Source: Sphingobacteriaceae bacterium (GTDB lineage: Bacteria; Bacteroidota; Bacteroidia; B-17B0; Aurantibacillaceae). Taken from it: 64,000 nucleotides of DNA. Shown here one piece after another: positions 1 to 64,000 of this stretch. A model generated the notes under the pieces. It did no database searches. It was not told where the DNA came from and worked only from the letters and a program-made list of their open reading frames with translations. Location: positions 4,588,001 through 4,652,000 of the forward strand of contig NVQB01000001.1 of assembly GCA_002319075.1 (NCBI GenBank), given 5' to 3'. Within the stretch, counting starts at the first letter, position 1. Each line of letters starts with the position of its first letter. Both the position numbers and the translations under genes were made by a program.

Positions 1-1754
1 TAACTCACGGAATTATCTTTGCAGTTTATTTTATCTATCCCTTTTGAATTTATAGCATAAACCGTGTTGTCTGAAGCAACCAATTGCTGAGGTTGTTCAT
101 CTCTTAAACCATTTGACATTTTAATGCTTAACAAAGATTTGCCATCGTATTTTATTACGCCGTCGGCATTAGAAGTTGCCCAAATGTTGTTGTACTGGTC
201 TTTGCATAGAGAAAAAACCGTATTGGAATTAAGTTTAAATTTTTTAGTCAGATCAATAAATTTTTCCTGTTCAAGTCTTTGCAGCCCACCTCCATCCGTT
301 GCTAAATAAAGATTTCCTTTGTCATCGGTAATGGAGGCGTATACATAATTACTTCCCAAGCCTTCTGCTTCTGTAAATGTTTTTTCGATGGAGAACTTCT
401 TTTTCATACCATCCATTTCTACTCTTGCTTTCACGAGTCCTCCGCCAAGTGTGGAAATATAAACGGTATTCTTATCGGCGAAATAAATGTTGCTAATGTT
501 GTCATTAGCCAGTTTGTCTTCTTTAGAATTAATAATGACGGTGTTTTTTGTCTCAGAACTTAAAATAATAATTCCATTTCCATAAGTGCCGAACCAGATA
601 TTTCCATCCGGAGCCTTGGTAGCACAGGAAATCGTATATTTATTAAGATCCTGAATTTTATTCACGATGGTTTTACCTTCCGCATCGTTCATTATCTTCG
701 AGATTCCTTTTGTAGTACCAACCCAAACGGCGTTATCGTTATCAATCGCCAGGGCAAGTATTTTATCATCACTGAGTCCTTTGGTGGTATTAATAAAATT
801 AAAACGGCGCTCTGTAAAATGGCTGATTCCTTTTTTTGATGCTAACCAAATTTGTTTTTCACGATCAATAAAAACCTGATTAATGCCGGAACTTTGAATG
901 TAATCTTCGTAGTTATATACAAAGATAGAACCCTTGTCAATTTGAATCAATCCGTTTTTTTCAGTACCAACAACCATCTTAGTCGTAGTCTGACTGAAAG
1001 CATTCATTACCGGACCCAGGGCCCAGCTCGTGAAGAAGGGATTACGTTCTATCTTCTTTTTCGCAAAGTTATAATAACAGATCCCTGAATCCTGCATAGA
1101 GATGAGTAAACGGCCATTATCAAAAGTAACGTCTCTTACAATGTTATCAGGTAATCCGAGTTTGTTTGAGATAATTGTAAAACGTGGATTTGTGATTACA
1201 TTGTCAATTTCTGTAATCCCTGCGTCTGTGCCACACCAGATTTTATTTATAAGATCACTGCTTAATTTGTAAATAACATTATCACTAAGACCTTTTTCGC
1301 TGGTAAAATGAGTAAGTTGAGAACCAGACCAATAGAAAACACCGTTGCCATAGGTTCCAATGCAAACACCACTCTTTAACTCGCAGAAAGAAGTGATTTT
1401 TTCTTCATTAGGTTTTGTAAAGAGAAGAGAATCAATTTTATTTTTTTTGATATAATATACTTTACCCGATTTTGTTCCGATCCAAATGGTTTCTTTAGAG
1501 TCGATAAAAAGAGCACTGATTTCTTTTTTTAAAATTGCGTTTTCTTTAGCAACTTCTGTGCAGGAGCGACCATTGAACTTATAAATCCCGTCGCTAGTGC
1601 CAAGCCATAAATAGCCCGAAAAATCCTGCATTATTACGTTTACAGAAATGTCTTTTTTTCCTGTTAACGAAAAATAATTTTTAACCTGGAGTTGAGAGAA
1701 TAGGAGTGAGGAATAAGCAAATAGAACAAGTGTTATTTTAAGTTGCTTCAACAC
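1..1754 (-). CDS. Two-component-regulator-propeller sensor protein, 3' end outside window
   Basis: The frame is open from about 1754 down to base 1, so the C-terminus is missing. The start is either GTG at 1754 or TTG at 1751, followed by MKQLKITLVLFAYSSLLFSQ-like signal residues; it begins about 10 bases after the stop of the YceI-like gene, so the two are probably cotranscribed. The protein is a string of short propeller repeats of the form 'GLSDN.I' followed by 'IW.GT..G': for example DFSGYLWLGTSDGIYKFNG, KGLSDNVIYKL, IWCGTDAGI, VWVGTTKGI, IWFGTYGNGI. These are the ligand_beta/Reg_prop repeats (Pfam Reg_prop family) that form the periplasmic propeller of Bacteroidota sensor regulators. Whether it ends in a histidine kinase, a LuxR-type helix-turn-helix or neither cannot be seen here. 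Confidence 0.85.
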   Translation of the reverse strand, partial: MLKQLKITLVLFAYSSLLFSQLQVKNYFSLTGKKDISVNVIMQDFSGYLWLGTSDGIYKFNGRSCTEVAKENAILKKEISALFIDSKETIWIGTKSGKVYYIKKNKIDSLLFTKPNEEKITSFCELKSGVCIGTYGNGVFYWSGSQLTHFTSEKGLSDNVIYKLSSDLINKIWCGTDAGITEIDNVITNPRFTIISNKLGLPDNIVRDVTFDNGRLLISMQDSGICYYNFAKKKIERNPFFTSWALGPVMNAFSQTTTKMVVGTEKNGLIQIDKGSIFVYNYEDYIQSSGINQVFIDREKQIWLASKKGISHFTERRFNFINTTKGLSDDKILALAIDNDNAVWVGTTKGISKIMNDAEGKTIVNKIQDLNKYTISCATKAPDGNIWFGTYGNGIIILSSETKNTVIINSKEDKLANDNISNIYFADKNTVYISTLGGGLVKARVEMDGMKKKFSIEKTFTEAEGLGSNYVYASITDDKGNLYLATDGGGLQRLEQEKFIDLTKKFKLNSNTVFSLCKDQYNNIWATSNADGVIKYDGKSLLSIKMSNGLRDEQPQQLVASDNTVYAINSKGIDKINCKDNSVS

Positions 1755-1763
1755 AAATAAGAA

Positions 1764-2306
1764 CTAGGCTTTAGGTTTTAAAGTGGCTTTTACTTCCACC
1801 ATAATTACCGAAGCTATTTTTTGGTTTACGACTTTCGGAATTTTAATATTATGATCTTCAAGTGGAACTTCAAAAGAAGTTTCAACAAACATGTCCTTAT
1901 CTTTTATAGTAACTTTTACTTTTATGATTTTTTCCTTGTCGGTACCGTGAATGGTAAAGATACCTTTTGCCCTTACAGATACCATTCCGTTTTTTGAAAA
2001 ATCAATATCTTCAATAATTTTTCCTTTAAATGTAGCTTTCGGATATTTTACAGTTTCCATATAGTTTTCACGGAAATGCTCTTTTTGCAGGCCACTGTTA
2101 AATCCTTCGAATGAATCAATGTCGATGGAAAAGGCAACGTTTTTAGTTGCGCAGTCTACAACTCCGGTGGTTTTATTAGTATGGGCTTTAATAAGTTCCA
2201 GCGGAGCTTCTGAGGTAAACTTTGTTTCTCCATCTTTACACATAACCACTTGTGAGTGAAGCAGATTGCCAGCAAACAATAAAAGAATCAAGAGAAGTTG
2301 CTTCAT
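1764..2306 (-). CDS. YceI-like exported protein (lipocalin-like fold)
   Basis: 180 residues. It starts with a signal peptide (MKQLLLILLLFAGNLLHSQ) that points to export to the periplasm. The body resembles the YceI family: alternating beta strands with the pattern 'ATKNVAFSIDIDSFEGFNS', 'MetVKYPKATFKGKI' and a central 'GMVSVRAKGIFTIHGTDKEK', corresponding to the family's 'G.L.l.G.t' strand. YceI-like proteins form a barrel that binds isoprenoid-type or other amphipathic ligands; the ligand here is unknown. The gene lies 77 bases after the cystathionine synthase gene and just before the propeller sensor on the same strand, so it may be part of that transcript. Confidence 0.75.
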   Translation of the reverse strand: MKQLLLILLLFAGNLLHSQVVMCKDGETKFTSEAPLELIKAHTNKTTGVVDCATKNVAFSIDIDSFEGFNSGLQKEHFRENYMETVKYPKATFKGKIIEDIDFSKNGMVSVRAKGIFTIHGTDKEKIIKVKVTIKDKDMFVETSFEVPLEDHNIKIPKVVNQKIASVIMVEVKATLKPKA

Positions 2307-2383
2307 GGGCTAAAGTTTAGATAAAAGTAAAAGTAAGCAATTTGTTTAAACTATTGCAGTAAAAAAAGCACAGCACAGATTTC

Positions 2384-3541
2384 TTATCCCAGTGCTTGTT
2401 TTAGGTCTTCAATTAGATCTTCAATGTCCTCAACACCAACGCTTAAACGCAATAAATTATCGGTAACACCGGCTTTTTCACGTTCTTCTTTTGGAATAGA
2501 GGCATGTGTCATGGTAGCTGGATGATTGATGAGAGATTCAACGCCACCCAGGCTTTCTGCCAGAGAAAAAACTTTGAAAGAAGAGGCGATTTTAAAAGTA
2601 TTTTCGATGCTTTTGTCTTTCAAAACGATAGAAATCATCCCTCCAAAGTCACGCATTTGTTTCTTAGCAATCTCATGATTGGGATGATCTGTAAAACCAG
2701 GCCAGTATATTTTTTCAATTTTAGAATTGGTCTTAAGGTATTCGGCAACCTTACGTCCGTTAAAACAGTGACGTTCCATGCGTAAATGCAAAGTCTTGAT
2801 GCCACGCATTACTAAAAACGAATCCATAGGGCCAGGATTGGCTCCACAACTGTTTAAAATAAAATAAAGTTGTTCGTGAAGTTTGTCATCATTGGTGATT
2901 AGAGCTCCCATTACAACGTCGCTATGACCTCCTATGTATTTGGTAACAGAATGCATTACGATATCGGCACCTAATGCTAAAGGATTTTGAAGATAGGGAG
3001 AGGCAAAAGTATTATCTACCACTAAAGTAATATTATTAGCTTTTGCAATGGTTGAACATGCCACAATATCAATGATCTGCATGGTAGGATTAGTGGGAGT
3101 TTCTGCCCATATCATCTTTGTATTAGCATTCAGGTATTTTTTAATATTGTCTGCATTGGTAAGATCTATAAAATGAAACTTAATGCCGTAATTTTGAAAG
3201 ATCTTGGTAAACATCCGGTAAGATCCGCCATACAGATCGTCCCCGGTAATAACCTCGTCTCCCGGACGAAGTAGTTTCATTACAGCATCTGTTGCACCCA
3301 TGCCACTGCTGAAACAAACGCAATGTTTGCCATTTTCAAGAGCTGCAATATTTTTTTGAAGTGCTTCTCTTGTTGGATTTTTTCCACGTGCGTAACCGTA
3401 GCCTTTATTTGTTCCCGGAGATTCCTGAACGTAGGTGCTGGTTTGGTAAATCGGGGTCATAATGGCACCGGTACTTGGATCTGGATCTGCACCCGCGTGA
3501 ATAGCCCTGGTACCGAATTTGTAATTTGAAAAATCAGACAT
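2384..3541 (-). CDS. Cystathionine gamma-synthase/lyase family PLP enzyme
   Basis: 385 residues, the usual length for the Cys/Met-metabolism PLP-dependent family (fold type I). The PLP lysine is Lys201 in SVTKYIGGHSD. The phosphate-binding SSGMGATDAV lies near residues 78-87, the neighbouring-subunit motif YGYARGKNPTRE near 48-59, and the PLP-ring aspartate in VVDNTFASPY near 174-183. The enzyme either condenses an activated homoserine with cysteine or splits cystathionine; sequence alone does not separate the MetB, MetC and CGL activities, so no symbol is given. It begins 25 bases after the upstream membrane glycosyltransferase gene, which suggests shared transcription though the functions look unrelated. 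Confidence 0.9.
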   Translation of the reverse strand: MSDFSNYKFGTRAIHAGADPDPSTGAIMTPIYQTSTYVQESPGTNKGYGYARGKNPTREALQKNIAALENGKHCVCFSSGMGATDAVMKLLRPGDEVITGDDLYGGSYRMFTKIFQNYGIKFHFIDLTNADNIKKYLNANTKMIWAETPTNPTMQIIDIVACSTIAKANNITLVVDNTFASPYLQNPLALGADIVMHSVTKYIGGHSDVVMGALITNDDKLHEQLYFILNSCGANPGPMDSFLVMRGIKTLHLRMERHCFNGRKVAEYLKTNSKIEKIYWPGFTDHPNHEIAKKQMRDFGGMISIVLKDKSIENTFKIASSFKVFSLAESLGGVESLINHPATMTHASIPKEEREKAGVTDNLLRLSVGVEDIEDLIEDLKQALG

Positions 3542-3566
3542 ATGAATTTCGTTTTAAATTCTTTTT

Positions 3567-5282
3567 TTATTTAACTGGTTCTGTAGCATTAGCCGGAGCC
3601 GCTGCTTGTTGAGGTGTGGTTGTATTTCTTTCGTAAATGTAAATTACATTTTGTCCCTTTGGCTGAAAACCATTCAGTTGTTCTTTCCACGCGTAAGTGG
3701 TTTGCTGACCATCTACCATATCGGCAACACCAATAATTTTATAGTTTTCTGCAACGTATTTATTTACCCAATCAAAAATGTATTTATCGGTATTTGGTTG
3801 AACAAATAAAGAAATGCCATGGTTATAAAACACAAGGTATCTTGGCTTTGCTTTCTCAACGTCCTGGGCATATTCTCTTTGCCACTGTGGATGTTGTTTG
3901 AAGTCAGCTACAATAGCCGCAAAATAAGCGTGGCGTGACAGGTAATTTTTATTCGTGTAAATATAGAATTCCGGTTCTGAACCAATGATAGCCGTTTGAT
4001 CCTCGGGTTTTGAATTCGCATTGATATAATTCGCTATCTCCAACGTTTCAGGGAAGGGATTGCTGCCATAAACGGTTCTTAAAATACGCTCGTAATTCGG
4101 GTGAAAATAATATGACTTTAATGCGCTTACATGTTTAATGGTAAGAATAAAAAAGATGGCCAGGTATGCATATTTTATAACAGGCTGTTTTAAATTCATA
4201 GAGTCGCGAAGGAAGTTTATAATTCCGAAATAAGCCAGGGCAGATAATATGGAAAGTCCCGGAATAAGCTGAATCCAATAGTGTCCGTAAAAATAAAAGC
4301 CGGGAACAATTGTCATGAACGAAAAGAAAGCAAGGGTTACGTAAATCAATTTATTTCTCCAGCTTATAGATTTTAAAAGGCAAACGAAAACGCCAAGAAT
4401 GGCGTACATCCAGAAAAATTTGTAATTCTCAACAATGGCGTCGCGTGTGTATCCGAAATATTTTACACCGTCTTCGTACTTTATTTTTCCAACGTAATTT
4501 TTAGGCACTTCATAAGCCCAGAACATCATTTCATTGAAAGAACCTTTTAGCAGAATCAGCGCGAAGAAAAATAAAATCACCAGGAAACCACCGGCTCCGT
4601 AAATACCAATGTTGATCAGCAACTGTTTAACGCTCCTGTTTTTATCAAATACATAATTTAAGATCAGAGTGCCACCACCCCAAAGTACGAGAAACACGCC
4701 ATTGGTCTTGATCATAAAAGCCATTCCAAAAGAGATGCCCATTAAAAAAAGATGAAGCCATTTTCTTTTGTCATTGTATAAAGCAAAAAATAACATCCCC
4801 AAGCTTATAAAAAAAGCAACACCATGTTCCGACTGAATAGTAAAACCGCTGAGGTTTGGAGTCAGTGATACGAAAGCGTAAGTAGTTGCGGCAATTATTG
4901 CCGCAAACGGATTAAAAAGTTTGCGTGCGGCAAAATAGATAAGGATAACGGAGGCCATGTTTAAAAGCATAAAGCCCATGTGAAGTCCTTTTACCGTGAA
5001 CCCAAACAAACCAACCATTAGGCCGTAGAAATAAAATATCCCTGGAAATTTTTGTTCGTAAAAGTCAACGTAAGGCGTTTTGCCTTCAAGTAGAAGTTTC
5101 CCATAATAGCTATATGCCCCTTCATCTCTCTCAAAGCCAATACCCGAGAATTTTGAACGAATGCTGGCGATCACTATAAGGATAATCACTAAAATACCAA
5201 GTGAGATTTTCTCTTCGGGAGATAAATTCAAAAATGATTTTTTTGTCTCACTAGTTTTTTCTTTTTGAACAGTTGTTTTCAT
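3567..5282 (-). CDS. Membrane glycosyltransferase, GT39/ArnT-like
   Basis: 571 residues with about ten or more hydrophobic segments between residues 30 and 400 and a C-terminal soluble part. The first loop carries the acidic pair typical of GT-C enzymes (GFERDEGAYSYYGKLLLEG), followed by TPYVDFYEQKFPGIFYF. In this family (PMT_2, glycosyltransferase 39) a polyprenyl-phosphate sugar is the donor and the active site faces the periplasm. It starts 7 bases after the stop of a GtrB/DPM-like gene, which would make exactly such a polyprenyl-phosphate sugar, so the pair probably act in sequence. The C-terminus is rich in Pro, Ala and Thr. The acceptor is unknown. Confidence 0.8.
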   Translation of the reverse strand: MKTTVQKEKTSETKKSFLNLSPEEKISLGILVIILIVIASIRSKFSGIGFERDEGAYSYYGKLLLEGKTPYVDFYEQKFPGIFYFYGLMVGLFGFTVKGLHMGFMLLNMASVILIYFAARKLFNPFAAIIAATTYAFVSLTPNLSGFTIQSEHGVAFFISLGMLFFALYNDKRKWLHLFLMGISFGMAFMIKTNGVFLVLWGGGTLILNYVFDKNRSVKQLLINIGIYGAGGFLVILFFFALILLKGSFNEMMFWAYEVPKNYVGKIKYEDGVKYFGYTRDAIVENYKFFWMYAILGVFVCLLKSISWRNKLIYVTLAFFSFMTIVPGFYFYGHYWIQLIPGLSILSALAYFGIINFLRDSMNLKQPVIKYAYLAIFFILTIKHVSALKSYYFHPNYERILRTVYGSNPFPETLEIANYINANSKPEDQTAIIGSEPEFYIYTNKNYLSRHAYFAAIVADFKQHPQWQREYAQDVEKAKPRYLVFYNHGISLFVQPNTDKYIFDWVNKYVAENYKIIGVADMVDGQQTTYAWKEQLNGFQPKGQNVIYIYERNTTTPQQAAAPANATEPVK

Positions 5283-5289
5283 ATAATTA

Positions 5290-6246
5290 TTAAGCTTTCA
5301 CAGCGCCTGGAATATTTGAATTTTGAATAAGATACAATGGACGATTAATAACGTTCTTGTTGATACGGCTAATATATAAACCGATAATTCCTATGGAAAT
5401 TAACTGTATTCCTCCTAAAAACAAACTGCTTATGATCAGGGAGGTCCATCCGGTAAGTGTTCTGTGGGCTATGAAGTGACCGTGCAAGGCAACCAGAATC
5501 ACAATGAAGGATAAAGATGATACAAATACTCCGATTTGCGTTACAAAGGTTAAAGGCTTGTCTGAAAATGCAGTAATACCGTCAAGAGCGAAGCGGATCA
5601 TTTTACTAAGCGGATAGCCGGTAGTTCCGAATTTACGCTCGTCCCGGCTATATTCTACTGAGGCCTGGTTAAAGCCCAGCCAGGCAATTTGTCCACGCAA
5701 AAATTTATTTTGTTCAGGCATCAATTTTAGATAGTCCACAATTTTGCGGTCTATCAAACGAAAATCGCCTGTATCAATTGGAATTTTGATATTGGTAATA
5801 TTAACCAAAAGACGGTAAAACAATTTCGCTGTAAATTTTTTGAAAAATGTTTCTCCTTTTCTTTGCGAACGGGTAGCGTAAACTACTTCATTGCCCTCTT
5901 TGTGTTTTTTATACAGCTCCGGAATAAGTTCTGGCGGATCCTGCAGGTCTGCATCAATAATAACTACTGCGTCGCCTACGCAAGCATCTAAACCTGCGGT
6001 TACAGAGATCTGGTGTCCGAAGTTTCTACTAAAATTTATAAAGAAAACTTTTGGATCGGTTTTCGAAAGGTCTATCAGCTTTAACAATGAGCGGTCTTTA
6101 CTCCCGTCGTTTATAAAAATAAATTCGTAGTTACTTGTAATACCGGAGACACTTTTAGTTAAGCGGTCGTAAAGTTCGGGAATTGATTCCTCTTCATTAT
6201 AAATTGGAATAATTACAGATAGATCTGTTCTTCTTTCTATATTCAT
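5290..6246 (-). CDS. GtrB/DPM-like polyprenyl-phosphate glycosyltransferase (GT2)
   Basis: 318 residues. The N-terminal GT2 domain has LSVIIPIYNEEESIPELYDRL, FINDGSKDRS and the metal/nucleotide motif DADLQDPPELIPELY. Two hydrophobic segments near residues 230-300 fit the C-terminal membrane hairpin of GtrB and YkcC-type enzymes, which load a sugar from a nucleotide donor onto undecaprenyl phosphate on the inner face of the membrane. It is first of a tight pair with the GT39-like gene 7 bases downstream. The sugar transferred cannot be told from sequence. Confidence 0.88.
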   Translation of the reverse strand: MNIERRTDLSVIIPIYNEEESIPELYDRLTKSVSGITSNYEFIFINDGSKDRSLLKLIDLSKTDPKVFFINFSRNFGHQISVTAGLDACVGDAVVIIDADLQDPPELIPELYKKHKEGNEVVYATRSQRKGETFFKKFTAKLFYRLLVNITNIKIPIDTGDFRLIDRKIVDYLKLMPEQNKFLRGQIAWLGFNQASVEYSRDERKFGTTGYPLSKMIRFALDGITAFSDKPLTFVTQIGVFVSSLSFIVILVALHGHFIAHRTLTGWTSLIISSLFLGGIQLISIGIIGLYISRINKNVINRPLYLIQNSNIPGAVKA

Positions 6247-6504
6247 TTCAGTGAGTTTAATTAAAAAGCGAAGTTAATTTCATTAGTCTAATATTCTAAA
6301 ATTATTAAGATTAAACAAGATTATTTTAGCTTCCGTTGTGTGTATTTATTTTTTAAAGGTAAAAAGTAAAAATACTTATAATAATTGTATCCGGGTGCAG
6401 ATTTAATAAGAGAAAGCAAAGAATTTCTTTTAAAAAAATAGGGAGGATTCGGGCCTGCTACAACGAGTCAGGATTAAATAAAATTCGTAGTTTTGGAAGA
6501 ATAA
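6247..6504. other. Divergent intergenic region
   Basis: About 280 AT-rich bases separate the minus-strand glycosyltransferase operon from the plus-strand FAD enzyme gene. I see no gene or gene remnant in any frame. It must hold the two divergent promoters; only the plus-strand -7 element at 6505-6512 is clear. Confidence 0.5.
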
Positions 6505-6512
6505 TAAATTTG
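6505..6512 (+). promoter_or_regulatory. Putative -7 promoter element TAAATTTG
   Basis: An exact match to the Bacteroidota -7 consensus TAnnTTTG, ending 17 bases before the ATG at 6530. No TTTG at the usual -33 distance is visible, so this is a partial match. Confidence 0.4.
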
Positions 6513-6529
6513 ACACAAAATAAAATTTT

Positions 6530-7885
6530 ATGACAATTATTTTAGGGGCAGGTCTTGCGGGTCTTAGCAGTTCTTATCATTTGAACCATCAGTGTGAAAT
6601 TTTTGAAAAACACAGTCATTCCGGTGGACATATACATTCTCAGAAAATTAATGAATTTACCTGGGATGAAGGGCCTCATGTATCTTTTACAAAGTACGAT
6701 TACGTAAAACAGCTTTTTGCGGATAGCTGTGAATATTTGGAATATCCTACTTTTCCAACCAATTATTATAAAGGACATTGGGTGGCTCATCCCGCACAAA
6801 CAAATCTTTATGCTTTGCCTGAGCCAATCCGCACCAGATCATTAGAATCTTTTCTTTCCTCAAGACAGGAAAATAATACGAATGCCAAACCCGAAAATTA
6901 TAAGGAATGGTTGTACCAGGCATTCGGCGAGGTGTTTGCAGAAGAATTTCCGTGCATTTATACCCTGAAATACTGGACTACTTCAGCTGAAAACCTTACC
7001 ACAGATTGGGTAGGAGAACGTGTTTTCTTTCCGGCTATTGAAGATGTAAAATCAGGTTATTTAAAGGCTCCGGAGAAATCAAAGCATTATTTAACCACTG
7101 CGCGTTACCCTAAGAAAGGTGGTTATTATTCTTATGCCGACAAATTGAAAGAGGGCGCTAAAATTCATTTCAATAAAGAGCTTGAGTATATCGATCTTGA
7201 TAAACGACAAATTACCTTTAAAGATGGGAGTACTAAAATTTATACAAGGCTTATAAATACTATTGCCCTTCCAGAATTTATATTAAGGTCGAATGCTCCG
7301 AAACCGATTAAAGATGCGGCAGAAGAGCTCTCGTGTTCAGAGCTTCTCCTCATTAATGTTGTGGCAAATCATCCGGCAACCATCCTTAATCAATGGTTGT
7401 ATGTGTACGATAAAGAAAAGTACTCTAGCCGTATTTCCATAACAGAGTTATTCGCAGAGTCAAATGGTTTTCGTGGTAAAACTGGTATTCAGGTGGAGGT
7501 CTATTTTTCTAAATACAGAAAACAAACCGAAAATCTTAATCATATTATAGATTCTGTTTGCAAAGAATTGGTTGAAATGGGACTTATTAAGAGCCTTGAG
7601 AATATCGAAGAAGTCAACACGAAGCAGATTTGTTACGCTAACGTTATTTTTGATCATCAGAGACGAGGTGCCCTGGAAAAAATATACACATATCTTTCTA
7701 ATTTCGGCCTGGCGAGAGAAGAGGATGATTTAGAACCCACAACAGATTGGAATAAAAAATTAGACTCTGAAAATTCTTTAGGAGATTTGGTTATGGCAGG
7801 ACGTTTTGGGCAGTGGAAGTACTACTGGACGGACGATTGCGTGATGCGTGGTTTAAATATTGGACAATCATTGCTTAAAACCTAA
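6530..7885 (+). CDS. FAD-dependent oxidoreductase, protoporphyrinogen oxidase/UDP-galactopyranose mutase-like
   Basis: 451 residues. The protein opens directly with a Rossmann dinucleotide motif (GAGLAGLSS at residues 6-14), then the acidic end of strand two (CEIFEKHSHSGGHIHS), as in the amine-oxidase/UGM superfamily of FAD proteins. A C-terminal MAGRFGQWKYYW segment fits the second FAD-contacting motif (normally GR.G...Y). Proteins like this, often labelled protoporphyrinogen oxidase, recur in Bacteroidota surface-polysaccharide loci, which fits the sugar genes downstream. Exact substrate is unknown. There is no signal peptide, so it is cytoplasmic. It ends 7 bases from the convergent GT2 gene. 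Confidence 0.8.
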   Translation: MTIILGAGLAGLSSSYHLNHQCEIFEKHSHSGGHIHSQKINEFTWDEGPHVSFTKYDYVKQLFADSCEYLEYPTFPTNYYKGHWVAHPAQTNLYALPEPIRTRSLESFLSSRQENNTNAKPENYKEWLYQAFGEVFAEEFPCIYTLKYWTTSAENLTTDWVGERVFFPAIEDVKSGYLKAPEKSKHYLTTARYPKKGGYYSYADKLKEGAKIHFNKELEYIDLDKRQITFKDGSTKIYTRLINTIALPEFILRSNAPKPIKDAAEELSCSELLLINVVANHPATILNQWLYVYDKEKYSSRISITELFAESNGFRGKTGIQVEVYFSKYRKQTENLNHIIDSVCKELVEMGLIKSLENIEEVNTKQICYANVIFDHQRRGALEKIYTYLSNFGLAREEDDLEPTTDWNKKLDSENSLGDLVMAGRFGQWKYYWTDDCVMRGLNIGQSLLKT

Positions 7886-7892
7886 GTGCACA

Positions 7893-8717
7893 TCAGTTTA
7901 AAATAAATTTGTACAAGATCTTTTTAAAAAAAGTTGAAAGTACTACTGCGAATAATCCTACTCTGTAGTTGAATTTTGTTAGTTGATACTCCGGAGCGGA
8001 AAACACTTTTCTAATAAAATTTTGTTGATCTGTTTTCTGCCTGTTAATTATTTTTGTGCTCTCTGATTCATTTGATACTCTGAAAATACATACGTTATCT
8101 GGTATGACAAATAAGTCGCCATGTAATAGCATTCTGAACCAAAGATCTAAATCCATAGTGTAATAAATACTGGCGTCAAACACGCCGGTTACTTCAAGAA
8201 GTTCTTTTCTGAACAATACTACACCAGGTTCTCCAATTATATTTCCTCCAGAACGGATATTTTTATTCACTGCATCTGTTTTGCTTACCCTGATTCTTTT
8301 TTTGGAAAAGCCCCGGCTAAAAATAATTTTCCCTTTAGCGTTTACAATATTTTTTCTTCCACTAACAAGACTTATTTCCTTTTTTTTATCCTGGTCTAAA
8401 ATTTCGCACTGTAATTTCAGACAGTCAGGATAAATTGCATCATCAGCCGGCAGCAATTTGATGTACTCACCTGTCGCAAGAGTCAGAATTTTATTCCAAT
8501 TTCCCAACATACCCAAATTTGATTCATTCTGAAAAAGTTTTATTCTTGGGTCCGTATAATTCTTTACAACAGCAACAGAATTATCTGTGGATTTATTGTC
8601 TAAAATGATAATTTCGAAATCCTGAAAAGTTTGGTTGAGAACGGAATTAATTGCTTCGCTGATATATTTTGCTCCATTATATACAGGAATACAAATACTT
8701 ACCTTAACCTGGGCCAT
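7893..8717 (-). CDS. Glycosyltransferase family 2
   Basis: 274 residues from the ATG at 8717; a TTG two codons upstream would also read in frame but ATG is the better start. Typical GT2 A-fold: VSICIPVYNGAKYISEAINS, IILDNKSTDNS, and LLPADDAIYPDCL, where the DD pair is the metal-binding DxD equivalent. A later DLDLWFRMLLHG matches the 'D.d...R' acceptor motif of this family. No membrane segment precedes residue 250, so it is probably a cytoplasmic enzyme that extends a lipid-linked glycan. It sits antisense among plus-strand sugar genes, and its upstream region holds a -7 element and a perfect palindrome. Confidence 0.85.
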   Translation of the reverse strand: MAQVKVSICIPVYNGAKYISEAINSVLNQTFQDFEIIILDNKSTDNSVAVVKNYTDPRIKLFQNESNLGMLGNWNKILTLATGEYIKLLPADDAIYPDCLKLQCEILDQDKKKEISLVSGRKNIVNAKGKIIFSRGFSKKRIRVSKTDAVNKNIRSGGNIIGEPGVVLFRKELLEVTGVFDASIYYTMDLDLWFRMLLHGDLFVIPDNVCIFRVSNESESTKIINRQKTDQQNFIRKVFSAPEYQLTKFNYRVGLFAVVLSTFFKKILYKFILN

Positions 8718-8738
8718 GTTCAATTATAAATGTAACTT

Positions 8739-8752
8739 ATTTGGCGCCAAAT
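8739..8752. promoter_or_regulatory. Perfect 14-base palindrome overlapping a -7 element
   Basis: ATTTGGCGCCAAAT is a perfect palindrome. Its right half runs into CAAATATA at 8748-8755, which on the minus strand reads TATATTTG, an exact Bacteroidota -7 element about 30 bases upstream of the GT2 start at 8717. Placed over a promoter between divergent genes, it looks like an operator, but no regulator is identified. Confidence 0.4.
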
Positions 8753-8810
8753 ATAAAATATTTTAGCTACATTCGACATCAATTTATTATCCAATATTAC
8801 TTTCTATAGC

Positions 8811-9356
8811 ATGTTTAATGTAGTACAAACAAAAATTTCCGGGTGTTTCGAAATCCAACTTAAAAAGATTGAAGACTTAAGAGGATCGTTCACAAAAACA
8901 TTTCACGCACATATATTTAGGGAGTTAAATCTGGACATGAAGTTTACGGAAGAATTTTTTATTTATTCTCATAAAAATGTATTTCGCGGTATGCATTTTC
9001 AAAATCCTCCAACTGCAACTTATAAACTTGTTTATTGCGTTCACGGTGAAGTAACAGATTACATTGTAGATTTAAGAGTTGGCTCACCAACTTACGGTCA
9101 ATATGTTTCATTCGAACTAAATGCAAAGTCTCCCAAATCTATTTTCCTTGATAAAGGCCTGGCACATGGCTATATGGTTAAATCGGATTTTGCAATCATG
9201 CAATATAAGTCATCTGAAGTTTTTGACCCCGCGACGGATGGAGCTATTGATTACAGGTCTTTTGATTTTGCAAAAGATATTGTAAATCCCATATTATCAG
9301 AGAAAGATATCAAAGCAGTATCTTTTGAAGATTTTAAAAATGATTTTAAATTTTAA
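8811..9356 (+). CDS. dTDP-4-dehydrorhamnose 3,5-epimerase-like protein (RmlC family)
   Basis: 181 residues, the normal length of RmlC-type cupins. The family motif RGMHFQNPP gives the catalytic base His62; KLVYCVHGEVTDYIVDLR and FLDKGLAHGYMV are the core cupin strands. RmlC enzymes epimerise C3 and C5 of a nucleotide 4-keto-6-deoxy sugar. RfbF and RfbG lie downstream and no RmlA or RmlB is seen, so the substrate is more likely CDP-4-keto-6-deoxyglucose than the dTDP form; that is inference from context. The reductase-like gene follows after 16 bases, so the two are probably one transcript. Confidence 0.85.
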   Translation: MFNVVQTKISGCFEIQLKKIEDLRGSFTKTFHAHIFRELNLDMKFTEEFFIYSHKNVFRGMHFQNPPTATYKLVYCVHGEVTDYIVDLRVGSPTYGQYVSFELNAKSPKSIFLDKGLAHGYMVKSDFAIMQYKSSEVFDPATDGAIDYRSFDFAKDIVNPILSEKDIKAVSFEDFKNDFKF

Positions 9357-9372
9357 TAAACGTATTTGATTT

Positions 9373-10221
9373 ATGAAAGTTCTAGTGACGGGCGCGACAG
9401 GAGGTTTAGGAACACTGATTGTAAATAATCTATTGAGTCGTGGAATCGAAGTTGTTGCAACATCCAGAGATCAAGCGAAGGCTGAAAAAAGTGACTTTTT
9501 TAATAAGGTGATATTTAAGGCTTACAGCATTGAGAACAATCCAAGAGAAGATCTTTACGCATATTTTGAAAAACCAGACGCACTCATTCATTGCGCCTGG
9601 GATAAGTTGGGAGCTGCCGAATATAAAAACCCCATGCACACACAGGTGATCCTTGGGCAGCATAAAGACTTTCTGAAAAATCTTTTACAAAATGGATTAA
9701 AAGATATTACTGTGATTGGAAGCGTTTACGAGTATGGAATTACCGAGGGAGAATTATCAGAAGATATGCCTTCGGAGCCCACGGTAGAATATTCCATAGC
9801 CAAAAATTTACTGCGGGAGTTCCTGCAGGAAGAACAAGCAAATTTTGATTTTGTATTAAAATGGATGCGTGTGTTTTATGTGTTTGGTGAAGTAAAGGGC
9901 AGAAAAAATCTTTATACTTTATTAGCCGAAGCCGTAAATAGAGAAGACAAAACATTTAATATGTCAGGCGGCCAACAAACACGCGACTTCCTTACTTCAG
10001 AAGAAATTGCGGATATTATTGTTCGTGCCTCTATTCAAAAAGAGGTAAATGGTATTATTAACTGTTGCAGCGGCAAACCAGTGGTGTTGATAGATATTAT
10101 CCAGGATTATATCAAAAAACACAATTCAAGCATTGAATTGAACTTAGGATTTTATCCTTATCCGGACTATGAACCTATGCATACATGGGGTTCGGTCGAA
10201 AAATTGAATAAGATAAAATAG
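9373..10221 (+). CDS. NAD(P)-dependent sugar epimerase/reductase (extended SDR)
   Basis: 282 residues, slightly short for the family. The N-terminal dinucleotide motif is VTGATGGLG (residues 5-13), and the catalytic YxxxK is YSIAK. GSVYEYG resembles the Ser/Thr-containing segment before the catalytic Tyr. The protein is an extended short-chain dehydrogenase acting on nucleotide sugars. Coming right after an RmlC-like epimerase, it is a good candidate for the 4-ketoreductase that finishes a CDP-6-deoxyhexose. Its stop codon lies inside a perfect hairpin shared with the convergent adhesin gene. Confidence 0.8.
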   Translation: MKVLVTGATGGLGTLIVNNLLSRGIEVVATSRDQAKAEKSDFFNKVIFKAYSIENNPREDLYAYFEKPDALIHCAWDKLGAAEYKNPMHTQVILGQHKDFLKNLLQNGLKDITVIGSVYEYGITEGELSEDMPSEPTVEYSIAKNLLREFLQEEQANFDFVLKWMRVFYVFGEVKGRKNLYTLLAEAVNREDKTFNMSGGQQTRDFLTSEEIADIIVRASIQKEVNGIINCCSGKPVVLIDIIQDYIKKHNSSIELNLGFYPYPDYEPMHTWGSVEKLNKIK

Positions 10222-10241
10222 GTAAATTTTATTTACCTATT
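10217..10241. terminator. Perfect hairpin over two convergent stop codons
   Basis: AATAGGTAAAT, a TTT loop, then ATTTACCTATT: an 11-bp perfect stem. It covers the TAG of the plus-strand reductase (10219-10221) and the TAA of the minus-strand adhesin (10233-10235), so it probably acts as a compact bidirectional terminator. The stem is AT-rich and the following U-tracts are weak. Confidence 0.5.
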
Positions 10242-11636
10242 CTTTATTAACTTAATATTCTCCGTTCCATTCTCAGAAGATAATCTCGCGAAATAAACCC
10301 CGCTAGGATAAGACGCGATATCTATTTCAATATTTTCATTAAAAAATTTCTTTTCGAAAACTAATTTTCCGTCAGTACTTTTTACCTGCACAGAATAGGA
10401 ACCTTTAAGGTTTGTTTTGTAATAACCATTTCCAGGATTCGGGAAAATTGCGGAACTATTATTTTTTTCTAAATCCTTTATGTCGGTGCACTTTGACACG
10501 CTAATGTTAACTGTAGAGTTTAAAGCGCAGCCAGATGAATGTTGGGCGTTGATTATGTAAATTGTAGATACGCTGGGAGTTACAGTCAATAAACTTCCCG
10601 TTTGTGAACCGGGCATCCATGTATACGTGGAGGCTCCTGATACTGTTAATGAAACCGTTTGTCCAGTGCAAATTGTATTGCTATTACCAGATAATGAAAC
10701 CTGAATCGAACTCACATTTACTGCCAGTGACGATGATGATCGAGCACCGCAGCTACCACTTACCGATACGCTTATTACTCCTGAGTTTATACCACTTGTA
10801 GCCAATAGTGTGTTTGTACTTGAACTTCCTGTCCAGCCAGATGGCAAACTCCAGGTATACGATCCGGTGCCCATAGGCGTTACGCTATAAACAGACTGGG
10901 CAGATTGGCAGGGCGCAGTGTTTCCGAAAATGGGTGCTGAGCATGCGTTGTATAGCTGCTGAATATCAGCAAGGCTTAAGGCTCTGTCGTAAAGGTAAAA
11001 GTCATCCAGATCCCCCGAAAAAAATCTTGTCTGGGCATCATGTATTTTACCAATCGATATAGGAAACATAGAGCCTGTGTTGATGGTCTGGGTAGAGCCG
11101 GTTATAACACAAGTAATACTGGATAATAATATAGCATCTACATAAAAATCAACAGAGCTGAGTTGAATTCCTATTGAGGAGTTTAACACCGCCACAATAT
11201 GATGCCATTGCCCATCAATGATACATGAATTGCCCCTAGTCAGAGCCTGATTATTAACGTCTATTCCAACTCCGGTGCAATTATAATTGTATTGAAAGCC
11301 AATTGCTTCACCAGCAGTTCCATTACCATAGGCAAATAAACACATCAGGTTTGTATTTGTAGTTTTTGCCCAGAAAGACAAAGAACGGGATGCACTGCCG
11401 GTTGGCCCGGCGCTTAACATGGAAATATAATCACTTGTCCCGTTAAAATGGTAGGCGCTATTTGGATTTCCACACCTGTCGTTTGTGAGAGTTGCACCTG
11501 AAACCGTTCCATGATTTAAATTTAAAGAAATATCATTAGCATTTCCAGAAAAAGGCCATGCTCCAACCAATCCTGAAGAAGGAATTTGTGATTTAACGAG
11601 TAAGTTTAAAGTGAGGAAAAAAATAGTTATTCTCAT
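10233..11636 (-). CDS. Secreted LamG-domain adhesin with T9SS type-A sorting domain
   Basis: 467 residues with a signal peptide at 1-17. Residues about 20-230 form a concanavalin/LamG-3-like jelly roll (GLVGAWPFSGNANDISLNLN, AYHFNGTSDYISM, FFSGDLDDFYLYDRALSLAD). Two Ig/PKD-like repeats follow, each with paired cysteines. The last 75 residues, from about NNSSAIFPNPGNGYY to ENIKLIKNR, are a type-A T9SS sorting domain (Por_Secre_tail): NP.NG, then V.STDGKLV, then YPSGVYFARL. The protein should cross the outer membrane by type IX secretion and stay at the surface, where LamG folds usually bind sugars. It lies antisense inside the sugar locus. Confidence 0.88.
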   Translation of the reverse strand: MRITIFFLTLNLLVKSQIPSSGLVGAWPFSGNANDISLNLNHGTVSGATLTNDRCGNPNSAYHFNGTSDYISMLSAGPTGSASRSLSFWAKTTNTNLMCLFAYGNGTAGEAIGFQYNYNCTGVGIDVNNQALTRGNSCIIDGQWHHIVAVLNSSIGIQLSSVDFYVDAILLSSITCVITGSTQTINTGSMFPISIGKIHDAQTRFFSGDLDDFYLYDRALSLADIQQLYNACSAPIFGNTAPCQSAQSVYSVTPMGTGSYTWSLPSGWTGSSSTNTLLATSGINSGVISVSVSGSCGARSSSSLAVNVSSIQVSLSGNSNTICTGQTVSLTVSGASTYTWMPGSQTGSLLTVTPSVSTIYIINAQHSSGCALNSTVNISVSKCTDIKDLEKNNSSAIFPNPGNGYYKTNLKGSYSVQVKSTDGKLVFEKKFFNENIEIDIASYPSGVYFARLSSENGTENIKLIKNR

Positions 11637-11752
11637 GGGATTTTTTTGTTAAATGTAATGCTTTTTCGATTTACCCAACCACTTTTTTTGATAACCCACC
11701 ATTCCTTGAAAGATTTTTGGTTTAAATTCTTATATTCGCTTTTTAAAATTTT

Positions 11753-12523
11753 ATGAAAGTTGTAATACTAGCGGGCGGACTTGGAACAAGACTCTCGGAA
11801 GAAACAGACATTAAACCAAAGCCAATGGTAGAGATTGGCGGTAAACCAATTTTATGGCATATCATGAAAATATATTCACATTATGGTTATAATGAGTTTG
11901 TGATTTGCCTTGGTTACAAGGGTCATGTTATAAAAGAATTCTTTTCGAATTTTTTCCTTCATAGTTCTAATGTAACTATTGATTTAGCAAATAATAAAGT
12001 AGAAGTCCATAATTCGGAAGCGGAGAACTGGAAAATTACTTTGGTGGATACAGGTAAAGAGTCTATGACAGGGGGCCGTATTAAACGCATTAAAGACTAT
12101 GTGAATGATTCAACCTTCATGCTCACTTATGGTGATGGTGTAAGTAATATCAATATCCCTGAACTTGTTGAATTTCATAAAAAAAGCAAAAAGGCGGTAA
12201 CGGTTACTGCTGTGCAGCCAGAGAGCCGTTTTGGTGTTTTGGATATTAATGCCGATAATGAGGTAAAATCATTCATGGAGAAACCAAAAGGAGAGAGTGG
12301 TTGGATTAATGGCGGATTTTTTGTTTGCGAACCGGCTATTTTTAAATATATAAAGGGAGATGACACGATTTGGGAGAGGGAACCTTTAGAAAATATTGCT
12401 AAGGATAAAGAGATTGCCGCATTTAAACATTTTGGGTTTTGGAAACCTATGGACTCGCTGAAAGATAAACAGGATTTGAACAAATACTGGGATACAAATA
12501 AAGCAGAGTGGAAAATCTGGTAA
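11753..12523 (+). CDS. rfbF: Glucose-1-phosphate cytidylyltransferase
   Basis: 256 residues, the normal length. The N-terminus carries the nucleotidyltransferase signature LAGGLGTRLSEET, followed by KPKPMVEIGGKPILWHIM and the RfbF-typical YSHYGYNEFVICLGYKG. It makes CDP-glucose from CTP and glucose-1-phosphate, the first committed step of CDP-6-deoxy and CDP-3,6-dideoxyhexose synthesis. RfbG follows 32 bases later. A near-match to the -7 element (TATATTCG) lies about 20 bases upstream of the ATG. Confidence 0.95.
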   Translation: MKVVILAGGLGTRLSEETDIKPKPMVEIGGKPILWHIMKIYSHYGYNEFVICLGYKGHVIKEFFSNFFLHSSNVTIDLANNKVEVHNSEAENWKITLVDTGKESMTGGRIKRIKDYVNDSTFMLTYGDGVSNINIPELVEFHKKSKKAVTVTAVQPESRFGVLDINADNEVKSFMEKPKGESGWINGGFFVCEPAIFKYIKGDDTIWEREPLENIAKDKEIAAFKHFGFWKPMDSLKDKQDLNKYWDTNKAEWKIW

Positions 12524-12555
12524 GAATTTCATAAATAAGTAATCGCGTTCAAATT

Positions 12556-13623
12556 ATGACAGATCTGTTTTCCGGCATTTACAAGGGTAAGAAAATTCTG
12601 GTAACTGGTGACACCGGCTTTAAAGGCTCGTGGATGTGTATCTGGCTTAAAGAATTGGGGGCTGAAGTATATGGGTATGCCTTACCTCCCTTAACTGCCA
12701 AAGATAATTTTGTATCAACAGGCCTTGAAAATAAAATTCATCACCAAGACGGGGATATCCGAGATCTTACAAAGTTGAAAAAATATTTTGCTGAGGTGAA
12801 GCCTGACATAGCGTTTCACCTGGCCGCGCAACCGCTTGTTATTGAATCTTATCATAACCCCCATTATAATTTTGAAACAAATTTAATGGGTACAGTTAAC
12901 TTTTTTGAAGCTGTAAGAGCATGTGATTCTGTAAAAGTGGCTATAAATGTTACCACAGATAAATGTTATCAGAACAATGAATGGATATGGGGTTACAGAG
13001 AAAATGATCCCATGGGAGGGGATGATCCATATAGCGCCTCAAAAGGGTGTTCCGAATTAATAACCAATTCTTACATAAAATCTTTTTTTACAACAGAAGG
13101 CAGCGCTCAGGTAGCTTCGGGAAGAGCGGGGAATGTTATTGGTGGTGGCGATTGGGCTGAAAACAGAATTATTCCGGATATTATAAGGGCTTATCAGTCA
13201 AACCAAACAGTTATTATAAGAAATCTGGATTCAGTAAGACCCTGGCAGTTTGTTCTTGAACCCATTTACGGCTATTTAAAACTTGCTCAGAAATTATTTA
13301 ACGAGGGCAAGAAATTTAGCGGGGGCTGGAATTTCGGTCCTTCGGCTTTTGAAAACTATAGTGTTGGAGATGTTGTAGCCGAAGTTAAAAAAATTATTCC
13401 TTCGGTAAAAATAGACGCTCCGGAAATGAAGGGGAAGAAGCATGAGGCTGGTTTATTAAAGTTAGATATTACCAAGGCAGTCAATTTTCTTGACTGGAAA
13501 CCTAAATTAAATTTTGAGCAAACCATTCAATATACTCTTGATGGATACCTTGATGAAATAAATGCGGTTGATAATTTATATTTGAGAAGAGCTTCTCAGC
13601 TAGAGATGTACTGCAGTTTATAA
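12556..13623 (+). CDS. rfbG: CDP-glucose 4,6-dehydratase
   Basis: 355 residues, full family length. Cofactor motif VTGDTGFKGSW (residues 16-26), catalytic TTDK (133-136) and YSASK (159-163). It converts CDP-glucose to CDP-4-keto-6-deoxyglucose and works directly after RfbF. The C-terminus is intact (RRASQLEMYCSL). Immediately after its TAA, in the same reading frame, lies the remnant of a T9SS sorting domain (13624-13857). No CDP-4-keto-6-deoxyglucose 3-dehydratase (RfbH/DdhC) is seen in the window. Confidence 0.95.
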   Translation: MTDLFSGIYKGKKILVTGDTGFKGSWMCIWLKELGAEVYGYALPPLTAKDNFVSTGLENKIHHQDGDIRDLTKLKKYFAEVKPDIAFHLAAQPLVIESYHNPHYNFETNLMGTVNFFEAVRACDSVKVAINVTTDKCYQNNEWIWGYRENDPMGGDDPYSASKGCSELITNSYIKSFFTTEGSAQVASGRAGNVIGGGDWAENRIIPDIIRAYQSNQTVIIRNLDSVRPWQFVLEPIYGYLKLAQKLFNEGKKFSGGWNFGPSAFENYSVGDVVAEVKKIIPSVKIDAPEMKGKKHEAGLLKLDITKAVNFLDWKPKLNFEQTIQYTLDGYLDEINAVDNLYLRRASQLEMYCSL

Positions 13624-13857
13624 TTAAATCGAAGCAACTTTGCCGCCCTCCGGGTAGCGGACCTTACCATCTATAATCGTTGGGGAAATGTAGTATATCG
13701 CAATAAAAATTACGATAACAGTTGGAACGGTAAGGCAAATGTTTCTACACTGAAATTCGAAAATGGACTACTACCTGAAAGAACTTATTATTACACACTT
13801 CTGATCGAAGAAGGTGCAAAGAAAAATTATCATGGATTTATAGTCATACGAAATTAA
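13624..13857 (+). pseudogene. Remnant of a gliding-motility/CHU_C-type T9SS sorting domain
   Basis: This stretch reads without stop for 77 codons after the rfbG stop, in the same frame, with no start codon of its own near the homologous part. From about 13660 it encodes DLTIYNRWGNVVYRN, then NSWNGKANV, then ERTYYYTLLIEEG, then HGFIVIRN and TAA. That is the C-terminal part of the type-B T9SS sorting domain (gliding-motility C-terminal/CHU_C), the same pattern as the end of the giant PKD protein at 54836 (IYDRWGHQVF, VWNG, TYTWK). The usual preceding 'FTPNGDGVND' is gone. It looks like the 3' stump of a large adhesin gene lost by recombination or insertion. Confidence 0.8.
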
Positions 13858-13875
13858 ACAAAAGATTACCCGAAC

Positions 13876-14760
13876 TTAGTTAGTAGGTCTTTTGTGTTTC
13901 CACCTTTTATGTGTCCATAACCAGGTGTAGGGCTGTTCTATAATATTTTTTTCGAGAGCTTTTGCATGAAGTTCAGAGATAGCCCCATCCGGAAGTTCAT
14001 TTGGAGTTTCTGTGATAATTATAGCATCCATTTCGTAATAGCCTCTTCTTAATTTCTTTACCGGAACATAAATCATCGGGTAATTAAATTTTTTCGCAAG
14101 TTTTTCTGGGCCATTAAAAACAGGAGTGTCCTGGTTTAAAAAGGTGGTCCAGTAGGCGCTTTCGGGCGGCGGCGTTTGATCGGCGATTAACCCAACCGTT
14201 GTGGGAATATTTTTTTGTTTAAGACCAAGTAGTTCGCGGTAAAGATTTTTCATAGCTACAATGTTTCCACCTTTTCGTCCACGTAGTTTCAACATAAAAG
14301 CGTCAAAGCTTTTGCTGCTTAAAGGATGGTAAACGCCGGTAATAAGCTGGTCGAAATAAAATTGATGAGCGATGGCGCCCCATTCCCAGTTTCCGCAATG
14401 TCCCATCACTCCTATGATGCTTTGTTTCCTGGCTTCATAATTTTCAATTATTGCAATACCGTTCGCTGTAAAGGCGAAACGTTTTTTAAACTCGGCGTCT
14501 GAGATCGTCATAAGTTTTAAGATCTCAAAAATAACGTCACAGAAATGTTTGTAAAACTGTTTACTGATTTTTTTTATTTCTGCGTCCGATTTTTCAGGAA
14601 AAGAATTTTTCAGATTTTGGAGAACTACTTTTTTGCGGTAACCTACAACATAATATACTAGTACATAAAGTTTCCAGCTGAAAATATGGTGCAGCCAGAA
14701 CGGTAAAACGGAAATAAAGTAGAGTAGAGGCAGTACGAATATTTTAAAAAGCCAGCTCAC
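13876..14760 (-). CDS. Lysophospholipid/lipid A acyltransferase (LpxL/HtrB-like)
   Basis: 294 residues starting at GTG 14760, whose G is shared with the TAG of the upstream LOG-family gene (TAGTG). The catalytic HX4E is His121-Glu126 in HCGNWEW; a second block, LIADQTPPPESAYW plus FNGPEKLAKKF, is typical of LpxL-type enzymes. An N-terminal hydrophobic segment (about 5-35) anchors it in the inner membrane. It should transfer an acyl chain to a lipid A precursor or related lipid. The overlapping start implies translational coupling to the LOG gene. Confidence 0.88.
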   Translation of the reverse strand: MSWLFKIFVLPLLYFISVLPFWLHHIFSWKLYVLVYYVVGYRKKVVLQNLKNSFPEKSDAEIKKISKQFYKHFCDVIFEILKLMTISDAEFKKRFAFTANGIAIIENYEARKQSIIGVMGHCGNWEWGAIAHQFYFDQLITGVYHPLSSKSFDAFMLKLRGRKGGNIVAMKNLYRELLGLKQKNIPTTVGLIADQTPPPESAYWTTFLNQDTPVFNGPEKLAKKFNYPMIYVPVKKLRRGYYEMDAIIITETPNELPDGAISELHAKALEKNIIEQPYTWLWTHKRWKHKRPTN

Positions 14761-15473
14761 TAGAAATTTGGTTTGAGTAGATATTTGCTGTAAAAATCAA
14801 CAATGTGTTTTGCCGCATCTTCGGCTGTATCCACGATTTTAAAAAGATCAAGATCTATCGCGTTAATATTATGCTCCTGATCGAGCATGGTGTTTTTCAT
14901 CCATTCAATCATTCCTTTCCAATAATCGCTGCCCACTAATACAACCGGAAACTGTGCAATTTTATTGGTCTGAACGAGGGTCAAAGATTCAAATAATTCA
15001 TCCATGGTTCCAAATCCCCCGGGCATACCAATAAATCCTTGCGAGTACTTAAGAAAGATTGTTTTGCGTACAAAGAAGTAGTCAAAGTTGATAGACTTGT
15101 CGGTATCAATGTAATCGTTATTGGATTGTTCAAAAGGCAATACAATATTTAAACCTACCGATTTCCCTTCACCCCTGCGAGCTCCTTTATTAGCGGCTTC
15201 CATAATACCCGGACCACCACCTGTAATAATACCATAGCCTTCTTTTACCAATCTAAAAGCTATTTCTTCTGCCAACTGATAATATTTATTTTCAGGTTTG
15301 GTGCGTGCGCTTCCAAAAATAGAAACACAAGGTCCGATACGACTCATTTTTTCAAAGCCTTCTACAAATTCGCTCATGATTTTAAAAATCTGCCAGCTGT
15401 TTTGTGCTTTGATGTCGTTCCAGTCTTTGTTTGCAAACGCGTCCCTGATTCTGTCTTCTCCTTCTGATGTCAT
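14760..15473 (-). CDS. LOG-family protein (TIGR00730 Rossmann fold)
   Basis: 237 residues. Both family signatures are present: GGGPGIMEAANKGA (from residue 85) and PGGFGTMDE (151-159), which form the nucleotide-phosphate site of lysine-decarboxylase-like LOG proteins. Many of these hydrolyse nucleoside 5'-monophosphates to base and ribose-5-phosphate (cytokinin riboside 5'-monophosphate phosphoribohydrolase activity). Whether this one acts on cytokinin-type or ordinary nucleotides is unknown. An extra N-terminal stretch of about 45 residues precedes the Rossmann core. Overlaps the acyltransferase start by one base. Confidence 0.88.
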   Translation of the reverse strand: MTSEGEDRIRDAFANKDWNDIKAQNSWQIFKIMSEFVEGFEKMSRIGPCVSIFGSARTKPENKYYQLAEEIAFRLVKEGYGIITGGGPGIMEAANKGARRGEGKSVGLNIVLPFEQSNNDYIDTDKSINFDYFFVRKTIFLKYSQGFIGMPGGFGTMDELFESLTLVQTNKIAQFPVVLVGSDYWKGMIEWMKNTMLDQEHNINAIDLDLFKIVDTAEDAAKHIVDFYSKYLLKPNF

Positions 15474-15513
15474 TAACTAGTTTATAGTTTAAAGTTTATA
15501 GTCGATAGCCAAT

Positions 15514-15567
15514 AGTCAATATTAAACAGTTAGTACACTACTTCTTTCTAACTATTTACTATTGACT
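15514..15567. repeat. Imperfect inverted repeat between LOG and prfA genes
   Basis: AGTCAATATTAAACAGTTAG (15514-15533) pairs with 15548-15567 at 18 of 20 positions, with a 14-base loop. Short direct echoes of 'AATAGTCAATA' and 'TATAGT' lie around it. There is no T-run, so it is not a classic terminator; it may be a member of a dispersed intergenic repeat family, or an mRNA processing hairpin downstream of prfA. Confidence 0.5.
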
Positions 15568-15575
15568 GTTAGTTT

Positions 15576-16652
15576 TTAATTCTCCAATCCCCCTTCTTTC
15601 ATACGTTCGGCATTTTCCGCGAATTGAAGTTTGTCAATCATCTCTTGTATGTCACCACTCATAAAACCAGTGAGGTCGTAAAGCGTTACATTGATACGGT
15701 GATCGGTTATGCGGTTTTGGGGATAGTTATACGTTCTGATCTTTGCACTTCTGTCTCCGGTACTCACCATGGTTTTTCTACGCTTGGTAGTTTCTTCCAG
15801 ACGTTTCTGATATTCGATGTCGTAAATTTTCGAACGTAACATTTGCATCGCTTTTTCACGGTTACCGAGTTGATTACGTTCTGTTTGACAAGTAACAACG
15901 ATGCCTGTGGGCTTATGTGTAAGAATAACCTTACTTTCTACCTTATTTACATTTTGCCCGCCGGCCCCGCCACTTCGCGCAGTTGCCATGTCGATATCAG
16001 AATCCTTTACATCTACATCCAGTTCTTCGGCTTCGGGCAGCACAACAAGAGAGGCCGCTGAGGTATGCACGCGTCCCTGTGCTTCGGTTGCAGGAACACG
16101 TTGTACACGGTGAACACCACTTTCAAATTTCATGGTTCCGTATGCACCGCTTCCTTTTACATTAAAAACAATTTCCTTAAAGCCTCCCATAGTGCCGGGA
16201 CTAGAGTCCACGACTTCCAGCTGATATCCTTTTTTCTCGCAAAAGCGTGAATACATTTCAAAAAGATTTCCAGCAAATATGGCAGCTTCGTCACCACCGG
16301 TTCCACCACGAAGTTCCATCACACAATTTTTAATGTCTTCCGGATCTTTTGGTATGAGGAGTAAACGAATTTCTTCGGTCAGTTTTTCTTCTCTTTCACG
16401 ATTCTCTTCCAGTTCAGCTTTCGCCATATCTAAAAAGTCTTTGTCCTTCTCGGTAGCAAGTACTTCTTTAGCACTTTCCATATTGGAAAGAACTTTTTTG
16501 TATTCGTTAATGTGCGTTACAATTTCACCCAGTTCTTTATATTCAATATTTAATTTCTTAAATAATTTCATATCGCTGATCACCTTTGGATCTGCAAGCT
16601 TCAGCTCAACATCTTCGTAACGGCGTTTTATTTCTTCTAGCTTTTCTAACAT
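15576..16652 (-). CDS. prfA: Peptide chain release factor 1
   Basis: 358 residues, normal length. The peptidyl-tRNA hydrolysis motif GGQ is at 231-233 ([15 protein letters not shown]). The stop-codon-reading PAT tripeptide is at 187-189 ([16 protein letters not shown]), which marks it as RF1 (UAA/UAG) and not RF2, whose motif is SPF. It releases the finished peptide on the ribosome. It transcribes away from the DUF2142 genes. Confidence 0.97.
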
Positions 16653-16781
16653 AGTAATTTTAGGAGTGTAAAGATAGGAAATTGCCCAATTCTTTTGGCT
16701 GTTTAGCTAAAAAATCCTAGTATTGAATTGCTGAAACAGTAAATTGACCGGAGGTCGCTGTAAAGCTTTATTCACCGCTAC

Positions 16782-18644
16782 ATGCCTGATTTTTTTCATA
16801 AAATAAAACCTCACTGCTTTTTTGTTTTTGCCGCCGTTTTATGTGAAATTTTGTTTAATTGGGTAACGCCGCCTTTGCAGTCGCCCGATGAATTCAATCA
16901 TTTTTACCGCGCTTACCAGATTTCGGAGGGGTATTTTTTGCCGCAACAAAAGCACTCTAGATTGGGAGGCGATATTCCTTATGATGTTTCTGATTTTGTG
17001 GCGCCTTTTAAAATGGCAAGCAGAGTACCTGAATTAAGGCCGGCCAGAAATGGTCACTCAGATTCTTTTCCAAATGCGGTGTCTAATCAAAGCGCCTTCC
17101 GCGATTTTCCCAATACCTCCTATTATTGTCCTGTATCTTATTTGCCGCAGGCTTTAATCCTTTTTGTATTTAAACAATCTAGTGTCTCAACCGCCACATT
17201 GTATTATGCGGGCCGGATTTTTATGTTTCTGGTATGCCTATTTGCTATGGCTTTTGTCATTAAAATTATGCCGGTTTATAAGTGGCTCTTTACTCTTTTG
17301 GCCCTGCTTCCCATGAACCTGTTTATTATGAACTCTTTCAGCGCCGACAATGTGACCAATATTTTGTCTTTTTTATTTATTGCGCTTGTTATTAAATCTG
17401 TTTTTGGTAAAGATAAGATCACCGATCAGATCCTTATCTGGCTGGTGGTTATAGCCGGTTTATTAGCTCTTGCCAAACTGGTATATGTAGCTTTGATTTT
17501 CTTGCTTTTTCTTATTCCTGGGCAAAAATTTAAGTCGGTTAAACAGCGTGTCGTCGCTATAAGCAGTGTTTTTGGTGTGTCGATTTTATTTTTTTTGTTT
17601 TGGTCGTCGGTTGTAATGAAAAACTACCTGTTGTATGACGAGTATGCCCCTGCTTACCGCAACGCCGCAACAATAGTGCCTGAAGCTAACTATTACGAAC
17701 AAAAAGCTTACATACTCAACCATCCAACTTATTTTCCGAAAGTGATTTGTAATACTGTTTCTAACCCGGATAAAACCTATTTGGCCACTTATATTGGTGC
17801 CTTTGGGGCTTTTTTAGATGTCACCCTTCCACTTTGGCTTATCGTTCTTTCTTACGGTGTAATTATTTTTGTAGCTTTTAGTGAGAAAAATGAATTGAGA
17901 TTTTCTGGACGTCAAAGGCTTGTTCTTTTTATAGCTGCGTTCAGCTGTTTTGTTTTACTCTTACTTTCTCAACACCTAACCTGGGATAGTGTTGGAAGCG
18001 GGCGTGTAGAATTACTACAGGGCCGTTATTTTGCACCTTTGTTTCCTTTAATATTTATGGCTTTGGGCAATCCTTTCCCGAAATTAAAATTTAAAGTCGC
18101 TGCCATGGTTGTAGTTTCAGTTTTTTGTTTGATGGCTTTTTCGGTGTGGGCACTTTACGAACGGTATATCTCTGACCCTTATGATGATGTAACGGTCATT
18201 ACCTGCGGGGCTGAACAGCTTGATGAATCAGGGAACTATAAAACCTCTTCTCCTGGTGTTTATCTCGAAGGCCGTTCCAATCAAACTTCTGTTGAAAAAA
18301 GAAACGGCAATTATTCCGCTGTAGTTTCACCAGCACTGCCTTATATTCTCACTTATGTTTTTAAAGGATTCCACACCGGAGATCTAATAGATATTAGTGC
18401 CTGGCAAAAAGGTGACGCTACTTTGTGCGTATTGGGAGGAAAAAAAGAGTGTGGCGATTTTTATAATGAATTCAGCGACGTGCAATACACTGATAGAAAC
18501 GGATGGATAAATCTGCATGGTATTTTCGTAATTGATTCTTCGTGCGATACTGTGAATGTTGGATTTTTTATGCGAAGTAAATCTAACCAAACAGCTTACG
18601 TAGATGATCTTACTTTTAAGCTGAAACGAAAATTGAAACCTTAA
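16782..18644 (+). CDS. DUF2142-like polytopic membrane protein, copy 1
   Basis: 620 residues with about ten hydrophobic segments from residue 10 to 460 and a C-terminal soluble domain of about 150 residues. The N-terminal loop has PPLQSPDEFNHFYRAYQISE, the DUF2142 hallmark, in which the acidic pair DE resembles the catalytic pair of GT-C glycosyltransferases; QGRYFAPLFPLIF near residue 415 is a second family block. The soluble tail ends in a beta-rich part (YVDDLTFKLKRK) that looks like a carbohydrate-binding or jelly-roll fold. Role: probably a membrane glycosyltransferase, by analogy only. A close paralogue follows 148 bases later. Confidence 0.75.
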   Translation: MPDFFHKIKPHCFFVFAAVLCEILFNWVTPPLQSPDEFNHFYRAYQISEGYFLPQQKHSRLGGDIPYDVSDFVAPFKMASRVPELRPARNGHSDSFPNAVSNQSAFRDFPNTSYYCPVSYLPQALILFVFKQSSVSTATLYYAGRIFMFLVCLFAMAFVIKIMPVYKWLFTLLALLPMNLFIMNSFSADNVTNILSFLFIALVIKSVFGKDKITDQILIWLVVIAGLLALAKLVYVALIFLLFLIPGQKFKSVKQRVVAISSVFGVSILFFLFWSSVVMKNYLLYDEYAPAYRNAATIVPEANYYEQKAYILNHPTYFPKVICNTVSNPDKTYLATYIGAFGAFLDVTLPLWLIVLSYGVIIFVAFSEKNELRFSGRQRLVLFIAAFSCFVLLLLSQHLTWDSVGSGRVELLQGRYFAPLFPLIFMALGNPFPKLKFKVAAMVVVSVFCLMAFSVWALYERYISDPYDDVTVITCGAEQLDESGNYKTSSPGVYLEGRSNQTSVEKRNGNYSAVVSPALPYILTYVFKGFHTGDLIDISAWQKGDATLCVLGGKKECGDFYNEFSDVQYTDRNGWINLHGIFVIDSSCDTVNVGFFMRSKSNQTAYVDDLTFKLKRKLKP

Positions 18645-18721
18645 TTGGCACGGAAGTTAGCGATTAAGACGCATACGCAAGGTGATCTGAATTTTTAATG
18701 TTCACAGAGCGATGCGATCAT

Positions 18722-18752
18722 TTTGCTGTTTGCAGGAAAAAGGGTAGTATTG
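18722..18752 (+). promoter_or_regulatory. Putative promoter TTTG-N19-TAGTATTG
   Basis: TTTG at 18722-18725, then 19 bases, then TAGTATTG at 18745-18752, one mismatch from TAnnTTTG. Spacing fits Bacteroidota -33/-7 promoters and places transcription start about 34 bases before the ATG at 18793. It would give the second DUF2142 gene its own promoter. Confidence 0.4.
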
Positions 18753-18792
18753 AAATTTCAAAAAATAACCCATACAAAAAACTAAGCAGTTC

Positions 18793-20634
18793 ATGTTTAA
18801 ATCCCTTATTACTATAAAGCCCGCTTCGTTTTTTATTTTTGCAGCGGTAACTTTTGGCATTCTTTATGGCTGTGTAAGGCCACCTTTGCAGTCACCCGAC
18901 GAGTTCAACCATTTTTGCAGAGCTTACCAGATCGCTGAAGGAAAGTTTTTTCCGGAAAAAACGGATAAAAGATTAGGTGGTCAAATTCCAATGAGTTTTG
19001 ATCAATTAAGATTTTTATATGTTCCATGTACTTACCTGCCTGATTATAAAACGCGACTAAAAGAAATGAGGGAAGGTTTGGAAATTAAACTTTCAACTAA
19101 CGATACAAAGTTTATAGATTTTCCTAATACGTCCTATTACTCGCCAGTATCGTATCTTCCACAGTCATTCGCGATCTTTATACTTAAACCATTTAATCCC
19201 TCGGTAGGCCTTTTGTATTATGGCAGTAGAATGTTCTCATACGTGGTGTGGCTGATAGCTATGTTTTTTGTGATCCGTAAGCTGCCAATCTATAAATGGC
19301 TTTTTGCTTTACTGATTCTTATGCCTGGAGATATTTATATTAACAATAGTTTTAGCGCCGATCTAATGACCAATGTTCTGACTCTGTTGTTGATTGCGCA
19401 CATTCTGCAAAGAGCATTCGATGATAAGCCCTTCACCTTAAAAGATTTTTGTTGGCTATTGATTTTCGGAATTCTGCTGGCGCTAACTAAGATAGTTTAC
19501 ATAAGTTTAGTGTTATTGGTCTTTGTTATTCCTGCCGAAAAATTCGGTACACGTCGAAGAAAACTAATTTACAGTGGAATTATTTTTATTATTGCTTGTA
19601 TTGTAGCCCAGTTATGGTCGGCACAGATCATGAAATATTATATTCCCTACAATGAGTATCATGAAGTAATGCGGGAATTCTCAACTGTACACGAGAAAGC
19701 GAATTATTACCTGCAAAAAGAACATTTAAAACAGCACCCTTTTCATTTTTTCGAAGTCATTCTAAACAGTTTGTTTAAGGATGATTTTTATTTGCACAGT
19801 TATATAGGCAGGTTTGGAACTTTCCTCGATAGTCCGATACCAAATTGGTTATCGCTGCTCTATTACATGGGGATCATTTTTGTAGCTTGCACAGAATTCA
19901 CAAAACGATCGCTCTCTTATTTTCAAAAGATGGTCCTTTTTCTCTCAGCATTTGGAACATATGCTCTGTTATTATTAACGCAACACCTTACGTGGAATAG
20001 TATAGGAAACACTATTATTGGCTCTTTCCAGGGAAGATATCTGGTGCCTATATTTCCGCTCATCTTTTTACTTTTAAATAATAGCTGGCAAAAAATCAAA
20101 CTGAATCCTGCTTTATTTGTAATGGTTTTGGTTGTTTTCAGTAACATCTATTGTTGTCGTATGCTTTATGTAAAGTATATAAATAGTTTTACTGAGATTA
20201 CTGAACTTTTTTATAGTGCTGATTCTTTTAAAGAAGAGGAGGTGTTGAAGATGAACGGCGAAATTATAAATGTAAAAGGAAGAAGCTCCAATCAATTTAG
20301 AAGTGCCAGGTATTCTGTAGCGCTGGCTCCCGACTCTTCCAGAAGATTTATTTACAAATTTAATAAAGCACAAAAAAAAGATCTTGTAGAAATTTTCTTC
20401 TGGCGAAAAGGTGAGGGTGCAGAAATAGAAGCAACGGGTTTCGAAAGTTGTTCGCCCTATAAATTCCTTAATCATAATGTTAAGTTAAAAAGCGATAGTG
20501 GATGGAACAGGACGCAAGTGTTCTTTTCCTTTTCAAATGATTGTGCCGCTGACGGAGAGTTTTCTGTTTTTAATCGGGGCAACGACACCGTTTATCTCGA
20601 TGACTTTCGTTTTAAACTCATTCGAAATAAATAA
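18793..20634 (+). CDS. DUF2142-like polytopic membrane protein, copy 2
   Basis: 613 residues, same architecture as the preceding gene: PPLQSPDEFNHFCRAYQIAE loop, a chain of about ten membrane segments, QHLTWNSIGNT and GSFQGRYLVPIFPLIF, then a soluble C-terminal domain ending in YLDDFRFKLIRNK. Aligned motifs are shared with copy 1 along the whole length, so this is a tandem duplication, but the sequences have diverged in the loops (for example the region after RLGGQIP). The function is probably related glycan transfer with different specificity; that is inference. Confidence 0.75.
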   Translation: MFKSLITIKPASFFIFAAVTFGILYGCVRPPLQSPDEFNHFCRAYQIAEGKFFPEKTDKRLGGQIPMSFDQLRFLYVPCTYLPDYKTRLKEMREGLEIKLSTNDTKFIDFPNTSYYSPVSYLPQSFAIFILKPFNPSVGLLYYGSRMFSYVVWLIAMFFVIRKLPIYKWLFALLILMPGDIYINNSFSADLMTNVLTLLLIAHILQRAFDDKPFTLKDFCWLLIFGILLALTKIVYISLVLLVFVIPAEKFGTRRRKLIYSGIIFIIACIVAQLWSAQIMKYYIPYNEYHEVMREFSTVHEKANYYLQKEHLKQHPFHFFEVILNSLFKDDFYLHSYIGRFGTFLDSPIPNWLSLLYYMGIIFVACTEFTKRSLSYFQKMVLFLSAFGTYALLLLTQHLTWNSIGNTIIGSFQGRYLVPIFPLIFLLLNNSWQKIKLNPALFVMVLVVFSNIYCCRMLYVKYINSFTEITELFYSADSFKEEEVLKMNGEIINVKGRSSNQFRSARYSVALAPDSSRRFIYKFNKAQKKDLVEIFFWRKGEGAEIEATGFESCSPYKFLNHNVKLKSDSGWNRTQVFFSFSNDCAADGEFSVFNRGNDTVYLDDFRFKLIRNK

Positions 20635-20742
20635 TCTCAAAAAGCTTAATATTTGCTGAGTAAATTGGTCAGCTTATAATCTTCTTTTATCGAAAATCAA
20701 GCACTCTCATCGCATTAGAATTTAAAGTAATTACAAATTAAC

Positions 20743-20750
20743 TATATTTG
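20743..20750 (+). promoter_or_regulatory. -7 promoter element TATATTTG
   Basis: Exact TAnnTTTG, ending 24 bases before ATG 20775. An in-frame upstream start codon at 20748 overlaps this element and would lie upstream of the transcript, which argues for 20775 as the true start. Confidence 0.55.
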
Positions 20751-20774
20751 TTCGCATCCCTAATCTTCTTTATT

Positions 20775-23180
20775 ATGAAAAAAAATCTACTACTATTAAT
20801 AGTTCTTTGTTTTATTGGTACTGTTAAAGCCCAGGATTTTTTAGGACTTCAAAGCAGTAATTACGCCGGAGTTACCGGGGCTTATAGCAATGCCGCTAAT
20901 ATAGTTGACAACCGTTTTGTTGTTGATATTGCTCTGTTAGGTTTAAATACAGGAATTCACAATAACTATTTGGGAATCAAACGCAGTAGCATTGGCTTTT
21001 CAGACACGAGCTGGAACAACAGGGATAATAATTTTAAGCTCAACAATAATGGTAAGTCTAAGGCTATTTATATGACCAATAGACTTGTACTTCCTTCTTT
21101 TATGATTTCTTTAAACAGAAAAAATGCCATTGCTTTTAACTGGAGTGTACGTAATTTCATTAATGTGAGTGGAATTTCGCAGGATCTCGCAGATCTTTTA
21201 TATAGTGATCTGTCCTTAACACGCCTTTTAAATAAAAGATTGCAAAATAAAAATCTTGACATGCAGCAAATGTCATGGGCAGAGTATGGTTTAACCTACG
21301 CAAGGGTTATAAAACCCGATGGTCCGCATTTTCTTAAAGCTGGGGTTACAGTCAAACTTCTTCAGGGCCTCGAAGCGGCTTATGTGTATGTGAGAGATCT
21401 CGACTACCAGGTAAGTACAAAAGATACCATGAGTTTTTTTAAAACAGAAGTAGCCTATGGTCACTCAGATAATCTTGATTTCACCAGCAATAACCCTGCA
21501 AGCGCCTACAAATTCACTTCGTCACCAGGTTTTGGTTTTGATTTAGGGGCAGTATACGAATGGCGACCAAAATATTTGGATTACCAGTACGAGATGGACG
21601 GTAAGTCTGGATTATTTCGCCGTGATAAAAATAAATACAAAGTAAAAGCCAGCTTAGCTATAAACGATATTGGAGGAATACGCTTTAAAAAAGGAGCTTT
21701 GTCTAATGACTTTACTGCTGATGTAACGCGCTTTAATATTGGCGTTTTTAATAATGCGGATAACATTACAGAATTTGATTCCATTATTAAAGCCCATCCA
21801 CAGGAATTTCCGGCAAAAAACGATAAAAGAACTTTCACCATGCGTTTGCCAATGTCTGTAAATGCTCAGGTGGATTATCGAATATGGAAACCTTTTTACG
21901 TGAATCTGACGGCAAATTTTACTAATTTTTTTAAGAAACAAGAATCCAAAGTTTATGACTACACAAACATTAGCATAGCACCGCGTGTAGAAGGTAAATG
22001 GTTTGGGTTAGGTATTCCGGTTTCATACAACACCTTAGCAGCCAAACACGGACAATTCGTAGGCGTTGGAACTATGGTGCGTCTCGGGCCATTGGTTGTA
22101 GGTTCTAACAATCTTCTTAATTATTTTGCTTCAGAAATTTATGGTGCCGATTTTTATTTTCTCCTGAAAATTCCAATTCCATACGGTATGAAGAAGGATC
22201 GTGACCATGATGGTATTAGCGATAGAAAAGATAAATGCCCGAAAGTACCTGGTATATGGGAGTTTAAAGGTTGCCCTGATAAGGATGGCGACCACGTTCA
22301 GGATTCGGAAGACCGTTGTCCTGATGAGGCAGGGCTTGTTCAACTTATGGGTTGCCCTGACCGCGATGGTGATGGAATTACAGACAGGGAAGACATGTGT
22401 CCTGATTCGGCAGGAACAGCCGAGTTTAAGGGATGCCCTGATACAGACAATGATAAAATTATTGACCGGTTAGATGAGTGTCCTGCCGAAGCTGGTTTGT
22501 CAGAGTTTAATGGTTGTCCTGATAAAGATGCCGATGGCACACCAGATAAATTGGATGACTGTCCGGACGTATTCGGAACAAAAGAAAATAAAGGTTGTCC
22601 TGATAGAGATAATGATGGTCTCGTTGATAAAAAGGATGATTGTCCTGATCAGTCAGGTCCTGTTGAAAATAAAGGTTGTCCTTATCTGGATACAGACAAA
22701 GACGGTGTGTTGGATAAAGATGATGACTGTCCTCTAGTGGCTGGTGTAATTGAACTTAAAGGTTGTCCTGTTTCAAAACCATCCGATCCTGTAGCACAGG
22801 AGGTTCCAATGAAGGCCGCTGAGAAAAAAATTATCGAGAAGGCCTTTGCCAGTCTGGAATTTGCTTCAGCAAAAGATATCATTAAACCAAAATCCTTACC
22901 GGCATTGAACGAACTTGCCAAATTAATGATTGCGCATTCTACTGATTGGAAATTGAAGTTAGCTGGACATACGGATAATCAAGGTATAGCAGAAAAAAAC
23001 ATGGTACTGTCCGAAAAACGTACCTTGGCTGTGAAAAAATACCTGGCGAAAAAAGGTGTTAAAGAGGATCAATTAATCACCGAGTGGTTTGGACAAACAA
23101 TGCCGATTGACGATAATGCAACTCCTAAAGGACGCCAACGTAACAGAAGGGTAGAGATGAAAATTCTTCTAAAAGAGTAA
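20775..23180 (+). CDS. DUF5723-like envelope protein with thrombospondin-3 repeats and OmpA C-domain
   Basis: 801 residues from ATG 20775, which begins a clean signal peptide (MKKNLLLLIVLCFIGTVKAQ). Residues about 20-475 form a beta-barrel-type domain of the DUF5723 kind (FLGLQSSNYAGVTGAYSNAAN). Then come about seven calcium-binding thrombospondin type-3 repeats of the pattern 'DKDGD...D..D.CPD..G....KGCP'. The last 110 residues are an OmpA-like peptidoglycan-binding domain (LAGHTDNQGIAEKN, LSEKRTLAVKKYL, GRQRNRRVEMKI). It should span the outer membrane, reach through the periplasm on a Ca-stiffened rod, and grip peptidoglycan. Confidence 0.9.
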   Translation: MKKNLLLLIVLCFIGTVKAQDFLGLQSSNYAGVTGAYSNAANIVDNRFVVDIALLGLNTGIHNNYLGIKRSSIGFSDTSWNNRDNNFKLNNNGKSKAIYMTNRLVLPSFMISLNRKNAIAFNWSVRNFINVSGISQDLADLLYSDLSLTRLLNKRLQNKNLDMQQMSWAEYGLTYARVIKPDGPHFLKAGVTVKLLQGLEAAYVYVRDLDYQVSTKDTMSFFKTEVAYGHSDNLDFTSNNPASAYKFTSSPGFGFDLGAVYEWRPKYLDYQYEMDGKSGLFRRDKNKYKVKASLAINDIGGIRFKKGALSNDFTADVTRFNIGVFNNADNITEFDSIIKAHPQEFPAKNDKRTFTMRLPMSVNAQVDYRIWKPFYVNLTANFTNFFKKQESKVYDYTNISIAPRVEGKWFGLGIPVSYNTLAAKHGQFVGVGTMVRLGPLVVGSNNLLNYFASEIYGADFYFLLKIPIPYGMKKDRDHDGISDRKDKCPKVPGIWEFKGCPDKDGDHVQDSEDRCPDEAGLVQLMGCPDRDGDGITDREDMCPDSAGTAEFKGCPDTDNDKIIDRLDECPAEAGLSEFNGCPDKDADGTPDKLDDCPDVFGTKENKGCPDRDNDGLVDKKDDCPDQSGPVENKGCPYLDTDKDGVLDKDDDCPLVAGVIELKGCPVSKPSDPVAQEVPMKAAEKKIIEKAFASLEFASAKDIIKPKSLPALNELAKLMIAHSTDWKLKLAGHTDNQGIAEKNMVLSEKRTLAVKKYLAKKGVKEDQLITEWFGQTMPIDDNATPKGRQRNRRVEMKILLKE

Positions 23181-23184
23181 GCGG

Positions 23185-23292
23185 ATGATTTATTTACTGG
23201 TGCTGGTATGGATAATTGTTTTACTTATTGTTGTAAGGTTTGTCATAAAAAGCATCAGGAAAAACAAACAGTGGAATAAAAGATCCAGATAG
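23185..23292 (+). CDS. Possible small single-pass membrane protein (35 residues)
   Basis: An ATG four bases after the stop of the OmpA-domain gene opens a 35-codon frame: a hydrophobic stretch IYLLVLVWIIVLLIVVRFV followed by a basic tail (IKSIRKNKQWNKRSR) and TAG. A hydrophobic helix followed by Lys/Arg residues fits a small inner-membrane protein with its C-terminus in the cytoplasm. The tight spacing suggests coupling to the upstream gene. It is too short to prove from one sequence. Confidence 0.45.
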   Translation: MIYLLVLVWIIVLLIVVRFVIKSIRKNKQWNKRSR

Positions 23293-23322
23293 AGTTCTTA
23301 TTTCATAAAATTAAAAGCACCT

Positions 23323-23360
23323 ATGGGGAAGGGAATTTATTACTGAATTTTCTTCCCCAT
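23323..23360. terminator. Bidirectional hairpin between convergent genes
   Basis: ATGGGGAAGGGAATT (23323-23337) pairs with AATTTTCTTCCCCAT (23346-23360) at 13 of 15 positions. The right arm is also the last codons of the minus-strand gene ending at 23340. T-rich runs follow on both strands (TCTTTTAAT and CTTTTAATTTT), so it can end transcripts from both sides. Confidence 0.5.
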
Positions 23361-24575
23361 GTCTTTTAATAAGAATACTGAAAAGAAAATAATACTTGCT
23401 GCACCCAAAACAAGACACAAGCACAAAAAAGTTTTTGTTTCAAAAAAGGGTGGTTCAGCAACAACTACAATTGGCTCTGGCGCGATCTCTTTTAAATTTA
23501 AGAGCAAATCGGGCAGGAGTTGTGGAAGGGTTGATTCGAAAAAATCGGAATCATAGTTTGGGGCTCGTAGTTTTTGATTTCCACATTTCAAAGTATATCT
23601 ATTTAAAGAGTCGAGGTAACACACCAAATAGCTTGCAAACTGCTGACAGCTGATACTTTCGATGGGCAGAGGAGCAAGATCTTTATTTTCAATCTCAAGG
23701 AAAATTTCTTTTTCATTTATAGCTGGTACATTCACAATCAAAGATTGGTTCGACGAGAGATCAAATTCGAAAAGGTTATCTCTGTAGTGAATTGTTTTGT
23801 GTTTTTGCTGCTCTGTTTTATTGGTGTAAACTGTTACGTGACGAACGAAAGCGCTCGTGTCTTTCATTCTAAAGGTTAGCCGGTCTATTTGCTGGTTTTT
23901 TTCAAAAGAAAGTCTAACAACGGTTAGTTTCTTTGCAGGCTCTTCCATAAACATACTTCTGAATTTAAGTGGAAAGGTCTCGCCAGCCAATAAAGAGTTT
24001 TTAAAGTTTCCTAAAGAAATTATGTTCAAGGAATCTGTGTCAGGACCTTCCAGCTTGATGCGGTAAAAACGGTAGTCAGATGGCGCAAAATAAACACAGC
24101 GATATAAAGAATCGTAACTGGCTAAATAAATTGTGTTTAATGCCTGAGAGTTGCCAACACTTAGCCATTGCAGAGAGTCAATGCTCCCTTCTACAGAACA
24201 ATAGGTGTAAGAACCCGGCGACGAGGTTTTAAAAGCAAGATTTGTCAGTTCTTCATCGGCAGCAATTTTTACAAGCAGTTCAGTGCAGTTTTGAAAATGC
24301 TTTTCAGAAAGAATTTTAAAAGGCGTAAAATTTTCTTTTTCCTTAAACGGACCTTCACTTAAATAGTAATAGGGAACTTCATGATTTGCGGAGTCGAAAA
24401 GACGTACATCGCGCAGATCTCTGGTCATGTGCGTTTTTACTTCCGGATTCAAAGGAATTTTATAATAACTCGTGCGTTTGATCCCCTTTAACTCACCTTC
24501 ATGCGAAAAATTTTGAGACCTGCTAAAAGTTCCGCAAAAAATAAAAAGTGCTATGTAGAAATAGTTTGTAAGCAT
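23340..24575 (-). CDS. Exported membrane-anchored protein, DUF3999-like
   Basis: 411 residues with an N-terminal signal peptide (about 1-20) and a single C-terminal hydrophobic helix (about 383-405, LCLVLGAASIIFFSVFLL) followed by a basic end, so most of the protein faces the periplasm. The N-terminal region (YYKIPLNPEVKTHMTRDLRD, RLFDSANHEVPYYYL) resembles DUF3999, whose members are periplasmic beta-sandwich proteins of unknown role; two discoidin-like blocks (SIDSLQWLSVGNSQA, RFYRIKLEGPD) fit carbohydrate-binding-like folds. No catalytic motif is seen. The family assignment is from memory and tentative. Confidence 0.6.
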   Translation of the reverse strand: MLTNYFYIALFIFCGTFSRSQNFSHEGELKGIKRTSYYKIPLNPEVKTHMTRDLRDVRLFDSANHEVPYYYLSEGPFKEKENFTPFKILSEKHFQNCTELLVKIAADEELTNLAFKTSSPGSYTYCSVEGSIDSLQWLSVGNSQALNTIYLASYDSLYRCVYFAPSDYRFYRIKLEGPDTDSLNIISLGNFKNSLLAGETFPLKFRSMFMEEPAKKLTVVRLSFEKNQQIDRLTFRMKDTSAFVRHVTVYTNKTEQQKHKTIHYRDNLFEFDLSSNQSLIVNVPAINEKEIFLEIENKDLAPLPIESISCQQFASYLVCYLDSLNRYTLKCGNQKLRAPNYDSDFFESTLPQLLPDLLLNLKEIAPEPIVVVAEPPFFETKTFLCLCLVLGAASIIFFSVFLLKDMGKKIQ

Positions 24576-24617
24576 ACAGCATTTGTTTAGAAACCTTTAT
24601 TGAAAACGGAAATGCGT

Positions 24618-25409
24618 TTACCGCGCTGGTCCGGCTTCCAGACCTTTATTTACACGTTGTACCAGGATAGCTGCGATTTTTGAAAAGTGCTTATCAATAA
24701 TTTTTTTTGGATTGTTTAAAGCAGGATCAAACTCTTCCTCTACAATTCCTGAATTTATTTCTTTAGCATCGAACGTGTAAACCGTGTAATGCACAACGAT
24801 TTTTCGGTTTGGATTTCCTGCACCCATTTCATTAGGGTCTTTTGATCCGCTGGCAAGAATGTCCAACTGATTTATAAAAATAAAAATATCTGTCTTGTAT
24901 TTTCCGTATAGCAGAGGCACAACTTTGGGACTTGTTAAGCGGGCTTCCATGTAACGCTTGTCACTATTGGTTTCTACAATTACCTGGCCCTTCTCAATTT
25001 TCCTTTCTTCTTTTTCTCTTTTTGGGGCTTTGTAATTAGCCTGGTCCGGAACCTTTAGATACTCGTAACTAAGGTATTGATAAACGCCATCAAGTTCTTT
25101 TTTGTACTTAACGGTGTCTTCCATCAAATCTACCACTGTGTATTTGGCCGCTTTAAAAGCCCTGTACATTTGGTCATTTAATCCGTCACGAAATTTGTAA
25201 CGGATTTCTCTAGACGAAAGTTTTGTTTCGGCATGTATGAACCGATCCACTTCACCCATATAAAGTTTGGGTTCAAAAGGAATCAACATCACTTTATGGG
25301 CGGTTGCAGTTTCTTTTTCGACAGGTTTTTTTTGACTGCGAGTTGTATTCTGAGCCTTTATCAGGATAGAAAAAAATAGAAAAACAGTTATGTAAAAATT
25401 GATTTTCAT
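24618..25409 (-). CDS. Conserved exported protein of unknown function
   Basis: 263 residues with a signal peptide (MKINFYITVFLFFSILIKAQ). A mixed alpha/beta body follows; HKVMLIPFEPKLYMGEVDR and FKAAKYTVVDL recall periplasmic proteins related to lipoprotein or TolB-N-like folds, but I do not recognise a named family. There is no lipobox cysteine and no further membrane segment. It starts 22 bases after the stop of rseP and precedes the DUF3999-like gene, so the three may share a transcript. Confidence 0.65.
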   Translation of the reverse strand: MKINFYITVFLFFSILIKAQNTTRSQKKPVEKETATAHKVMLIPFEPKLYMGEVDRFIHAETKLSSREIRYKFRDGLNDQMYRAFKAAKYTVVDLMEDTVKYKKELDGVYQYLSYEYLKVPDQANYKAPKREKEERKIEKGQVIVETNSDKRYMEARLTSPKVVPLLYGKYKTDIFIFINQLDILASGSKDPNEMGAGNPNRKIVVHYTVYTFDAKEINSGIVEEEFDPALNNPKKIIDKHFSKIAAILVQRVNKGLEAGPAR

Positions 25410-25431
25410 TTTTAAATCCTCTCGGGATTTT

Positions 25432-26763
25432 CTAGTTGCGTAACCAGTCGGTATTTGCGTAAATCATAAGACCGAGTACTATGAATAAACCAACGTTATT
25501 AGCGTAATAAATTATCTGATCAGAAACTTTTTTACCAGTGATCATTTCCCATAAAATGAACATAATGTAACCGCCGTCTAACATAGGAATTGGTAAAAAA
25601 TTCATAAAGGCCAGTGCCAATGATAAAAACCCTGTAAACATCCAGAATTGTTGCCAGTCCCAGGTAGAATTCATTTGTTGAACCATTGTATAAAATCCAC
25701 CAACTTGTTGATGCGCGTCTTTCACTGTAAATAGTACAACAAATTGTTTCGCCTGCATCACAATCAGTTCCATACCATCTTTTAACCCCTGCACGAAGGC
25801 TTGGCCGATGTTGAAGCTTTGTTCTTCCATTTTTACCTTTTCTATTGCAGTCTGAAAAAATCCAGGTGTTCCAATATCACTAATCATGCAGGAAGTGGTC
25901 ACTGTATCTTTGCCGCGTAATAAAGTAAAATCTACTTTTTTATTTCTATTAGCGTCCATCATGCTTCTGTATTCGTCATAATAGATTATTTTTTGACCGT
26001 TCACTGCAAGAATGCGATCTCCTTTTTTTATATCCGCGTTGGCGGCAAAACTTGTTGCATCAACAGAGTCTATCTTAGCTGCAAAACGAGGCTGAACAAA
26101 GTTAGACTTCTTCATCCGTTTCAAAATTTTTCCTCTATCGTCGTTATTTACCGGGACAGAAAATTTTTCACCGTTTGCGTGCACACCTTCGATGCTGCTT
26201 ACGCCATTCATAATTAATTCTACAGGAATACGATTTATCGAGCGTACAGGCCTGCCATCCAGTGAAGTAATAAAATCGCCATTTCTTAATCCCAGGTTAT
26301 AAGCAGAGCTATCCACCATTAATCCATGAGTTATGTTTGTAATAGGTAGAGTTTCTTTTCCGTAAGCCAGTAAAGCCATCCAGAAAATGAATACCCCCAA
26401 AATAAGATTTACAAGAATTCCACCCATCATTACAAGAAGACGTTGCCACGCCGGCTTGCTGCGTAATTCCCAGGGTTGTGGCGGCGCATCAATTAAAGTT
26501 TTATCCATTTGCTCATCAACCATACCGGCAATCTGAACATATCCGCCAAATGGAAACCAGCCCAAACCATATTCCGTATCACCGATTTTCTTTTTCCAGA
26601 TCGCAAAATTCATTACCGAAGCGAAAGGAAATAAGAAATCAAAAAATAAGTAAAATTTATCAACGCGGCATTTAAAACGTTTAGCGAACCAAAAGTGTCC
26701 GAATTCGTGAAGCGTTACTAAAATGGTTAGACTTAGAAAAAGCTGGGCTATTTTTATGAACAT
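25432..26763 (-). CDS. rseP: RseP/site-2 membrane zinc protease
   Basis: 443 residues, normal length. The zinc-binding HEFGH (His19, Glu20, His23) lies in the first membrane helix, and the third ligand is in LPIPMLDGGYIMFIL near the C-terminus. Two PDZ domains sit between (SAYNLGLRNGDFITSLDG and ADIKKGDRILAVNGQK). The enzyme cleaves transmembrane anti-sigma factors or leftover signal peptides inside the inner membrane. It lies 109 bases downstream of dxr, a pairing seen in many bacteria. Confidence 0.95.
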   Translation of the reverse strand: MFIKIAQLFLSLTILVTLHEFGHFWFAKRFKCRVDKFYLFFDFLFPFASVMNFAIWKKKIGDTEYGLGWFPFGGYVQIAGMVDEQMDKTLIDAPPQPWELRSKPAWQRLLVMMGGILVNLILGVFIFWMALLAYGKETLPITNITHGLMVDSSAYNLGLRNGDFITSLDGRPVRSINRIPVELIMNGVSSIEGVHANGEKFSVPVNNDDRGKILKRMKKSNFVQPRFAAKIDSVDATSFAANADIKKGDRILAVNGQKIIYYDEYRSMMDANRNKKVDFTLLRGKDTVTTSCMISDIGTPGFFQTAIEKVKMEEQSFNIGQAFVQGLKDGMELIVMQAKQFVVLFTVKDAHQQVGGFYTMVQQMNSTWDWQQFWMFTGFLSLALAFMNFLPIPMLDGGYIMFILWEMITGKKVSDQIIYYANNVGLFIVLGLMIYANTDWLRN

Positions 26764-26872
26764 AGTGAGACTTAGTTGTGTGTTAGTGTTGTAGCTTACA
26801 ATTCTCTACAAGCAGCGTAAAATTAATGTTTTTTGACTGATTTAATAAGATTTTGTTGGCTTTTAAAGAATA

Positions 26873-28033
26873 TTATGATTTGCAATAGTGTACCGCTATT
26901 TCCCTGGTTTCCTTGTCGGTGGCAATAAATGCAGCGTAATCAGGTGACTTTATAAAGGCTGTTTTTTCGAGAACTTTCTCTATGATATCACTCATTTGTA
27001 AAAATCCTATCTTGTCTTCAAGAAAGGCCTGTACCGCAATTTCGTTCGCTGCATTCAAAGCGCAAGGTACATTTCCTCCTTTTTTCATAGCTTCATACGC
27101 CAGTCCAAGATTAGGAAACACGCTCATATCTGCTTTTTCAAATGTAAGTGTGGGATAGTTTAAAAAGTTGAACCGTGGAAAATTATTTTTTATCCTCTGA
27201 GGATAAGTCATAGCGTATTGTATAGGGAGCTTCATATCAGGCAAACCCATTTGTGCTTTTAAACTTCCATCTTCAAACTGAACCAAACTGTGCACGATGC
27301 TTTGAGGATGAACAATAACATCTATTTGTTCTGGCTTTAAATTAAAAAGCCACTTTGCTTCAATAACTTCCAGACCCTTGTTCATAAGGCTTGCAGAGTC
27401 AATGGTGATTTTTGCACCCATTACCCAGTTGGGATGTTTTAAGGCCTGCTCTTTTTTTACAGACGATAAAAAGTTTTTGTCTTTACCTCTAAATGGCCCC
27501 CCACTGGCCGTTAAATAGATTTTCTCTACTTTATTTTCCCACTCACCGGCAAGACATTGGAAGATGGCCGAGTGCTCACTGTCTACCGGATAAATATTCA
27601 CCGCATTCTCAAGTGCAAGTTTTGTTACCAGTTCTCCAGCAACAACCATGGTCTCTTTATTAGCAAGTGCAATATTTTTTTTATGCTTAATGGCATTGAT
27701 TGTACTTGCCAAACCTGCGTAACCCACAATACTTGCCAGCACAAGATCAATCGTGTCCATCTCTACAATTTGTTCAACGGCCTTCGCTCCTGCAAAAACT
27801 TTGATGTCGTGCGGAACTAACGCGGCTTTTACTTCTGCGTATTTTGATTCATCGGCAATTACAACGGCATTTGGATTAAATTCCAATGCTTGTTTAATTA
27901 GTAATTCCGAGTTTGAATTGGCAACCAGAACTTCTGCTTCAAAAAGATCGGGATGTTCTTTAATTACTTCTAATGCTTGGGTGCCAATACTTCCTGTGCT
28001 TCCAATAACGGCAATGCGTTTTTTCTCTTCCAT
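26873..28033 (-). CDS. dxr: 1-deoxy-D-xylulose 5-phosphate reductoisomerase
   Basis: 386 residues from ATG 28033. An in-frame ATG at 28090 would add 19 residues (MDCAKNNFATPK...) that are not part of the family; the internal Met is followed directly by EEKKRIAVIGSTGSIGTQAL, the NADPH motif. Other conserved blocks: ALANKETMVVAGELV, PVDSEHSAIFQCL, TASGGPFRG and MNKGLEVIEA. It catalyses the second step of the non-mevalonate isoprenoid pathway. The divergent promoter of the TPP-riboswitch gene lies within 80 bases of its start. Confidence 0.95.
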   Translation of the reverse strand: MEEKKRIAVIGSTGSIGTQALEVIKEHPDLFEAEVLVANSNSELLIKQALEFNPNAVVIADESKYAEVKAALVPHDIKVFAGAKAVEQIVEMDTIDLVLASIVGYAGLASTINAIKHKKNIALANKETMVVAGELVTKLALENAVNIYPVDSEHSAIFQCLAGEWENKVEKIYLTASGGPFRGKDKNFLSSVKKEQALKHPNWVMGAKITIDSASLMNKGLEVIEAKWLFNLKPEQIDVIVHPQSIVHSLVQFEDGSLKAQMGLPDMKLPIQYAMTYPQRIKNNFPRFNFLNYPTLTFEKADMSVFPNLGLAYEAMKKGGNVPCALNAANEIAVQAFLEDKIGFLQMSDIIEKVLEKTAFIKSPDYAAFIATDKETREIAVHYCKS

Positions 28034-28076
28034 GTGCTGCAAAACTCCGAATAATTTCGGTGTCGCAAAATTATTT

Positions 28077-28108
28077 TTTGCACAATCCATTTACACAACG
28101 TAATTTCG
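28077..28108 (+). promoter_or_regulatory. Promoter TTTG-N20-TAATTTCG upstream of the TPP riboswitch
   Basis: TTTG at 28077-28080, 20 bases, then TAATTTCG at 28101-28108, one base from TAnnTTTG. Predicted start of transcription falls near 28115, exactly where the riboswitch begins. Confidence 0.55.
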
Positions 28109-28114
28109 CCCCGT

Positions 28115-28281
28115 CTTAAGGGGTGCTTGATCAGGTTCAAGTTCGAAGTTTTTGGTTTGTAATTTCAAACAAAAAATGAGGAACAAGAAACTAACCAGGC
28201 TGAGATTAAACCCGTTAACAGTAAAATGACCAACATTTACTGTTAAACACCTGATCACGGTAATTCGTGCGGAGGGAAAAC
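28115..28281 (+). ncRNA. TPP (THI-box) riboswitch
   Basis: The conserved core is complete: GGGGTGC at 28120-28126, CTGAGA at 28200-28205, ACCC at 28210-28213, ACCTGATC at 28249-28256, then CACGGTAATTCGTG and CGGAGGG at 28270-28276. This is the thiamine-pyrophosphate sensing element. Two stems enlarge it. The P3 arm carries a hairpin (GTTTTTGGTTTG with CAAACAAAAAA), and a 12-bp hairpin (28214-28225 with 28236-28248) sits in the linker between ACCC and ACCTGATC where short versions have about five bases. The element controls the TonB-dependent receptor downstream, which should fall when TPP is plentiful. Confidence 0.92.
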
Positions 28282-28291
28282 TAATTAAAAG

Positions 28292-28352
28292 TTGACACAC
28301 CCCTGTGTCAATGTATTAATTAACTGGTTAAGCAGGAGCAAATACTCCGCTT
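28292..28352 (+). promoter_or_regulatory. Two hairpins in the receptor leader (possible riboswitch expression platform)
   Basis: TTGACACA-CCCC-TGTGTCAA (28292-28311) is a perfect 8-bp stem. AAGCAGGAG (28330-28338) pairs with CTCCGCTT (28345-28352) with one bulge. Neither is followed by a T-run, so they do not look like an intrinsic terminator. They may modulate ribosome access between the aptamer and the ATG at 28370. Confidence 0.45.
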
Positions 28353-28369
28353 GCCTAAAACACAAAAAA

Positions 28370-30811
28370 ATGAACCACAAAAAAATTGCAAAAACTTTTT
28401 TTGCAACCGCATTGGCTTACTCCATGAGTTCGCATGCACAATCTGTTCTTTCAGGGCAAGTAAAATCAACAAGCGGAGAGCCCGTTCCCTTTGCCGTTGT
28501 TGGAATTAAAAACACGCAGTTGGCTTCTACGGCTAATTCAGATGGCAGTTTTAGTTTTAAAAATCTTAAGAACGATGTCTACATCCTTACAACAAGAAGC
28601 GTGGGTTTTCTTGAAAAAACGGATACGATCACACTTACAGGCGACTTTTCTTTTAGTCCCGTGCTTGTAGAATCGAACAAGCAACTCGATGTGGTAGTAG
28701 TGAATGCCACGCGGGTGGATAAGAACAACGGAATGGCCTACAGCAATGTGGATGCAGAGACTTTAAAAAAGCAAAACCTTGGGCAAGACGCTCCTTACAT
28801 GCTAAATCAGCTGCCTGGAGTTGTTGTAAACTCAGATGCAGGTAATGGTGTTGGATATACGGGACTTAGAATTCGTGGTTCGGATGCAACGCGTATTAAT
28901 GTTACCATAAATGGTGTTCCAGTAAATGATGCAGAGTCGCAGGGAACTTTTTTTGTAAATATGCCTGATTTTGTTTCCAGTGTCAACAATATCCAGGTGC
29001 AGCGTGGAGTAGGGGCCTCAAGCAATGGGGCAGGTGCTTTTGGAGCTAGTATTAATTTTCAGACAAACGACTTAAAAGATAAACCTTATGCAAACGTGAT
29101 CTCTACAGCGGGCTCTTTCGGAACGTTTAGAAATACGCTTGCTGCTGGAACTGGTTTACTAAACAATAAGTTTACACTCGATGCCAGAGCTTCAAATATT
29201 TCCAGCGACGGATACATCGATCGGGCCAAATCAAATTTACAGTCTTATTATATTGCTGCGGGTTATTACGGAAAAAAGTCCGTGCTTAAATTCATAAATT
29301 TTTTGGGACAGGAAAAAACCTACCAGGCCTGGAATTATGTTTTGGAAGATTCAATTAAAAACGGAAACCGCACTTATAATTCCTGTGGCGAATATTACGA
29401 TGCAAATGGTAAAGTGAGATACTATAAGAACGAAACCGATAACTACAAGCAAAATAATTTCCAGTTACATTTTATTCATCAGGTAAATTCAAGAATAAAT
29501 TTCAATATCACCGGCCATTATACCAAAGGAAAAGGATATTACGAGCAATACAAAGAAGATCGTAATCTCGCTGATTACAACATTGCAAACGTTATTACCC
29601 CTAAGCAGGACACGATTTCAAAAACGGATCTCATCCGTCGCTTATGGCTAAATAACGATTTTGCAGGTGGAATTTTTAATTTAAATTATACAGCAAATTC
29701 AAGATTAATATTTACCCTTGGCGGCGGTTATAATACGTATTTTGGCATGCACTATGGAAGGGTAATGTGGGCACAGTATGCAAGTGATTCAGAAATTGAT
29801 CACGAATACTACAAAAACACAGCGAACAAAAATGACGGAAATATTTATCTCAAAACAAATTATAAACCCCTTTCTAATTTAAATGTCTTTGTCGATTTAC
29901 AAATTAGAAAAGTAGACTACCGGTTTTTAGGATTTAACGATACTATAGCGGGAGCTTCGGAATTGAAAATGCAAAGTCAGGCCTACACGTTTTTTAACCC
30001 GAAAATGGGTTTGAGTTATGACCTGAATAAAAATGCAAACCTCTACGCATCTGTTGCAGTTGGTAACAAAGAACCCAATAGAAATGATTTTGTGGAAAGT
30101 ACCCCCTCAAGCCGTCCAAAACACGAGCAACTAGTAGATCTGGAAGCAGGATTAAAATATAATTTTAAAAAATTATATTTTGCGACCAATTTTTATAACA
30201 TGCAATATAAAAATCAACTCGTGTTAAACGGGCAGATTAACGACGTGGGGGCATATACAAGAATAAATGTAGACAAAAGTTTTAGAAGAGGTGCTGAGAT
30301 CGAAGTGAACTACACATTTAACCGATTCGTAAATCTTGGTGGAAACATTGCTCTCTCGCAAAATAAAATTTCGAAGTTTGTAGAATTTATTGATAGCACC
30401 GACGCCGACTACACAGTTTACTCGCAATTTAAAAAAGAATATACTAATACGGATATCTCTTTTTCACCAAACGTGGTATCATCTGTTATGTTAGGCCTCA
30501 GACCTTTAAAAGGTTTGGAAATATCTCTGATCAATAAATATGTGGGCCAACAATTTTTGGATAACACAACTAATTCGAAGAGAAGTATCAGTGCCTACAA
30601 TGTTGTAGACATTCGTGTAAACTACACGATCAAAACAAAAGTTATTCCTGAAATTAGTTTCATGCTTTCGGTATACAATGTGCTGAATAAAAACTATGAA
30701 ACAAATGGCTATACCTATAGTGCTTACACCGATGCTACGCTCTATACAAGCAATTATCTGGCTCCGGCGGCCCCTGTAAATTTTTTGGGTGGTGTAAGTC
30801 TGAAATTCTAA
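28370..30811 (+). CDS. TonB-dependent outer-membrane receptor, TPP-regulated (probable thiamine-compound importer)
   Basis: 813 residues from ATG 28370; an upstream in-frame TTG at 28292 falls inside a leader hairpin and is not a start. After a signal peptide (KTFFATALAYSMSSHAQ) comes a carboxypeptidase-regulatory-like domain (SGEPVPFAVVGIKNTQ, residues about 30-100), then the plug (QLPGVVVNSDAGNGVGYTGL, RGSDATRINVTINGVPVND, VQRGVGASSNGAGAFG), then a 22-strand-type barrel ending in an aromatic residue (GGVSLKF). It takes a substrate across the outer membrane using TonB energy. The TPP riboswitch in front of it points to thiamine or a precursor; Bacteroidota receptors with THI elements are known. 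Confidence 0.92.
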   Translation: MNHKKIAKTFFATALAYSMSSHAQSVLSGQVKSTSGEPVPFAVVGIKNTQLASTANSDGSFSFKNLKNDVYILTTRSVGFLEKTDTITLTGDFSFSPVLVESNKQLDVVVVNATRVDKNNGMAYSNVDAETLKKQNLGQDAPYMLNQLPGVVVNSDAGNGVGYTGLRIRGSDATRINVTINGVPVNDAESQGTFFVNMPDFVSSVNNIQVQRGVGASSNGAGAFGASINFQTNDLKDKPYANVISTAGSFGTFRNTLAAGTGLLNNKFTLDARASNISSDGYIDRAKSNLQSYYIAAGYYGKKSVLKFINFLGQEKTYQAWNYVLEDSIKNGNRTYNSCGEYYDANGKVRYYKNETDNYKQNNFQLHFIHQVNSRINFNITGHYTKGKGYYEQYKEDRNLADYNIANVITPKQDTISKTDLIRRLWLNNDFAGGIFNLNYTANSRLIFTLGGGYNTYFGMHYGRVMWAQYASDSEIDHEYYKNTANKNDGNIYLKTNYKPLSNLNVFVDLQIRKVDYRFLGFNDTIAGASELKMQSQAYTFFNPKMGLSYDLNKNANLYASVAVGNKEPNRNDFVESTPSSRPKHEQLVDLEAGLKYNFKKLYFATNFYNMQYKNQLVLNGQINDVGAYTRINVDKSFRRGAEIEVNYTFNRFVNLGGNIALSQNKISKFVEFIDSTDADYTVYSQFKKEYTNTDISFSPNVVSSVMLGLRPLKGLEISLINKYVGQQFLDNTTNSKRSISAYNVVDIRVNYTIKTKVIPEISFMLSVYNVLNKNYETNGYTYSAYTDATLYTSNYLAPAAPVNFLGGVSLKF

Positions 30812-30824
30812 AAAAACATTCCTT

Positions 30825-30855
30825 AAAAATCCCGGCATCACCGGGATTTTTTTTT
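30825..30855 (+). terminator. Intrinsic terminator after TonB-dependent receptor
   Basis: AATCCCGG-CATCA-CCGGGATT followed by a run of nine T's, starting about 14 bases after the stop codon. A textbook intrinsic terminator. Confidence 0.9.
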
Positions 30856-30871
30856 CACCCTGCAAACATAA

Positions 30872-31072
30872 TTGGGAATTTTATACCTATTCAGAAACTA
30901 TTCATTACCCGGAATTTGCAATAAATCGTATTTTGCAGGATTAAACTATGAACCTCTGAACGCGAAGTTTAAAACATACTTGAAAAAGATAGGACTACTA
31001 GGATTTGTATTTTTCCTTTTGAAAGGCATTGCCTGGCTTTTTATTTTTTATTTTGTAAAAAGTAAACTTTGA
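30872..31072 (+). CDS. Small single-pass membrane protein, start uncertain
   Basis: The frame gives 66 residues from a TTG at 30872, but only the last 40 look like protein: AKFKTYLKKIGLLGFVFFLL followed by KGIAWLFIFYFVKSKL. This basic-hydrophobic pattern resembles tiny one-helix proteins found beside other genes in Bacteroidota. The real start is probably downstream of 30872 (a CTG at 30956 opens the homologous part; the only ATG nearby, 30948, is out of frame). A clear terminator follows at 31107. Confidence 0.4.
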   Translation: MGILYLFRNYSLPGICNKSYFAGLNYEPLNAKFKTYLKKIGLLGFVFFLLKGIAWLFIFYFVKSKL

Positions 31073-31106
31073 ATTTACCTTATAAATGGTTAGCAGATAA
31101 ATTATC

Positions 31107-31146
31107 AAAAAAAAAGTCCCGGAAAATAATTTCCAGGACTTTTTTA
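31107..31146. terminator. Bidirectional intrinsic terminator
   Basis: AAAAAGTCC-C-GGAAA, a short ATAA loop, then TTTCC-A-GGACTTTTTT. A-run before and T-run after make it work for the plus-strand small ORF and for the minus-strand START-like gene ending at 31162. Confidence 0.85.
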
Positions 31147-31161
31147 TAGATTGCACTGCGA

Positions 31162-32256
31162 TTAGTAAATCGAGCCGATCACCTGCATTAACTTTTCAAT
31201 CTGGCTGTGCCATAAAAGTTTAGAAGATTCTCTGTCGCTAACTGAATCCGCAAAATCAGTAATAATTAAAGAAATATCATTTGTAAGATCATCACGTTGA
31301 ATTTTAAACTCAAAATAACTTCCATCGGTCTTATCTACCCATTGGAAACGAACCAATTGCAAATCTATTGTTTTAAGTAAACGTGCTTGCTGCAATTGAT
31401 CTTCCCAGATAAAAGTATAAATGCCATTACGAATATTTAAATCATCGCAAAACCATTCAGAAAGTCCACTTGGTGTCGACAAGAATTCATATAACATCTC
31501 CGCAGAGGAATGTACAACAAATTCTAATTCAAATTTTCCATTTGGTTCTTTCTCTGGTTTTATTGCATAAGAATCTGTTTTTTTAATCGGATTCGTTATA
31601 GAGTGAGATATAGAAGCAATTTTCGATGCTGAAATTTCGTGCTTTGCCTTTACAGGTATGGTATTTGTTATGGCTAAAACTTCAGTTGACTTTTTCTCAG
31701 CCAATTGTTTTTTAGTAGCGATAGCTGTTGCAACTTCTGCTTTTCTTAATTTTTCATCGGCCGCAGCACCTTCCTTCTTTGCAACTGGCGCACTAATTGA
31801 CGGGGTTTTCCCTGATGTTGCAGCGCTTGTTCCGTTAACTTTCGCGGCTGTTTTCTTAACCGGTAATGTAGGTTCTTTACTACCTGACTTTGAAGGTTTC
31901 GTAACAGCAATCACTCCTTTGGGGGATGCTTTTTTGCTCTCAACTTTCTTAACCACCGCTTTTTTTGATCCTTTAGAGCTATGGTCAGCTTTTTTTGCAA
32001 TTTCTTTAGGCTTATTAGTTTTAACAGCAGCTTTGGGTTTTGATGCTTTTACCGGAGTACTTTTTGTAGGTTTAGCAGCCTTAACACCTGTTTTTTTAAC
32101 AACTGGTTTCGCTTTTTTTGCATTTATAGGCTTAGAAGTTTTAGCAGCATTTTTAGTCGGAGCAGGTTTGGTCGAACCTTTTTTCAAAGCCTTTTTATCC
32201 GCGGTCTTTTTTCCAGCGTTTTTTGACTTTTCTTTATCCTTTTTCTTTTTCGACAT
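31162..32256 (-). CDS. START-like domain protein with long histone-H1-like basic N-terminal tail
   Basis: 364 residues from ATG 32256; 15 more codons from a TTG at 32301 add non-conserved residues and are not used. Residues 1-240 have no predicted fold: a low-complexity chain of Lys, Ala, Pro, Ser and Thr with repeated 'KPxKxxxKK' and 'AKKT/AKKA' motifs, like histone H1 or AlgP-type tails. Residues about 241-364 form a START-like (SRPBCC, START_2) domain: FELEFVVHSSAEMLYEFLST, PSGLSEWFCDDLNI, FIWEDQLQQARLL, RFQWVDKTDGSYFEFKI, and KLLWHSQIEKLM. Stand-alone START_2 proteins in Bacteroidota are about 130 residues, so the tail is an addition. It may bind DNA or RNA. Role unknown. Confidence 0.8.
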   Translation of the reverse strand: MSKKKKDKEKSKNAGKKTADKKALKKGSTKPAPTKNAAKTSKPINAKKAKPVVKKTGVKAAKPTKSTPVKASKPKAAVKTNKPKEIAKKADHSSKGSKKAVVKKVESKKASPKGVIAVTKPSKSGSKEPTLPVKKTAAKVNGTSAATSGKTPSISAPVAKKEGAAADEKLRKAEVATAIATKKQLAEKKSTEVLAITNTIPVKAKHEISASKIASISHSITNPIKKTDSYAIKPEKEPNGKFELEFVVHSSAEMLYEFLSTPSGLSEWFCDDLNIRNGIYTFIWEDQLQQARLLKTIDLQLVRFQWVDKTDGSYFEFKIQRDDLTNDISLIITDFADSVSDRESSKLLWHSQIEKLMQVIGSIY

Positions 32257-32323
32257 ACTGTAAAATTTTGTGAAATATATAGAAAAATTCCTACAAAGCA
32301 AATTAAAAGCTTAAAATAAATGT

Positions 32324-32355
32324 TTTGGCGATTATGCACGAATGTTTTATATTTG
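32324..32355 (+). promoter_or_regulatory. tRNA promoter TTTG-N20-TATATTTG
   Basis: TTTG at 32324-32327, 20 bases, then TATATTTG at 32348-32355: an exact Bacteroidota -33/-7 pair. The tRNA begins 12 bases after the -7 element, so the leader is very short. Confidence 0.75.
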
Positions 32356-32367
32356 CAGCCCGAAAAC

Positions 32368-32441
32368 GGCGGGATAGCTCAGATGGTTAGAGCGCAGGAT
32401 TCATAACCCTGAGGTCTCGAGTTCAACTCTCGATTCCGCTA
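32368..32441 (+). tRNA. tRNA with anticodon CAT, probably elongator tRNA-Met
   Basis: A full cloverleaf: acceptor GGCGGGA with TTCCGCT (two G-U pairs), D arm GCTC-AGATGGTTA-GAGC, anticodon arm CAGGA-TTCATAA-CCCTG with anticodon CAT, variable loop AGGTC, T arm TCGAG-TTCAACT-CTCGA, discriminator A. CCA is not fully encoded. The anticodon stem lacks the three G-C pairs of initiator tRNA. A lysidine-modified tRNA-Ile2 also carries CAT in DNA and is not fully excluded. The A31-C39 position is a mismatch. Confidence 0.92.
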
Positions 32442-32445
32442 CAAT

Positions 32446-32480
32446 AAACCCTTGAAGATTAGATCTTTAAGGGTTTTTTT
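32446..32480 (+). terminator. Intrinsic terminator after the tRNA
   Basis: AAACCCTT pairs with AAGGGTTT across an inner GAAGAT/ATCTTT stem, followed by a T-run (TTTTTTTT). It starts 5 bases after the tRNA. Confidence 0.85.
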
Positions 32481-32603
32481 TATGTGATTTATGCCTGAAA
32501 TTGGCAGCTACACTAAATGTCTTTTGAAAGCGATAAAAGCAAAAAAACTCATTAAATACCTTTAAATGAGTTAGTTATAAGTTAATTTCTTCGAAAAGGA
32601 ATT

Positions 32604-33239
32604 TTAGATCAGCTCGGCTATTTTAACTTTTGATTCCGCACTTACAAGAATGTTGTTGCGGTTAATCCAGTCATTAATGCCTTGTGCGAAATTTTCACGG
32701 TACCGAATATGCTCTAATTTTATAGCGACAGTTTTACGGTTCTTTTTTACAAAATAAAAAATATCGTGTCTGAATTCAATGATCATAATTTCCGAAGCAA
32801 AAACTTTGGTGAATTTGCTTTCAACAATTAATAGATAGTTAGCGTAAATATTAACGAAACATAGACCCTTTTTATATTTCAAATAAAGAATACTTGCTTC
32901 AGTAGCTGCAACAATAATACAAATAGGATAGAACAGTTTCACACTGCTGCGTGAAAAATAAAGTAACAAAGCAAAAGCAACAAAAATGCTGATTTTTAAT
33001 GAACGAAACATAATGAACTTACTGGTGAAATACGGATAACGCTGCACTGGCAAAGATGCCTTGTAGCTGGCGTTGAGGTACTCGTAACAACTAAGAAATA
33101 TGTATGCTAAACCCACCAGGCTTTGCACGCCAAGTAGTTCTTTCCAATTTAACCAGGTATAAAAAAAATTAAAGGCCGAAAGAAAAACGATCGCCACTAA
33201 AATAAGATTCTTTCCAATGGAAGCCAGTGCAGAGTTCAT
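32604..33239 (-). CDS. Membrane protein of unknown function with C-terminal YcxB-like part
   Basis: 211 residues from ATG 33239; an earlier in-frame start at 33269 adds MYIYIANTKI, which sits in a promoter-like region. Four hydrophobic segments lie between residues about 8 and 120, the last ending before YLKYKKGLCFVNIYAN. The remaining 90 residues are soluble and beta-rich with a final helix (FYFVKKNRKTVAIKLEHI, FAQGINDWINRNN), similar in layout to YcxB/PH-like membrane proteins. No catalytic motif. Function not recognised. Confidence 0.6.
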   Translation of the reverse strand: MNSALASIGKNLILVAIVFLSAFNFFYTWLNWKELLGVQSLVGLAYIFLSCYEYLNASYKASLPVQRYPYFTSKFIMFRSLKISIFVAFALLLYFSRSSVKLFYPICIIVAATEASILYLKYKKGLCFVNIYANYLLIVESKFTKVFASEIMIIEFRHDIFYFVKKNRKTVAIKLEHIRYRENFAQGINDWINRNNILVSAESKVKIAELI

Positions 33240-33319
33240 AATTTTGGTATTAGCTATGTAAATATACAAAAAAAGTACATGCTAAGTAATTATTGTAAAA
33301 TTGAACAGATCTTCCTCTA

Positions 33320-33334
33320 ACGTAGTAACTACGT
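33320..33334. repeat. Short palindrome ACGTAGT-A-ACTACGT
   Basis: A perfect 7-bp inverted repeat with a single-base centre in the divergent region between the membrane protein gene and the BatA-type gene. It may be a protein-binding site; nothing else supports this. Confidence 0.3.
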
Positions 33335-33411
33335 GCCCCTGGCGAAATCTTTCTTAAATTATCCTAAAGGGTGTTTGTGCAACCGCGATCAAATTAGTAT
33401 TTTTATGATCT

Positions 33412-35463
33412 ATGACGTTTGTTTCTCCCTTGTTTTTGTGGGCTTTAGCGGCAATCGCTGTACCTGTTATCATTCATTTATTTAATTTCAGAAAATACAA
33501 AGTTGTTTATTTCAGCAATGTTAAATTTTTAAAGGAACTTCAGCAGGAAAGTAAATCTAAATCGCGTTTAAAGGAACTTCTTATACTTGCTGCACGCTGC
33601 CTGGCAATCGCCTGTTTGGTATTCGCATTTAGTCAACCTGTTATTCCCGATAAAAACAATCCGGTAAAAAACGCCGGAGCAAATGCCATTAGTATTTACA
33701 TTGATAATTCCTTCAGCATGGAAAATGTAAACAAGCAGGGCCCTTTATTGGAACTTGCTAAAACCCATGCAAAAGAAGTAGTGAATGTTTTTGGCAATGC
33801 AGATAAATTTCAAATTATCACAAATGACTTTGAAGGACGGCACCAGCGTTTTCATAGTAAGGAAGATGCACTCAATGTGCTGGAGGAAATTAAAATTTCT
33901 TCGGCAATAAGGGATTTGAGTGACGTTTTGAAACGTCAATCGGATTTTCTGAATAATTCCAATCTTATAAATAAAAAGATTTATGTTTTTTCGGATGCGC
34001 AAAGCTCAACGTTTAATCTCGCTAAAATTCAACCGGATACTTCTATTTTAACGACGCTGGTTCCTCTGGTAGCCAACCAGGTAAACAACGTCTTTTTAGA
34101 TACTTGTTGGTTTGAATCGCCGCTGCAACAAAAAGGATTTATTCAAAAACTCCATGCAAAAGTGGTTAATAACGGAAATACGACCATACATGTTTCGTCA
34201 GCCAAATTATTTTTGAATAAACAGCAAATTGCTATTGCTACTTTTTCTTTAGAACCCAATTCTCAAACCGAAATTAAATTTACCTTCGAGTGTAAACAAA
34301 GCGGACTAAATTACGGCTCCATCAAAATTGAGGATTATCCGGTAACTTTCGACGACGAATTGTTTTTTGCCTTCAACTCTAAAGTAAATATTGCGGTAAG
34401 CCTCATCAATGGCCGGGAGCAAAACCCCGTTAATTCCTTTTCATCACTTTTTAAAAATGATAGTCTCTTCAACTTTACTTCTTTTTCCGAGCAGACTATC
34501 GATTATACTGCTTTTAAAACAAGCGATGTTATTATTCTCAATCAATTGGCAGAACTCAGCAGCGGTCTGGTTTCAGAGCTGGTAAAATTTTCAAATAAAG
34601 GTGGAGCTCTTGTTTTAATTCCTTCGCAAAAATCAACTATAGCCTCTTACAATCTTGCCCTTAGTTCATTGAAACTGCCTGCACTTGTTGCTTTAGATAG
34701 CAGTACTGTAAAAACAGATAAGATTGAATTAGCTTCTAAATTTTACGATGGGGTTTTTGAAAAAAATGAAGATCGTCTGAATTTACCCGTAGTTACAAAA
34801 CATTATTCGCTGGCTAAAACAAGTCGCAGCGATTTTGAGCCCATCTTGTCTTTACAAAACAACGAGGTGTTTTTAGGAAGAGCAAGATTTGGAAACGCAG
34901 TCCTTTATTTGTTTTCAGCACCGCTCAACGAGTCTTCTACCAATTTTAATAAACACGCTTTATTTGTGCCTACCTTTTACCAGGTTTGTTTCAACAGTTT
35001 AAAATCGGCGCCTTTATTTTATCAAACGAGTTCTAATGTTGTAGTTAATTTAAAAAATGCGGGAAATATGACCGAGCAGCCTCCGCATATTAAAAAGGCA
35101 GATAATACGCTCGATGTAATTCCCGAGATGCGCATCATAAATAACGGCGTATTCCTTTATACACAGCGACAAATAGGTACTCCCGGATTTTATGAAGTAA
35201 GTCATAAGGGCCAGGTTTTACTACCGATGGCATTTAATTACTCACGTAAAGAATCTGATTTAAAATGTTATTCTGACGACGAACTAACAAAACTTCTTTC
35301 AGAAAAAGGGTGGAAGTCGGTGAGCCTTATTAACGATACACAGACCGATATCTCTAAACAAATTTTGCTTGGTGCTGAGGGAAAAAAATTATGGAAATTA
35401 TTTATAATTTTGACCCTGCTATTTATCGCATTGGAAGTAGCATTATTACGGTTATTAAAATAA
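33412..35463 (+). CDS. BatA-type double-transmembrane protein with VWA-like domain
   Basis: 683 residues. The N-terminus is the BatA/TIGR02226 signature: FVSPLFLWALAAIAVPVIIH, then LFNFRKYKVVYFSNVKFLKE, then a second helix (LILAARCLAIACLVFAFSQP). A von Willebrand A-like segment follows from about residue 88 (AISIYIDNSFSM, with the DxSxS-type metal motif as DNSFS), a long periplasmic beta-rich middle, and a final membrane helix (FIILTLLFIALEVALLRLLK). Such proteins are common and essential-looking in Bacteroidota, but their role is unproven. Dihydroorotase-like gene starts 7 bases later. Confidence 0.85.
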   Translation: MTFVSPLFLWALAAIAVPVIIHLFNFRKYKVVYFSNVKFLKELQQESKSKSRLKELLILAARCLAIACLVFAFSQPVIPDKNNPVKNAGANAISIYIDNSFSMENVNKQGPLLELAKTHAKEVVNVFGNADKFQIITNDFEGRHQRFHSKEDALNVLEEIKISSAIRDLSDVLKRQSDFLNNSNLINKKIYVFSDAQSSTFNLAKIQPDTSILTTLVPLVANQVNNVFLDTCWFESPLQQKGFIQKLHAKVVNNGNTTIHVSSAKLFLNKQQIAIATFSLEPNSQTEIKFTFECKQSGLNYGSIKIEDYPVTFDDELFFAFNSKVNIAVSLINGREQNPVNSFSSLFKNDSLFNFTSFSEQTIDYTAFKTSDVIILNQLAELSSGLVSELVKFSNKGGALVLIPSQKSTIASYNLALSSLKLPALVALDSSTVKTDKIELASKFYDGVFEKNEDRLNLPVVTKHYSLAKTSRSDFEPILSLQNNEVFLGRARFGNAVLYLFSAPLNESSTNFNKHALFVPTFYQVCFNSLKSAPLFYQTSSNVVVNLKNAGNMTEQPPHIKKADNTLDVIPEMRIINNGVFLYTQRQIGTPGFYEVSHKGQVLLPMAFNYSRKESDLKCYSDDELTKLLSEKGWKSVSLINDTQTDISKQILLGAEGKKLWKLFIILTLLFIALEVALLRLLK

Positions 35464-35470
35464 AAACGGC

Positions 35471-36736
35471 ATGAATATTTTAATTAAGGACGCAACAATC
35501 ATCTCAACAAACAGTTCGTTGAATACTAAAGTAATGGATCTTTTGATTGAGGGTGGTGTTATTGTAGAGATAAAAAAGAACATCAATCCCAAAGCAAATG
35601 TAAAGGTGATTGAAGAAAAAGGGTTACACGTTTCAGCCGGCTGGATAGATATGCAGACCGTAAGCTGCGATCCGGGATTTGAATTCAAAGAAAATCTTGA
35701 CACACTTATTAAATGTGCATCATCTGGTGGATTTACCGCAGTATGCGTTCACAATTACAATCAACCCGCACTGCACAATAAAAGTCAGATAGAGTACCTG
35801 ATAAACAGTACACGAAATAAAGTTGTGGATGTTTTACCTTTTGGAACTATTACAATTGATGGAAAGGGAAAAGACATGGCGGAAATGTATGACATGAAAA
35901 TGTCAGGGGCCATGGCTTTCAGCGATTACAAAAATCCTATTAAGGATGCAGGGATGGTAATGCGGGCTTTGCAGTATGCCGGAGGTATCGATTCCTTGAT
36001 TATTACACATTGTAACGATGAAAGTATTTCTCAGGGCGGACAAATGAATGAGGGTGAAACTGCAACTGCTCTTGGTTTAAAAGGCATGCCCGCGCTTGCC
36101 GAAGAGTTAATGATTCAGAGAAATCTGTCTATTGCAGAGTATACTGAAGGTAAATTACATATTCCAACCATTAGCACTAAAGGAAGTGCAGAGCTGATTA
36201 AGAAAGCCAAAGCCAATGGAGTGAATGTAACTTGCGGAGTAGCTGCGGTAAATCTCTTTCTCGATGATTCGGCTTTAAAAGAATTTGATACTAACTATAA
36301 ATTAGATCCACCTTTAAGAACTAAGAAAGATGTGCAGGCTTTACGCAATGCCGTTGAAAGTGGAATTATTGACGTGATTGTAAGCGATCATTTACCACAG
36401 GACATAGAGAGTAAAGAGTTAGAATTTGATCATGCCGATATGGGGATGATAAATCTACAAACCGCGTTTAACTGTGCGCTTGAAGGCCTTAAAGAAAAAG
36501 GTATTGAAAGCATCGTTCGTGCCTTCACAACCAATCCAAGGGCAATTTTGGGAATGGATGAAGTAGAAATAAAAGAAGGGAATGAAGCTAATCTTACTCT
36601 ATTTACGCTAAGCGATCAAACTACCTTGACAGAGCGAACTAATAATTCGCGCTCGCGCAACTCTCCGTTTTTAGGACAAAGTCTTAAAGGAAAAGTTATT
36701 GGAATTTTGAATGGAAGTAAAAGTTTCTTTAACTAA
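35471..36736 (+). CDS. Dihydroorotase homologue lacking the HxH metal site (pseudo-dihydroorotase)
   Basis: 421 residues, amidohydrolase fold. Where active dihydroorotases have D-M-H-V-H-L-R-E-P-G, this protein reads DMQTVSCDPG (residues 60-69): both metal-binding histidines and the substrate-binding arginine are replaced (Gln62, Val64, Cys66). The later ligand-region motifs are partly kept (ITHCNDESIS; VSDHLPQDIESKE). Bacteroidota often carry such a second, HxH-less PyrC; in other bacteria inactive copies act as structural partners of aspartate transcarbamoylase. Catalysis is therefore unlikely, and a scaffolding role is inference. It is probably translated with the BatA-type gene. Confidence 0.85.
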   Translation: MNILIKDATIISTNSSLNTKVMDLLIEGGVIVEIKKNINPKANVKVIEEKGLHVSAGWIDMQTVSCDPGFEFKENLDTLIKCASSGGFTAVCVHNYNQPALHNKSQIEYLINSTRNKVVDVLPFGTITIDGKGKDMAEMYDMKMSGAMAFSDYKNPIKDAGMVMRALQYAGGIDSLIITHCNDESISQGGQMNEGETATALGLKGMPALAEELMIQRNLSIAEYTEGKLHIPTISTKGSAELIKKAKANGVNVTCGVAAVNLFLDDSALKEFDTNYKLDPPLRTKKDVQALRNAVESGIIDVIVSDHLPQDIESKELEFDHADMGMINLQTAFNCALEGLKEKGIESIVRAFTTNPRAILGMDEVEIKEGNEANLTLFTLSDQTTLTERTNNSRSRNSPFLGQSLKGKVIGILNGSKSFFN

Positions 36737-36737
36737 A

Positions 36738-38291
36738 TTAATCTTCCTTTTTACCGTTAATTGGTCTTCCGAGTGCTTGTAGAAAATGCGGCAAGGTCTT
36801 CTTATTATTTTCAACTAAGAAACACCCGTAAAAGTCAAGGCGTTTAATAGTAAAATTATAAAGGCTGTCATATCCTCTTCTATCGAGGTCATAATCAGCA
36901 CAAAGTATGACGAACCTTGGTGTAAGGCGTTTCTTCTCTTCCTCAATCCTCCAGGTTCTTCTTTCTCCATGCGTTAACAGAGTGTTGGGAAAGTTTTTAT
37001 CTATTGCAGGACCACCGAACCCTAATTCTTCTTTGCAGAAAACATCATCCATGATAACGAGATCGTTCACTTTATTTTCTAAACAAACCTTTTTATAATG
37101 TTGAGTAATTTCCAGTGTATTTTTAATAGAACCAAGATGCATGAAAATCCACTTTTTGTTATCTGTTTGGTAGGCAATATTTTTTTCAAAAGAAAATAGT
37201 TTAAATCCTGTAAATAATAAAGCAAGTGGAATCAAAATATAAAAAAACTTTTGTGAACTAAAAGAAACAGTACTGAGAAAAAGAGAAAGGATTACCGGAA
37301 TGCCAAGATACATGCGACTATACGAAAAATAGACCCATGTAGAACCATCAGCAACTTTCGAAGAAAAAAAGCTCAGGAGTATAAAAAGTAGGAATAAAGT
37401 ATAAGCATAAAATACTTTTCTGTTTTGCCTGAAGAATAAAACTCCGCAAATGAACAATGTCAGTAACAGGTAAATGCATTTTTCGTCTTCGAAAAATGTA
37501 ATATTTGCAAAGCGCTGATCAAGGCTATTAAGAGCTTCTGTAAAATAGTATCCTGAAAATTTATTTTCGAACGGATGCTGAATATAATCAGGGTGTATAG
37601 TGTAAAAGTGATTTAGCAAATAGGCAAAAGGTAACACCAATAAAAAACCTGTAGCTACATACAAATAAGCTTTTTTAGATTGAAAATTAATCAGAAAGAG
37701 GTAAAAAAATAAGGGAAAGCTAATAAGAAGTGAGTTTGGATTGACAAGATATGCAAGCCCGGCGCAGAAGCTATTTAATAAAAGATAACGAAGCTTCGTA
37801 GGATTCTGAATACTTAGGATAAAAGGAGTGGTAAAAAAAATTCCGCTTACAAAACCCCTGGGAATGGCATTCATAATATCATACCCAGTAGGTAGAAATA
37901 GTAAAAGTATTAACACCAGTAAGGCCTGTAATTTTTTTTGTAAGTGAAATAAATAAACGGCCATGAATAAAAAAGGCACCAAAGATAAAATATGCGTTAC
38001 TATAGGCACAGCATAATAAACCGGAACTCCTATTCTTACAAACGGCACAGCCAATAAAGCCTCCAGCAGAGTATTGTAGCTTTGACCATAAAACCTGGGT
38101 TCATAAAAAAGTCCCTCTGAAAAATGTCGTGCCCCAAGCCACATAGTGGGTTGATCGGAATCAATATGATCAAGGTTGAGAAATGTAAACAGAAGTACTC
38201 TGTTTCCTAAAACGAGGAGGATAAAAAAATAAAAGAAAAAGTCGAGCCAGCGAAGTCTTTTGACAAATGAGGTATGCACTACTGATTCCAA
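36738..38291 (-). CDS. Polytopic membrane protein, GT39-like
   Basis: 517 residues with about ten hydrophobic segments and a C-terminal soluble part (LVIMDDVFCKEELGFGG onward). The first large loop reads LNLDHIDSDQPTMWLGARHF, with an acidic pair in the position of the GT-C active site, then EPRFYGQSYNTLLEALLAVP. It is most likely a membrane glycosyltransferase, but the motif is weaker than in the gene at 3567. It converges on the dihydroorotase homologue with a 1-base gap, and lies 20 bases downstream of the DUF6483-like gene. Confidence 0.65.
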   Translation of the reverse strand: MESVVHTSFVKRLRWLDFFFYFFILLVLGNRVLLFTFLNLDHIDSDQPTMWLGARHFSEGLFYEPRFYGQSYNTLLEALLAVPFVRIGVPVYYAVPIVTHILSLVPFLFMAVYLFHLQKKLQALLVLILLLFLPTGYDIMNAIPRGFVSGIFFTTPFILSIQNPTKLRYLLLNSFCAGLAYLVNPNSLLISFPLFFYLFLINFQSKKAYLYVATGFLLVLPFAYLLNHFYTIHPDYIQHPFENKFSGYYFTEALNSLDQRFANITFFEDEKCIYLLLTLFICGVLFFRQNRKVFYAYTLFLLFILLSFFSSKVADGSTWVYFSYSRMYLGIPVILSLFLSTVSFSSQKFFYILIPLALLFTGFKLFSFEKNIAYQTDNKKWIFMHLGSIKNTLEITQHYKKVCLENKVNDLVIMDDVFCKEELGFGGPAIDKNFPNTLLTHGERRTWRIEEEKKRLTPRFVILCADYDLDRRGYDSLYNFTIKRLDFYGCFLVENNKKTLPHFLQALGRPINGKKED

Positions 38292-38311
38292 TGCCTGAAA
38301 TTACTAAAAAA

Positions 38312-38719
38312 TCAGAGTTCTTTTTTTAGGCGGTCAAGACGATAATGCGCTTCGAGATCAAATTCGTTATGAGTGAGGTCATCTGTTATAACCTGATATA
38401 AGAAGAGCGTTTTCAGTTTTAAAGCTTTATAATGTTCCAGATCTCCAATTTCCTGGTAGTAAGTCATTTTTTCGAATAAAAGATTGGCAAGAATTTTCTT
38501 CTGATCGAATTCTAAATGGGAAGAATTAATTTTTTGAGAGAAGGCGTCTAATGAGATATTTTCAAGTTCCAGGATTTCAAAATCGGTAAACTGCTTCACA
38601 GCTTCGGCCATTTCTTTTTCAAAAGCATCATAATCATTGAGAAGCTTTTTAGCCAAAAGGCTGGCAAGTACCTTTCCAAACTGCTCAAATTGTCTTTGTA
38701 TATAATCTTTTCTAAGCAT
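38312..38719 (-). CDS. DUF6483-like small helical protein
   Basis: 135 residues from ATG 38719, which overlaps the end of coaE by 8 bases. An earlier in-frame start at 38752 is out of keeping with the family start (MLRKDYIQRQFEQFGKVLAS). The body is all alpha-helix, with a TPR-like middle (LANLLFEKMTYYQEIGDLEH). The family is known in many Firmicutes and Bacteroidota but has no assigned function. It is the last gene of the DUF1573-yajC-YbbR-coaE operon and probably coupled to coaE. Confidence 0.6.
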   Translation of the reverse strand: MLRKDYIQRQFEQFGKVLASLLAKKLLNDYDAFEKEMAEAVKQFTDFEILELENISLDAFSQKINSSHLEFDQKKILANLLFEKMTYYQEIGDLEHYKALKLKTLFLYQVITDDLTHNEFDLEAHYRLDRLKKEL

Positions 38720-39299
38720 GCTGAAACTTAAGCAGGTCTTTGTAAACAGCAACTACCTGTGGAGTAAGTAACTGCGTTGAAGAATTATAAATGACGTAAT
38801 CTGCTTTTTTTATTTTTTCTTCCTGTGGCAATTGACTGTCTATTTTTTTTAAAACTTCCTCCCGACTTATTCCGTCGCGTTGCATAACACGTTGAATGCG
38901 GGTTTCGTCGTCAGCCACAACAAGAATAATTTTATCCATTTGTTTTTCCAGCTTTGCTTCAAAAAGTAAGGCCGTTTCTTTGATCACGATCTTACCAGGA
39001 TTTGCGTCCACAAACAAACGTGATTTTTTGATAACGGCAGGATGAATTATGCTGTTAAGAGACTGCAGAAGCTTTGCGTCTGAAAATATTTTGGAGCTAA
39101 TGTACGCTTTGTTGAGAGTGGTTTCAGACAAATAACTTTCTGCCCCAAGCAGCCCTATCACCTGCTGACGCACCTCCGGATCAAAATAAATTTCTTTAGC
39201 CACTACATCACTTTCAAAAGTAAGGCAGCCCATAAGTTCAAAAAGCCTGGCAACTATGCTTTTACCGCTACCAATGCCTCCTGTTAATCCTACAACCAT
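38712..39299 (-). CDS. coaE: Dephospho-CoA kinase
   Basis: 195 residues. P-loop GGIGSGKS at residues 7-14, right after the start. Conserved ESDVVAKEIYFDP and KIILVVADDETRIQRVMQRDG follow the family. It phosphorylates the 3'-OH of dephospho-CoA in the last step of CoA synthesis. Its ATG overlaps the TAA of the YbbR-like gene by one base (TAATG). Confidence 0.95.
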   Translation of the reverse strand: MVVGLTGGIGSGKSIVARLFELMGCLTFESDVVAKEIYFDPEVRQQVIGLLGAESYLSETTLNKAYISSKIFSDAKLLQSLNSIIHPAVIKKSRLFVDANPGKIVIKETALLFEAKLEKQMDKIILVVADDETRIQRVMQRDGISREEVLKKIDSQLPQEEKIKKADYVIYNSSTQLLTPQVVAVYKDLLKFQHA

Positions 39300-40261
39300 T
39301 ATTTTTTAAAGATTAAGATTTCTACTTCATGAGGCTCAACGCTCATAATGGTAACATGGCCGGGGTATGTACTGAGCAGCACGGGACATTTTTTACTATC
39401 GCGGTTTATTTTCCGACTGTCAATTGTGGCTTTAAACAAGCTGGTATCTTCAGCGTTAAAAGAATTTTGAATAGATGTAAATTTTACTTTAACGGAAGAA
39501 GGAAAGATGTTAACCCTTTGCTGAAGAGAGTTATGAATGTCCTGAACAGGTAAGATGAGTGTTTGTTCTACAAGCTTGGCTACTTCAATAAAAATACTGC
39601 CTTCACCTGAGCTTGTGTAGATCATAGGATTGGGTTTTAATAGCTCCAATTGTGCATTTACATTTTTACTCAGATTACTGAGAGTGAGCGGTTGGGTATA
39701 AATAGTATCGATTTTGCTAATCAAAGCACTGTCGCCCCACATGGTTACAAAAGCCGGATTGATGACAGGTTTTTTATAGCCATAGCCTTCCTGGCATTTG
39801 ATATAAAGTGGAACTTTAACCGGGACATTTTTTTGAAAACCATTCTTCTCCGAAAAATAAAGTGTGTCAGGACTAATGTGTTTTATTTGAGTCTCAAATT
39901 TAAAAATGCTTTTAAAATCAAGATGAGAAGACGAGAGCACATAATTTTGATTCCTGTTAACTGACTTTAAAGTATTGAAGTCAATTTCCAGTTGTTTAAA
40001 CGGTTTGTTCAACAAAATCAAAGTCAGTTTAAGTCCGCTAGCCTTTACATCCAATAATAGATGTTCCGGAATTTGAAAAAGAGGTTTTTTATTTTGCGGT
40101 TGATTTTTAAAAACCACCGGTACCCTTAAAGAGTAGGTGTATACCGTATTCAAAGAATGTACGAGCCATAAGAACGACGCAATGAGTAAACAAATAAAAA
40201 AAGCCTTGGCTTTACCAGGCTTTTTTTTATCAGATGAATATTTTGTACCCGGTGTACTCAA
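39299..40261 (-). CDS. YbbR/CdaR-like domain protein
   Basis: 320 residues: a short cytoplasmic N-terminus, one membrane helix (about 18-35, KAFFICLLIASFLWLVHSLN), and an extracytoplasmic region of beta-rich YbbR-like repeats (LSLRVPVVFKNQP... VPVKVPLYIKCQEGYGY). In Firmicutes CdaR regulates the cyclic-di-AMP synthase CdaA; here the gene sits between yajC and coaE, the usual Bacteroidota order. No cyclase gene is next to it, so the role is open. Confidence 0.75.
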   Translation of the reverse strand: MSTPGTKYSSDKKKPGKAKAFFICLLIASFLWLVHSLNTVYTYSLRVPVVFKNQPQNKKPLFQIPEHLLLDVKASGLKLTLILLNKPFKQLEIDFNTLKSVNRNQNYVLSSSHLDFKSIFKFETQIKHISPDTLYFSEKNGFQKNVPVKVPLYIKCQEGYGYKKPVINPAFVTMWGDSALISKIDTIYTQPLTLSNLSKNVNAQLELLKPNPMIYTSSGEGSIFIEVAKLVEQTLILPVQDIHNSLQQRVNIFPSSVKVKFTSIQNSFNAEDTSLFKATIDSRKINRDSKKCPVLLSTYPGHVTIMSVEPHEVEILIFKK

Positions 40262-40266
40262 GTTTT

Positions 40267-40599
40267 TTACAGTTTGTTTTCAGCATTTAAACCTGCTGTA
40301 GCGTCGTTAGATACTGCGTTTTTAGATATCTTTAATTTTGATCCATCTTCTACTTCCATAATAATGGTAGCATCATCGCGCACTTCAACAATTTTGCCGT
40401 AGATACCGCCGATGGTTAAAATTTTATCTCCTTTTTTTAAAGCTTCAATATATTTTTTTTGATCTTTTGCTTTTTTCATCTGAGGGCGGATCATAAAGAA
40501 GTAAAATACCACTACGATCGCGATCAAAGGTAAAAAAGACATTATTCCTCCGCCACCTGATCCTGCTTGTGGAGCCATTAAAATTAGTAATTGATTCAT
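40267..40599 (-). CDS. yajC: Preprotein translocase auxiliary subunit YajC
   Basis: 110 residues. One N-terminal membrane helix (LPLIAIVVVFYFFMIRP) followed by the conserved QMKKAKDQKKYIEALKKGD, ILTIGGIYGKIVEV and DGSKLKISKNAV. It is a small partner of the SecDF complex in the inner membrane. It ends 5 bases before the YbbR-like gene. Confidence 0.95.
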   Translation of the reverse strand: MNQLLILMAPQAGSGGGGIMSFLPLIAIVVVFYFFMIRPQMKKAKDQKKYIEALKKGDKILTIGGIYGKIVEVRDDATIIMEVEDGSKLKISKNAVSNDATAGLNAENKL

Positions 40600-40626
40600 T
40601 GTTTGTTTTTTATTTTTGATTGATTT

Positions 40627-41079
40627 TTACTTGGTTTGTTCCGGAACAATAATTTCCGTTTTAATTCTGATCACACGCGTTGCCGGTTCACAATTAGTTA
40701 TCACAGTAACTGTTTTTTCCTGCATTCCACTTTTTCCTTCACTGCTGAATACTACATTGATCGTGCCTTCTTCCCCAGACTTTATTGGTTCTTTAGGCCA
40801 CTCAGGAACTGTGCATCCACAACTTCCGCTTGCACCACTAATAATTAAATTACCCTTTCCTGTGTTCTTAAAAGTAAAGGCGTGACTCACTTTTTCACCT
40901 TGTGTAATTTTTCCAAAATCGAACACTTCTTCCGTAAATTTTATTTCAGGAAGATCGCCTTTTTCATCACCGTTAGCGCTGGCTGAATTGCTTACAGAAT
41001 CCGTATCCACACCATCGACATTAGAATTAGTGCACGAAAAAAAAGCTAAAAAAGAGAGAACAATAAATGATTTCTTCAT
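40627..41079 (-). CDS. DUF1573 lipoprotein
   Basis: 150 residues with a lipoprotein signal peptide ending in LAFFSC, so Cys16 should be lipidated. The rest is a DUF1573 Ig-like domain: EEVFDFGKITQGEKVSHAF, FKNTGKGNLIISGASGSCGC and GEEGTINVVFSSEGKSG. These domains resemble ASH/choice-of-anchor modules. First gene of the yajC-YbbR-coaE operon; nusB, which often precedes it, is not here. The upstream TATCTTTA on the minus strand is one base from a -7 element. Confidence 0.85.
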   Translation of the reverse strand: MKKSFIVLSFLAFFSCTNSNVDGVDTDSVSNSASANGDEKGDLPEIKFTEEVFDFGKITQGEKVSHAFTFKNTGKGNLIISGASGSCGCTVPEWPKEPIKSGEEGTINVVFSSEGKSGMQEKTVTVITNCEPATRVIRIKTEIIVPEQTK

Positions 41080-41119
41080 AATGGGCGTAAAGATAAATAG
41101 TTTATGATGGAATAAGAAA

Positions 41120-41152
41120 TAAAAAATCCCAATTTAAAAACAATTGGGATCT
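41120..41152 (-). terminator. Intrinsic terminator of the PorG-like gene
   Basis: On the minus strand ATCCCAATT, a seven-base TAAAAA-type loop, AATTGGGAT, then a T-run (TTTTTTATTT). It follows the stop at 41175. Confidence 0.8.
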
Positions 41153-41174
41153 TTAGTTTCAAAAATATAAAGAA

Positions 41175-42092
41175 TTAGAATTTTGCTCTGATCTTACGCA
41201 TCTTACGCTTTTTACTGAAGAAGCCGCTGTTTCTGGTTCTGTAGAAACTGCTTTTGCCTCTCAACACATAGCTGTAAGAAAGACCCATAGTTAAATACGC
41301 ATCTTTATGTTTACTGTCTCCGCGCTTGTAACCGCCAAACTGATGAGACTCAAATGCTCCTGGGTTACTTGCTACCAACTGAGGATCTGTGGTTTGTAAT
41401 TCTGTAGTTCTTAAAATTAAACCATCCTGATAAGGGTCACCCGTAGCTTCTGGGTAGTTCCCGCTGATGTCATCCAGGTAATCTGTAAACGTTTTTCTAT
41501 AGTTAATTTCAAAACCAATTCTGCTTTTCTTGTTGAAAGTAAAATAAAAACCAACACCCATAGGAATGTTCATTACGAATTTCCTGTACTGAACGCCTTC
41601 TGTAGCTAAAGGTTGTAATGCAACCCAGGAGCCCTTGTAATACGTTTTGGGATTAGAATAAAAACCTCCAACACCAGCAAACACATACGCTCTGAATCCA
41701 TTTCTGTAACGGTAAGTATTTCCTAAGTCATTGTTCTCATAGAAAAAATACTCTCCTGTTAAACCTACATCATAAATATCATTTCTGAAGTTAAAGTTCC
41801 TGAATCTACGGCCAGGGTTGCTAGACAGCTTATCGTCGCCTTCAAGACGAAGATAATCTACAGCCAGTTTTAAAGAAAGTTTTGGTCTCCATTTATAACG
41901 CGCAAAGCCGCCGAAATTCCAACGTGTTTTAGCAAGTTTTAAATCGGATACAAAGCCACGGCGGGTTCCAGCGCCTCCACCAATATCGCCAAGATAATTA
42001 GCAGCCGACGCATTCACTCCAAAGTCCCATAACCACTGCGATTGCATGGATAATGTGAAAACGGAAAACAAAAGAAGTATATATAGTTTCAT
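41175..42092 (-). CDS. PorG/DUF6089-like outer-membrane beta-barrel protein
   Basis: 305 residues from ATG 42092; four extra codons from a TTG at 42104 are not needed. A signal peptide (MKLYILLLFSVFTLSMQSQ) leads into a barrel with alternating Tyr/Gly-rich strands (ASAANYLGDIGGGAGTRRGF, YDVGLTGEYFFYE, FAGVGGFYSNPK). The start of the mature part ('LGDIGG...F') is the DUF6089 pattern; PorG, a T9SS component, is in this group. The basic C-terminus (KKRKMRKIRAKF) is unusual for a barrel. Confidence 0.75.
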   Translation of the reverse strand: MKLYILLLFSVFTLSMQSQWLWDFGVNASAANYLGDIGGGAGTRRGFVSDLKLAKTRWNFGGFARYKWRPKLSLKLAVDYLRLEGDDKLSSNPGRRFRNFNFRNDIYDVGLTGEYFFYENNDLGNTYRYRNGFRAYVFAGVGGFYSNPKTYYKGSWVALQPLATEGVQYRKFVMNIPMGVGFYFTFNKKSRIGFEINYRKTFTDYLDDISGNYPEATGDPYQDGLILRTTELQTTDPQLVASNPGAFESHQFGGYKRGDSKHKDAYLTMGLSYSYVLRGKSSFYRTRNSGFFSKKRKMRKIRAKF

Positions 42093-42120
42093 TCTTATTA
42101 ACAAATTTTAAAGCCAGTCT

Positions 42121-42128
42121 CAAATATA
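42121..42128 (-). promoter_or_regulatory. -7 promoter element TATATTTG (minus strand)
   Basis: The plus strand reads CAAATATA, an exact -7 element for the PorG-like gene, 28 bases upstream of its ATG. The -33 position is only AT-rich. Confidence 0.5.
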
Positions 42129-42222
42129 AAAAAAATTAACGGTTTTATAAATAAAATCATCGTTTTTTGGAGCTTTTACATTAAAAAGCGTTAATTTTCT
42201 CCAAAATTAGTGAGTTTTGTTT

Positions 42223-43173
42223 ATGAAAAATAACCGCATTTGCGAATTATTTAAAATTGAAAAGCCCATCATTCAGGCAGGTATGATCTGGTGTAGTGGG
42301 TGGGAACTGGCGAGTGCTGTGAGCAATGCCGGTGGATTGGGACTTTTAGGAGCCGGAAGTATGTATCCTGAAGTACTTCGAACACACATACAAAAATGCA
42401 AATCTGCAACCTCCAAACCCTTTGGTGTAAATGTTCCTCTGCTTTATCCCAATATTGAAGACCATATGAAAGTAATCATCGAAGAGGGGGTGAAGATTGT
42501 ATTTACTAGCGCGGGAAATCCTAAAACCTGGACAAAAATTCTGAAGGAAAAAGGAATTACTGTAGTGCATGTAGTCAGTGCAGTAAAGTTTGCTCTTAAA
42601 TGTGAGGAAGCGGGTGTTGATGCTATTGTTGCAGAAGGGTTTGAAGCGGGGGGACATAATGGTCGCGAAGAAAGTACAACACTGGTGCTTATTCCCATAA
42701 TTCGTAAGGCAGTAAAATTGCCTTTAATTGCAGCCGGAGGTATTGGTTTCGGATCTCAGATGGCTGCCGCTTTTGCACTTGGTGCCGAAGGTGTGCAGGT
42801 GGGCAGTCGTTTTGTTGCGACGCCGGAAAGCAGTGGTCACCAGAATTTTAAAGACGCTATTTTAAAAGCAAACGAAGGAGATACACATCTTACTTTAAAA
42901 CAACTTACACCTGTACGATTAATTAAAAACAAGTTCTTTAACCAAGTGCAACAGGCCGAAATGCGCGGAGCTACCAACGAAGAGCTTACTGATTTGTTAG
43001 GAAGAGCGCGTTCTAAAAGAGGAATGTTTGAAGGCGACCTCATTGAAGGCGAACTTGAAATAGGGCAGGTAAGTGCCGGCATTACGGAAATAAAACCCGC
43101 GGCCGAAATTGTAAATGAAATTTATTCGGAGTTTCAGAATGTTGTTAAGAATTTAACTAGCCTTAGTGCTTAA
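42223..43173 (+). CDS. Nitronate monooxygenase-like FMN protein
   Basis: 316 residues from ATG 42223; an in-frame TTG two codons upstream is less likely. TIM-barrel flavoprotein of the 2-nitropropane dioxygenase/FabK family: KPIIQAGMIWCSGWELASAV, SNAGGLGLLGAGS, then EGFEAGGHNGREES and AAGGIGFGSQMAAAFALGAE with the phosphate-binding GVQVGSRFVATPESSGH. It may oxidise alkyl nitronates or, as FabK, reduce enoyl-ACP; the two cannot be separated here. FMN is the expected cofactor. Confidence 0.85.
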   Translation: MKNNRICELFKIEKPIIQAGMIWCSGWELASAVSNAGGLGLLGAGSMYPEVLRTHIQKCKSATSKPFGVNVPLLYPNIEDHMKVIIEEGVKIVFTSAGNPKTWTKILKEKGITVVHVVSAVKFALKCEEAGVDAIVAEGFEAGGHNGREESTTLVLIPIIRKAVKLPLIAAGGIGFGSQMAAAFALGAEGVQVGSRFVATPESSGHQNFKDAILKANEGDTHLTLKQLTPVRLIKNKFFNQVQQAEMRGATNEELTDLLGRARSKRGMFEGDLIEGELEIGQVSAGITEIKPAAEIVNEIYSEFQNVVKNLTSLSA

Positions 43174-43240
43174 GGAATTACGCGCACAGGTTAGAATTTA
43201 AGCTATTTAATCTTTAATTTTAAAGTTTCATTATTTCTTT

Positions 43241-44479
43241 ATGATCCAGTTCGACAAATTCAAATTAAAAAATAATCTCACTGTTATAGTTCACCAGGAT
43301 AAAAGTACCCCTTTAGCCTGCCTCAATATTTTATATGATGTAGGTGCACGTGACGAAGACGAAAGTAAAACGGGTTTTGCGCATCTTTTCGAACATTTAA
43401 TGTTTGGCGGAAGTGTAAATATTCCTAATTACGATGAGCCTTTGCAGCTGGTAGGTGGAGAAAATAATGCTTTTACTACTAACGATATTACAAATTACTA
43501 TTGCACTGTTCCTGCCGAGAATATTGAAACTGCGTTTTGGTTGGAGAGTGACCGCATGTTGAGCCTTGCCTTTACCGAAAAGAGCCTTGAAGTACAACGA
43601 AGCGTTGTAATTGAAGAATTTAAGCAACGTTACCTGAATCAACCTTATGGTGATGTATGGTTGTTATTACGTCCGCTTGTGTATAAAAATCACCCTTACA
43701 AATGGGCAACTATCGGAAAAGAAATTTCGCATATTGAAGACGCTACGATGCAGGATGTAAAATCTTTTTTTAAAAAACACTACAATCCTTCAAATGCCAT
43801 TATGGTTATTGCCGGCGATGTGGAATTGGAGCAGGTAAAACAGCTTTGCGAAAAATGGTTCGAACCCATTGAAACTACTGAAAAACCAAAACGTAATCTT
43901 CCTGAAGAACCGAAGCAGACAGAACCACGCAGATTGACTGTAGAACGCGATGTGCCTGCGAATTCGATCTACAAAGCTTATCATATGTGTTCACGCAAAG
44001 ATCCAGAATACCACACCATCGATGTGATCTCAGATATTTTAAGCAGGGGAAATTCTTCGCGTCTCTACAAAACTCTCATTAAAGAAAAGCAACTTTTCAC
44101 AGAGATCAACGCATACGTAATGGGCGATTTTGATAAAGGACTATTCGTGATCAGCGGAAAAACGCCTGATCATGTGAAAATGGAAGATGCTGAAAAGGCC
44201 ATCTTTGAAGAGCTCGAGAAAATCAAACAGGAATTAGTGGATGTTGACGAACTTCAAAAATGTAAAAATAAAGTTGAATCAAGTGTGACATTTAGCGAGA
44301 CCGATGTGTTAACCAAAGCAACTAACCTTGCCATTTCAGAGTTGTTAGGTGATGCAGCTCTGATTAACCAGGAGATTGAAAAGTATGCAGCCGTTACACG
44401 TGAAGGCATTAAAGAACAAGCGAATCTTGTGCTGGACGAAAATAATTGCAGCACCTTATATTATTTAGCGAAAAAATGA
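43241..44479 (+). CDS. M16B zinc peptidase, catalytic subunit
   Basis: 412 residues. The inverted zinc motif HLFEH (His48, Glu51, His52) is intact, with the distal Glu in SVVIEEFKQRYLNQPYGD. The first domain begins FKLKNNLTVIVHQDKSTP. M16B enzymes are usually made of an active and an inactive subunit; the partner is the gene at 46908. The stop overlaps the next start (ATGA at 44476). Confidence 0.93.
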   Translation: MIQFDKFKLKNNLTVIVHQDKSTPLACLNILYDVGARDEDESKTGFAHLFEHLMFGGSVNIPNYDEPLQLVGGENNAFTTNDITNYYCTVPAENIETAFWLESDRMLSLAFTEKSLEVQRSVVIEEFKQRYLNQPYGDVWLLLRPLVYKNHPYKWATIGKEISHIEDATMQDVKSFFKKHYNPSNAIMVIAGDVELEQVKQLCEKWFEPIETTEKPKRNLPEEPKQTEPRRLTVERDVPANSIYKAYHMCSRKDPEYHTIDVISDILSRGNSSRLYKTLIKEKQLFTEINAYVMGDFDKGLFVISGKTPDHVKMEDAEKAIFEELEKIKQELVDVDELQKCKNKVESSVTFSETDVLTKATNLAISELLGDAALINQEIEKYAAVTREGIKEQANLVLDENNCSTLYYLAKK

Positions 44480-45081
44480 CAGAATTTAAAGACTCCTCTT
44501 TTTTTAGCGCAGAACATAAACTCGATGCTGTTATCAGCCACGAGCTGGAACAGTTTCACTTACATCAATCGCTACGTTTGAAAGAGTACATTTCTTTAAG
44601 GTCGGAATTCTTAAGAAAACAAACTTACGCTCAATTGAGTCTGGATTATTTAAAAGTTTTTGCTCCAAAAATAGCGGTCTTCGCCGGCAGCTTTAATCCT
44701 TTTCATAAAGGTCATTACAACGTTTTGCAAAAGGCAGAAAAGATTTTCGACAAAGTCATTATTGCCTTTGGACAAAATCCTGAGAAGGAAGAGAGTATTA
44801 AGAATGCCCCCAATTCTATTAAGAACCGGCAACTTGAAAATTATGATGGATTACTTACAGATTTCGTAGGGTCACTCGAACACGAAGTAGTTGTAATACG
44901 TGGTCTGCGAAACTCTACCGACTTCAACTATGAACAAAATCAGTACCGGTACATACAGGAGTTAATGCCAGATATTAAGATCGTAAATATTTTTTGTGAT
45001 AAAGAATTTGAGCACATCAGTTCTTCTGGTATCCGTACATTGCAAAAATATAATAAGCACCAAAATTATCTCTTAGATTAA
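44476..45081 (+). CDS. CoaD-like cytidylyltransferase-fold protein with N-terminal extension
   Basis: 201 residues from the ATG at 44476 (ATGA overlap). A domain of about 135 residues starts near 64: IAVFAGSFNPFHKGHYNVL (HxGH as HKGH, 77-80), IIAFGQNPEKEES, VIRGLRNSTDFNYEQNQ and HISSSGIRTL, matching phosphopantetheine adenylyltransferase CoaD. The N-terminal 63 residues (MTEFKDSSFFSAEHKLDAVI...) are an extra, partly helical stretch not in typical CoaD (about 155 residues). It either is the CoA-pathway enzyme or a divergent paralogue; position inside an M16 operon is odd. Confidence 0.75.
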   Translation: MTEFKDSSFFSAEHKLDAVISHELEQFHLHQSLRLKEYISLRSEFLRKQTYAQLSLDYLKVFAPKIAVFAGSFNPFHKGHYNVLQKAEKIFDKVIIAFGQNPEKEESIKNAPNSIKNRQLENYDGLLTDFVGSLEHEVVVIRGLRNSTDFNYEQNQYRYIQELMPDIKIVNIFCDKEFEHISSSGIRTLQKYNKHQNYLLD

Positions 45082-45082
45082 G

Positions 45083-46903
45083 ATGTCTGTCTTCCCCGAA
45101 AAGCATTTTGATAAATTTTACTGGCTCAGTTGTGCTATAGTATTTATACTTGTTGTATTACGTTGTATTTTAGTTCCTTTTTCTCACGATGAAGTAGCAA
45201 CCTTCAATTTCTACATTCAACCCGGAAACTTCCTTCCCTTTTTATCGCATCCCGATGCAAACGGACATTTTCTTACCAGTGCTACGAGTTGGATTTGTTT
45301 TAAACTCGTAGGTTCCTCTCCACAGGCATTGCGCATTCCCGATATCGCTGCTTTTGCTGTTTTATGTTTTGGTGTTTTTAAAATAAATAAACTATTTAGC
45401 GGACTCTTTACTAAAATTATTTTTAGTTCCGCATTTATTCTATCCTACAACTTTATCTGTTTTTATTCCCTTTGTCGCGGCTATGGTATCTCAATGGCAT
45501 TTTTAACCGTAGCGCTTTATTACTTTTTCGTCTATCTGCGTTATGGTGCTTTTAATCACTTCTGGAAATTTATTCTTTTCTCGCAAATTGCATTAAGCGC
45601 CAATCTTACCTTGGTTTTTGTGGTAATGGTTACAACAGCATTCGTTGTAATCATGCAGCTTAAAAATAAATTATTAAGCGATGCAAAAACACTGATTATT
45701 CTTGTTACGCACGCAGCACTCACAATTTTTTGGATCAAGTATGCGTTTTTTCTTAAAGAAAGCGGTGCTCTTTATTACGGAAGTGGCGAAAGTTATTGGA
45801 AGGTTACTTTTGAATCATTGATAGAGACCATCTTCTTTAAAGACAACATGGTAAATATAATCATGGTGGGAATCTTTTTTATCATGCTTATTTACTGGGT
45901 TTATAAATGCGCCAAAGAAAAAATGGACTTTGTATTGAACAGTAGCTTTTCTATCTCCTTCCTTACGTTCTGTACATTAATTGTGTTATTTTATCTTTTG
46001 AAAAAATTAGTGGGTGTAAATTATCCAGAAGACCGCACCGGCCTTTTTTTCTATGTGTTCTATTGCATCTCATTTGCATTTATGATCAGCGAATTGAAGA
46101 AGTATCTGCAGGCTTTTTTACTTGTAATACCATTTGTATACCTGGCGCATTTTGCTTTACATGTAAATTTAAGAGTACATCCATGGCGCGTTTATGAAAC
46201 TATGCCCGCAGAATTTTTCAGTATTCTTAAGTCAGAACAGGCTACCGCCGATCACCGTATTACTATTGGCGGACACCGCGTGCGTGAGTTCTTTTATGCT
46301 TTTTTAAATTACAAGAGCAGCATCAAGTTAAATCACATGACGTCTCCGGAAGCACTTCAGATGAATACAGATTATGCACTTGCTTACAAAGAAGATAAGC
46401 CCTGGTACGATCCTTACTATACGGAATTAGCTTCCGAAGACGATTGGGGTTTCCGTCTTTTAAAACGAAAAACAGCCTTGCAAAGACATGTTTTATATGC
46501 AACTAAAAATAGTGCTGATTTTACAGGAAACTCAGAATATTACAATGCATACGAAAAACTGGATACCACATTTAATTCGGAAAATCCTTTGGTTGCAGAG
46601 TTTAATTTTGATGTGAAACTGGCACCTGAACCACTTAATGCATTTCTTGTTTTGCAAATAGATACAGAGAATGGCGAAAATAGTTTTCTGCGCATTCCTA
46701 TGAATCTTGTGCGCTACGATTGGAATGGCGCCAATAACTTTACACTTTCTATTACCAGTGGAAACATTCCATTGAAAATTAAACGCATCGTTGCGTATTT
46801 GTGGAATATTGATAAAAAACAACTTCATATTAAAATAAACTCTTTCCGTCTTTATCAATTAAAGGGCGATGGTGTTAAAGTAATTTCAAAAGCTAAAATT
46901 TAA
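45083..46903 (+). CDS. Polytopic membrane glycosyltransferase-like protein
   Basis: 606 residues with about ten hydrophobic segments to residue 360 and a long soluble tail. The first loop has VPFSHDEVATFNFYIQPG, the acidic DE pair of GT-C transferases, and HPDANGHFLTSATSWICF. It starts 1 base after the CoaD-like gene and 4 bases precede the next start, so it is in the same operon. The soluble tail ends in a beta-rich region. Substrate unknown. Confidence 0.7.
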   Translation: MSVFPEKHFDKFYWLSCAIVFILVVLRCILVPFSHDEVATFNFYIQPGNFLPFLSHPDANGHFLTSATSWICFKLVGSSPQALRIPDIAAFAVLCFGVFKINKLFSGLFTKIIFSSAFILSYNFICFYSLCRGYGISMAFLTVALYYFFVYLRYGAFNHFWKFILFSQIALSANLTLVFVVMVTTAFVVIMQLKNKLLSDAKTLIILVTHAALTIFWIKYAFFLKESGALYYGSGESYWKVTFESLIETIFFKDNMVNIIMVGIFFIMLIYWVYKCAKEKMDFVLNSSFSISFLTFCTLIVLFYLLKKLVGVNYPEDRTGLFFYVFYCISFAFMISELKKYLQAFLLVIPFVYLAHFALHVNLRVHPWRVYETMPAEFFSILKSEQATADHRITIGGHRVREFFYAFLNYKSSIKLNHMTSPEALQMNTDYALAYKEDKPWYDPYYTELASEDDWGFRLLKRKTALQRHVLYATKNSADFTGNSEYYNAYEKLDTTFNSENPLVAEFNFDVKLAPEPLNAFLVLQIDTENGENSFLRIPMNLVRYDWNGANNFTLSITSGNIPLKIKRIVAYLWNIDKKQLHIKINSFRLYQLKGDGVKVISKAKI

Positions 46904-46907
46904 AGTT

Positions 46908-48191
46908 ATGTTGAACAGAAGCAGTGCTCCCTCTTTTAAAACGATTGATAAAATTGATGTTATCAAAGCAGAACATCAAAAACTAAATAATGGAATAGAT
47001 CTTTATTCTGTATCTGCCGGAAGCCAGGAAATAGTGAAACTTGAATTTACATTTCGCGCGGGAATGTACCATCAGCCGGCAACCCTGATAGCCTCTACAA
47101 CCAATGTAATGCTCGAAAGCGGAACAAAATCTTATACTGCAGATCAGTTAAGCGATGGAATCGACTTTTTTGGTTCGTTTCTCGAATTGCAGGTAGAGCA
47201 GGATTTTGCAACCATTACTTTGTTCTCTTTAAATAAATACCTGGATGAAAGTCTGAAGTTTATAGAAGATATTATTAAATATCCTGTGTTCCCGGAACAT
47301 GAATTTAAAGTACACATTACAAATAAAAAACAAAAACACGCCATCAATTCTCAAAAGGTAAGTGTATTGGCGCGTAGAAAATTTTCGGAGTTATTGTTCG
47401 GTCCTGAGCATCCTTATGGACGCGATGTATATGAAGCAGATTTTGATAGAATCAGTATAACTGAACTTAAAGATTTTTTTAAGAGCCACTACAATGCCCT
47501 CAACTGCACCATTTTTGCGTCTGGAAATCTTCCTTCTACTTTACGGGATACTTTAAACAAGTATTTTGGTAAGGATAAATGGGGTGGCGTGCAGGCCGAA
47601 CCATCTAAAGCACTGGTTGCATTAGATACTACCAAACAACAAAAACACTTTATTCAGAGAGATGATGCGATTCAATCTGCCATTCGCATTGGAAGGATTT
47701 TGTTTAATAAAACACATCCCGATTATTTTAAATTCCAGGTACTGAATACTATTTTGGGAGGTTATTTTGGCTCGCGCCTTATGGCGAATATCCGTGAGGA
47801 CAAAGGTTATACCTATGGCATTGGTAGTGGTTTAAATAACCTGGTGCACAGTGGTTACTTCTTTATCTCCACAGAAGTGGGAGCAGACGTAACAAAAGCA
47901 ACCCTGACAGAGATCTATAAAGAAATAGCTTTATTACGCGAAAAACTTGTTGACCCTTCTGAATTAGAGACGGTAAGAAATTACATTCTCGGTAATTTTT
48001 TAAGAAGTGTAGACGGACCTTTTTCTCTTTCTGATAAATTTAAATCCATTTGGGAATTCGGTCTTGACTATTCTTTTTTTGACAACTATTTTCACGCCGT
48101 AAAAACGGTGACACCAGAAGAACTTAAAGACCTGGCAAACAAATACCTTCAGGAAAAAGACCTGATTGAATGTGTAGTTGGGAAGATGTAA
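46908..48191 (+). CDS. M16B peptidase-like protein, inactive (partner) subunit
   Basis: 427 residues. Homologous to M16 enzymes (FTFRAGMYHQPATLIASTTN, MLESGTKSYTADQLSDGIDF) but the HxxEH zinc motif is missing. The C-terminal 'R/Y' pair of the non-catalytic subunit is kept: MANIREDKGYTYGIGSGL. It should pair with the active M16B at 43241 to form the peptidase chamber. Two other genes lie between the partners. Confidence 0.88.
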   Translation: MLNRSSAPSFKTIDKIDVIKAEHQKLNNGIDLYSVSAGSQEIVKLEFTFRAGMYHQPATLIASTTNVMLESGTKSYTADQLSDGIDFFGSFLELQVEQDFATITLFSLNKYLDESLKFIEDIIKYPVFPEHEFKVHITNKKQKHAINSQKVSVLARRKFSELLFGPEHPYGRDVYEADFDRISITELKDFFKSHYNALNCTIFASGNLPSTLRDTLNKYFGKDKWGGVQAEPSKALVALDTTKQQKHFIQRDDAIQSAIRIGRILFNKTHPDYFKFQVLNTILGGYFGSRLMANIREDKGYTYGIGSGLNNLVHSGYFFISTEVGADVTKATLTEIYKEIALLREKLVDPSELETVRNYILGNFLRSVDGPFSLSDKFKSIWEFGLDYSFFDNYFHAVKTVTPEELKDLANKYLQEKDLIECVVGKM

Positions 48192-48215
48192 ACGCGTTTG
48201 GGCAATGGCATGTTA

Positions 48216-48533
48216 CTAATTCCGAAATCCGATCTTGCGCGTTACAGACAAAATAAGGTTGGTGGAATTTGTTTTAATTGTTTTACCGTTTAAATAACTT
48301 GCTACCGGGGTTATGTTTCGAAGACCTGCACCGTGCCTTACCTCCAGACCTAAAGCTGTTTTGCTGCCGAATAGAAATGAGCAACCTAATTCACGACTGA
48401 TACCATAGTCTGTTTTTTTTTATTTTTCCGGATAATAGATGACGTTACCCCGGGGTTGAGTTATCAGAAGGAAATTTGTGTAAATACCAGGATGCAAAAC
48501 AAACAAAGCAGTGGTCGGAATAATGTCATTATT
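48216..48533 (-). pseudogene. Decayed 3' end of an outer-membrane beta-barrel protein gene
   Basis: Reading the minus strand gives protein-like sequence with no start codon and one frameshift. From 48533: PTTALFVLHPGIYTNFLLI, TQPRGNVIYYPEK; then the frame is lost in a run of A's (about 48412-48424) and resumes with KKTDYGISRELGCSFLFG, SKTALGLEVRHGAGLRNI, TPVASYLNGKTIKTNS, TNLILSVTRKIGFRN and TAG. The alternating strands with 'YGIS...GC...G.EVR...GL.NI' and the terminal 'S.TRKIGF' match the C-terminus of Bacteroidota barrel (PorT/OMP_b-brl-type) proteins. The 5' part is absent. Confidence 0.75.
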
Positions 48534-48607
48534 TTAAATTAAAGTAGAGGTAACTATGGGTGATAAGCTTGTAACTATATAGAAATTATTTGCTTTCCTC
48601 TTTAAAC

Positions 48608-48644
48608 AAAAAAGCTCCTGTGATCTTTCACAGGAGCTTTTTTT
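48608..48644. terminator. Bidirectional intrinsic terminator
   Basis: AAAAAAGCTCCTGTGA, loop TCTT, TCACAGGAGCTTTTTTT: a 10-bp GC-containing stem flanked by A and T runs. Serves the Cys-rich protein gene on the minus strand and any plus-strand transcript arriving from the M16 operon. Confidence 0.9.
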
Positions 48645-48658
48645 AATGTTATCAGAAA

Positions 48659-48886
48659 TTATTTTTTTGTTGTTTTTGTGTCGTTTGCTTTTTCAGTAGA
48701 GGCTTCTTTTTTGCAGCAGGATTTTCCTTCTTTAGAACATCCTTCTTTTTTTTCGCCAGCACAAGATTTACCTTCTTTAGCGCATTCTTTTTTTGCTTTT
48801 TTGTCTTTGTCATCACCAAAGGTGTTGGCAATTGCTGAGCTTCCTAACAATCCTGCGAAAGCAGCCATTAAAAATATTTTTTTCAT
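48659..48886 (-). CDS. Small exported Cys/Lys-rich protein with KEGKSC repeats
   Basis: 75 residues from ATG 48886; 13 codons further upstream in frame are not used because they overlap the promoter region. Signal peptide MKKIFLMAAFAGLLGSSAIA is followed by an unusually polar tail: CAKEGKSCAGEKKEGCSKEG, then KSCCKKEAS and a Thr/Lys end. Six cysteines fall in a near-regular pattern with 'KEGKSC' twice, suggesting metal or heme binding, or cross-linking in the periplasm. No family is recognised. An exact -7 element lies upstream and a strong terminator follows, so it is a monocistronic unit, probably abundant. Confidence 0.75.
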   Translation of the reverse strand: MKKIFLMAAFAGLLGSSAIANTFGDDKDKKAKKECAKEGKSCAGEKKEGCSKEGKSCCKKEASTEKANDTKTTKK

Positions 48887-48911
48887 TTTGTTTTGGTTTA
48901 CGTGATTCATA

Positions 48912-48919
48912 CAAATATA
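48912..48919 (-). promoter_or_regulatory. -7 promoter element TATATTTG (minus strand)
   Basis: The plus strand reads CAAATATA, exact match, 25 bases upstream of ATG 48886. Confidence 0.55.
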
Positions 48920-48998
48920 AAACATTATTTGCCTGGCAGTTGTTAAAAAGAATCAATTAATGTAGCCCATAAGCTTGATATTAATCAGTTTAACTCCA

Positions 48999-50084
48999 TT
49001 ATTTGAACCAGTCGATGTTATCAAAATATGCCGTTATCGGGTAATGGTCGGTAAATGTTTCATCGCTTCTTTTATATTTACTACAATGCAATCCTTTATC
49101 ATGCAGAATGTAATCTATCCTGAATTGTGGCCATTTGCCCGCATAAGTTCTTCCAAAGCCCAACCCTTTTTCTACAAAAGAGTCTTGGAGTTTCCGCGCA
49201 AGTTGCTGATAAGAGTAGGAGGCAGCCGTTTCGTTAAAGTCACCACACAACACAATCTTATAGGGACATAACTTCATATGCAATACAATCATATCTACTT
49301 GCATTGTGCGTTTTAAAAAGGCCCTTTTTAAGCGGCGAAGGATGTTTTTACTGTTAACTACTTCATCCTCTGCATTTTTTTTCTCAGATATCACATCGTC
49401 CAGGAATTGGTTATCAGATTTACTGAAACTTATGGATTGCAGATGTACATTGTAAACTCTCAGCGTGTCTTTATTCACCAATATGTCGGAGTATATACAA
49501 ATGTTATTACTCGTGGTATTAAAAACTATTTTGCCTTTTTTAATGATGGGGTATTTACTAAAGGTAGCAATACCCCAGTGATCAAACTTCCGGAGCGTGG
49601 TGGTATACTCACAGTGATAATAAGGTGTATTTAAAATCTGTTTTACGCTGTCAATATTGTTAAAGTCTCCTTTTTCTTCAGAGGTGTAAAATTCCTGCAG
49701 ACAAAGAATATCTGGTTTAATATCTACCAGACTGTTCATGATTTTAGGACGGGTCTCGTGATTTTTTTTCCAGTTATAGAGATCAAACAACATGCTATTG
49801 TAAGAAGTTACTTTAAGTTGCTTGGTTTCTACTTTGGTTCGGGTAACGCTAACCTGCACATATCTTAAAGCAGTAGGAGTGCCAATTACAAAAGCCGCGA
49901 GTCCAAACACAAATGCGGGTTTAAATTGCACCATCCAGTAAAGGATGAAGAAAAAATTTAACAGGAATAAAAAAGGAAAAGCGAGTCCGAAAAAAGCGGG
50001 TAGCCAGAAAAGTACGGGCGAAATGTATTTGGCAAAAACAGCAATCAGCAGACTCAGAATGATAAGGTAGTGAAGCCACAACAC
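48999..50084 (-). CDS. Endonuclease/exonuclease/phosphatase-family protein with N-terminal membrane segments
   Basis: 361 residues from GTG 50084. Three hydrophobic segments lie in the first 75 residues. The rest is an EEP fold: VTSYNSMLFDLYNWKK, ILCLQEFYTSEEKGDF (catalytic Glu), VYNVHLQSISFS, IVLCGDFNETAAS (GDFN) and DETFTDHYPITAYF (D-H). The active site would face the periplasm. It may cut phosphodiesters or phospholipids. The reading frame stays open upstream of the GTG to a stop at about 50175 (KISIRELRYLVISREQ, then KLSVFNRIVLW) with no ATG/GTG/TTG; related proteins start with 'FNRI.LW', so the start is unsettled. Confidence 0.8.
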   Translation of the reverse strand: MLWLHYLIILSLLIAVFAKYISPVLFWLPAFFGLAFPFLFLLNFFFILYWMVQFKPAFVFGLAAFVIGTPTALRYVQVSVTRTKVETKQLKVTSYNSMLFDLYNWKKNHETRPKIMNSLVDIKPDILCLQEFYTSEEKGDFNNIDSVKQILNTPYYHCEYTTTLRKFDHWGIATFSKYPIIKKGKIVFNTTSNNICIYSDILVNKDTLRVYNVHLQSISFSKSDNQFLDDVISEKKNAEDEVVNSKNILRRLKRAFLKRTMQVDMIVLHMKLCPYKIVLCGDFNETAASYSYQQLARKLQDSFVEKGLGFGRTYAGKWPQFRIDYILHDKGLHCSKYKRSDETFTDHYPITAYFDNIDWFK

Positions 50085-50181
50085 AATTCTGTTAAAAACA
50101 GAGAGCTTGCGCTGTTCTCGGGAAATTACCAGGTACCGTAATTCGCGGATAGATATTTTATTAAATACGGAGATCTAAAAA

Positions 50182-50979
50182 TTATTTTACCAGTGCCAAT
50201 GCCTCTTCAATATACGCGTAGGAACTAAGTATTTCAGGTTTTCCATCAATCACCGCTACATCATGCTCAAAGTGGGCACTCGGTTTATTGTCAGCTGTAA
50301 TAATCGTCCAGCCGTCGTTTAATTGTTTAATGTTTTTTGTCCCCATGTTAATCATAGGTTCAATAGCGAGTACCATGCCTTCTTTAATTTTAGGACCATC
50401 CCCGCGTTTTCCATAATTAGGAACTTCTGGTTCTTCGTGCATAGTTCTTCCAAGACCGTGACCCACTAACTCTCTCACTACGCCAAATCCGTTTTTTTCA
50501 GCGTGTTGCTGAATGGCGTGACTAATATCTCCAATCCGGTTACCACTTACCATTTGCTGGATGCCGAGGTAAAGACTTTCTTTGGTTACTTCAATCAGTT
50601 TTTTCACTTCGGCGCTCACTTCACCCACGGCAAACGTGTAGGCGTGGTCTCCATAAAAGCCATTTTTCTTAACACCACAATCCACCGAAATAATGTCTCC
50701 CTCTTTTAAAGCTTGTTTGGTTGGAATACCATGTACTACAGCTTCGTTAATTGAAATACAAAGTGTTGCAGGAAAATCAGGAGCGCCTCTGGGACCTTTA
50801 AAGCCTTTAAAAGCGGGAATTCCGCCATTATCACGAATGTATTCTTCAGCAAGTTTATCAAGATTGGCAGGAATAACTCCTGGTTTTATTTCGCGGGCAA
50901 TAATACCTAAAGTACGCGACACCATCAGCGCCGACTCGCGCATCAATTCAATCTCTTCTCTATTTTTTAAGTAAATCAT
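50182..50979 (-). CDS. map: Methionine aminopeptidase type I
   Basis: 265 residues. All metal ligands fit the pita-bread fold: Asp100 and Asp111 (SVDCGVKKNGFYGDHAYTF), His174 (GHGLGRTMHEEPEVPNYG), Glu207 and Glu238; His83 (EAVVHGIP) binds substrate. It removes the N-terminal Met from new proteins. The ATG overlaps the HAD gene stop by 4 bases. Confidence 0.96.
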   Translation of the reverse strand: MIYLKNREEIELMRESALMVSRTLGIIAREIKPGVIPANLDKLAEEYIRDNGGIPAFKGFKGPRGAPDFPATLCISINEAVVHGIPTKQALKEGDIISVDCGVKKNGFYGDHAYTFAVGEVSAEVKKLIEVTKESLYLGIQQMVSGNRIGDISHAIQQHAEKNGFGVVRELVGHGLGRTMHEEPEVPNYGKRGDGPKIKEGMVLAIEPMINMGTKNIKQLNDGWTIITADNKPSAHFEHDVAVIDGKPEILSSYAYIEEALALVK

Positions 50980-51437
50980 TTTGTTCCGAATATTTTTTTA
51001 AAGATAGAGCTTTCACTTTTCTTATAATTGTGATGAGCCTCTGCATTTTTTAATTGATGAGAGAAGTCGCCCCCTTCAGGATGAAGTGCTTGCCAGACCT
51101 CGCTCCAGCCTATGAAACCGCCTATGCATCTGTCGTCGATGAAAATATCTGCATTCAATTTGCGTGAGGTTTTTTCATCAAGTACTTCTTCAGGATAATT
51201 TTTATTTACGGCGTAAAATTCCACACCATTTTCTTTGCAGTAATTTACGGCGTCCTGCAAAAGATCGCCCGTGCGAATGGTCCACAAAATAAGCTTGTGA
51301 CCTTTTTGCTGCAATGCCTTTAAAGTCGCAAAAGCGAAGAGCATCTCTTTTCCAATGGCTGGATACTTATGCTCTACAACAGTTCCATCAAAATCGATGG
51401 CCAGTACTTTGCTATTTTCACTTAAAAAGGATTTCAT
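50976..51437 (-). CDS. HAD-superfamily hydrolase, BT_0820-like
   Basis: 153 residues. The nucleophile motif DFDGT (Asp15, Asp17) is near the N-terminus; ILWTIRTGDLLQDAVNYC is motif II; NADIFIDDRCIGGFIGW contains the acidic motif IV. The cap is minimal. It resembles small Bacteroides HAD phosphatases whose substrate is unknown. It overlaps map by 4 bases (ATGA) and follows gpmA by 4 bases. Confidence 0.85.
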   Translation of the reverse strand: MKSFLSENSKVLAIDFDGTVVEHKYPAIGKEMLFAFATLKALQQKGHKLILWTIRTGDLLQDAVNYCKENGVEFYAVNKNYPEEVLDEKTSRKLNADIFIDDRCIGGFIGWSEVWQALHPEGGDFSHQLKNAEAHHNYKKSESSIFKKIFGTK

Positions 51438-51441
51438 TGTT

Positions 51442-52047
51442 TTATAAATTTTTTGCTGATAAAACCTTCATGTCTTTATCCAGTTCATAAAGCCGAGGTT
51501 GTGCCGTGCCAATTTCAAATTCTAAAATTTGTTCTGGGGTCATTTTTTCAAGATACATGATCAACGCACGAAGACTATTGCCATGAGCAGCGATCACAAC
51601 ATTTTTTCCGGCCTTTAATTTCGGAATAATTTCAGATTCAAAATAAGGAATCACACGCGCCGCCGTGTCTTTAAGACTTTCTCCGTTTGGGGGCGGAATG
51701 TCGTAACTTCTGCGCCATACTTTTACTTGTTCTTCACCGTATTTGTTTGCGGTTTCTGTTTTATCAAGTCCTTGCAAGTCGCCGTACATGCGTTCGTTCA
51801 GCGCTTTATCATAAACGGGTTTAAGAGGCGCGTGTTCTGCTGTTTCTAATGCCAGGTTCAAAGTGTTTTGCGCTCTTTTAAGGTCAGACGCGTAGGCATA
51901 ATCAAAGGACATTCCTTTTAATTTTACTCCCGCATTTTTAGCTTCTTCAATGCCTTTTGGAGTTAATTCAACATCTACCCATCCTGTAAATTTGTTTTCT
52001 AAATTCCAGGTGCTTTGTCCGTGACGGAAAATAATTAATTGTGCCAT
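51442..52047 (-). CDS. gpmA: 2,3-bisphosphoglycerate-dependent phosphoglycerate mutase
   Basis: 201 residues. Phospho-His motif FRHGQSTWNLENKFTGW (His9), ELTPKGIEEAKNAGVKL, NERMYGDLQGL, and the second His in VVIAAHGNSLRAL. This pattern is the glycolytic PGAM, interconverting 3- and 2-phosphoglycerate, rather than a general phosphatase. Shorter than the 249-residue E. coli enzyme, missing part of the C-terminal extension. First gene of the gpmA-HAD-map run. Confidence 0.92.
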   Translation of the reverse strand: MAQLIIFRHGQSTWNLENKFTGWVDVELTPKGIEEAKNAGVKLKGMSFDYAYASDLKRAQNTLNLALETAEHAPLKPVYDKALNERMYGDLQGLDKTETANKYGEEQVKVWRRSYDIPPPNGESLKDTAARVIPYFESEIIPKLKAGKNVVIAAHGNSLRALIMYLEKMTPEQILEFEIGTAQPRLYELDKDMKVLSAKNL

Positions 52048-52061
52048 AATTTTGAGGCAAC

Positions 52062-52069
52062 AAATATAG
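52062..52069 (-). promoter_or_regulatory. -7 promoter element TATATTTG (minus strand)
   Basis: The plus strand reads CAAATATA, exact match, ending 14 bases before the gpmA start at 52047. It should drive gpmA-HAD-map. Confidence 0.5.
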
Positions 52070-52206
52070 GGTTAAATAGCTAAAATTCAGGGAGATTTTA
52101 ATCAAACCGAGATCAAAAAAAATATTAAATTATGATGCGTTAGGCCTTAAAGTGTGAATAGATGAAAGCCTGGAGAACTCAAAATTACAACTGAACACAC
52201 TTAGAG

Positions 52207-53982
52207 CTAGATCTCAATTGCCTTTTTAAAATCAACAAGATTGTCAGCAGTTCCCGGTAGTTCTTGCAGGCTAAAAGTTTTGCTTTCGGCTTCAGCTGAT
52301 TTTCTAAAAAGTTCTTTGTTGCAGAGGTACAGCTTATTTTTAGTGAACACGCAAATAGAATAGGTCTTTTGGGGATCATAAACCATTTTAAAGTTAGTGG
52401 CTTTGTCTAAAGCATACACTGTTTTATTAGAATGATCGATAAGATAAATGAGATCCGGGCTAACTGCTTTTTGACTTTCCTGCATTACAAAAGTAGGAAC
52501 TGTTGTATTTCCAGCAGGGGCAGAGTGTGGACAATCGGAATTATAAATACCAAAACGTGATACCTGGAAGAGCCGGGTAGCTTTAACCTGCAGACTCATG
52601 GCATTAAAATTAGAAGCCATCTCATTTTGTTCTGCCACATTGTATTTAGCCTGCATGGCTGCTTTTTCTTTATCGTAATCTGCTTGTTTTTTCTTTTGTT
52701 CAGCCAAATAAGCAGCTTGTTTGGATTGCATTTCGGCTAGTAATTTTTTTTCTTGTTGCACCCGTTTTTCAACAAGACTTTCGTAAGCCTCAAATTTTTG
52801 CTGGTAAATGGTTTCAGCTTTTTCGAATTCATTTTCCGGAAGAACAGGATAGACAACCAGTTTTTCAGAGCGGTTACGGTAGATCAGGTTCAGGATATAA
52901 TTTTTTCCTTTTACAGGTCCCTGCGAAATTTTCACATCACTCCACGTGATCTCGTGTAATTCCTTAGTGTAATTTTTATTTTCGGGTCCCACTTCAAAAA
53001 CGATATTATCGAAAGCTGCGAGTTCAGGGAACTCAGAATAACTGCCATCTAACTTAAAGGTAGGCTTGCCGGGATTGAATTTTACAGGTTTTGCAGGCTC
53101 TTTAGGTCTGGGTAGTTTATCTGCCTTTGCTGTATATACTACTCTTACGCTGTCAATTTTCTTAGGAATTATTTTTTCTATTTCATTTTTTAAGACCTCA
53201 AGCTTTGTATTCCTCGCAGCTGGTAAATTGACAGCAGTTTGTGCTTTCTTTTTATTTTCGAATGCCTTATCTTTTTGAATATACTTCCAGTTTCTTTCAA
53301 GTGTATCGAGGTAGTATTGATTGAATTTGTCTTCAGTAGTTGCAGAAGCCAATTCTACCTCAAGACTTTTATCGGATTTAATAAAAACGGGTTCGCCATC
53401 CTGAGAGCCTTTTATATCAAACATTCCGGCGCTTTCAAGATTATAATGCCTTCCAGAACTATCATAGGCCATAGGAATACCGCTGGCGATAACATCTCCC
53501 ATATCATGAAATTCCTGGTACTCAATAGTTACGTCTCCAACAATGTCTTTCCCGTTTTTATCTACAAAACTATTTTTGGGAACTTTGATTTTAGAGGATG
53601 TTGTATGCGTAATATTTCCTCCTTTTGCATTATTTACCTTGTAGGTGGAGTAAGAAGGTTTTAATTTTTGCGAAGGAGCATTTATAAATGCTGGCTTACT
53701 GGTATTTTTTGGAGTAGTATTCTGAGTAATTAATGTTTCATGCGTTTTGTTGTTTTGTTGTTGATTGCTGAATAAAGAAAAATAAGTAACGGTACAAACT
53801 ACCGTTATTCCGGCTATTACCGTGGAGTATCGGATTTTCTTATTCTGCCACCAACTCTCATCCCCGCGGGCCTGTTTTAAACTTTGCTGTTTAAAGCGTT
53901 CAACTAATTCAGTAAAATTCTGGTGTTGCTTAATCTCCTCGTCGCTTACTTTCGGTCTGTCTATATTAAATTTAGGGCTCAT
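52207..53982 (-). CDS. Membrane-anchored partner of the ECF sigma factor (probable anti-sigma-type protein)
   Basis: 591 residues. About 48 cytoplasmic residues (FTELVERFKQQSLKQARGDE) precede one membrane helix (about 51-70, YSTVIAGITVVCTVTYFSLF); the rest is periplasmic, with a ZU5-like or beta-sandwich part (KIKVPKNSFVDKNGKDIVGD, FHDMGDVIASGIPM) and a Lys/Gln/Ala coiled coil around 390-460. It begins 1 base after the stop of the ECF sigma gene, the classic sigma/anti-sigma layout, though no ZAS zinc motif is seen. It could sense an envelope signal and hold the sigma factor. Confidence 0.65.
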   Translation of the reverse strand: MSPKFNIDRPKVSDEEIKQHQNFTELVERFKQQSLKQARGDESWWQNKKIRYSTVIAGITVVCTVTYFSLFSNQQQNNKTHETLITQNTTPKNTSKPAFINAPSQKLKPSYSTYKVNNAKGGNITHTTSSKIKVPKNSFVDKNGKDIVGDVTIEYQEFHDMGDVIASGIPMAYDSSGRHYNLESAGMFDIKGSQDGEPVFIKSDKSLEVELASATTEDKFNQYYLDTLERNWKYIQKDKAFENKKKAQTAVNLPAARNTKLEVLKNEIEKIIPKKIDSVRVVYTAKADKLPRPKEPAKPVKFNPGKPTFKLDGSYSEFPELAAFDNIVFEVGPENKNYTKELHEITWSDVKISQGPVKGKNYILNLIYRNRSEKLVVYPVLPENEFEKAETIYQQKFEAYESLVEKRVQQEKKLLAEMQSKQAAYLAEQKKKQADYDKEKAAMQAKYNVAEQNEMASNFNAMSLQVKATRLFQVSRFGIYNSDCPHSAPAGNTTVPTFVMQESQKAVSPDLIYLIDHSNKTVYALDKATNFKMVYDPQKTYSICVFTKNKLYLCNKELFRKSAEAESKTFSLQELPGTADNLVDFKKAIEI

Positions 53983-53983
53983 A

Positions 53984-54559
53984 CTACACTTTTAATTTAC
54001 TCAATGATTTTTTTAATTTCTCAATAATCCTGTACATGCGTACTTTGGCGTTAACTTCGGTAATGTCTAATATTTCGGCGATTTCTTTAAAAGGCCTTTT
54101 CTCAAAGAACCGTAATTCAACCATTTGCAAATCATCGCTGTTTAACTCAAGGATAAGTCTTTTTATAGCCGGAATATATTCTTCAAAAAAAGGCTCTTCG
54201 TTTTCTTCGCAAATAAAACGCAGATCGCCAATGTCAGCATTTACAGCACGTTTGTCTTTCTGTGTTCTAAAAAGCTGCATCACTTCGTTATGAGCGATAC
54301 GGTACAGCCAGCTGGCAAAAGGCACACCTTTAAACTGGTATTTAGGGAGGTTCGTAAGTGCTTTTAGAAAAACCTGCCCCGTAATATCAAAGGCAGTATC
54401 TTTTGAATCCATACGTTGATGCACGTAATTAAAGATCTGCTTGTAGTACTTGTTATACAAAGGAGCAAATTTTTCCGGATTAAGCTTCGCAGCTTCGATA
54501 ATTACTAACTCCTCGTTAAGCTGCTGATTAGTGTGGTGAAAATGGGGGTTAATTGCCAT
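53984..54559 (-). CDS. RNA polymerase ECF-type sigma factor
   Basis: 191 residues. Region 2 runs from about 27 (FAPLYNKYYKQIFNYVHQRM, FDITGQVFLKALTNL, ASWLYRIAHNEVMQLFR), and region 4 is LQMVELRFFEKRPFKEIAEI then LDITEVNAKVRMYRIIEKLK, with the helix-turn-helix. It should direct polymerase to its own promoters. It is translated just before the membrane partner and sits next to the giant adhesin gene. Its target genes cannot be read from this window. Confidence 0.93.
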   Translation of the reverse strand: MAINPHFHHTNQQLNEELVIIEAAKLNPEKFAPLYNKYYKQIFNYVHQRMDSKDTAFDITGQVFLKALTNLPKYQFKGVPFASWLYRIAHNEVMQLFRTQKDKRAVNADIGDLRFICEENEEPFFEEYIPAIKRLILELNSDDLQMVELRFFEKRPFKEIAEILDITEVNAKVRMYRIIEKLKKSLSKLKV

Positions 54560-54793
54560 AGTGGAGGGTTAAAACTGCTTATAGACTTATAACCTAAATA
54601 AGCCCGCAGGGTTACGCCAAAATTTCAAATAACTTTACCTTTATAATTAAGTACTTGATACTCAGTTACATTTTTTTTATGTTAAATGAGTGGAATGGCT
54701 TTTATTTAGGGTGAAACGTATGTCTCAATGAGTGAAGTGATTTGTTTTATGTAGCAGACCGCTCAAAAAAGCTAATTTTAATCTCTTCTCATT

Positions 54794-54826
54794 AAAAAAG
54801 GCAGCTCGTTGGAAGCTGCCTTTTTA
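54794..54826 (-). terminator. Intrinsic terminator of the giant PKD protein gene
   Basis: AAAAAAGGCAGCT, loop, AGCTGCCTTTTT: a strong stem flanked by A and T runs, 10 bases after the stop of the gene at 54836. Confidence 0.9.
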
Positions 54827-54835
54827 TTAAAACCT

Positions 54836-57800
54836 TTAGCGTATGACCGTGACGTGGCCAACCATGAAATGATTTTTATTAAAGACATCTGTTACCTGGG
54901 CTTTCCAGGTGTAAGTATCTTCTTTAATGCTTTCATCATCTTTCGATTGACCGTTCCATACATCTGTAATGTCATTCGTTTTAAATACCTGGTGTCCCCA
55001 ACGGTCATATATTTGCAAAGTAAATTTAATTATACCTACTCCTTTGGGTCTGAAATCATCATTCACACCATCGCCATTGGGTGTAAAAACGTTTGGAAAA
55101 TAAACCGTGTAAGATGGTTTGATATCCAGAACCTGCATGATCGTATCTATGCAACCGAATTGATTTTTTGCTATCTGCACAACCATTGGTTTGGTTTGTC
55201 TCAGATTTTTAATGAGGTGTGTGAAGTCAGGGGTACTGAAATTAGATCCATCACTTACATAATAACGTATGCTATTTGCATCTGCGGAAGCCCCATTACT
55301 AATGGTAATAATAGGCTCATCTTCGTCAACCTGCTCTGGTTCAACTTTAAAGCCGGCCTTAGGAAGGGGATAAACGTTGATGTAACCCGGAAAAAGTTGT
55401 CTGGTTCTGCAACCAGCATTGCTCACAAGCGTTAAGTCTACATCGTAATTTCCGGAAGCAGGGAAGCAACGTGTTGCAGCAGAGAATGTGGTAGTTGGAC
55501 TGCCATCACTGAAATCCCAGGCAGTAGTCCACGATCCGGTAGCAATACTGGACGCATCTTTAAAATTAACGCACAGGGTAGGACAGCCAGATTTAAAATC
55601 AGAAGAAACGCCTGCTATTACTTTTGGATTTACTGTTACCTGTCTTAAAGTATCGTCAGAGCAACCAAACTCGCTCGTTACAGTAAGATGGATCTGGTAA
55701 TTACCAGGAGCACTATAAACATAACTTGGTGTAAGTGTTGTTTGATCTGGTATATTATCTCCGTTAAAGTCCCAGTCAAACCTTGTAAGAGCTCCATCCT
55801 GGGTGGTAGATAAATCCGTGAAGGATAATTTTTCCGTAGCACAAATGGTGGTGTGGGTAAAGTTAGCGGTAGGTTTATTATGCACAATCACATTCGAGGC
55901 AAAGTTGCTTGAACAATTTTTATCGGTTACGGCAATCAGTGTTGTTGCATAGGTTCCTGGGCTGGCATACTGATGCGACGGAGTAATTAATCCAGAGGTG
56001 TTAGCTGAACCAGAGGACGGATCACCGAAATTCCAGGCATAAGTCACAATATTACCCTGCGTCAGGTTATTAAATTGGGTGTTCTGCCCTATGCAGGTCT
56101 GGGAGTTCGTGAAACTCACTGAAGGTAGAGGATAAACCGTAATGGTTGAATTAAAAGTACTAGAACAGCCAAGGTCTGATGTTGAAGTTAACCCCACCGT
56201 GTAGGTACCGGCACTTAAGAAAGGGTAAGCCGCGTCAGTAGTAGTTAAAGTCGTATTGTCAATAGCCCAACTGAACCCTGCTGGAGAACCCTCCGGAAAG
56301 CTCGTGGAGTTTGTAAATACACTAGGCAAACCTAAACAATTATTAGAAGTGGTGTAAAATGCAACCGGATTCTGATAAATTTTAACTACATCTTGAAAAG
56401 TATCTCTACACCCAAATGTATTTAAAACAATAAGCGCAGCGGTATAAGTCCCGGAGTTAGAGTAGGTGAAAGAAGGGTTAGGAGCAAGACTGCCCAATAC
56501 CCCATTGTTATATTGATACCAGGAGTAACCAGCTGTGTTAAGTGTTGGCGTTAGATTTGTAAATTGAGTAGGACTTCCTAGGCAGACTGCATTGCTTGCG
56601 AAATTTGCTACAGGCACAGGAAACACTGTGATAGTCTTGGCAACGATAAGACTGCAAGTTAAAGGTACAGCGAGTAATGTTCCTTCGGGATAACTCAGTT
56701 CGGTCAACGAAACCGCATAGACACTGTAAGAGTTATTTGTCTGGAAAAAATGGGTAGGATTTGATAAGGTGGATGTTGGAGTTGCGCTGTTATCATTAAA
56801 GTTCCATAGATGTGAATCAATAGTATAACCTGTTGGTATGGTACTTGAATTTGAAAATTTCGTAGAATCACCATAACAAAATTTACTAGCGGTCCAGTTT
56901 ACAAATGGTTTAGGGTAAACGATAATAGGAGCGCTAGTGTCCTTTTTGCAACCGAAAGTAGAGATGGCAGTTAATATAATAGTGTAAGTATTATAAGCTG
57001 TATATTTATGATTAACAGAATAGGTAGATGAAACATTTGTGTAAGTTGTAGTTTGTCCATCGCCAAAATTCAAAGAGTAAGATTGAACGGCATCGGCAAA
57101 AATGTCGATATTCGTGTTTATACGAATAGAATCATTTACACAAGAGTTATGGGTAGGCGTAACGGTAACCCCAGGATAAGGATGAATAGTCAGACCCCCA
57201 ACGGTTGAACTGGAACATCCTAAAAGCGAAGTGGCACCTAGTGTAACGGTGTAAACCCCATAGGTACTATAATTAGCAGCTGGGAGCATTTGGTTGGAAG
57301 TAGTTCCGTTGCCAAAATTCCAGGTGTAAGTAGTAATGCTTCCGGTTAATATATTTTGGGTAACCGAAAACTGAACGGGGGCTCCCTGGCAGGCATCGTG
57401 GGGACTGAAACTCAGTTCTGGAAGTGGATCTATCACGAGTGTATTTATTACGGTAGCGATACATCCCTTGTCGGATGTTGCCATAACTGTTGGATTTTTG
57501 GTTCCGGCAGTTGTGTAGGTAAAAACTGGATTTTGAGAAACTAAAGAAGCTGTGCTTGCAAAGAAAGTCGTGTAGCTTGCTATAGAACCGGGCGCCGGTA
57601 CAGTAGCGTTTGACGTAAATTGGCTAGGAGTATTTAAACAGCCCCCATTAACTGCAGATGTGAGGGTTGGAACTGGGTCTACGGAGACGGATTTTGTAAT
57701 CGTGGTTAAACACTCATTGTTGGTTATGAGTGAATAGGTCACAACGTAGTTGCCAATCGCGGCGTAAGTATGGCTTGTGATGGCGTTTGACCCAAAGGTT

Positions 57801-60800
57801 CCATCCCCAAAATCCCAATTCATAGCATAAATAACACCAGGAGGAGCTATCGTGGGGTTGCTGGTAAATTGCACTCCACTATTCAGGCAGGTTGTACCGC
57901 TGGTTGTAAAATTTCCGACTGCTGAAGGATAAATGTCTATTGTTTTCTGCGCAACAGAAGTACATCCCATATCACTGGTGGCCGTGAAAGTAACATTATA
58001 GTTACCTGGTACAGTCCAGGTATGCGAACTCAGGGTTGTTGAACTTGGCAATATGGCAAAATTTCCGTCTGCATAATTCCAGAACAAGCTACCTACAGAG
58101 GCGGTGGGTAGAGGAACAGGGGAAATAGTAGCCGAAGTGTTGATAGTAACAGGTAAATTAACGCAACCTGAATTTAAAGAAAAACTTAACTGTGGCAAGG
58201 GATGCACCTGTATAACATGGGTTGCCGTATCCTTACAATTACGATTTGTAGTAGTGATATGTGTGACTGTATACGTGCCATAACTTGGAAAATTAATTGT
58301 CCCCGGATTTGAAAAGGTACTAATACCCGCAGGGAAGCCGAAATCCCAATAGCTACTGGCAATACTGCTCGCACCAATACTTGCGACGGATGAATTGTTG
58401 GTATAGGTGAAAGGAAGCGAACAATTATTTAATGTGGCGTAGGTAAATGAGGCAACGGGATTTGGATAAATTGTTATAAGAACCGTCTGGGTCGAAGGAC
58501 AATTGGCATTACTCACTATGCTAAGGGTAAGTACAAAAGTATTTGTTTGGGCATATAGATGTATGGGATTCTGCAGGGTCGATGTATTCGCCGCTCCTGA
58601 AGAGGGTTCTCCGAAATCCCAGGCATAACTAGTGATGGTTCCACTCGATGGATTTGCGGAAGCTGTAAAGACCGCACTTTCACAAGAAGCAGGGACAGAT
58701 ACGGTTAAAGTTGGGAGTGGGAAAACCTGGATCTTTTGGGTAACAGTGTCGCCGCAACCTAAATTAGAAACACCAATAAGTTTTACCGTATAATTACCAA
58801 TAGAAGGGAAAAAATAAGTGGGATTTGTTGCAGTAGTCGTATTTGTTCCCCCGAAACTCCAGGTGTAAGTTACAAATCCAGAAGAGATACTTGAATTATT
58901 TGTAAAGGTAAAGTTCTGAGTACAGGCATTAACAGAGGTTGTGGTAAACGCGACAGTAGGCGAAGGTGAAATTTGCAGGCTATGGCTAATTGCAGCATAA
59001 CAATTGTGATTACTCATGGCTAATAAACTTACCGTATAAATGCCGGGCGCGGTATAAGTGTGCACGGGACTAGGTTGTGCAGAAGTTTGACCATCACCGA
59101 AATTCCAACTGAAACCAGCAAGGCTTCCGGCCGCAACCGAAGTGGATATAGATGGCGTAAATGCTGTACCATTTTTATCGCATAAAGGATTTGCAGTAAA
59201 GTCAATAATAGGAGGTGGAAAAATGCCCATAGTTTGGGTAAGTGTGGAAATACAGCCCTGGTTACTTTGTCCCACGAGGGTTAAAGTGTATATCCCAATA
59301 GTGGTGTAGGTTTCCGTTGGATTATCTGTATAGGTGGTTTGTACAGAAGTATTCCCTGTGCCTAATGACCAGGTGTAACCAACAATAGATCCAACTGGGA
59401 TATTCGAGGTGTTGGTAAACTGAACAAGGCTGTTTATACAATTTGTAAAAGGAACAAAGCTAAGGTTAGGGTTAGGATAAATGGTTACAAAACTTATAGT
59501 AGAGTCTGCACAGCCCCGGTTGGATACGGCTCGTAGTTTAACAGCATAGGTTCCTGAATTCGCATACACGTGAACTGGATTGGGGGCGGTTGATACAGGC
59601 GTTCCATCTCCAAAATCCCAGTAAAAAGATTGTATAAAACCGCTGGAAATGGTCTTAGTGCTTATAAAGCTATATGTTGGTGCGCAGGCACTGGCGTTTC
59701 CTGCGGTGAAAGATAAAACCGGTGCAGGTAAATTCGTTAGAGTGTGCGAAAATGTTGGTCCTGGGCAACCTGGTACCAATAAAGTTGTACAGGTGTAAAC
59801 ACCAGGAATGGTTGCAATAATACACTGGTTAGGATCATTCACAACACCTGGTCCATTCCAGTTAGTTGTCAAAAAACCGGCAGGAGCGCACATAGCAACA
59901 GGAGTGTTAGGACAGGCAGTATCCTGCACTGCAGTTTCGTAACTTGTACAAATACCGTCAAGATAAGCATACGCAAAGTGACCGGAAGGACCACAGTCAT
60001 AAACGGTAAACTGAAGCGTAACATTTTGACCGATGTTTGGAGTAAGGTCAACCGTAACGTTGGTCCAGGGTTTATAAATTACGGGAGAATTATTTCCGGG
60101 AGCTCCTAATGCAGAAGTACTGTAACCGGTAACACCGCTTCCGGCAGAAACCTGGTAAAATGTACAGGTAATAGGGTTGCCCAGTGTATCAATAATCTCA
60201 CTGGTAAAGCGGGGTTGATCTGCCACGCTATGTCCACCGTCGTTTAAAACAGCTGCGTAACGGTAAGTAAAATTTGCAGTTGCCGCGGTAACAAAAAAGG
60301 TTTGTGAAATACGATCCGCCCTACCACCGGTGGCAGTGCTTCCCAGTCTTGCCGAAGAACTTCCACCACCTGGATAAACCATAGGAAAACCACCATAAGG
60401 ATCATTCCCGGTGGTGCTGATTATCGTTTGATCTCCATTTGCAGTGCCACAGCAACCGGCCACATTGGTTAAGGGATTAAAACCGGTGCTTCTTGTCCAG
60501 CCTGCAAAAGTGCCTTGCTCAAAATCAATGTTGGTACAGGGTCCCGCGTTTGTATAAGCTCCGTTATATTTTTTTCCCTTAGCGCCAACAGGTTCGTGGG
60601 TCACCCAAACCAGATCTTCATCCTTTACGTGTTTATGAGTGAGTTGCTCAAGGTAAATAGATTTCTGACCCGCAATCATTTCAGCCCTTTCAGCTGCTGT
60701 CATGTGTTTTTTGTCAGCAACTCCGTTCCAGTACTTATAATTAAAGAAACCGGTATCTGCCTGCAAAGCTTTCTGTTTCTGAGAAAAAGCGGTGACTGAA

Positions 60801-60844
60801 ACAAAAAAAGTCAATATAAAAAGAAGGTAAATTTTTGATTTCAT
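54836..60844 (-). CDS. Giant PKD-repeat surface protein with T9SS type-B (CHU_C) sorting domain
   Basis: 2002 residues from ATG 60844 (four extra codons from a TTG at 60856 are not needed). A signal peptide (MKSKIYLLFILTFFVSVTAFSQ without the last residues) leads to a lectin/MAM-like domain (about 105-305) with FEQGTFAGW and YAYLDGIC. From about 370 to 1850 come 17 clear PKD repeats with the 'Y.W.FGDG...P.H.Y...G.Y.V.L......GC' pattern plus one degenerate. Each ends in Cys and the next begins with a Cys, so disulphides probably staple the string. The last 90 residues are a CHU_C domain: FPNVFTPNGDGVNDDF, IYDRWGHQVF, VWNGQS, TYTWKAQV, GHVTVIR. The protein is secreted by T9SS and probably works as an adhesin. 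Confidence 0.95.
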   Translation of the reverse strand: MKSKIYLLFILTFFVSVTAFSQKQKALQADTGFFNYKYWNGVADKKHMTAAERAEMIAGQKSIYLEQLTHKHVKDEDLVWVTHEPVGAKGKKYNGAYTNAGPCTNIDFEQGTFAGWTRSTGFNPLTNVAGCCGTANGDQTIISTTGNDPYGGFPMVYPGGGSSSARLGSTATGGRADRISQTFFVTAATANFTYRYAAVLNDGGHSVADQPRFTSEIIDTLGNPITCTFYQVSAGSGVTGYSTSALGAPGNNSPVIYKPWTNVTVDLTPNIGQNVTLQFTVYDCGPSGHFAYAYLDGICTSYETAVQDTACPNTPVAMCAPAGFLTTNWNGPGVVNDPNQCIIATIPGVYTCTTLLVPGCPGPTFSHTLTNLPAPVLSFTAGNASACAPTYSFISTKTISSGFIQSFYWDFGDGTPVSTAPNPVHVYANSGTYAVKLRAVSNRGCADSTISFVTIYPNPNLSFVPFTNCINSLVQFTNTSNIPVGSIVGYTWSLGTGNTSVQTTYTDNPTETYTTIGIYTLTLVGQSNQGCISTLTQTMGIFPPPIIDFTANPLCDKNGTAFTPSISTSVAAGSLAGFSWNFGDGQTSAQPSPVHTYTAPGIYTVSLLAMSNHNCYAAISHSLQISPSPTVAFTTTSVNACTQNFTFTNNSSISSGFVTYTWSFGGTNTTTATNPTYFFPSIGNYTVKLIGVSNLGCGDTVTQKIQVFPLPTLTVSVPASCESAVFTASANPSSGTITSYAWDFGEPSSGAANTSTLQNPIHLYAQTNTFVLTLSIVSNANCPSTQTVLITIYPNPVASFTYATLNNCSLPFTYTNNSSVASIGASSIASSYWDFGFPAGISTFSNPGTINFPSYGTYTVTHITTTNRNCKDTATHVIQVHPLPQLSFSLNSGCVNLPVTINTSATISPVPLPTASVGSLFWNYADGNFAILPSSTTLSSHTWTVPGNYNVTFTATSDMGCTSVAQKTIDIYPSAVGNFTTSGTTCLNSGVQFTSNPTIAPPGVIYAMNWDFGDGTFGSNAITSHTYAAIGNYVVTYSLITNNECLTTITKSVSVDPVPTLTSAVNGGCLNTPSQFTSNATVPAPGSIASYTTFFASTASLVSQNPVFTYTTAGTKNPTVMATSDKGCIATVINTLVIDPLPELSFSPHDACQGAPVQFSVTQNILTGSITTYTWNFGNGTTSNQMLPAANYSTYGVYTVTLGATSLLGCSSSTVGGLTIHPYPGVTVTPTHNSCVNDSIRINTNIDIFADAVQSYSLNFGDGQTTTYTNVSSTYSVNHKYTAYNTYTIILTAISTFGCKKDTSAPIIVYPKPFVNWTASKFCYGDSTKFSNSSTIPTGYTIDSHLWNFNDNSATPTSTLSNPTHFFQTNNSYSVYAVSLTELSYPEGTLLAVPLTCSLIVAKTITVFPVPVANFASNAVCLGSPTQFTNLTPTLNTAGYSWYQYNNGVLGSLAPNPSFTYSNSGTYTAALIVLNTFGCRDTFQDVVKIYQNPVAFYTTSNNCLGLPSVFTNSTSFPEGSPAGFSWAIDNTTLTTTDAAYPFLSAGTYTVGLTSTSDLGCSSTFNSTITVYPLPSVSFTNSQTCIGQNTQFNNLTQGNIVTYAWNFGDPSSGSANTSGLITPSHQYASPGTYATTLIAVTDKNCSSNFASNVIVHNKPTANFTHTTICATEKLSFTDLSTTQDGALTRFDWDFNGDNIPDQTTLTPSYVYSAPGNYQIHLTVTSEFGCSDDTLRQVTVNPKVIAGVSSDFKSGCPTLCVNFKDASSIATGSWTTAWDFSDGSPTTTFSAATRCFPASGNYDVDLTLVSNAGCRTRQLFPGYINVYPLPKAGFKVEPEQVDEDEPIITISNGASADANSIRYYVSDGSNFSTPDFTHLIKNLRQTKPMVVQIAKNQFGCIDTIMQVLDIKPSYTVYFPNVFTPNGDGVNDDFRPKGVGIIKFTLQIYDRWGHQVFKTNDITDVWNGQSKDDESIKEDTYTWKAQVTDVFNKNHFMVGHVTVIR

Positions 60845-61233
60845 TTTTCGGTGCAATTATTTCTGTGTGTTGTCACTTATATTCTGTTTTTTATAGGTAT
60901 ACTTAAATATCTGTAAATTAGTTTTTTACATTACTTTAAGAGCGCTTTTTTTATAAATAGTCACTACTCGAAAAGAGTGTTAAAGATAGTAAAATTACTG
61001 ATTCAAAAAAGAGCATTTTTTATATATTTCTGTTAAGGTTTTTCTTTTTAAGGTCTATTTCACAAATGTTTACGGACTAATACGGAAAAGGTTTTTAACA
61101 AGTTATGCAATTTAGACGAAGCATTGTTTTTTAACCTCGAAAAACTGAGAATTGCGTGCGCTCAATCCATTTTAACAAAAAGAGCTTCAAATTTTAACAC
61201 TATCTTAACAAAAATACGGCTTTAAACTTTTTA
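60845..61233. other. AT-rich intergenic region upstream of the giant protein
   Basis: 389 bases with no supported gene. It holds several short A/T runs and one TATTTTTG on the minus strand (plus CAAAAATA at 61209-61216), a -7 consensus match but about 365 bases upstream of the ATG. A long untranslated leader or regulation by the adjacent sigma factor is possible, but no clear hairpin or riboswitch core is seen. Confidence 0.5.
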
Positions 61234-62367
61234 TCAGGAAATTTTCTTTGAAGCTTCTTCGCCTACGTAACTGCCAATGGCTATTCCCATTCCGCCCATA
61301 CGCACTGCCGCCAGAACATTAGCACTTACAAACTTAATAATAGGCTGTTTTTCTGAACCTACACCCATTATTCCACTCCATCTTTGATCAATTTCGAAAC
61401 GGGTATCAGGCAAGATCATTTCCTTTAATAATTTTTGCAGGTGATCTTGAATTTTAGAATTTAGTCCCTGTTGTTGAGTTGTTTCTTTTTTGAAATCCAG
61501 ATTTCTACCCCCGCCGAACAAAATCCTGTTATCTATGTTTCGGAAATAATAGTAGCCCTTAAAAAAATGAAATGCCCCTTTTATTTTAAGGTTAGTAATA
61601 GGTTTTGTTATTAAAACCTGCGCTCTTGCAGGTTCAACGTCCTTTATAGAAAGAAGTGTTTTGGCAAAACCATTCGTTGCAACAACTACTTTAAGGGCTT
61701 TAAAAATTCCTTTGTCGCTAATTATTTCAACGCTTCTCCCCAAATCGTTAAACCCTGAAACAGTTACACCATTTAAAATTTCAATCCCTTTTTTGCGGGC
61801 GAGCAGTGTAAGGTTTTTCATCATCAACTGCGTGTCAAGTTGTCCTTCGAATGCGTTTAAGATTGCGCCCTTTGTTCCATTGAAACGCATTTTTCCAGTT
61901 GAAACTTCAGAGTAACATGTTTTAAAACCTAGAACGCGTTTCATTTCCTTGTTTAAAAAAGGAAGTTGCTCCCTGCATTGCAGAAATTCTTTTTCATCGG
62001 TGAATAATTCAAAGCCGCCATATGGCCTATAATCTATGTTTTTATCTTTCAGGCGATCTCTTAAAATTTGGAGGCCATCGCTTCTCATTTTTACTGTTTT
62101 CCACACGCTTGTTTCAGGCATCTGGCTGAGGTCATCCAACACTTCGCCCGCACTGCCAAAACAGGCAAAACCGGCGTTTTTGGTACTTGCTCCATTAGGC
62201 ATGAATCCCGATTCAAGAATTAACACAGAGGCCCTGGGATTCTTTTCCCTGAAAGAAATGGCTGTACTAAGCCCTACAATCCCGCTTCCAATGACCAGTA
62301 AATCAAAGGGATTAAAAAAATGTTTTCTTTCCCAATAGCTATAGTTTTGGTCGTTAATAAATTGCAT
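61234..62367 (-). CDS. FAD-dependent amine/glycine oxidase-type oxidoreductase (DAO family)
   Basis: 377 residues. Dinucleotide motif VIGSGIVGLSTAISF (residues about 26-40) and ILESGFMPNGASTKNAGF are the DAO/GlpO family start; a C-terminal MGVGSEKQPIIKF and VRMGGMGIAIGSYVGE fit the second FAD motif. It oxidises an amino acid, amine or similar substrate with FAD; the substrate is unknown. No signal peptide. The divergent coiled-coil gene starts 67 bases away. Confidence 0.85.
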   Translation of the reverse strand: MQFINDQNYSYWERKHFFNPFDLLVIGSGIVGLSTAISFREKNPRASVLILESGFMPNGASTKNAGFACFGSAGEVLDDLSQMPETSVWKTVKMRSDGLQILRDRLKDKNIDYRPYGGFELFTDEKEFLQCREQLPFLNKEMKRVLGFKTCYSEVSTGKMRFNGTKGAILNAFEGQLDTQLMMKNLTLLARKKGIEILNGVTVSGFNDLGRSVEIISDKGIFKALKVVVATNGFAKTLLSIKDVEPARAQVLITKPITNLKIKGAFHFFKGYYYFRNIDNRILFGGGRNLDFKKETTQQQGLNSKIQDHLQKLLKEMILPDTRFEIDQRWSGIMGVGSEKQPIIKFVSANVLAAVRMGGMGIAIGSYVGEEASKKIS

Positions 62368-62434
62368 AAAACGTGCGTTTAAGGAAGGATTTTTTTTGTA
62401 AATTTATTTCCTTAATTAGAGTATTCCAATAGAC

Positions 62435-64000
62435 ATGTTTTTTAATTTTAAGCGGGTAGTATTTTTCACTTCTTTAGTATTTAGTTGTTTTTCTTTTTTT
62501 GCACAAGACATTTTGGTCGAAGTTCAGGGTACCGTCTCTGATGAAACTTCCGATTTGAGTGGAGTGAACCTCCAGGTTAACCAGGGAGGCAAGGTTCTTA
62601 ATAATGCTTTAACCGATCCAACGGGAAAGTATAATTTCAATGTTCCCCTCGGCGGCGAATTTTTGATTGTAGTTTCCAAAGCCGGTTATGTATCGAAAAA
62701 ATTCACCATTAGTACTAACGGTGTAACACCTGAGCGTGCAGCTTTAAAATTTAAGCCCATTGGTGCAGAGATCTCTTTATTTAAAAAAGTGGATGGAGTA
62801 GATTATTCTGTCTTAAATCAACCTATTATTAAATACGTTTATAATCCCACAAAAGAAAACTTCGAATACGATAAAGGATATTTAAACCAGATGCTTGAAG
62901 CCCTTGAAACTGTTAAAGAAGCAGAGAGAGCTGTCAAAAATAAGGAAAAAGCATTAGCGGGAAATTACACGGACCTTTTAAAAGACGGTGATAAGCTTTT
63001 TGCTGCAAAAGATTGGCCGGGAGCAACAAGTAAATATCAGGAAGCCTTAAAATTAAAGCCAGCAGAAACCTATCCTAAGACACAGATAGCAGCCATTAAC
63101 AAGGCAATGGCAGATGCAGAGGCAAAAGCAAAGGCAGATGCGGAAGCAAAAGCAAAAGCAGCGGCAGATGCAGCAGCTAAGAAGGCGGCCGAGGAAGCAG
63201 CTGCGAAGGCAAAAGCAGACGCAGAAGCTAAAGCAAAGGCAGAAGCAGACCGATTAGCAAAAGAAAAGGCAGCTGCAGACGCTGCAGCTAAGGCCAAGGC
63301 AGAAGCAGACGCATTAGCAAAAAAACAAGCAGAAGAAGCAGCCGCTAAAAAAGCCGCAGACGAGGCAGCAGCAAAGGCCAAAGCAGAAAAAGAATTAGCT
63401 GACAAATTAGCAAAAGAAAAAGCAGAAGCAGAAGCAAAAGCCAAAGCTGACGCAGAAGCAAAAGCTAAAGCCGAGGCAGCTGCACTTGCAAAAAAACAAG
63501 CAGATGAGGCAGCAGCAAAAGCTAAGGCTGAAGCAGAGGCCAAGGCAAAAGCGGAGGCTGAAGCAGCCGCTAAAAAAGCGGCCGAAGAGGCAGCGGCTAA
63601 AGCAAAAGCGGAAGCAGAAGCATTAGCGAAAAAACAAGCAGAGGAAGCAGCAGCTAAAAAGGCAGCGGATGAAGCAGCTGCAAAGGCAAAGGCAGATGCT
63701 GAAGCACTAGCCAGGAAACAAGCAGAAGAAGCTGCGGCTAAAAAAGCAGCGGATGAAGCGGCGGCAAAAGCAAAAGCAGAAAAAGAATTAGCAGATAAAT
63801 TAGCAAAAGAAAAGGCGGAAGCAGAAGCTAAAGCAAAAGCTGAAGCAGATGCCAAAGCAAAAGCGGATGCTGAAGCATTAGCGAAAAAACAAGCAGAAGA
63901 GGCAGCGGCAAAAGCTAAGGCTGATGCCCTGGCAAAAGCAAGGGCTGAAGCTGAGGCAGCAGCAAAAAAGGCAGCCGATGAAGCGGCAGCAAAAGCCAAA
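62435..64000 (+). CDS. Exported TPR protein with very long Ala/Lys/Glu coiled coil, 3' end outside window
   Basis: 522 residues from ATG 62435; the frame is open to the window end. A signal peptide (FFTSLVFSCFSFFAQ) is followed by a carboxypeptidase-regulatory-like domain (EVQGTVSDETSDLSGVNLQV, about 22-105). Residues about 170-220 form a TPR-like helix pair (LLKDGDKLFAAKDWPGATSK, YQEALKLKPAETYPK). From about 220 on it is a TolA-like chain of Ala, Lys and Glu with repeats such as AKKQAEEAAAKKAADEAAA; one 28-residue unit (four heptads) recurs, and a longer block returns 132 codons later (near 63380 and 63776). The antisense frame over this region is a composition artefact. Confidence 0.88.
   Translation, partial: MFFNFKRVVFFTSLVFSCFSFFAQDILVEVQGTVSDETSDLSGVNLQVNQGGKVLNNALTDPTGKYNFNVPLGGEFLIVVSKAGYVSKKFTISTNGVTPERAALKFKPIGAEISLFKKVDGVDYSVLNQPIIKYVYNPTKENFEYDKGYLNQMLEALETVKEAERAVKNKEKALAGNYTDLLKDGDKLFAAKDWPGATSKYQEALKLKPAETYPKTQIAAINKAMADAEAKAKADAEAKAKAAADAAAKKAAEEAAAKAKADAEAKAKAEADRLAKEKAAADAAAKAKAEADALAKKQAEEAAAKKAADEAAAKAKAEKELADKLAKEKAEAEAKAKADAEAKAKAEAAALAKKQADEAAAKAKAEAEAKAKAEAEAAAKKAAEEAAAKAKAEAEALAKKQAEEAAAKKAADEAAAKAKADAEALARKQAEEAAAKKAADEAAAKAKAEKELADKLAKEKAEAEAKAKAEADAKAKADAEALAKKQAEEAAAKAKADALAKARAEAEAAAKKAADEAAAKAK

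Follow-up and report, generated by a model that had tools for sequence, protein, structure and literature searches.

START_2 proteins are widely kept in Bacteroidia, with no assigned role. The window (the whole stretch of 64,000 nucleotides of DNA that was analysed) encodes a START_2 protein with a long basic extension at its N-terminus. What does such an extension add to a START-type domain? The tailed form is a hint to the place of the protein in the cell. The original prediction for this locus was a START-like domain fused to a histone H1-like basic chain of 240 residues. The open reading frame, the domain and the basic chain were all confirmed (Table 1). The length of the chain was only partly right. 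Residues 1–186 are low-complexity and basic, whereas residues 187–240 form a non-repetitive conserved linker. This third part of the protein had been overlooked, as had the tail being a lineage-wide option. The architecture of tail, linker and START_2 is real and conserved, and the gene is present in one copy in the 5.65-Mb genome (two contigs).

Table 1. Parts of the tailed START_2 gene and adjoining features, with positions in the window
Feature	Position	Strand	Basis and remarks
Whole CDS	31162..32256	minus	ORF: ATG 32256-32254, stop 31164-31162; 364 aa plus stop
Basic tail, predicted disordered, residues 1-186, N-terminal	31699..32256	minus	Composition and AlphaFold2; boundary approximate
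Conserved linker, residues 187-240	31537..31698	minus	Alignment within genus; non-repetitive
START_2 domain (SRPBCC / Aha1-like helix-grip fold), residues 241-361	31174..31536	minus	PF19569 match
Hairpin flanked by A and T runs, just past the stop codon	31110..31149	minus	Reading by eye
tRNA-Met(CAT), divergent, upstream of the START_2 gene; conserved neighbour outside the protein	32368..32442	plus	tRNA call

The hairpin is a possible two-way terminator. It was absent from the hits of a pattern scan for promoters and terminators, in which hits never rose above those of the scan's own shuffles.

The START_2 profile (PF19569) matched the window protein at 5e-38 (130.3 bits, cut-off 23.6), with residues 241–361 aligned to positions 6–125 of the 126 in the profile. 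Residues 241–364 have a net charge of -10 and a pI of 4.4. Two AlphaFold2 models were built, one of the full-length protein, based on 18 aligned full-length proteins, and one of the linker and domain alone. Block mean pLDDT for the domain was 71–89 in the former and 82–90 in the latter. The predicted model shows a helix-grip (SRPBCC) fold, and its nearest solved folds in VIA-align are Aha1/AHSA1-type proteins, with a Z of 16.0 for 2m89 (2.4 Å over 123 residues) and 15.1 for 3q63. However, the AHSA1 profile (PF08327) did not match the window protein at E up to 1. It matched 3 of 10 other START_2 proteins, each time below the cut-off. StAR-type START proteins were absent among the best 50 fold matches listed, which is not evidence against kinship.

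Among solved structures, a single sequence relative was found at E up to 1, namely 2lio (2.2e-18), an uncharacterised stand-alone START_2 protein of Bacteroidia. Stand-alone proteins share with the window protein the domain family, a mostly single match per genome and the tRNA-Met neighbourhood. They differ in having neither tail nor linker and in being mostly 124–131 aa long. The predicted length of about 130 residues for such proteins agrees with the 124–142 aa found in 48 tail-less rows (N-terminal extension plus matched domain, cut rows included).

The first 180 residues of the window protein contain 52 Lys, 1 Arg, 31 Ala, 18 Ser, 15 Thr, 14 Pro, 14 Val, 4 Asp and 7 Glu, with a net charge of +42 and a pI of 10.6. 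The tail has the features of a histone H1-like basic tail: it is long, rich in Lys, Ala and Pro, poor in acidic and aromatic residues, and predicted to be disordered. AlphaFold2 modelled residues 1–190 without secondary structure, at block mean pLDDT of 35–49. Charge was surveyed in the window and in 20 stretches of 20 kb from its own genome (464 kb), using greedy non-overlapping ORFs of at least 60 aa (n = 411). Among these 411 ORFs, the most positive 100-aa stretch is in the START_2 tail (+0.31 charge per residue; ORF mean 0.055, sd 0.045). Because the tail is the extreme of this sample, we do not regard it as a product of chance. The second most positive stretch (+0.22) lies in an 885-aa DNA topoisomerase I (TopA, PF01131; L161:15296–17950), whose last ~55 residues form a C-terminal tail of the K/A/P type.

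TRF found no tandem array within 30500–33000. The Hc1 profile (PF07432) had no match in the window protein (P0001) at E up to 1, where START_2 alone matched. In 18 full-length homologues (alignment A3), START_2 was the sole Pfam match at E up to 0.01, again with no PF07432. Pfam-A scans of START_2 proteins gave no globular H1 domain and no phasin domain. BLAST of the tail against its own genome returned, besides the tail itself, just a single broken overlapping frame (E 0.44); the search was weak and missed the TopA tail. Four HU-type genes have open frames of 94–123 aa, none with a long tail. A long K/A/E-rich repeat begins elsewhere in the window, at 63104–64000 on the plus strand (TRF period 393 and smaller, strongly A-skewed), and runs off its end; it is charge-balanced by eye, in contrast to the START_2 tail.

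Homologues were compared by family-level group (f numbers). In f1, the linker carries the motif VLAIxNTIP..SKIASIS.SITNP..DSY..K.EKEP.G, and in the window protein AlphaFold2 modelled a short helix at residues 210–220 with low confidence. A profile of the f1 linker matched 12 of 21 genomes, one of them through a contig-end piece. At E <0.01 it found only START_2 genes of the genus, and three weak hits followed at E 0.04–0.07. Each group has its own linker. That of f21 contains the acidic segment DDDEPEIxHDELIEQLI, and f28 and f29 have similar acidic segments. By eye, KxEPxG or a near form directly precedes START_2 in f1, f6, f7, f19, f21 and f37. Such likenesses between groups suggest a shared origin for the tails, at least in part.

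Of 396 genomes from the class, 342 have START_2, and it matched in 51 of 60 relatives. Nearly all genomes listed had one match each. A draw from the phylum gave START_2 in 74 of 296 genomes, all from the window's class except for one weak match (G638, 7.4e-6). The architecture is conserved in homologues: in one set of 19 loci, 17 have a basic tail, L020 lacks it and L017 runs into a contig end. The 122 loci collected gave 102 different rows, or 101 after one cut row was dropped, with 53 tailed and 48 not; further loci raised the set to 118 different rows, 69 of them tailed. L017 and L045, both cut by contig ends, were dropped; L017 is outside the START_2 tree and the cut L076 outside the genus table. 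A row was called tailed when its extension had at least 45 aa, at least 24% K+R and no Cys, which means that the K+R floor and the absence of Cys reported below are partly by definition. The sole extension of at least 45 aa to fail was that of L043 (52 aa, two Cys), which was judged upstream read-through and counted as untailed. Rows were picked from the best-scoring or long open frames in part of the family groups, and the counts are not frequencies.

Among the sampled loci, the tailed form was found in 15 family-level groups: f1, f4, f6, f7, f9, f16, f19, f21, f23 (one genus), f28, f29 (two genera), f37, f43, f70 and f75. The bare form was found in 17: f3, f5, f11, f13, f14, f20, f23, f24, f29, f31, f34, f38, f40, f52, f53, f57 and f60. 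Tail-less orthologues are thus common even within one family group, and the core role of START_2 seems to be independent of the tail. The two groups with both forms, f23 and f29, offer a ready natural comparison of what the tail contributes.

Tails of the 69 tailed rows are 51–379 aa long, with 24–44% K+R, 1–13% D+E, 0–6 aromatic residues and no Cys. The top D+E values are in f21, whose linker has the acidic segment. Within f16 alone, tail lengths are 51, 59, 59, 134, 137 and 167 aa. Across 20 tailed genera, net charge stays at +0.18 to +0.37 per residue and D+E at 1–8%, while sequence and length (51–364 aa) drift. The f9 tail (L081) is of an Arg/Ala/Pro type (K 14%, R 14%, A 22%, P 20%), in which half of the lysine has been swapped for arginine and the basic total is unchanged.

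Constraint differs among the three parts. For 27 sequences drawn from the genus and its neighbours, mean pairwise identity was 0.25 for the tail, 0.60 for the linker and 0.81 for START_2; the values for 15 f21 sequences were 0.30, 0.60 and 0.81. The expectation that tail length would vary and START_2 would not was borne out, since the matched domain has 122 aa in every sequence of both sets and the tails without linker have 131–194 aa. The dN/dS was 0.12–0.49 for the tail (11 close pairs), 0–0.12 for the linker (8 non-saturated pairs) and 0–0.03 for START_2 (7 non-saturated pairs); among the 11 pairs, three have sequences in common, and dS is above 1 in some cases. These ratios indicate a translated tail whose general kind, rather than its exact sequence, is under constraint. 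In the pair L033 and L036, synonymous divergence was 0.19 in the tail vs 0.92 in the linker and 0.83 in START_2; other pairs were not so extreme.

A tree of topoisomerase I from 31 genomes, made by a quick method and with 9 of its 28 inner branches open, requires by parsimony no fewer than 5 changes of tail state. One starred clade of 11 (f1, f4, f6, f7, f16, f21, f28, f37, f43) is tailed throughout. The START_2 tree (122 columns, 101 rows) requires a minimum of 6 changes and is poorly resolved, with 52 of 98 inner branches open. As no root was inferred, gain and loss of the tail are indistinguishable on these trees. Two MAGs, L005 (Sphingobacterium thalpophilum) and L007 (Chitinophaga pinensis), group with the window's family on the START_2 tree, in a clade of 31 rows; their titles may be wrong.

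We propose that the disordered cationic tail acts as a non-sequence-specific polyanion tether for the Aha1-like START_2 domain, most likely to nucleoid DNA, and we give this reading a probability of about 0.5. The tail would hold START_2, and whatever START_2 binds, on or near the chromosome, and the conserved linker would probably serve as a partner-binding or spacing segment. Nucleic-acid binding by the tail, which the original prediction had also put forward, is likely, judging from its composition, the likeness to the TopA tail of the same genome and published H1-like tails. We also infer that the protein sits at the nucleoid, that the linker has the role given above and that START_2 has a ligand or client. 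DNA is favoured because the only other such tail in our sample is on topoisomerase I and because similar published tails act on DNA. The tether reading is further supported by the exceptional charge of the tail, by a charge and basic total that are kept while sequence and length drift, by the dN/dS values of the tail set against those of START_2, and by the absence of modelled structure in the tail. Counted against it are the tail-less orthologues in 17 family groups (two of which also have tailed members) and the acidity of START_2. We considered a charge-balance role, in which the tail neutralises the acidic domain, and rejected it. START_2 is acidic in both forms, at a mean pI of 4.49 over 53 tailed rows and 4.37 over 47 untailed ones, so its acidity is independent of the tail.

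The architecture is assembled from known kinds of parts, and the tail would work in the manner of those of PhaF (on PHA granules), AlgP and actinobacterial TopA. In PhaF, a positively charged tail of AAKP repeats binds DNA non-specifically, as described in an excerpt of PMC5658603. PhaF resembles the window protein in joining a cargo-binding part to a positive H1-like tail, but it has a phasin domain and a C-terminal tail where the window protein has an Aha1-like domain and an N-terminal one. AlgP is presented in an excerpt of PMC9239181 as a DNA-binding protein with a KPAA tail, needed for even spacing of polyphosphate granules. Its disordered H1-like K/P/A tail is of comparable length (a 154-aa repeat region); the differences are its regular KPAA repeats, its helical N-terminal domain and the C-terminal position of the tail. 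Actinobacterial TopA has lysine repeats that act on DNA, according to an excerpt of PMC7398561. In it, as in the TopA of the window's own genome (L161), a similar tail is attached to a DNA enzyme, although TopA is a catalytic DNA protein and the tail is at its C-terminus. Hc1 (PF07432) and chlamydial Hc2 are Lys-rich and H1-like as the START_2 tail is; they are stand-alone proteins, and the START_2 tails scanned had no PF07432 match. No publication on a tailed START_2 protein was among the literature matches listed. A tailed START_2 protein would extend bacterial H1-like tails beyond phasins, AlgP, TopA, HU and Hc2. Only tentatively do we go further and suggest that this Bacteroidia Aha1-like domain, with its at least 5 changes of tail state, represents an undescribed class of chromatin or condensate adaptor: in the tailed lineages, where an H1-like tail goes together with a docking linker particular to the lineage, a START_2 client or small molecule might be brought to the nucleoid.

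It is unlikely that the tail binds RNA instead (nascent transcripts, rRNA or ribosomes), with START_2 as a translation- or RNA-linked factor. Lysine-rich disordered domains do occur in eukaryotic snoRNPs (excerpt of PMC11528048), and among the distinct rows whose flank is long enough, 50 of 60 tailed and 23 of 47 bare ones have a tRNA-Met(CAT) gene upstream of START_2, within 600 bp of its start codon. These 73 rows span the class, and the tRNA gene is divergent from START_2 in 68 of them. However, since untailed orthologues have the same tRNA neighbourhood, it is uninformative about the tail, and the Pfam scans gave no RNA-binding domain. Recombinase- or integrase-like genes were read near this tRNA-Met gene in L095, L102 and L118.

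The remaining neighbours raise another reading, in which the tail is an electrostatic anchor to the membrane or lipid A and the Aha1-like domain handles lipid or LPS at the inner membrane. START-type folds often hold lipids. A cluster matching LptF_LptG is near START_2 in 21 of 40 loci (L081–L120), and genes for PAP2, PMT_2, glycosyltransferase family 2 and RibBA recur (each neighbour cluster was named from one scanned member). LptF/LptG, PAP2 and the glycosyltransferases point to the envelope over the chromosome, and they count against a DNA tether as well. But the 21 loci comprise 9 tailed and 12 bare ones, and a neighbourhood shared by both belongs to START_2, not to the tail. The LptF/LptG neighbourhood was also not met in the window's genus within the flanks examined. 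With 0–6 aromatic residues in the tails and no helix modelled in residues 1–190, we consider membrane anchoring improbable.

In most long loci of the window's genus, the neighbours are dxr, a TonB-type receptor, a family-less membrane protein, a BatA-like protein and pyrC, all named by reading apart from the membrane protein, which was scanned. At 32604–33239 on the minus strand, the window encodes a 211-aa membrane-like protein for which Pfam and NCBIfam gave no match at E up to 1. Counting the window, 8 loci have this protein (c16) next to START_2. In several loci a nameless gene of ~200 aa (c6) separates START_2 from LptF/G; the member scanned had no Pfam match.

A tail that binds polyphosphate or drives a condensate, with START_2 in or on granules as with AlgP, appears still less probable. 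The AlgP requirement in granule spacing cited above and a tail of the same kind in charge and composition agree with it, but composition cannot tell polyphosphate from nucleic acid. Finally, that the tail is slack, functionless low-complexity sequence grown through replication slippage is very unlikely: its large variation in length, its absence in many lineages, the short internal repeats seen by eye in the L084 and L086 tails and a constraint much weaker than that of linker or START_2 are set against the tail dN/dS in the 11 pairs, the Arg-for-Lys swap in f9 and the starred clade with tails in 11 of 11 members.

Further observations on TopA and Hc1 bear on the nucleoid tether. TopA tails of the K/A/P kind differ greatly among 31 Bacteroidia genomes. 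Strongly basic ones were found in 12 of 17 START-tailed vs 3 of 14 untailed genomes (Fisher p 0.011, at a cut-off chosen by the analyst). On the starred branches, only 3 independent pairs were available, with a sign test median p of 1. The co-occurrence of the two tails was therefore set aside as a raw association unsupported by independent pairs; shared ancestry alone may account for it.

Hc1 was found in 123 of 396 genomes of the class and not in the window's own genome. It is missing in f1 and in many untailed groups; other untailed groups have it, and so do the tailed f6, f16 and f75 and one genome of the tailed f37 (judged by hand). Hc1 was therefore rejected as a source of the tail or a stand-in for it. 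A suggestive case for the tether is f60, where START_2 is bare yet near tailed groups on both the START_2 and TopA trees. A stand-alone Hc1 gene is located 0.6–1.4 kb upstream of the untailed START_2, on the same strand, in 3 of 7 f60 genomes (G160, G251, G285). Among the others, Hc1 is ~370 kb away in G301 and on other contigs in G318 and G350, and G210 had no match. In L100 and L110 the tRNA-Met gene stands between Hc1 and START_2, so the two do not form an operon. As the linkage was seen in one family, it is perhaps a single event.
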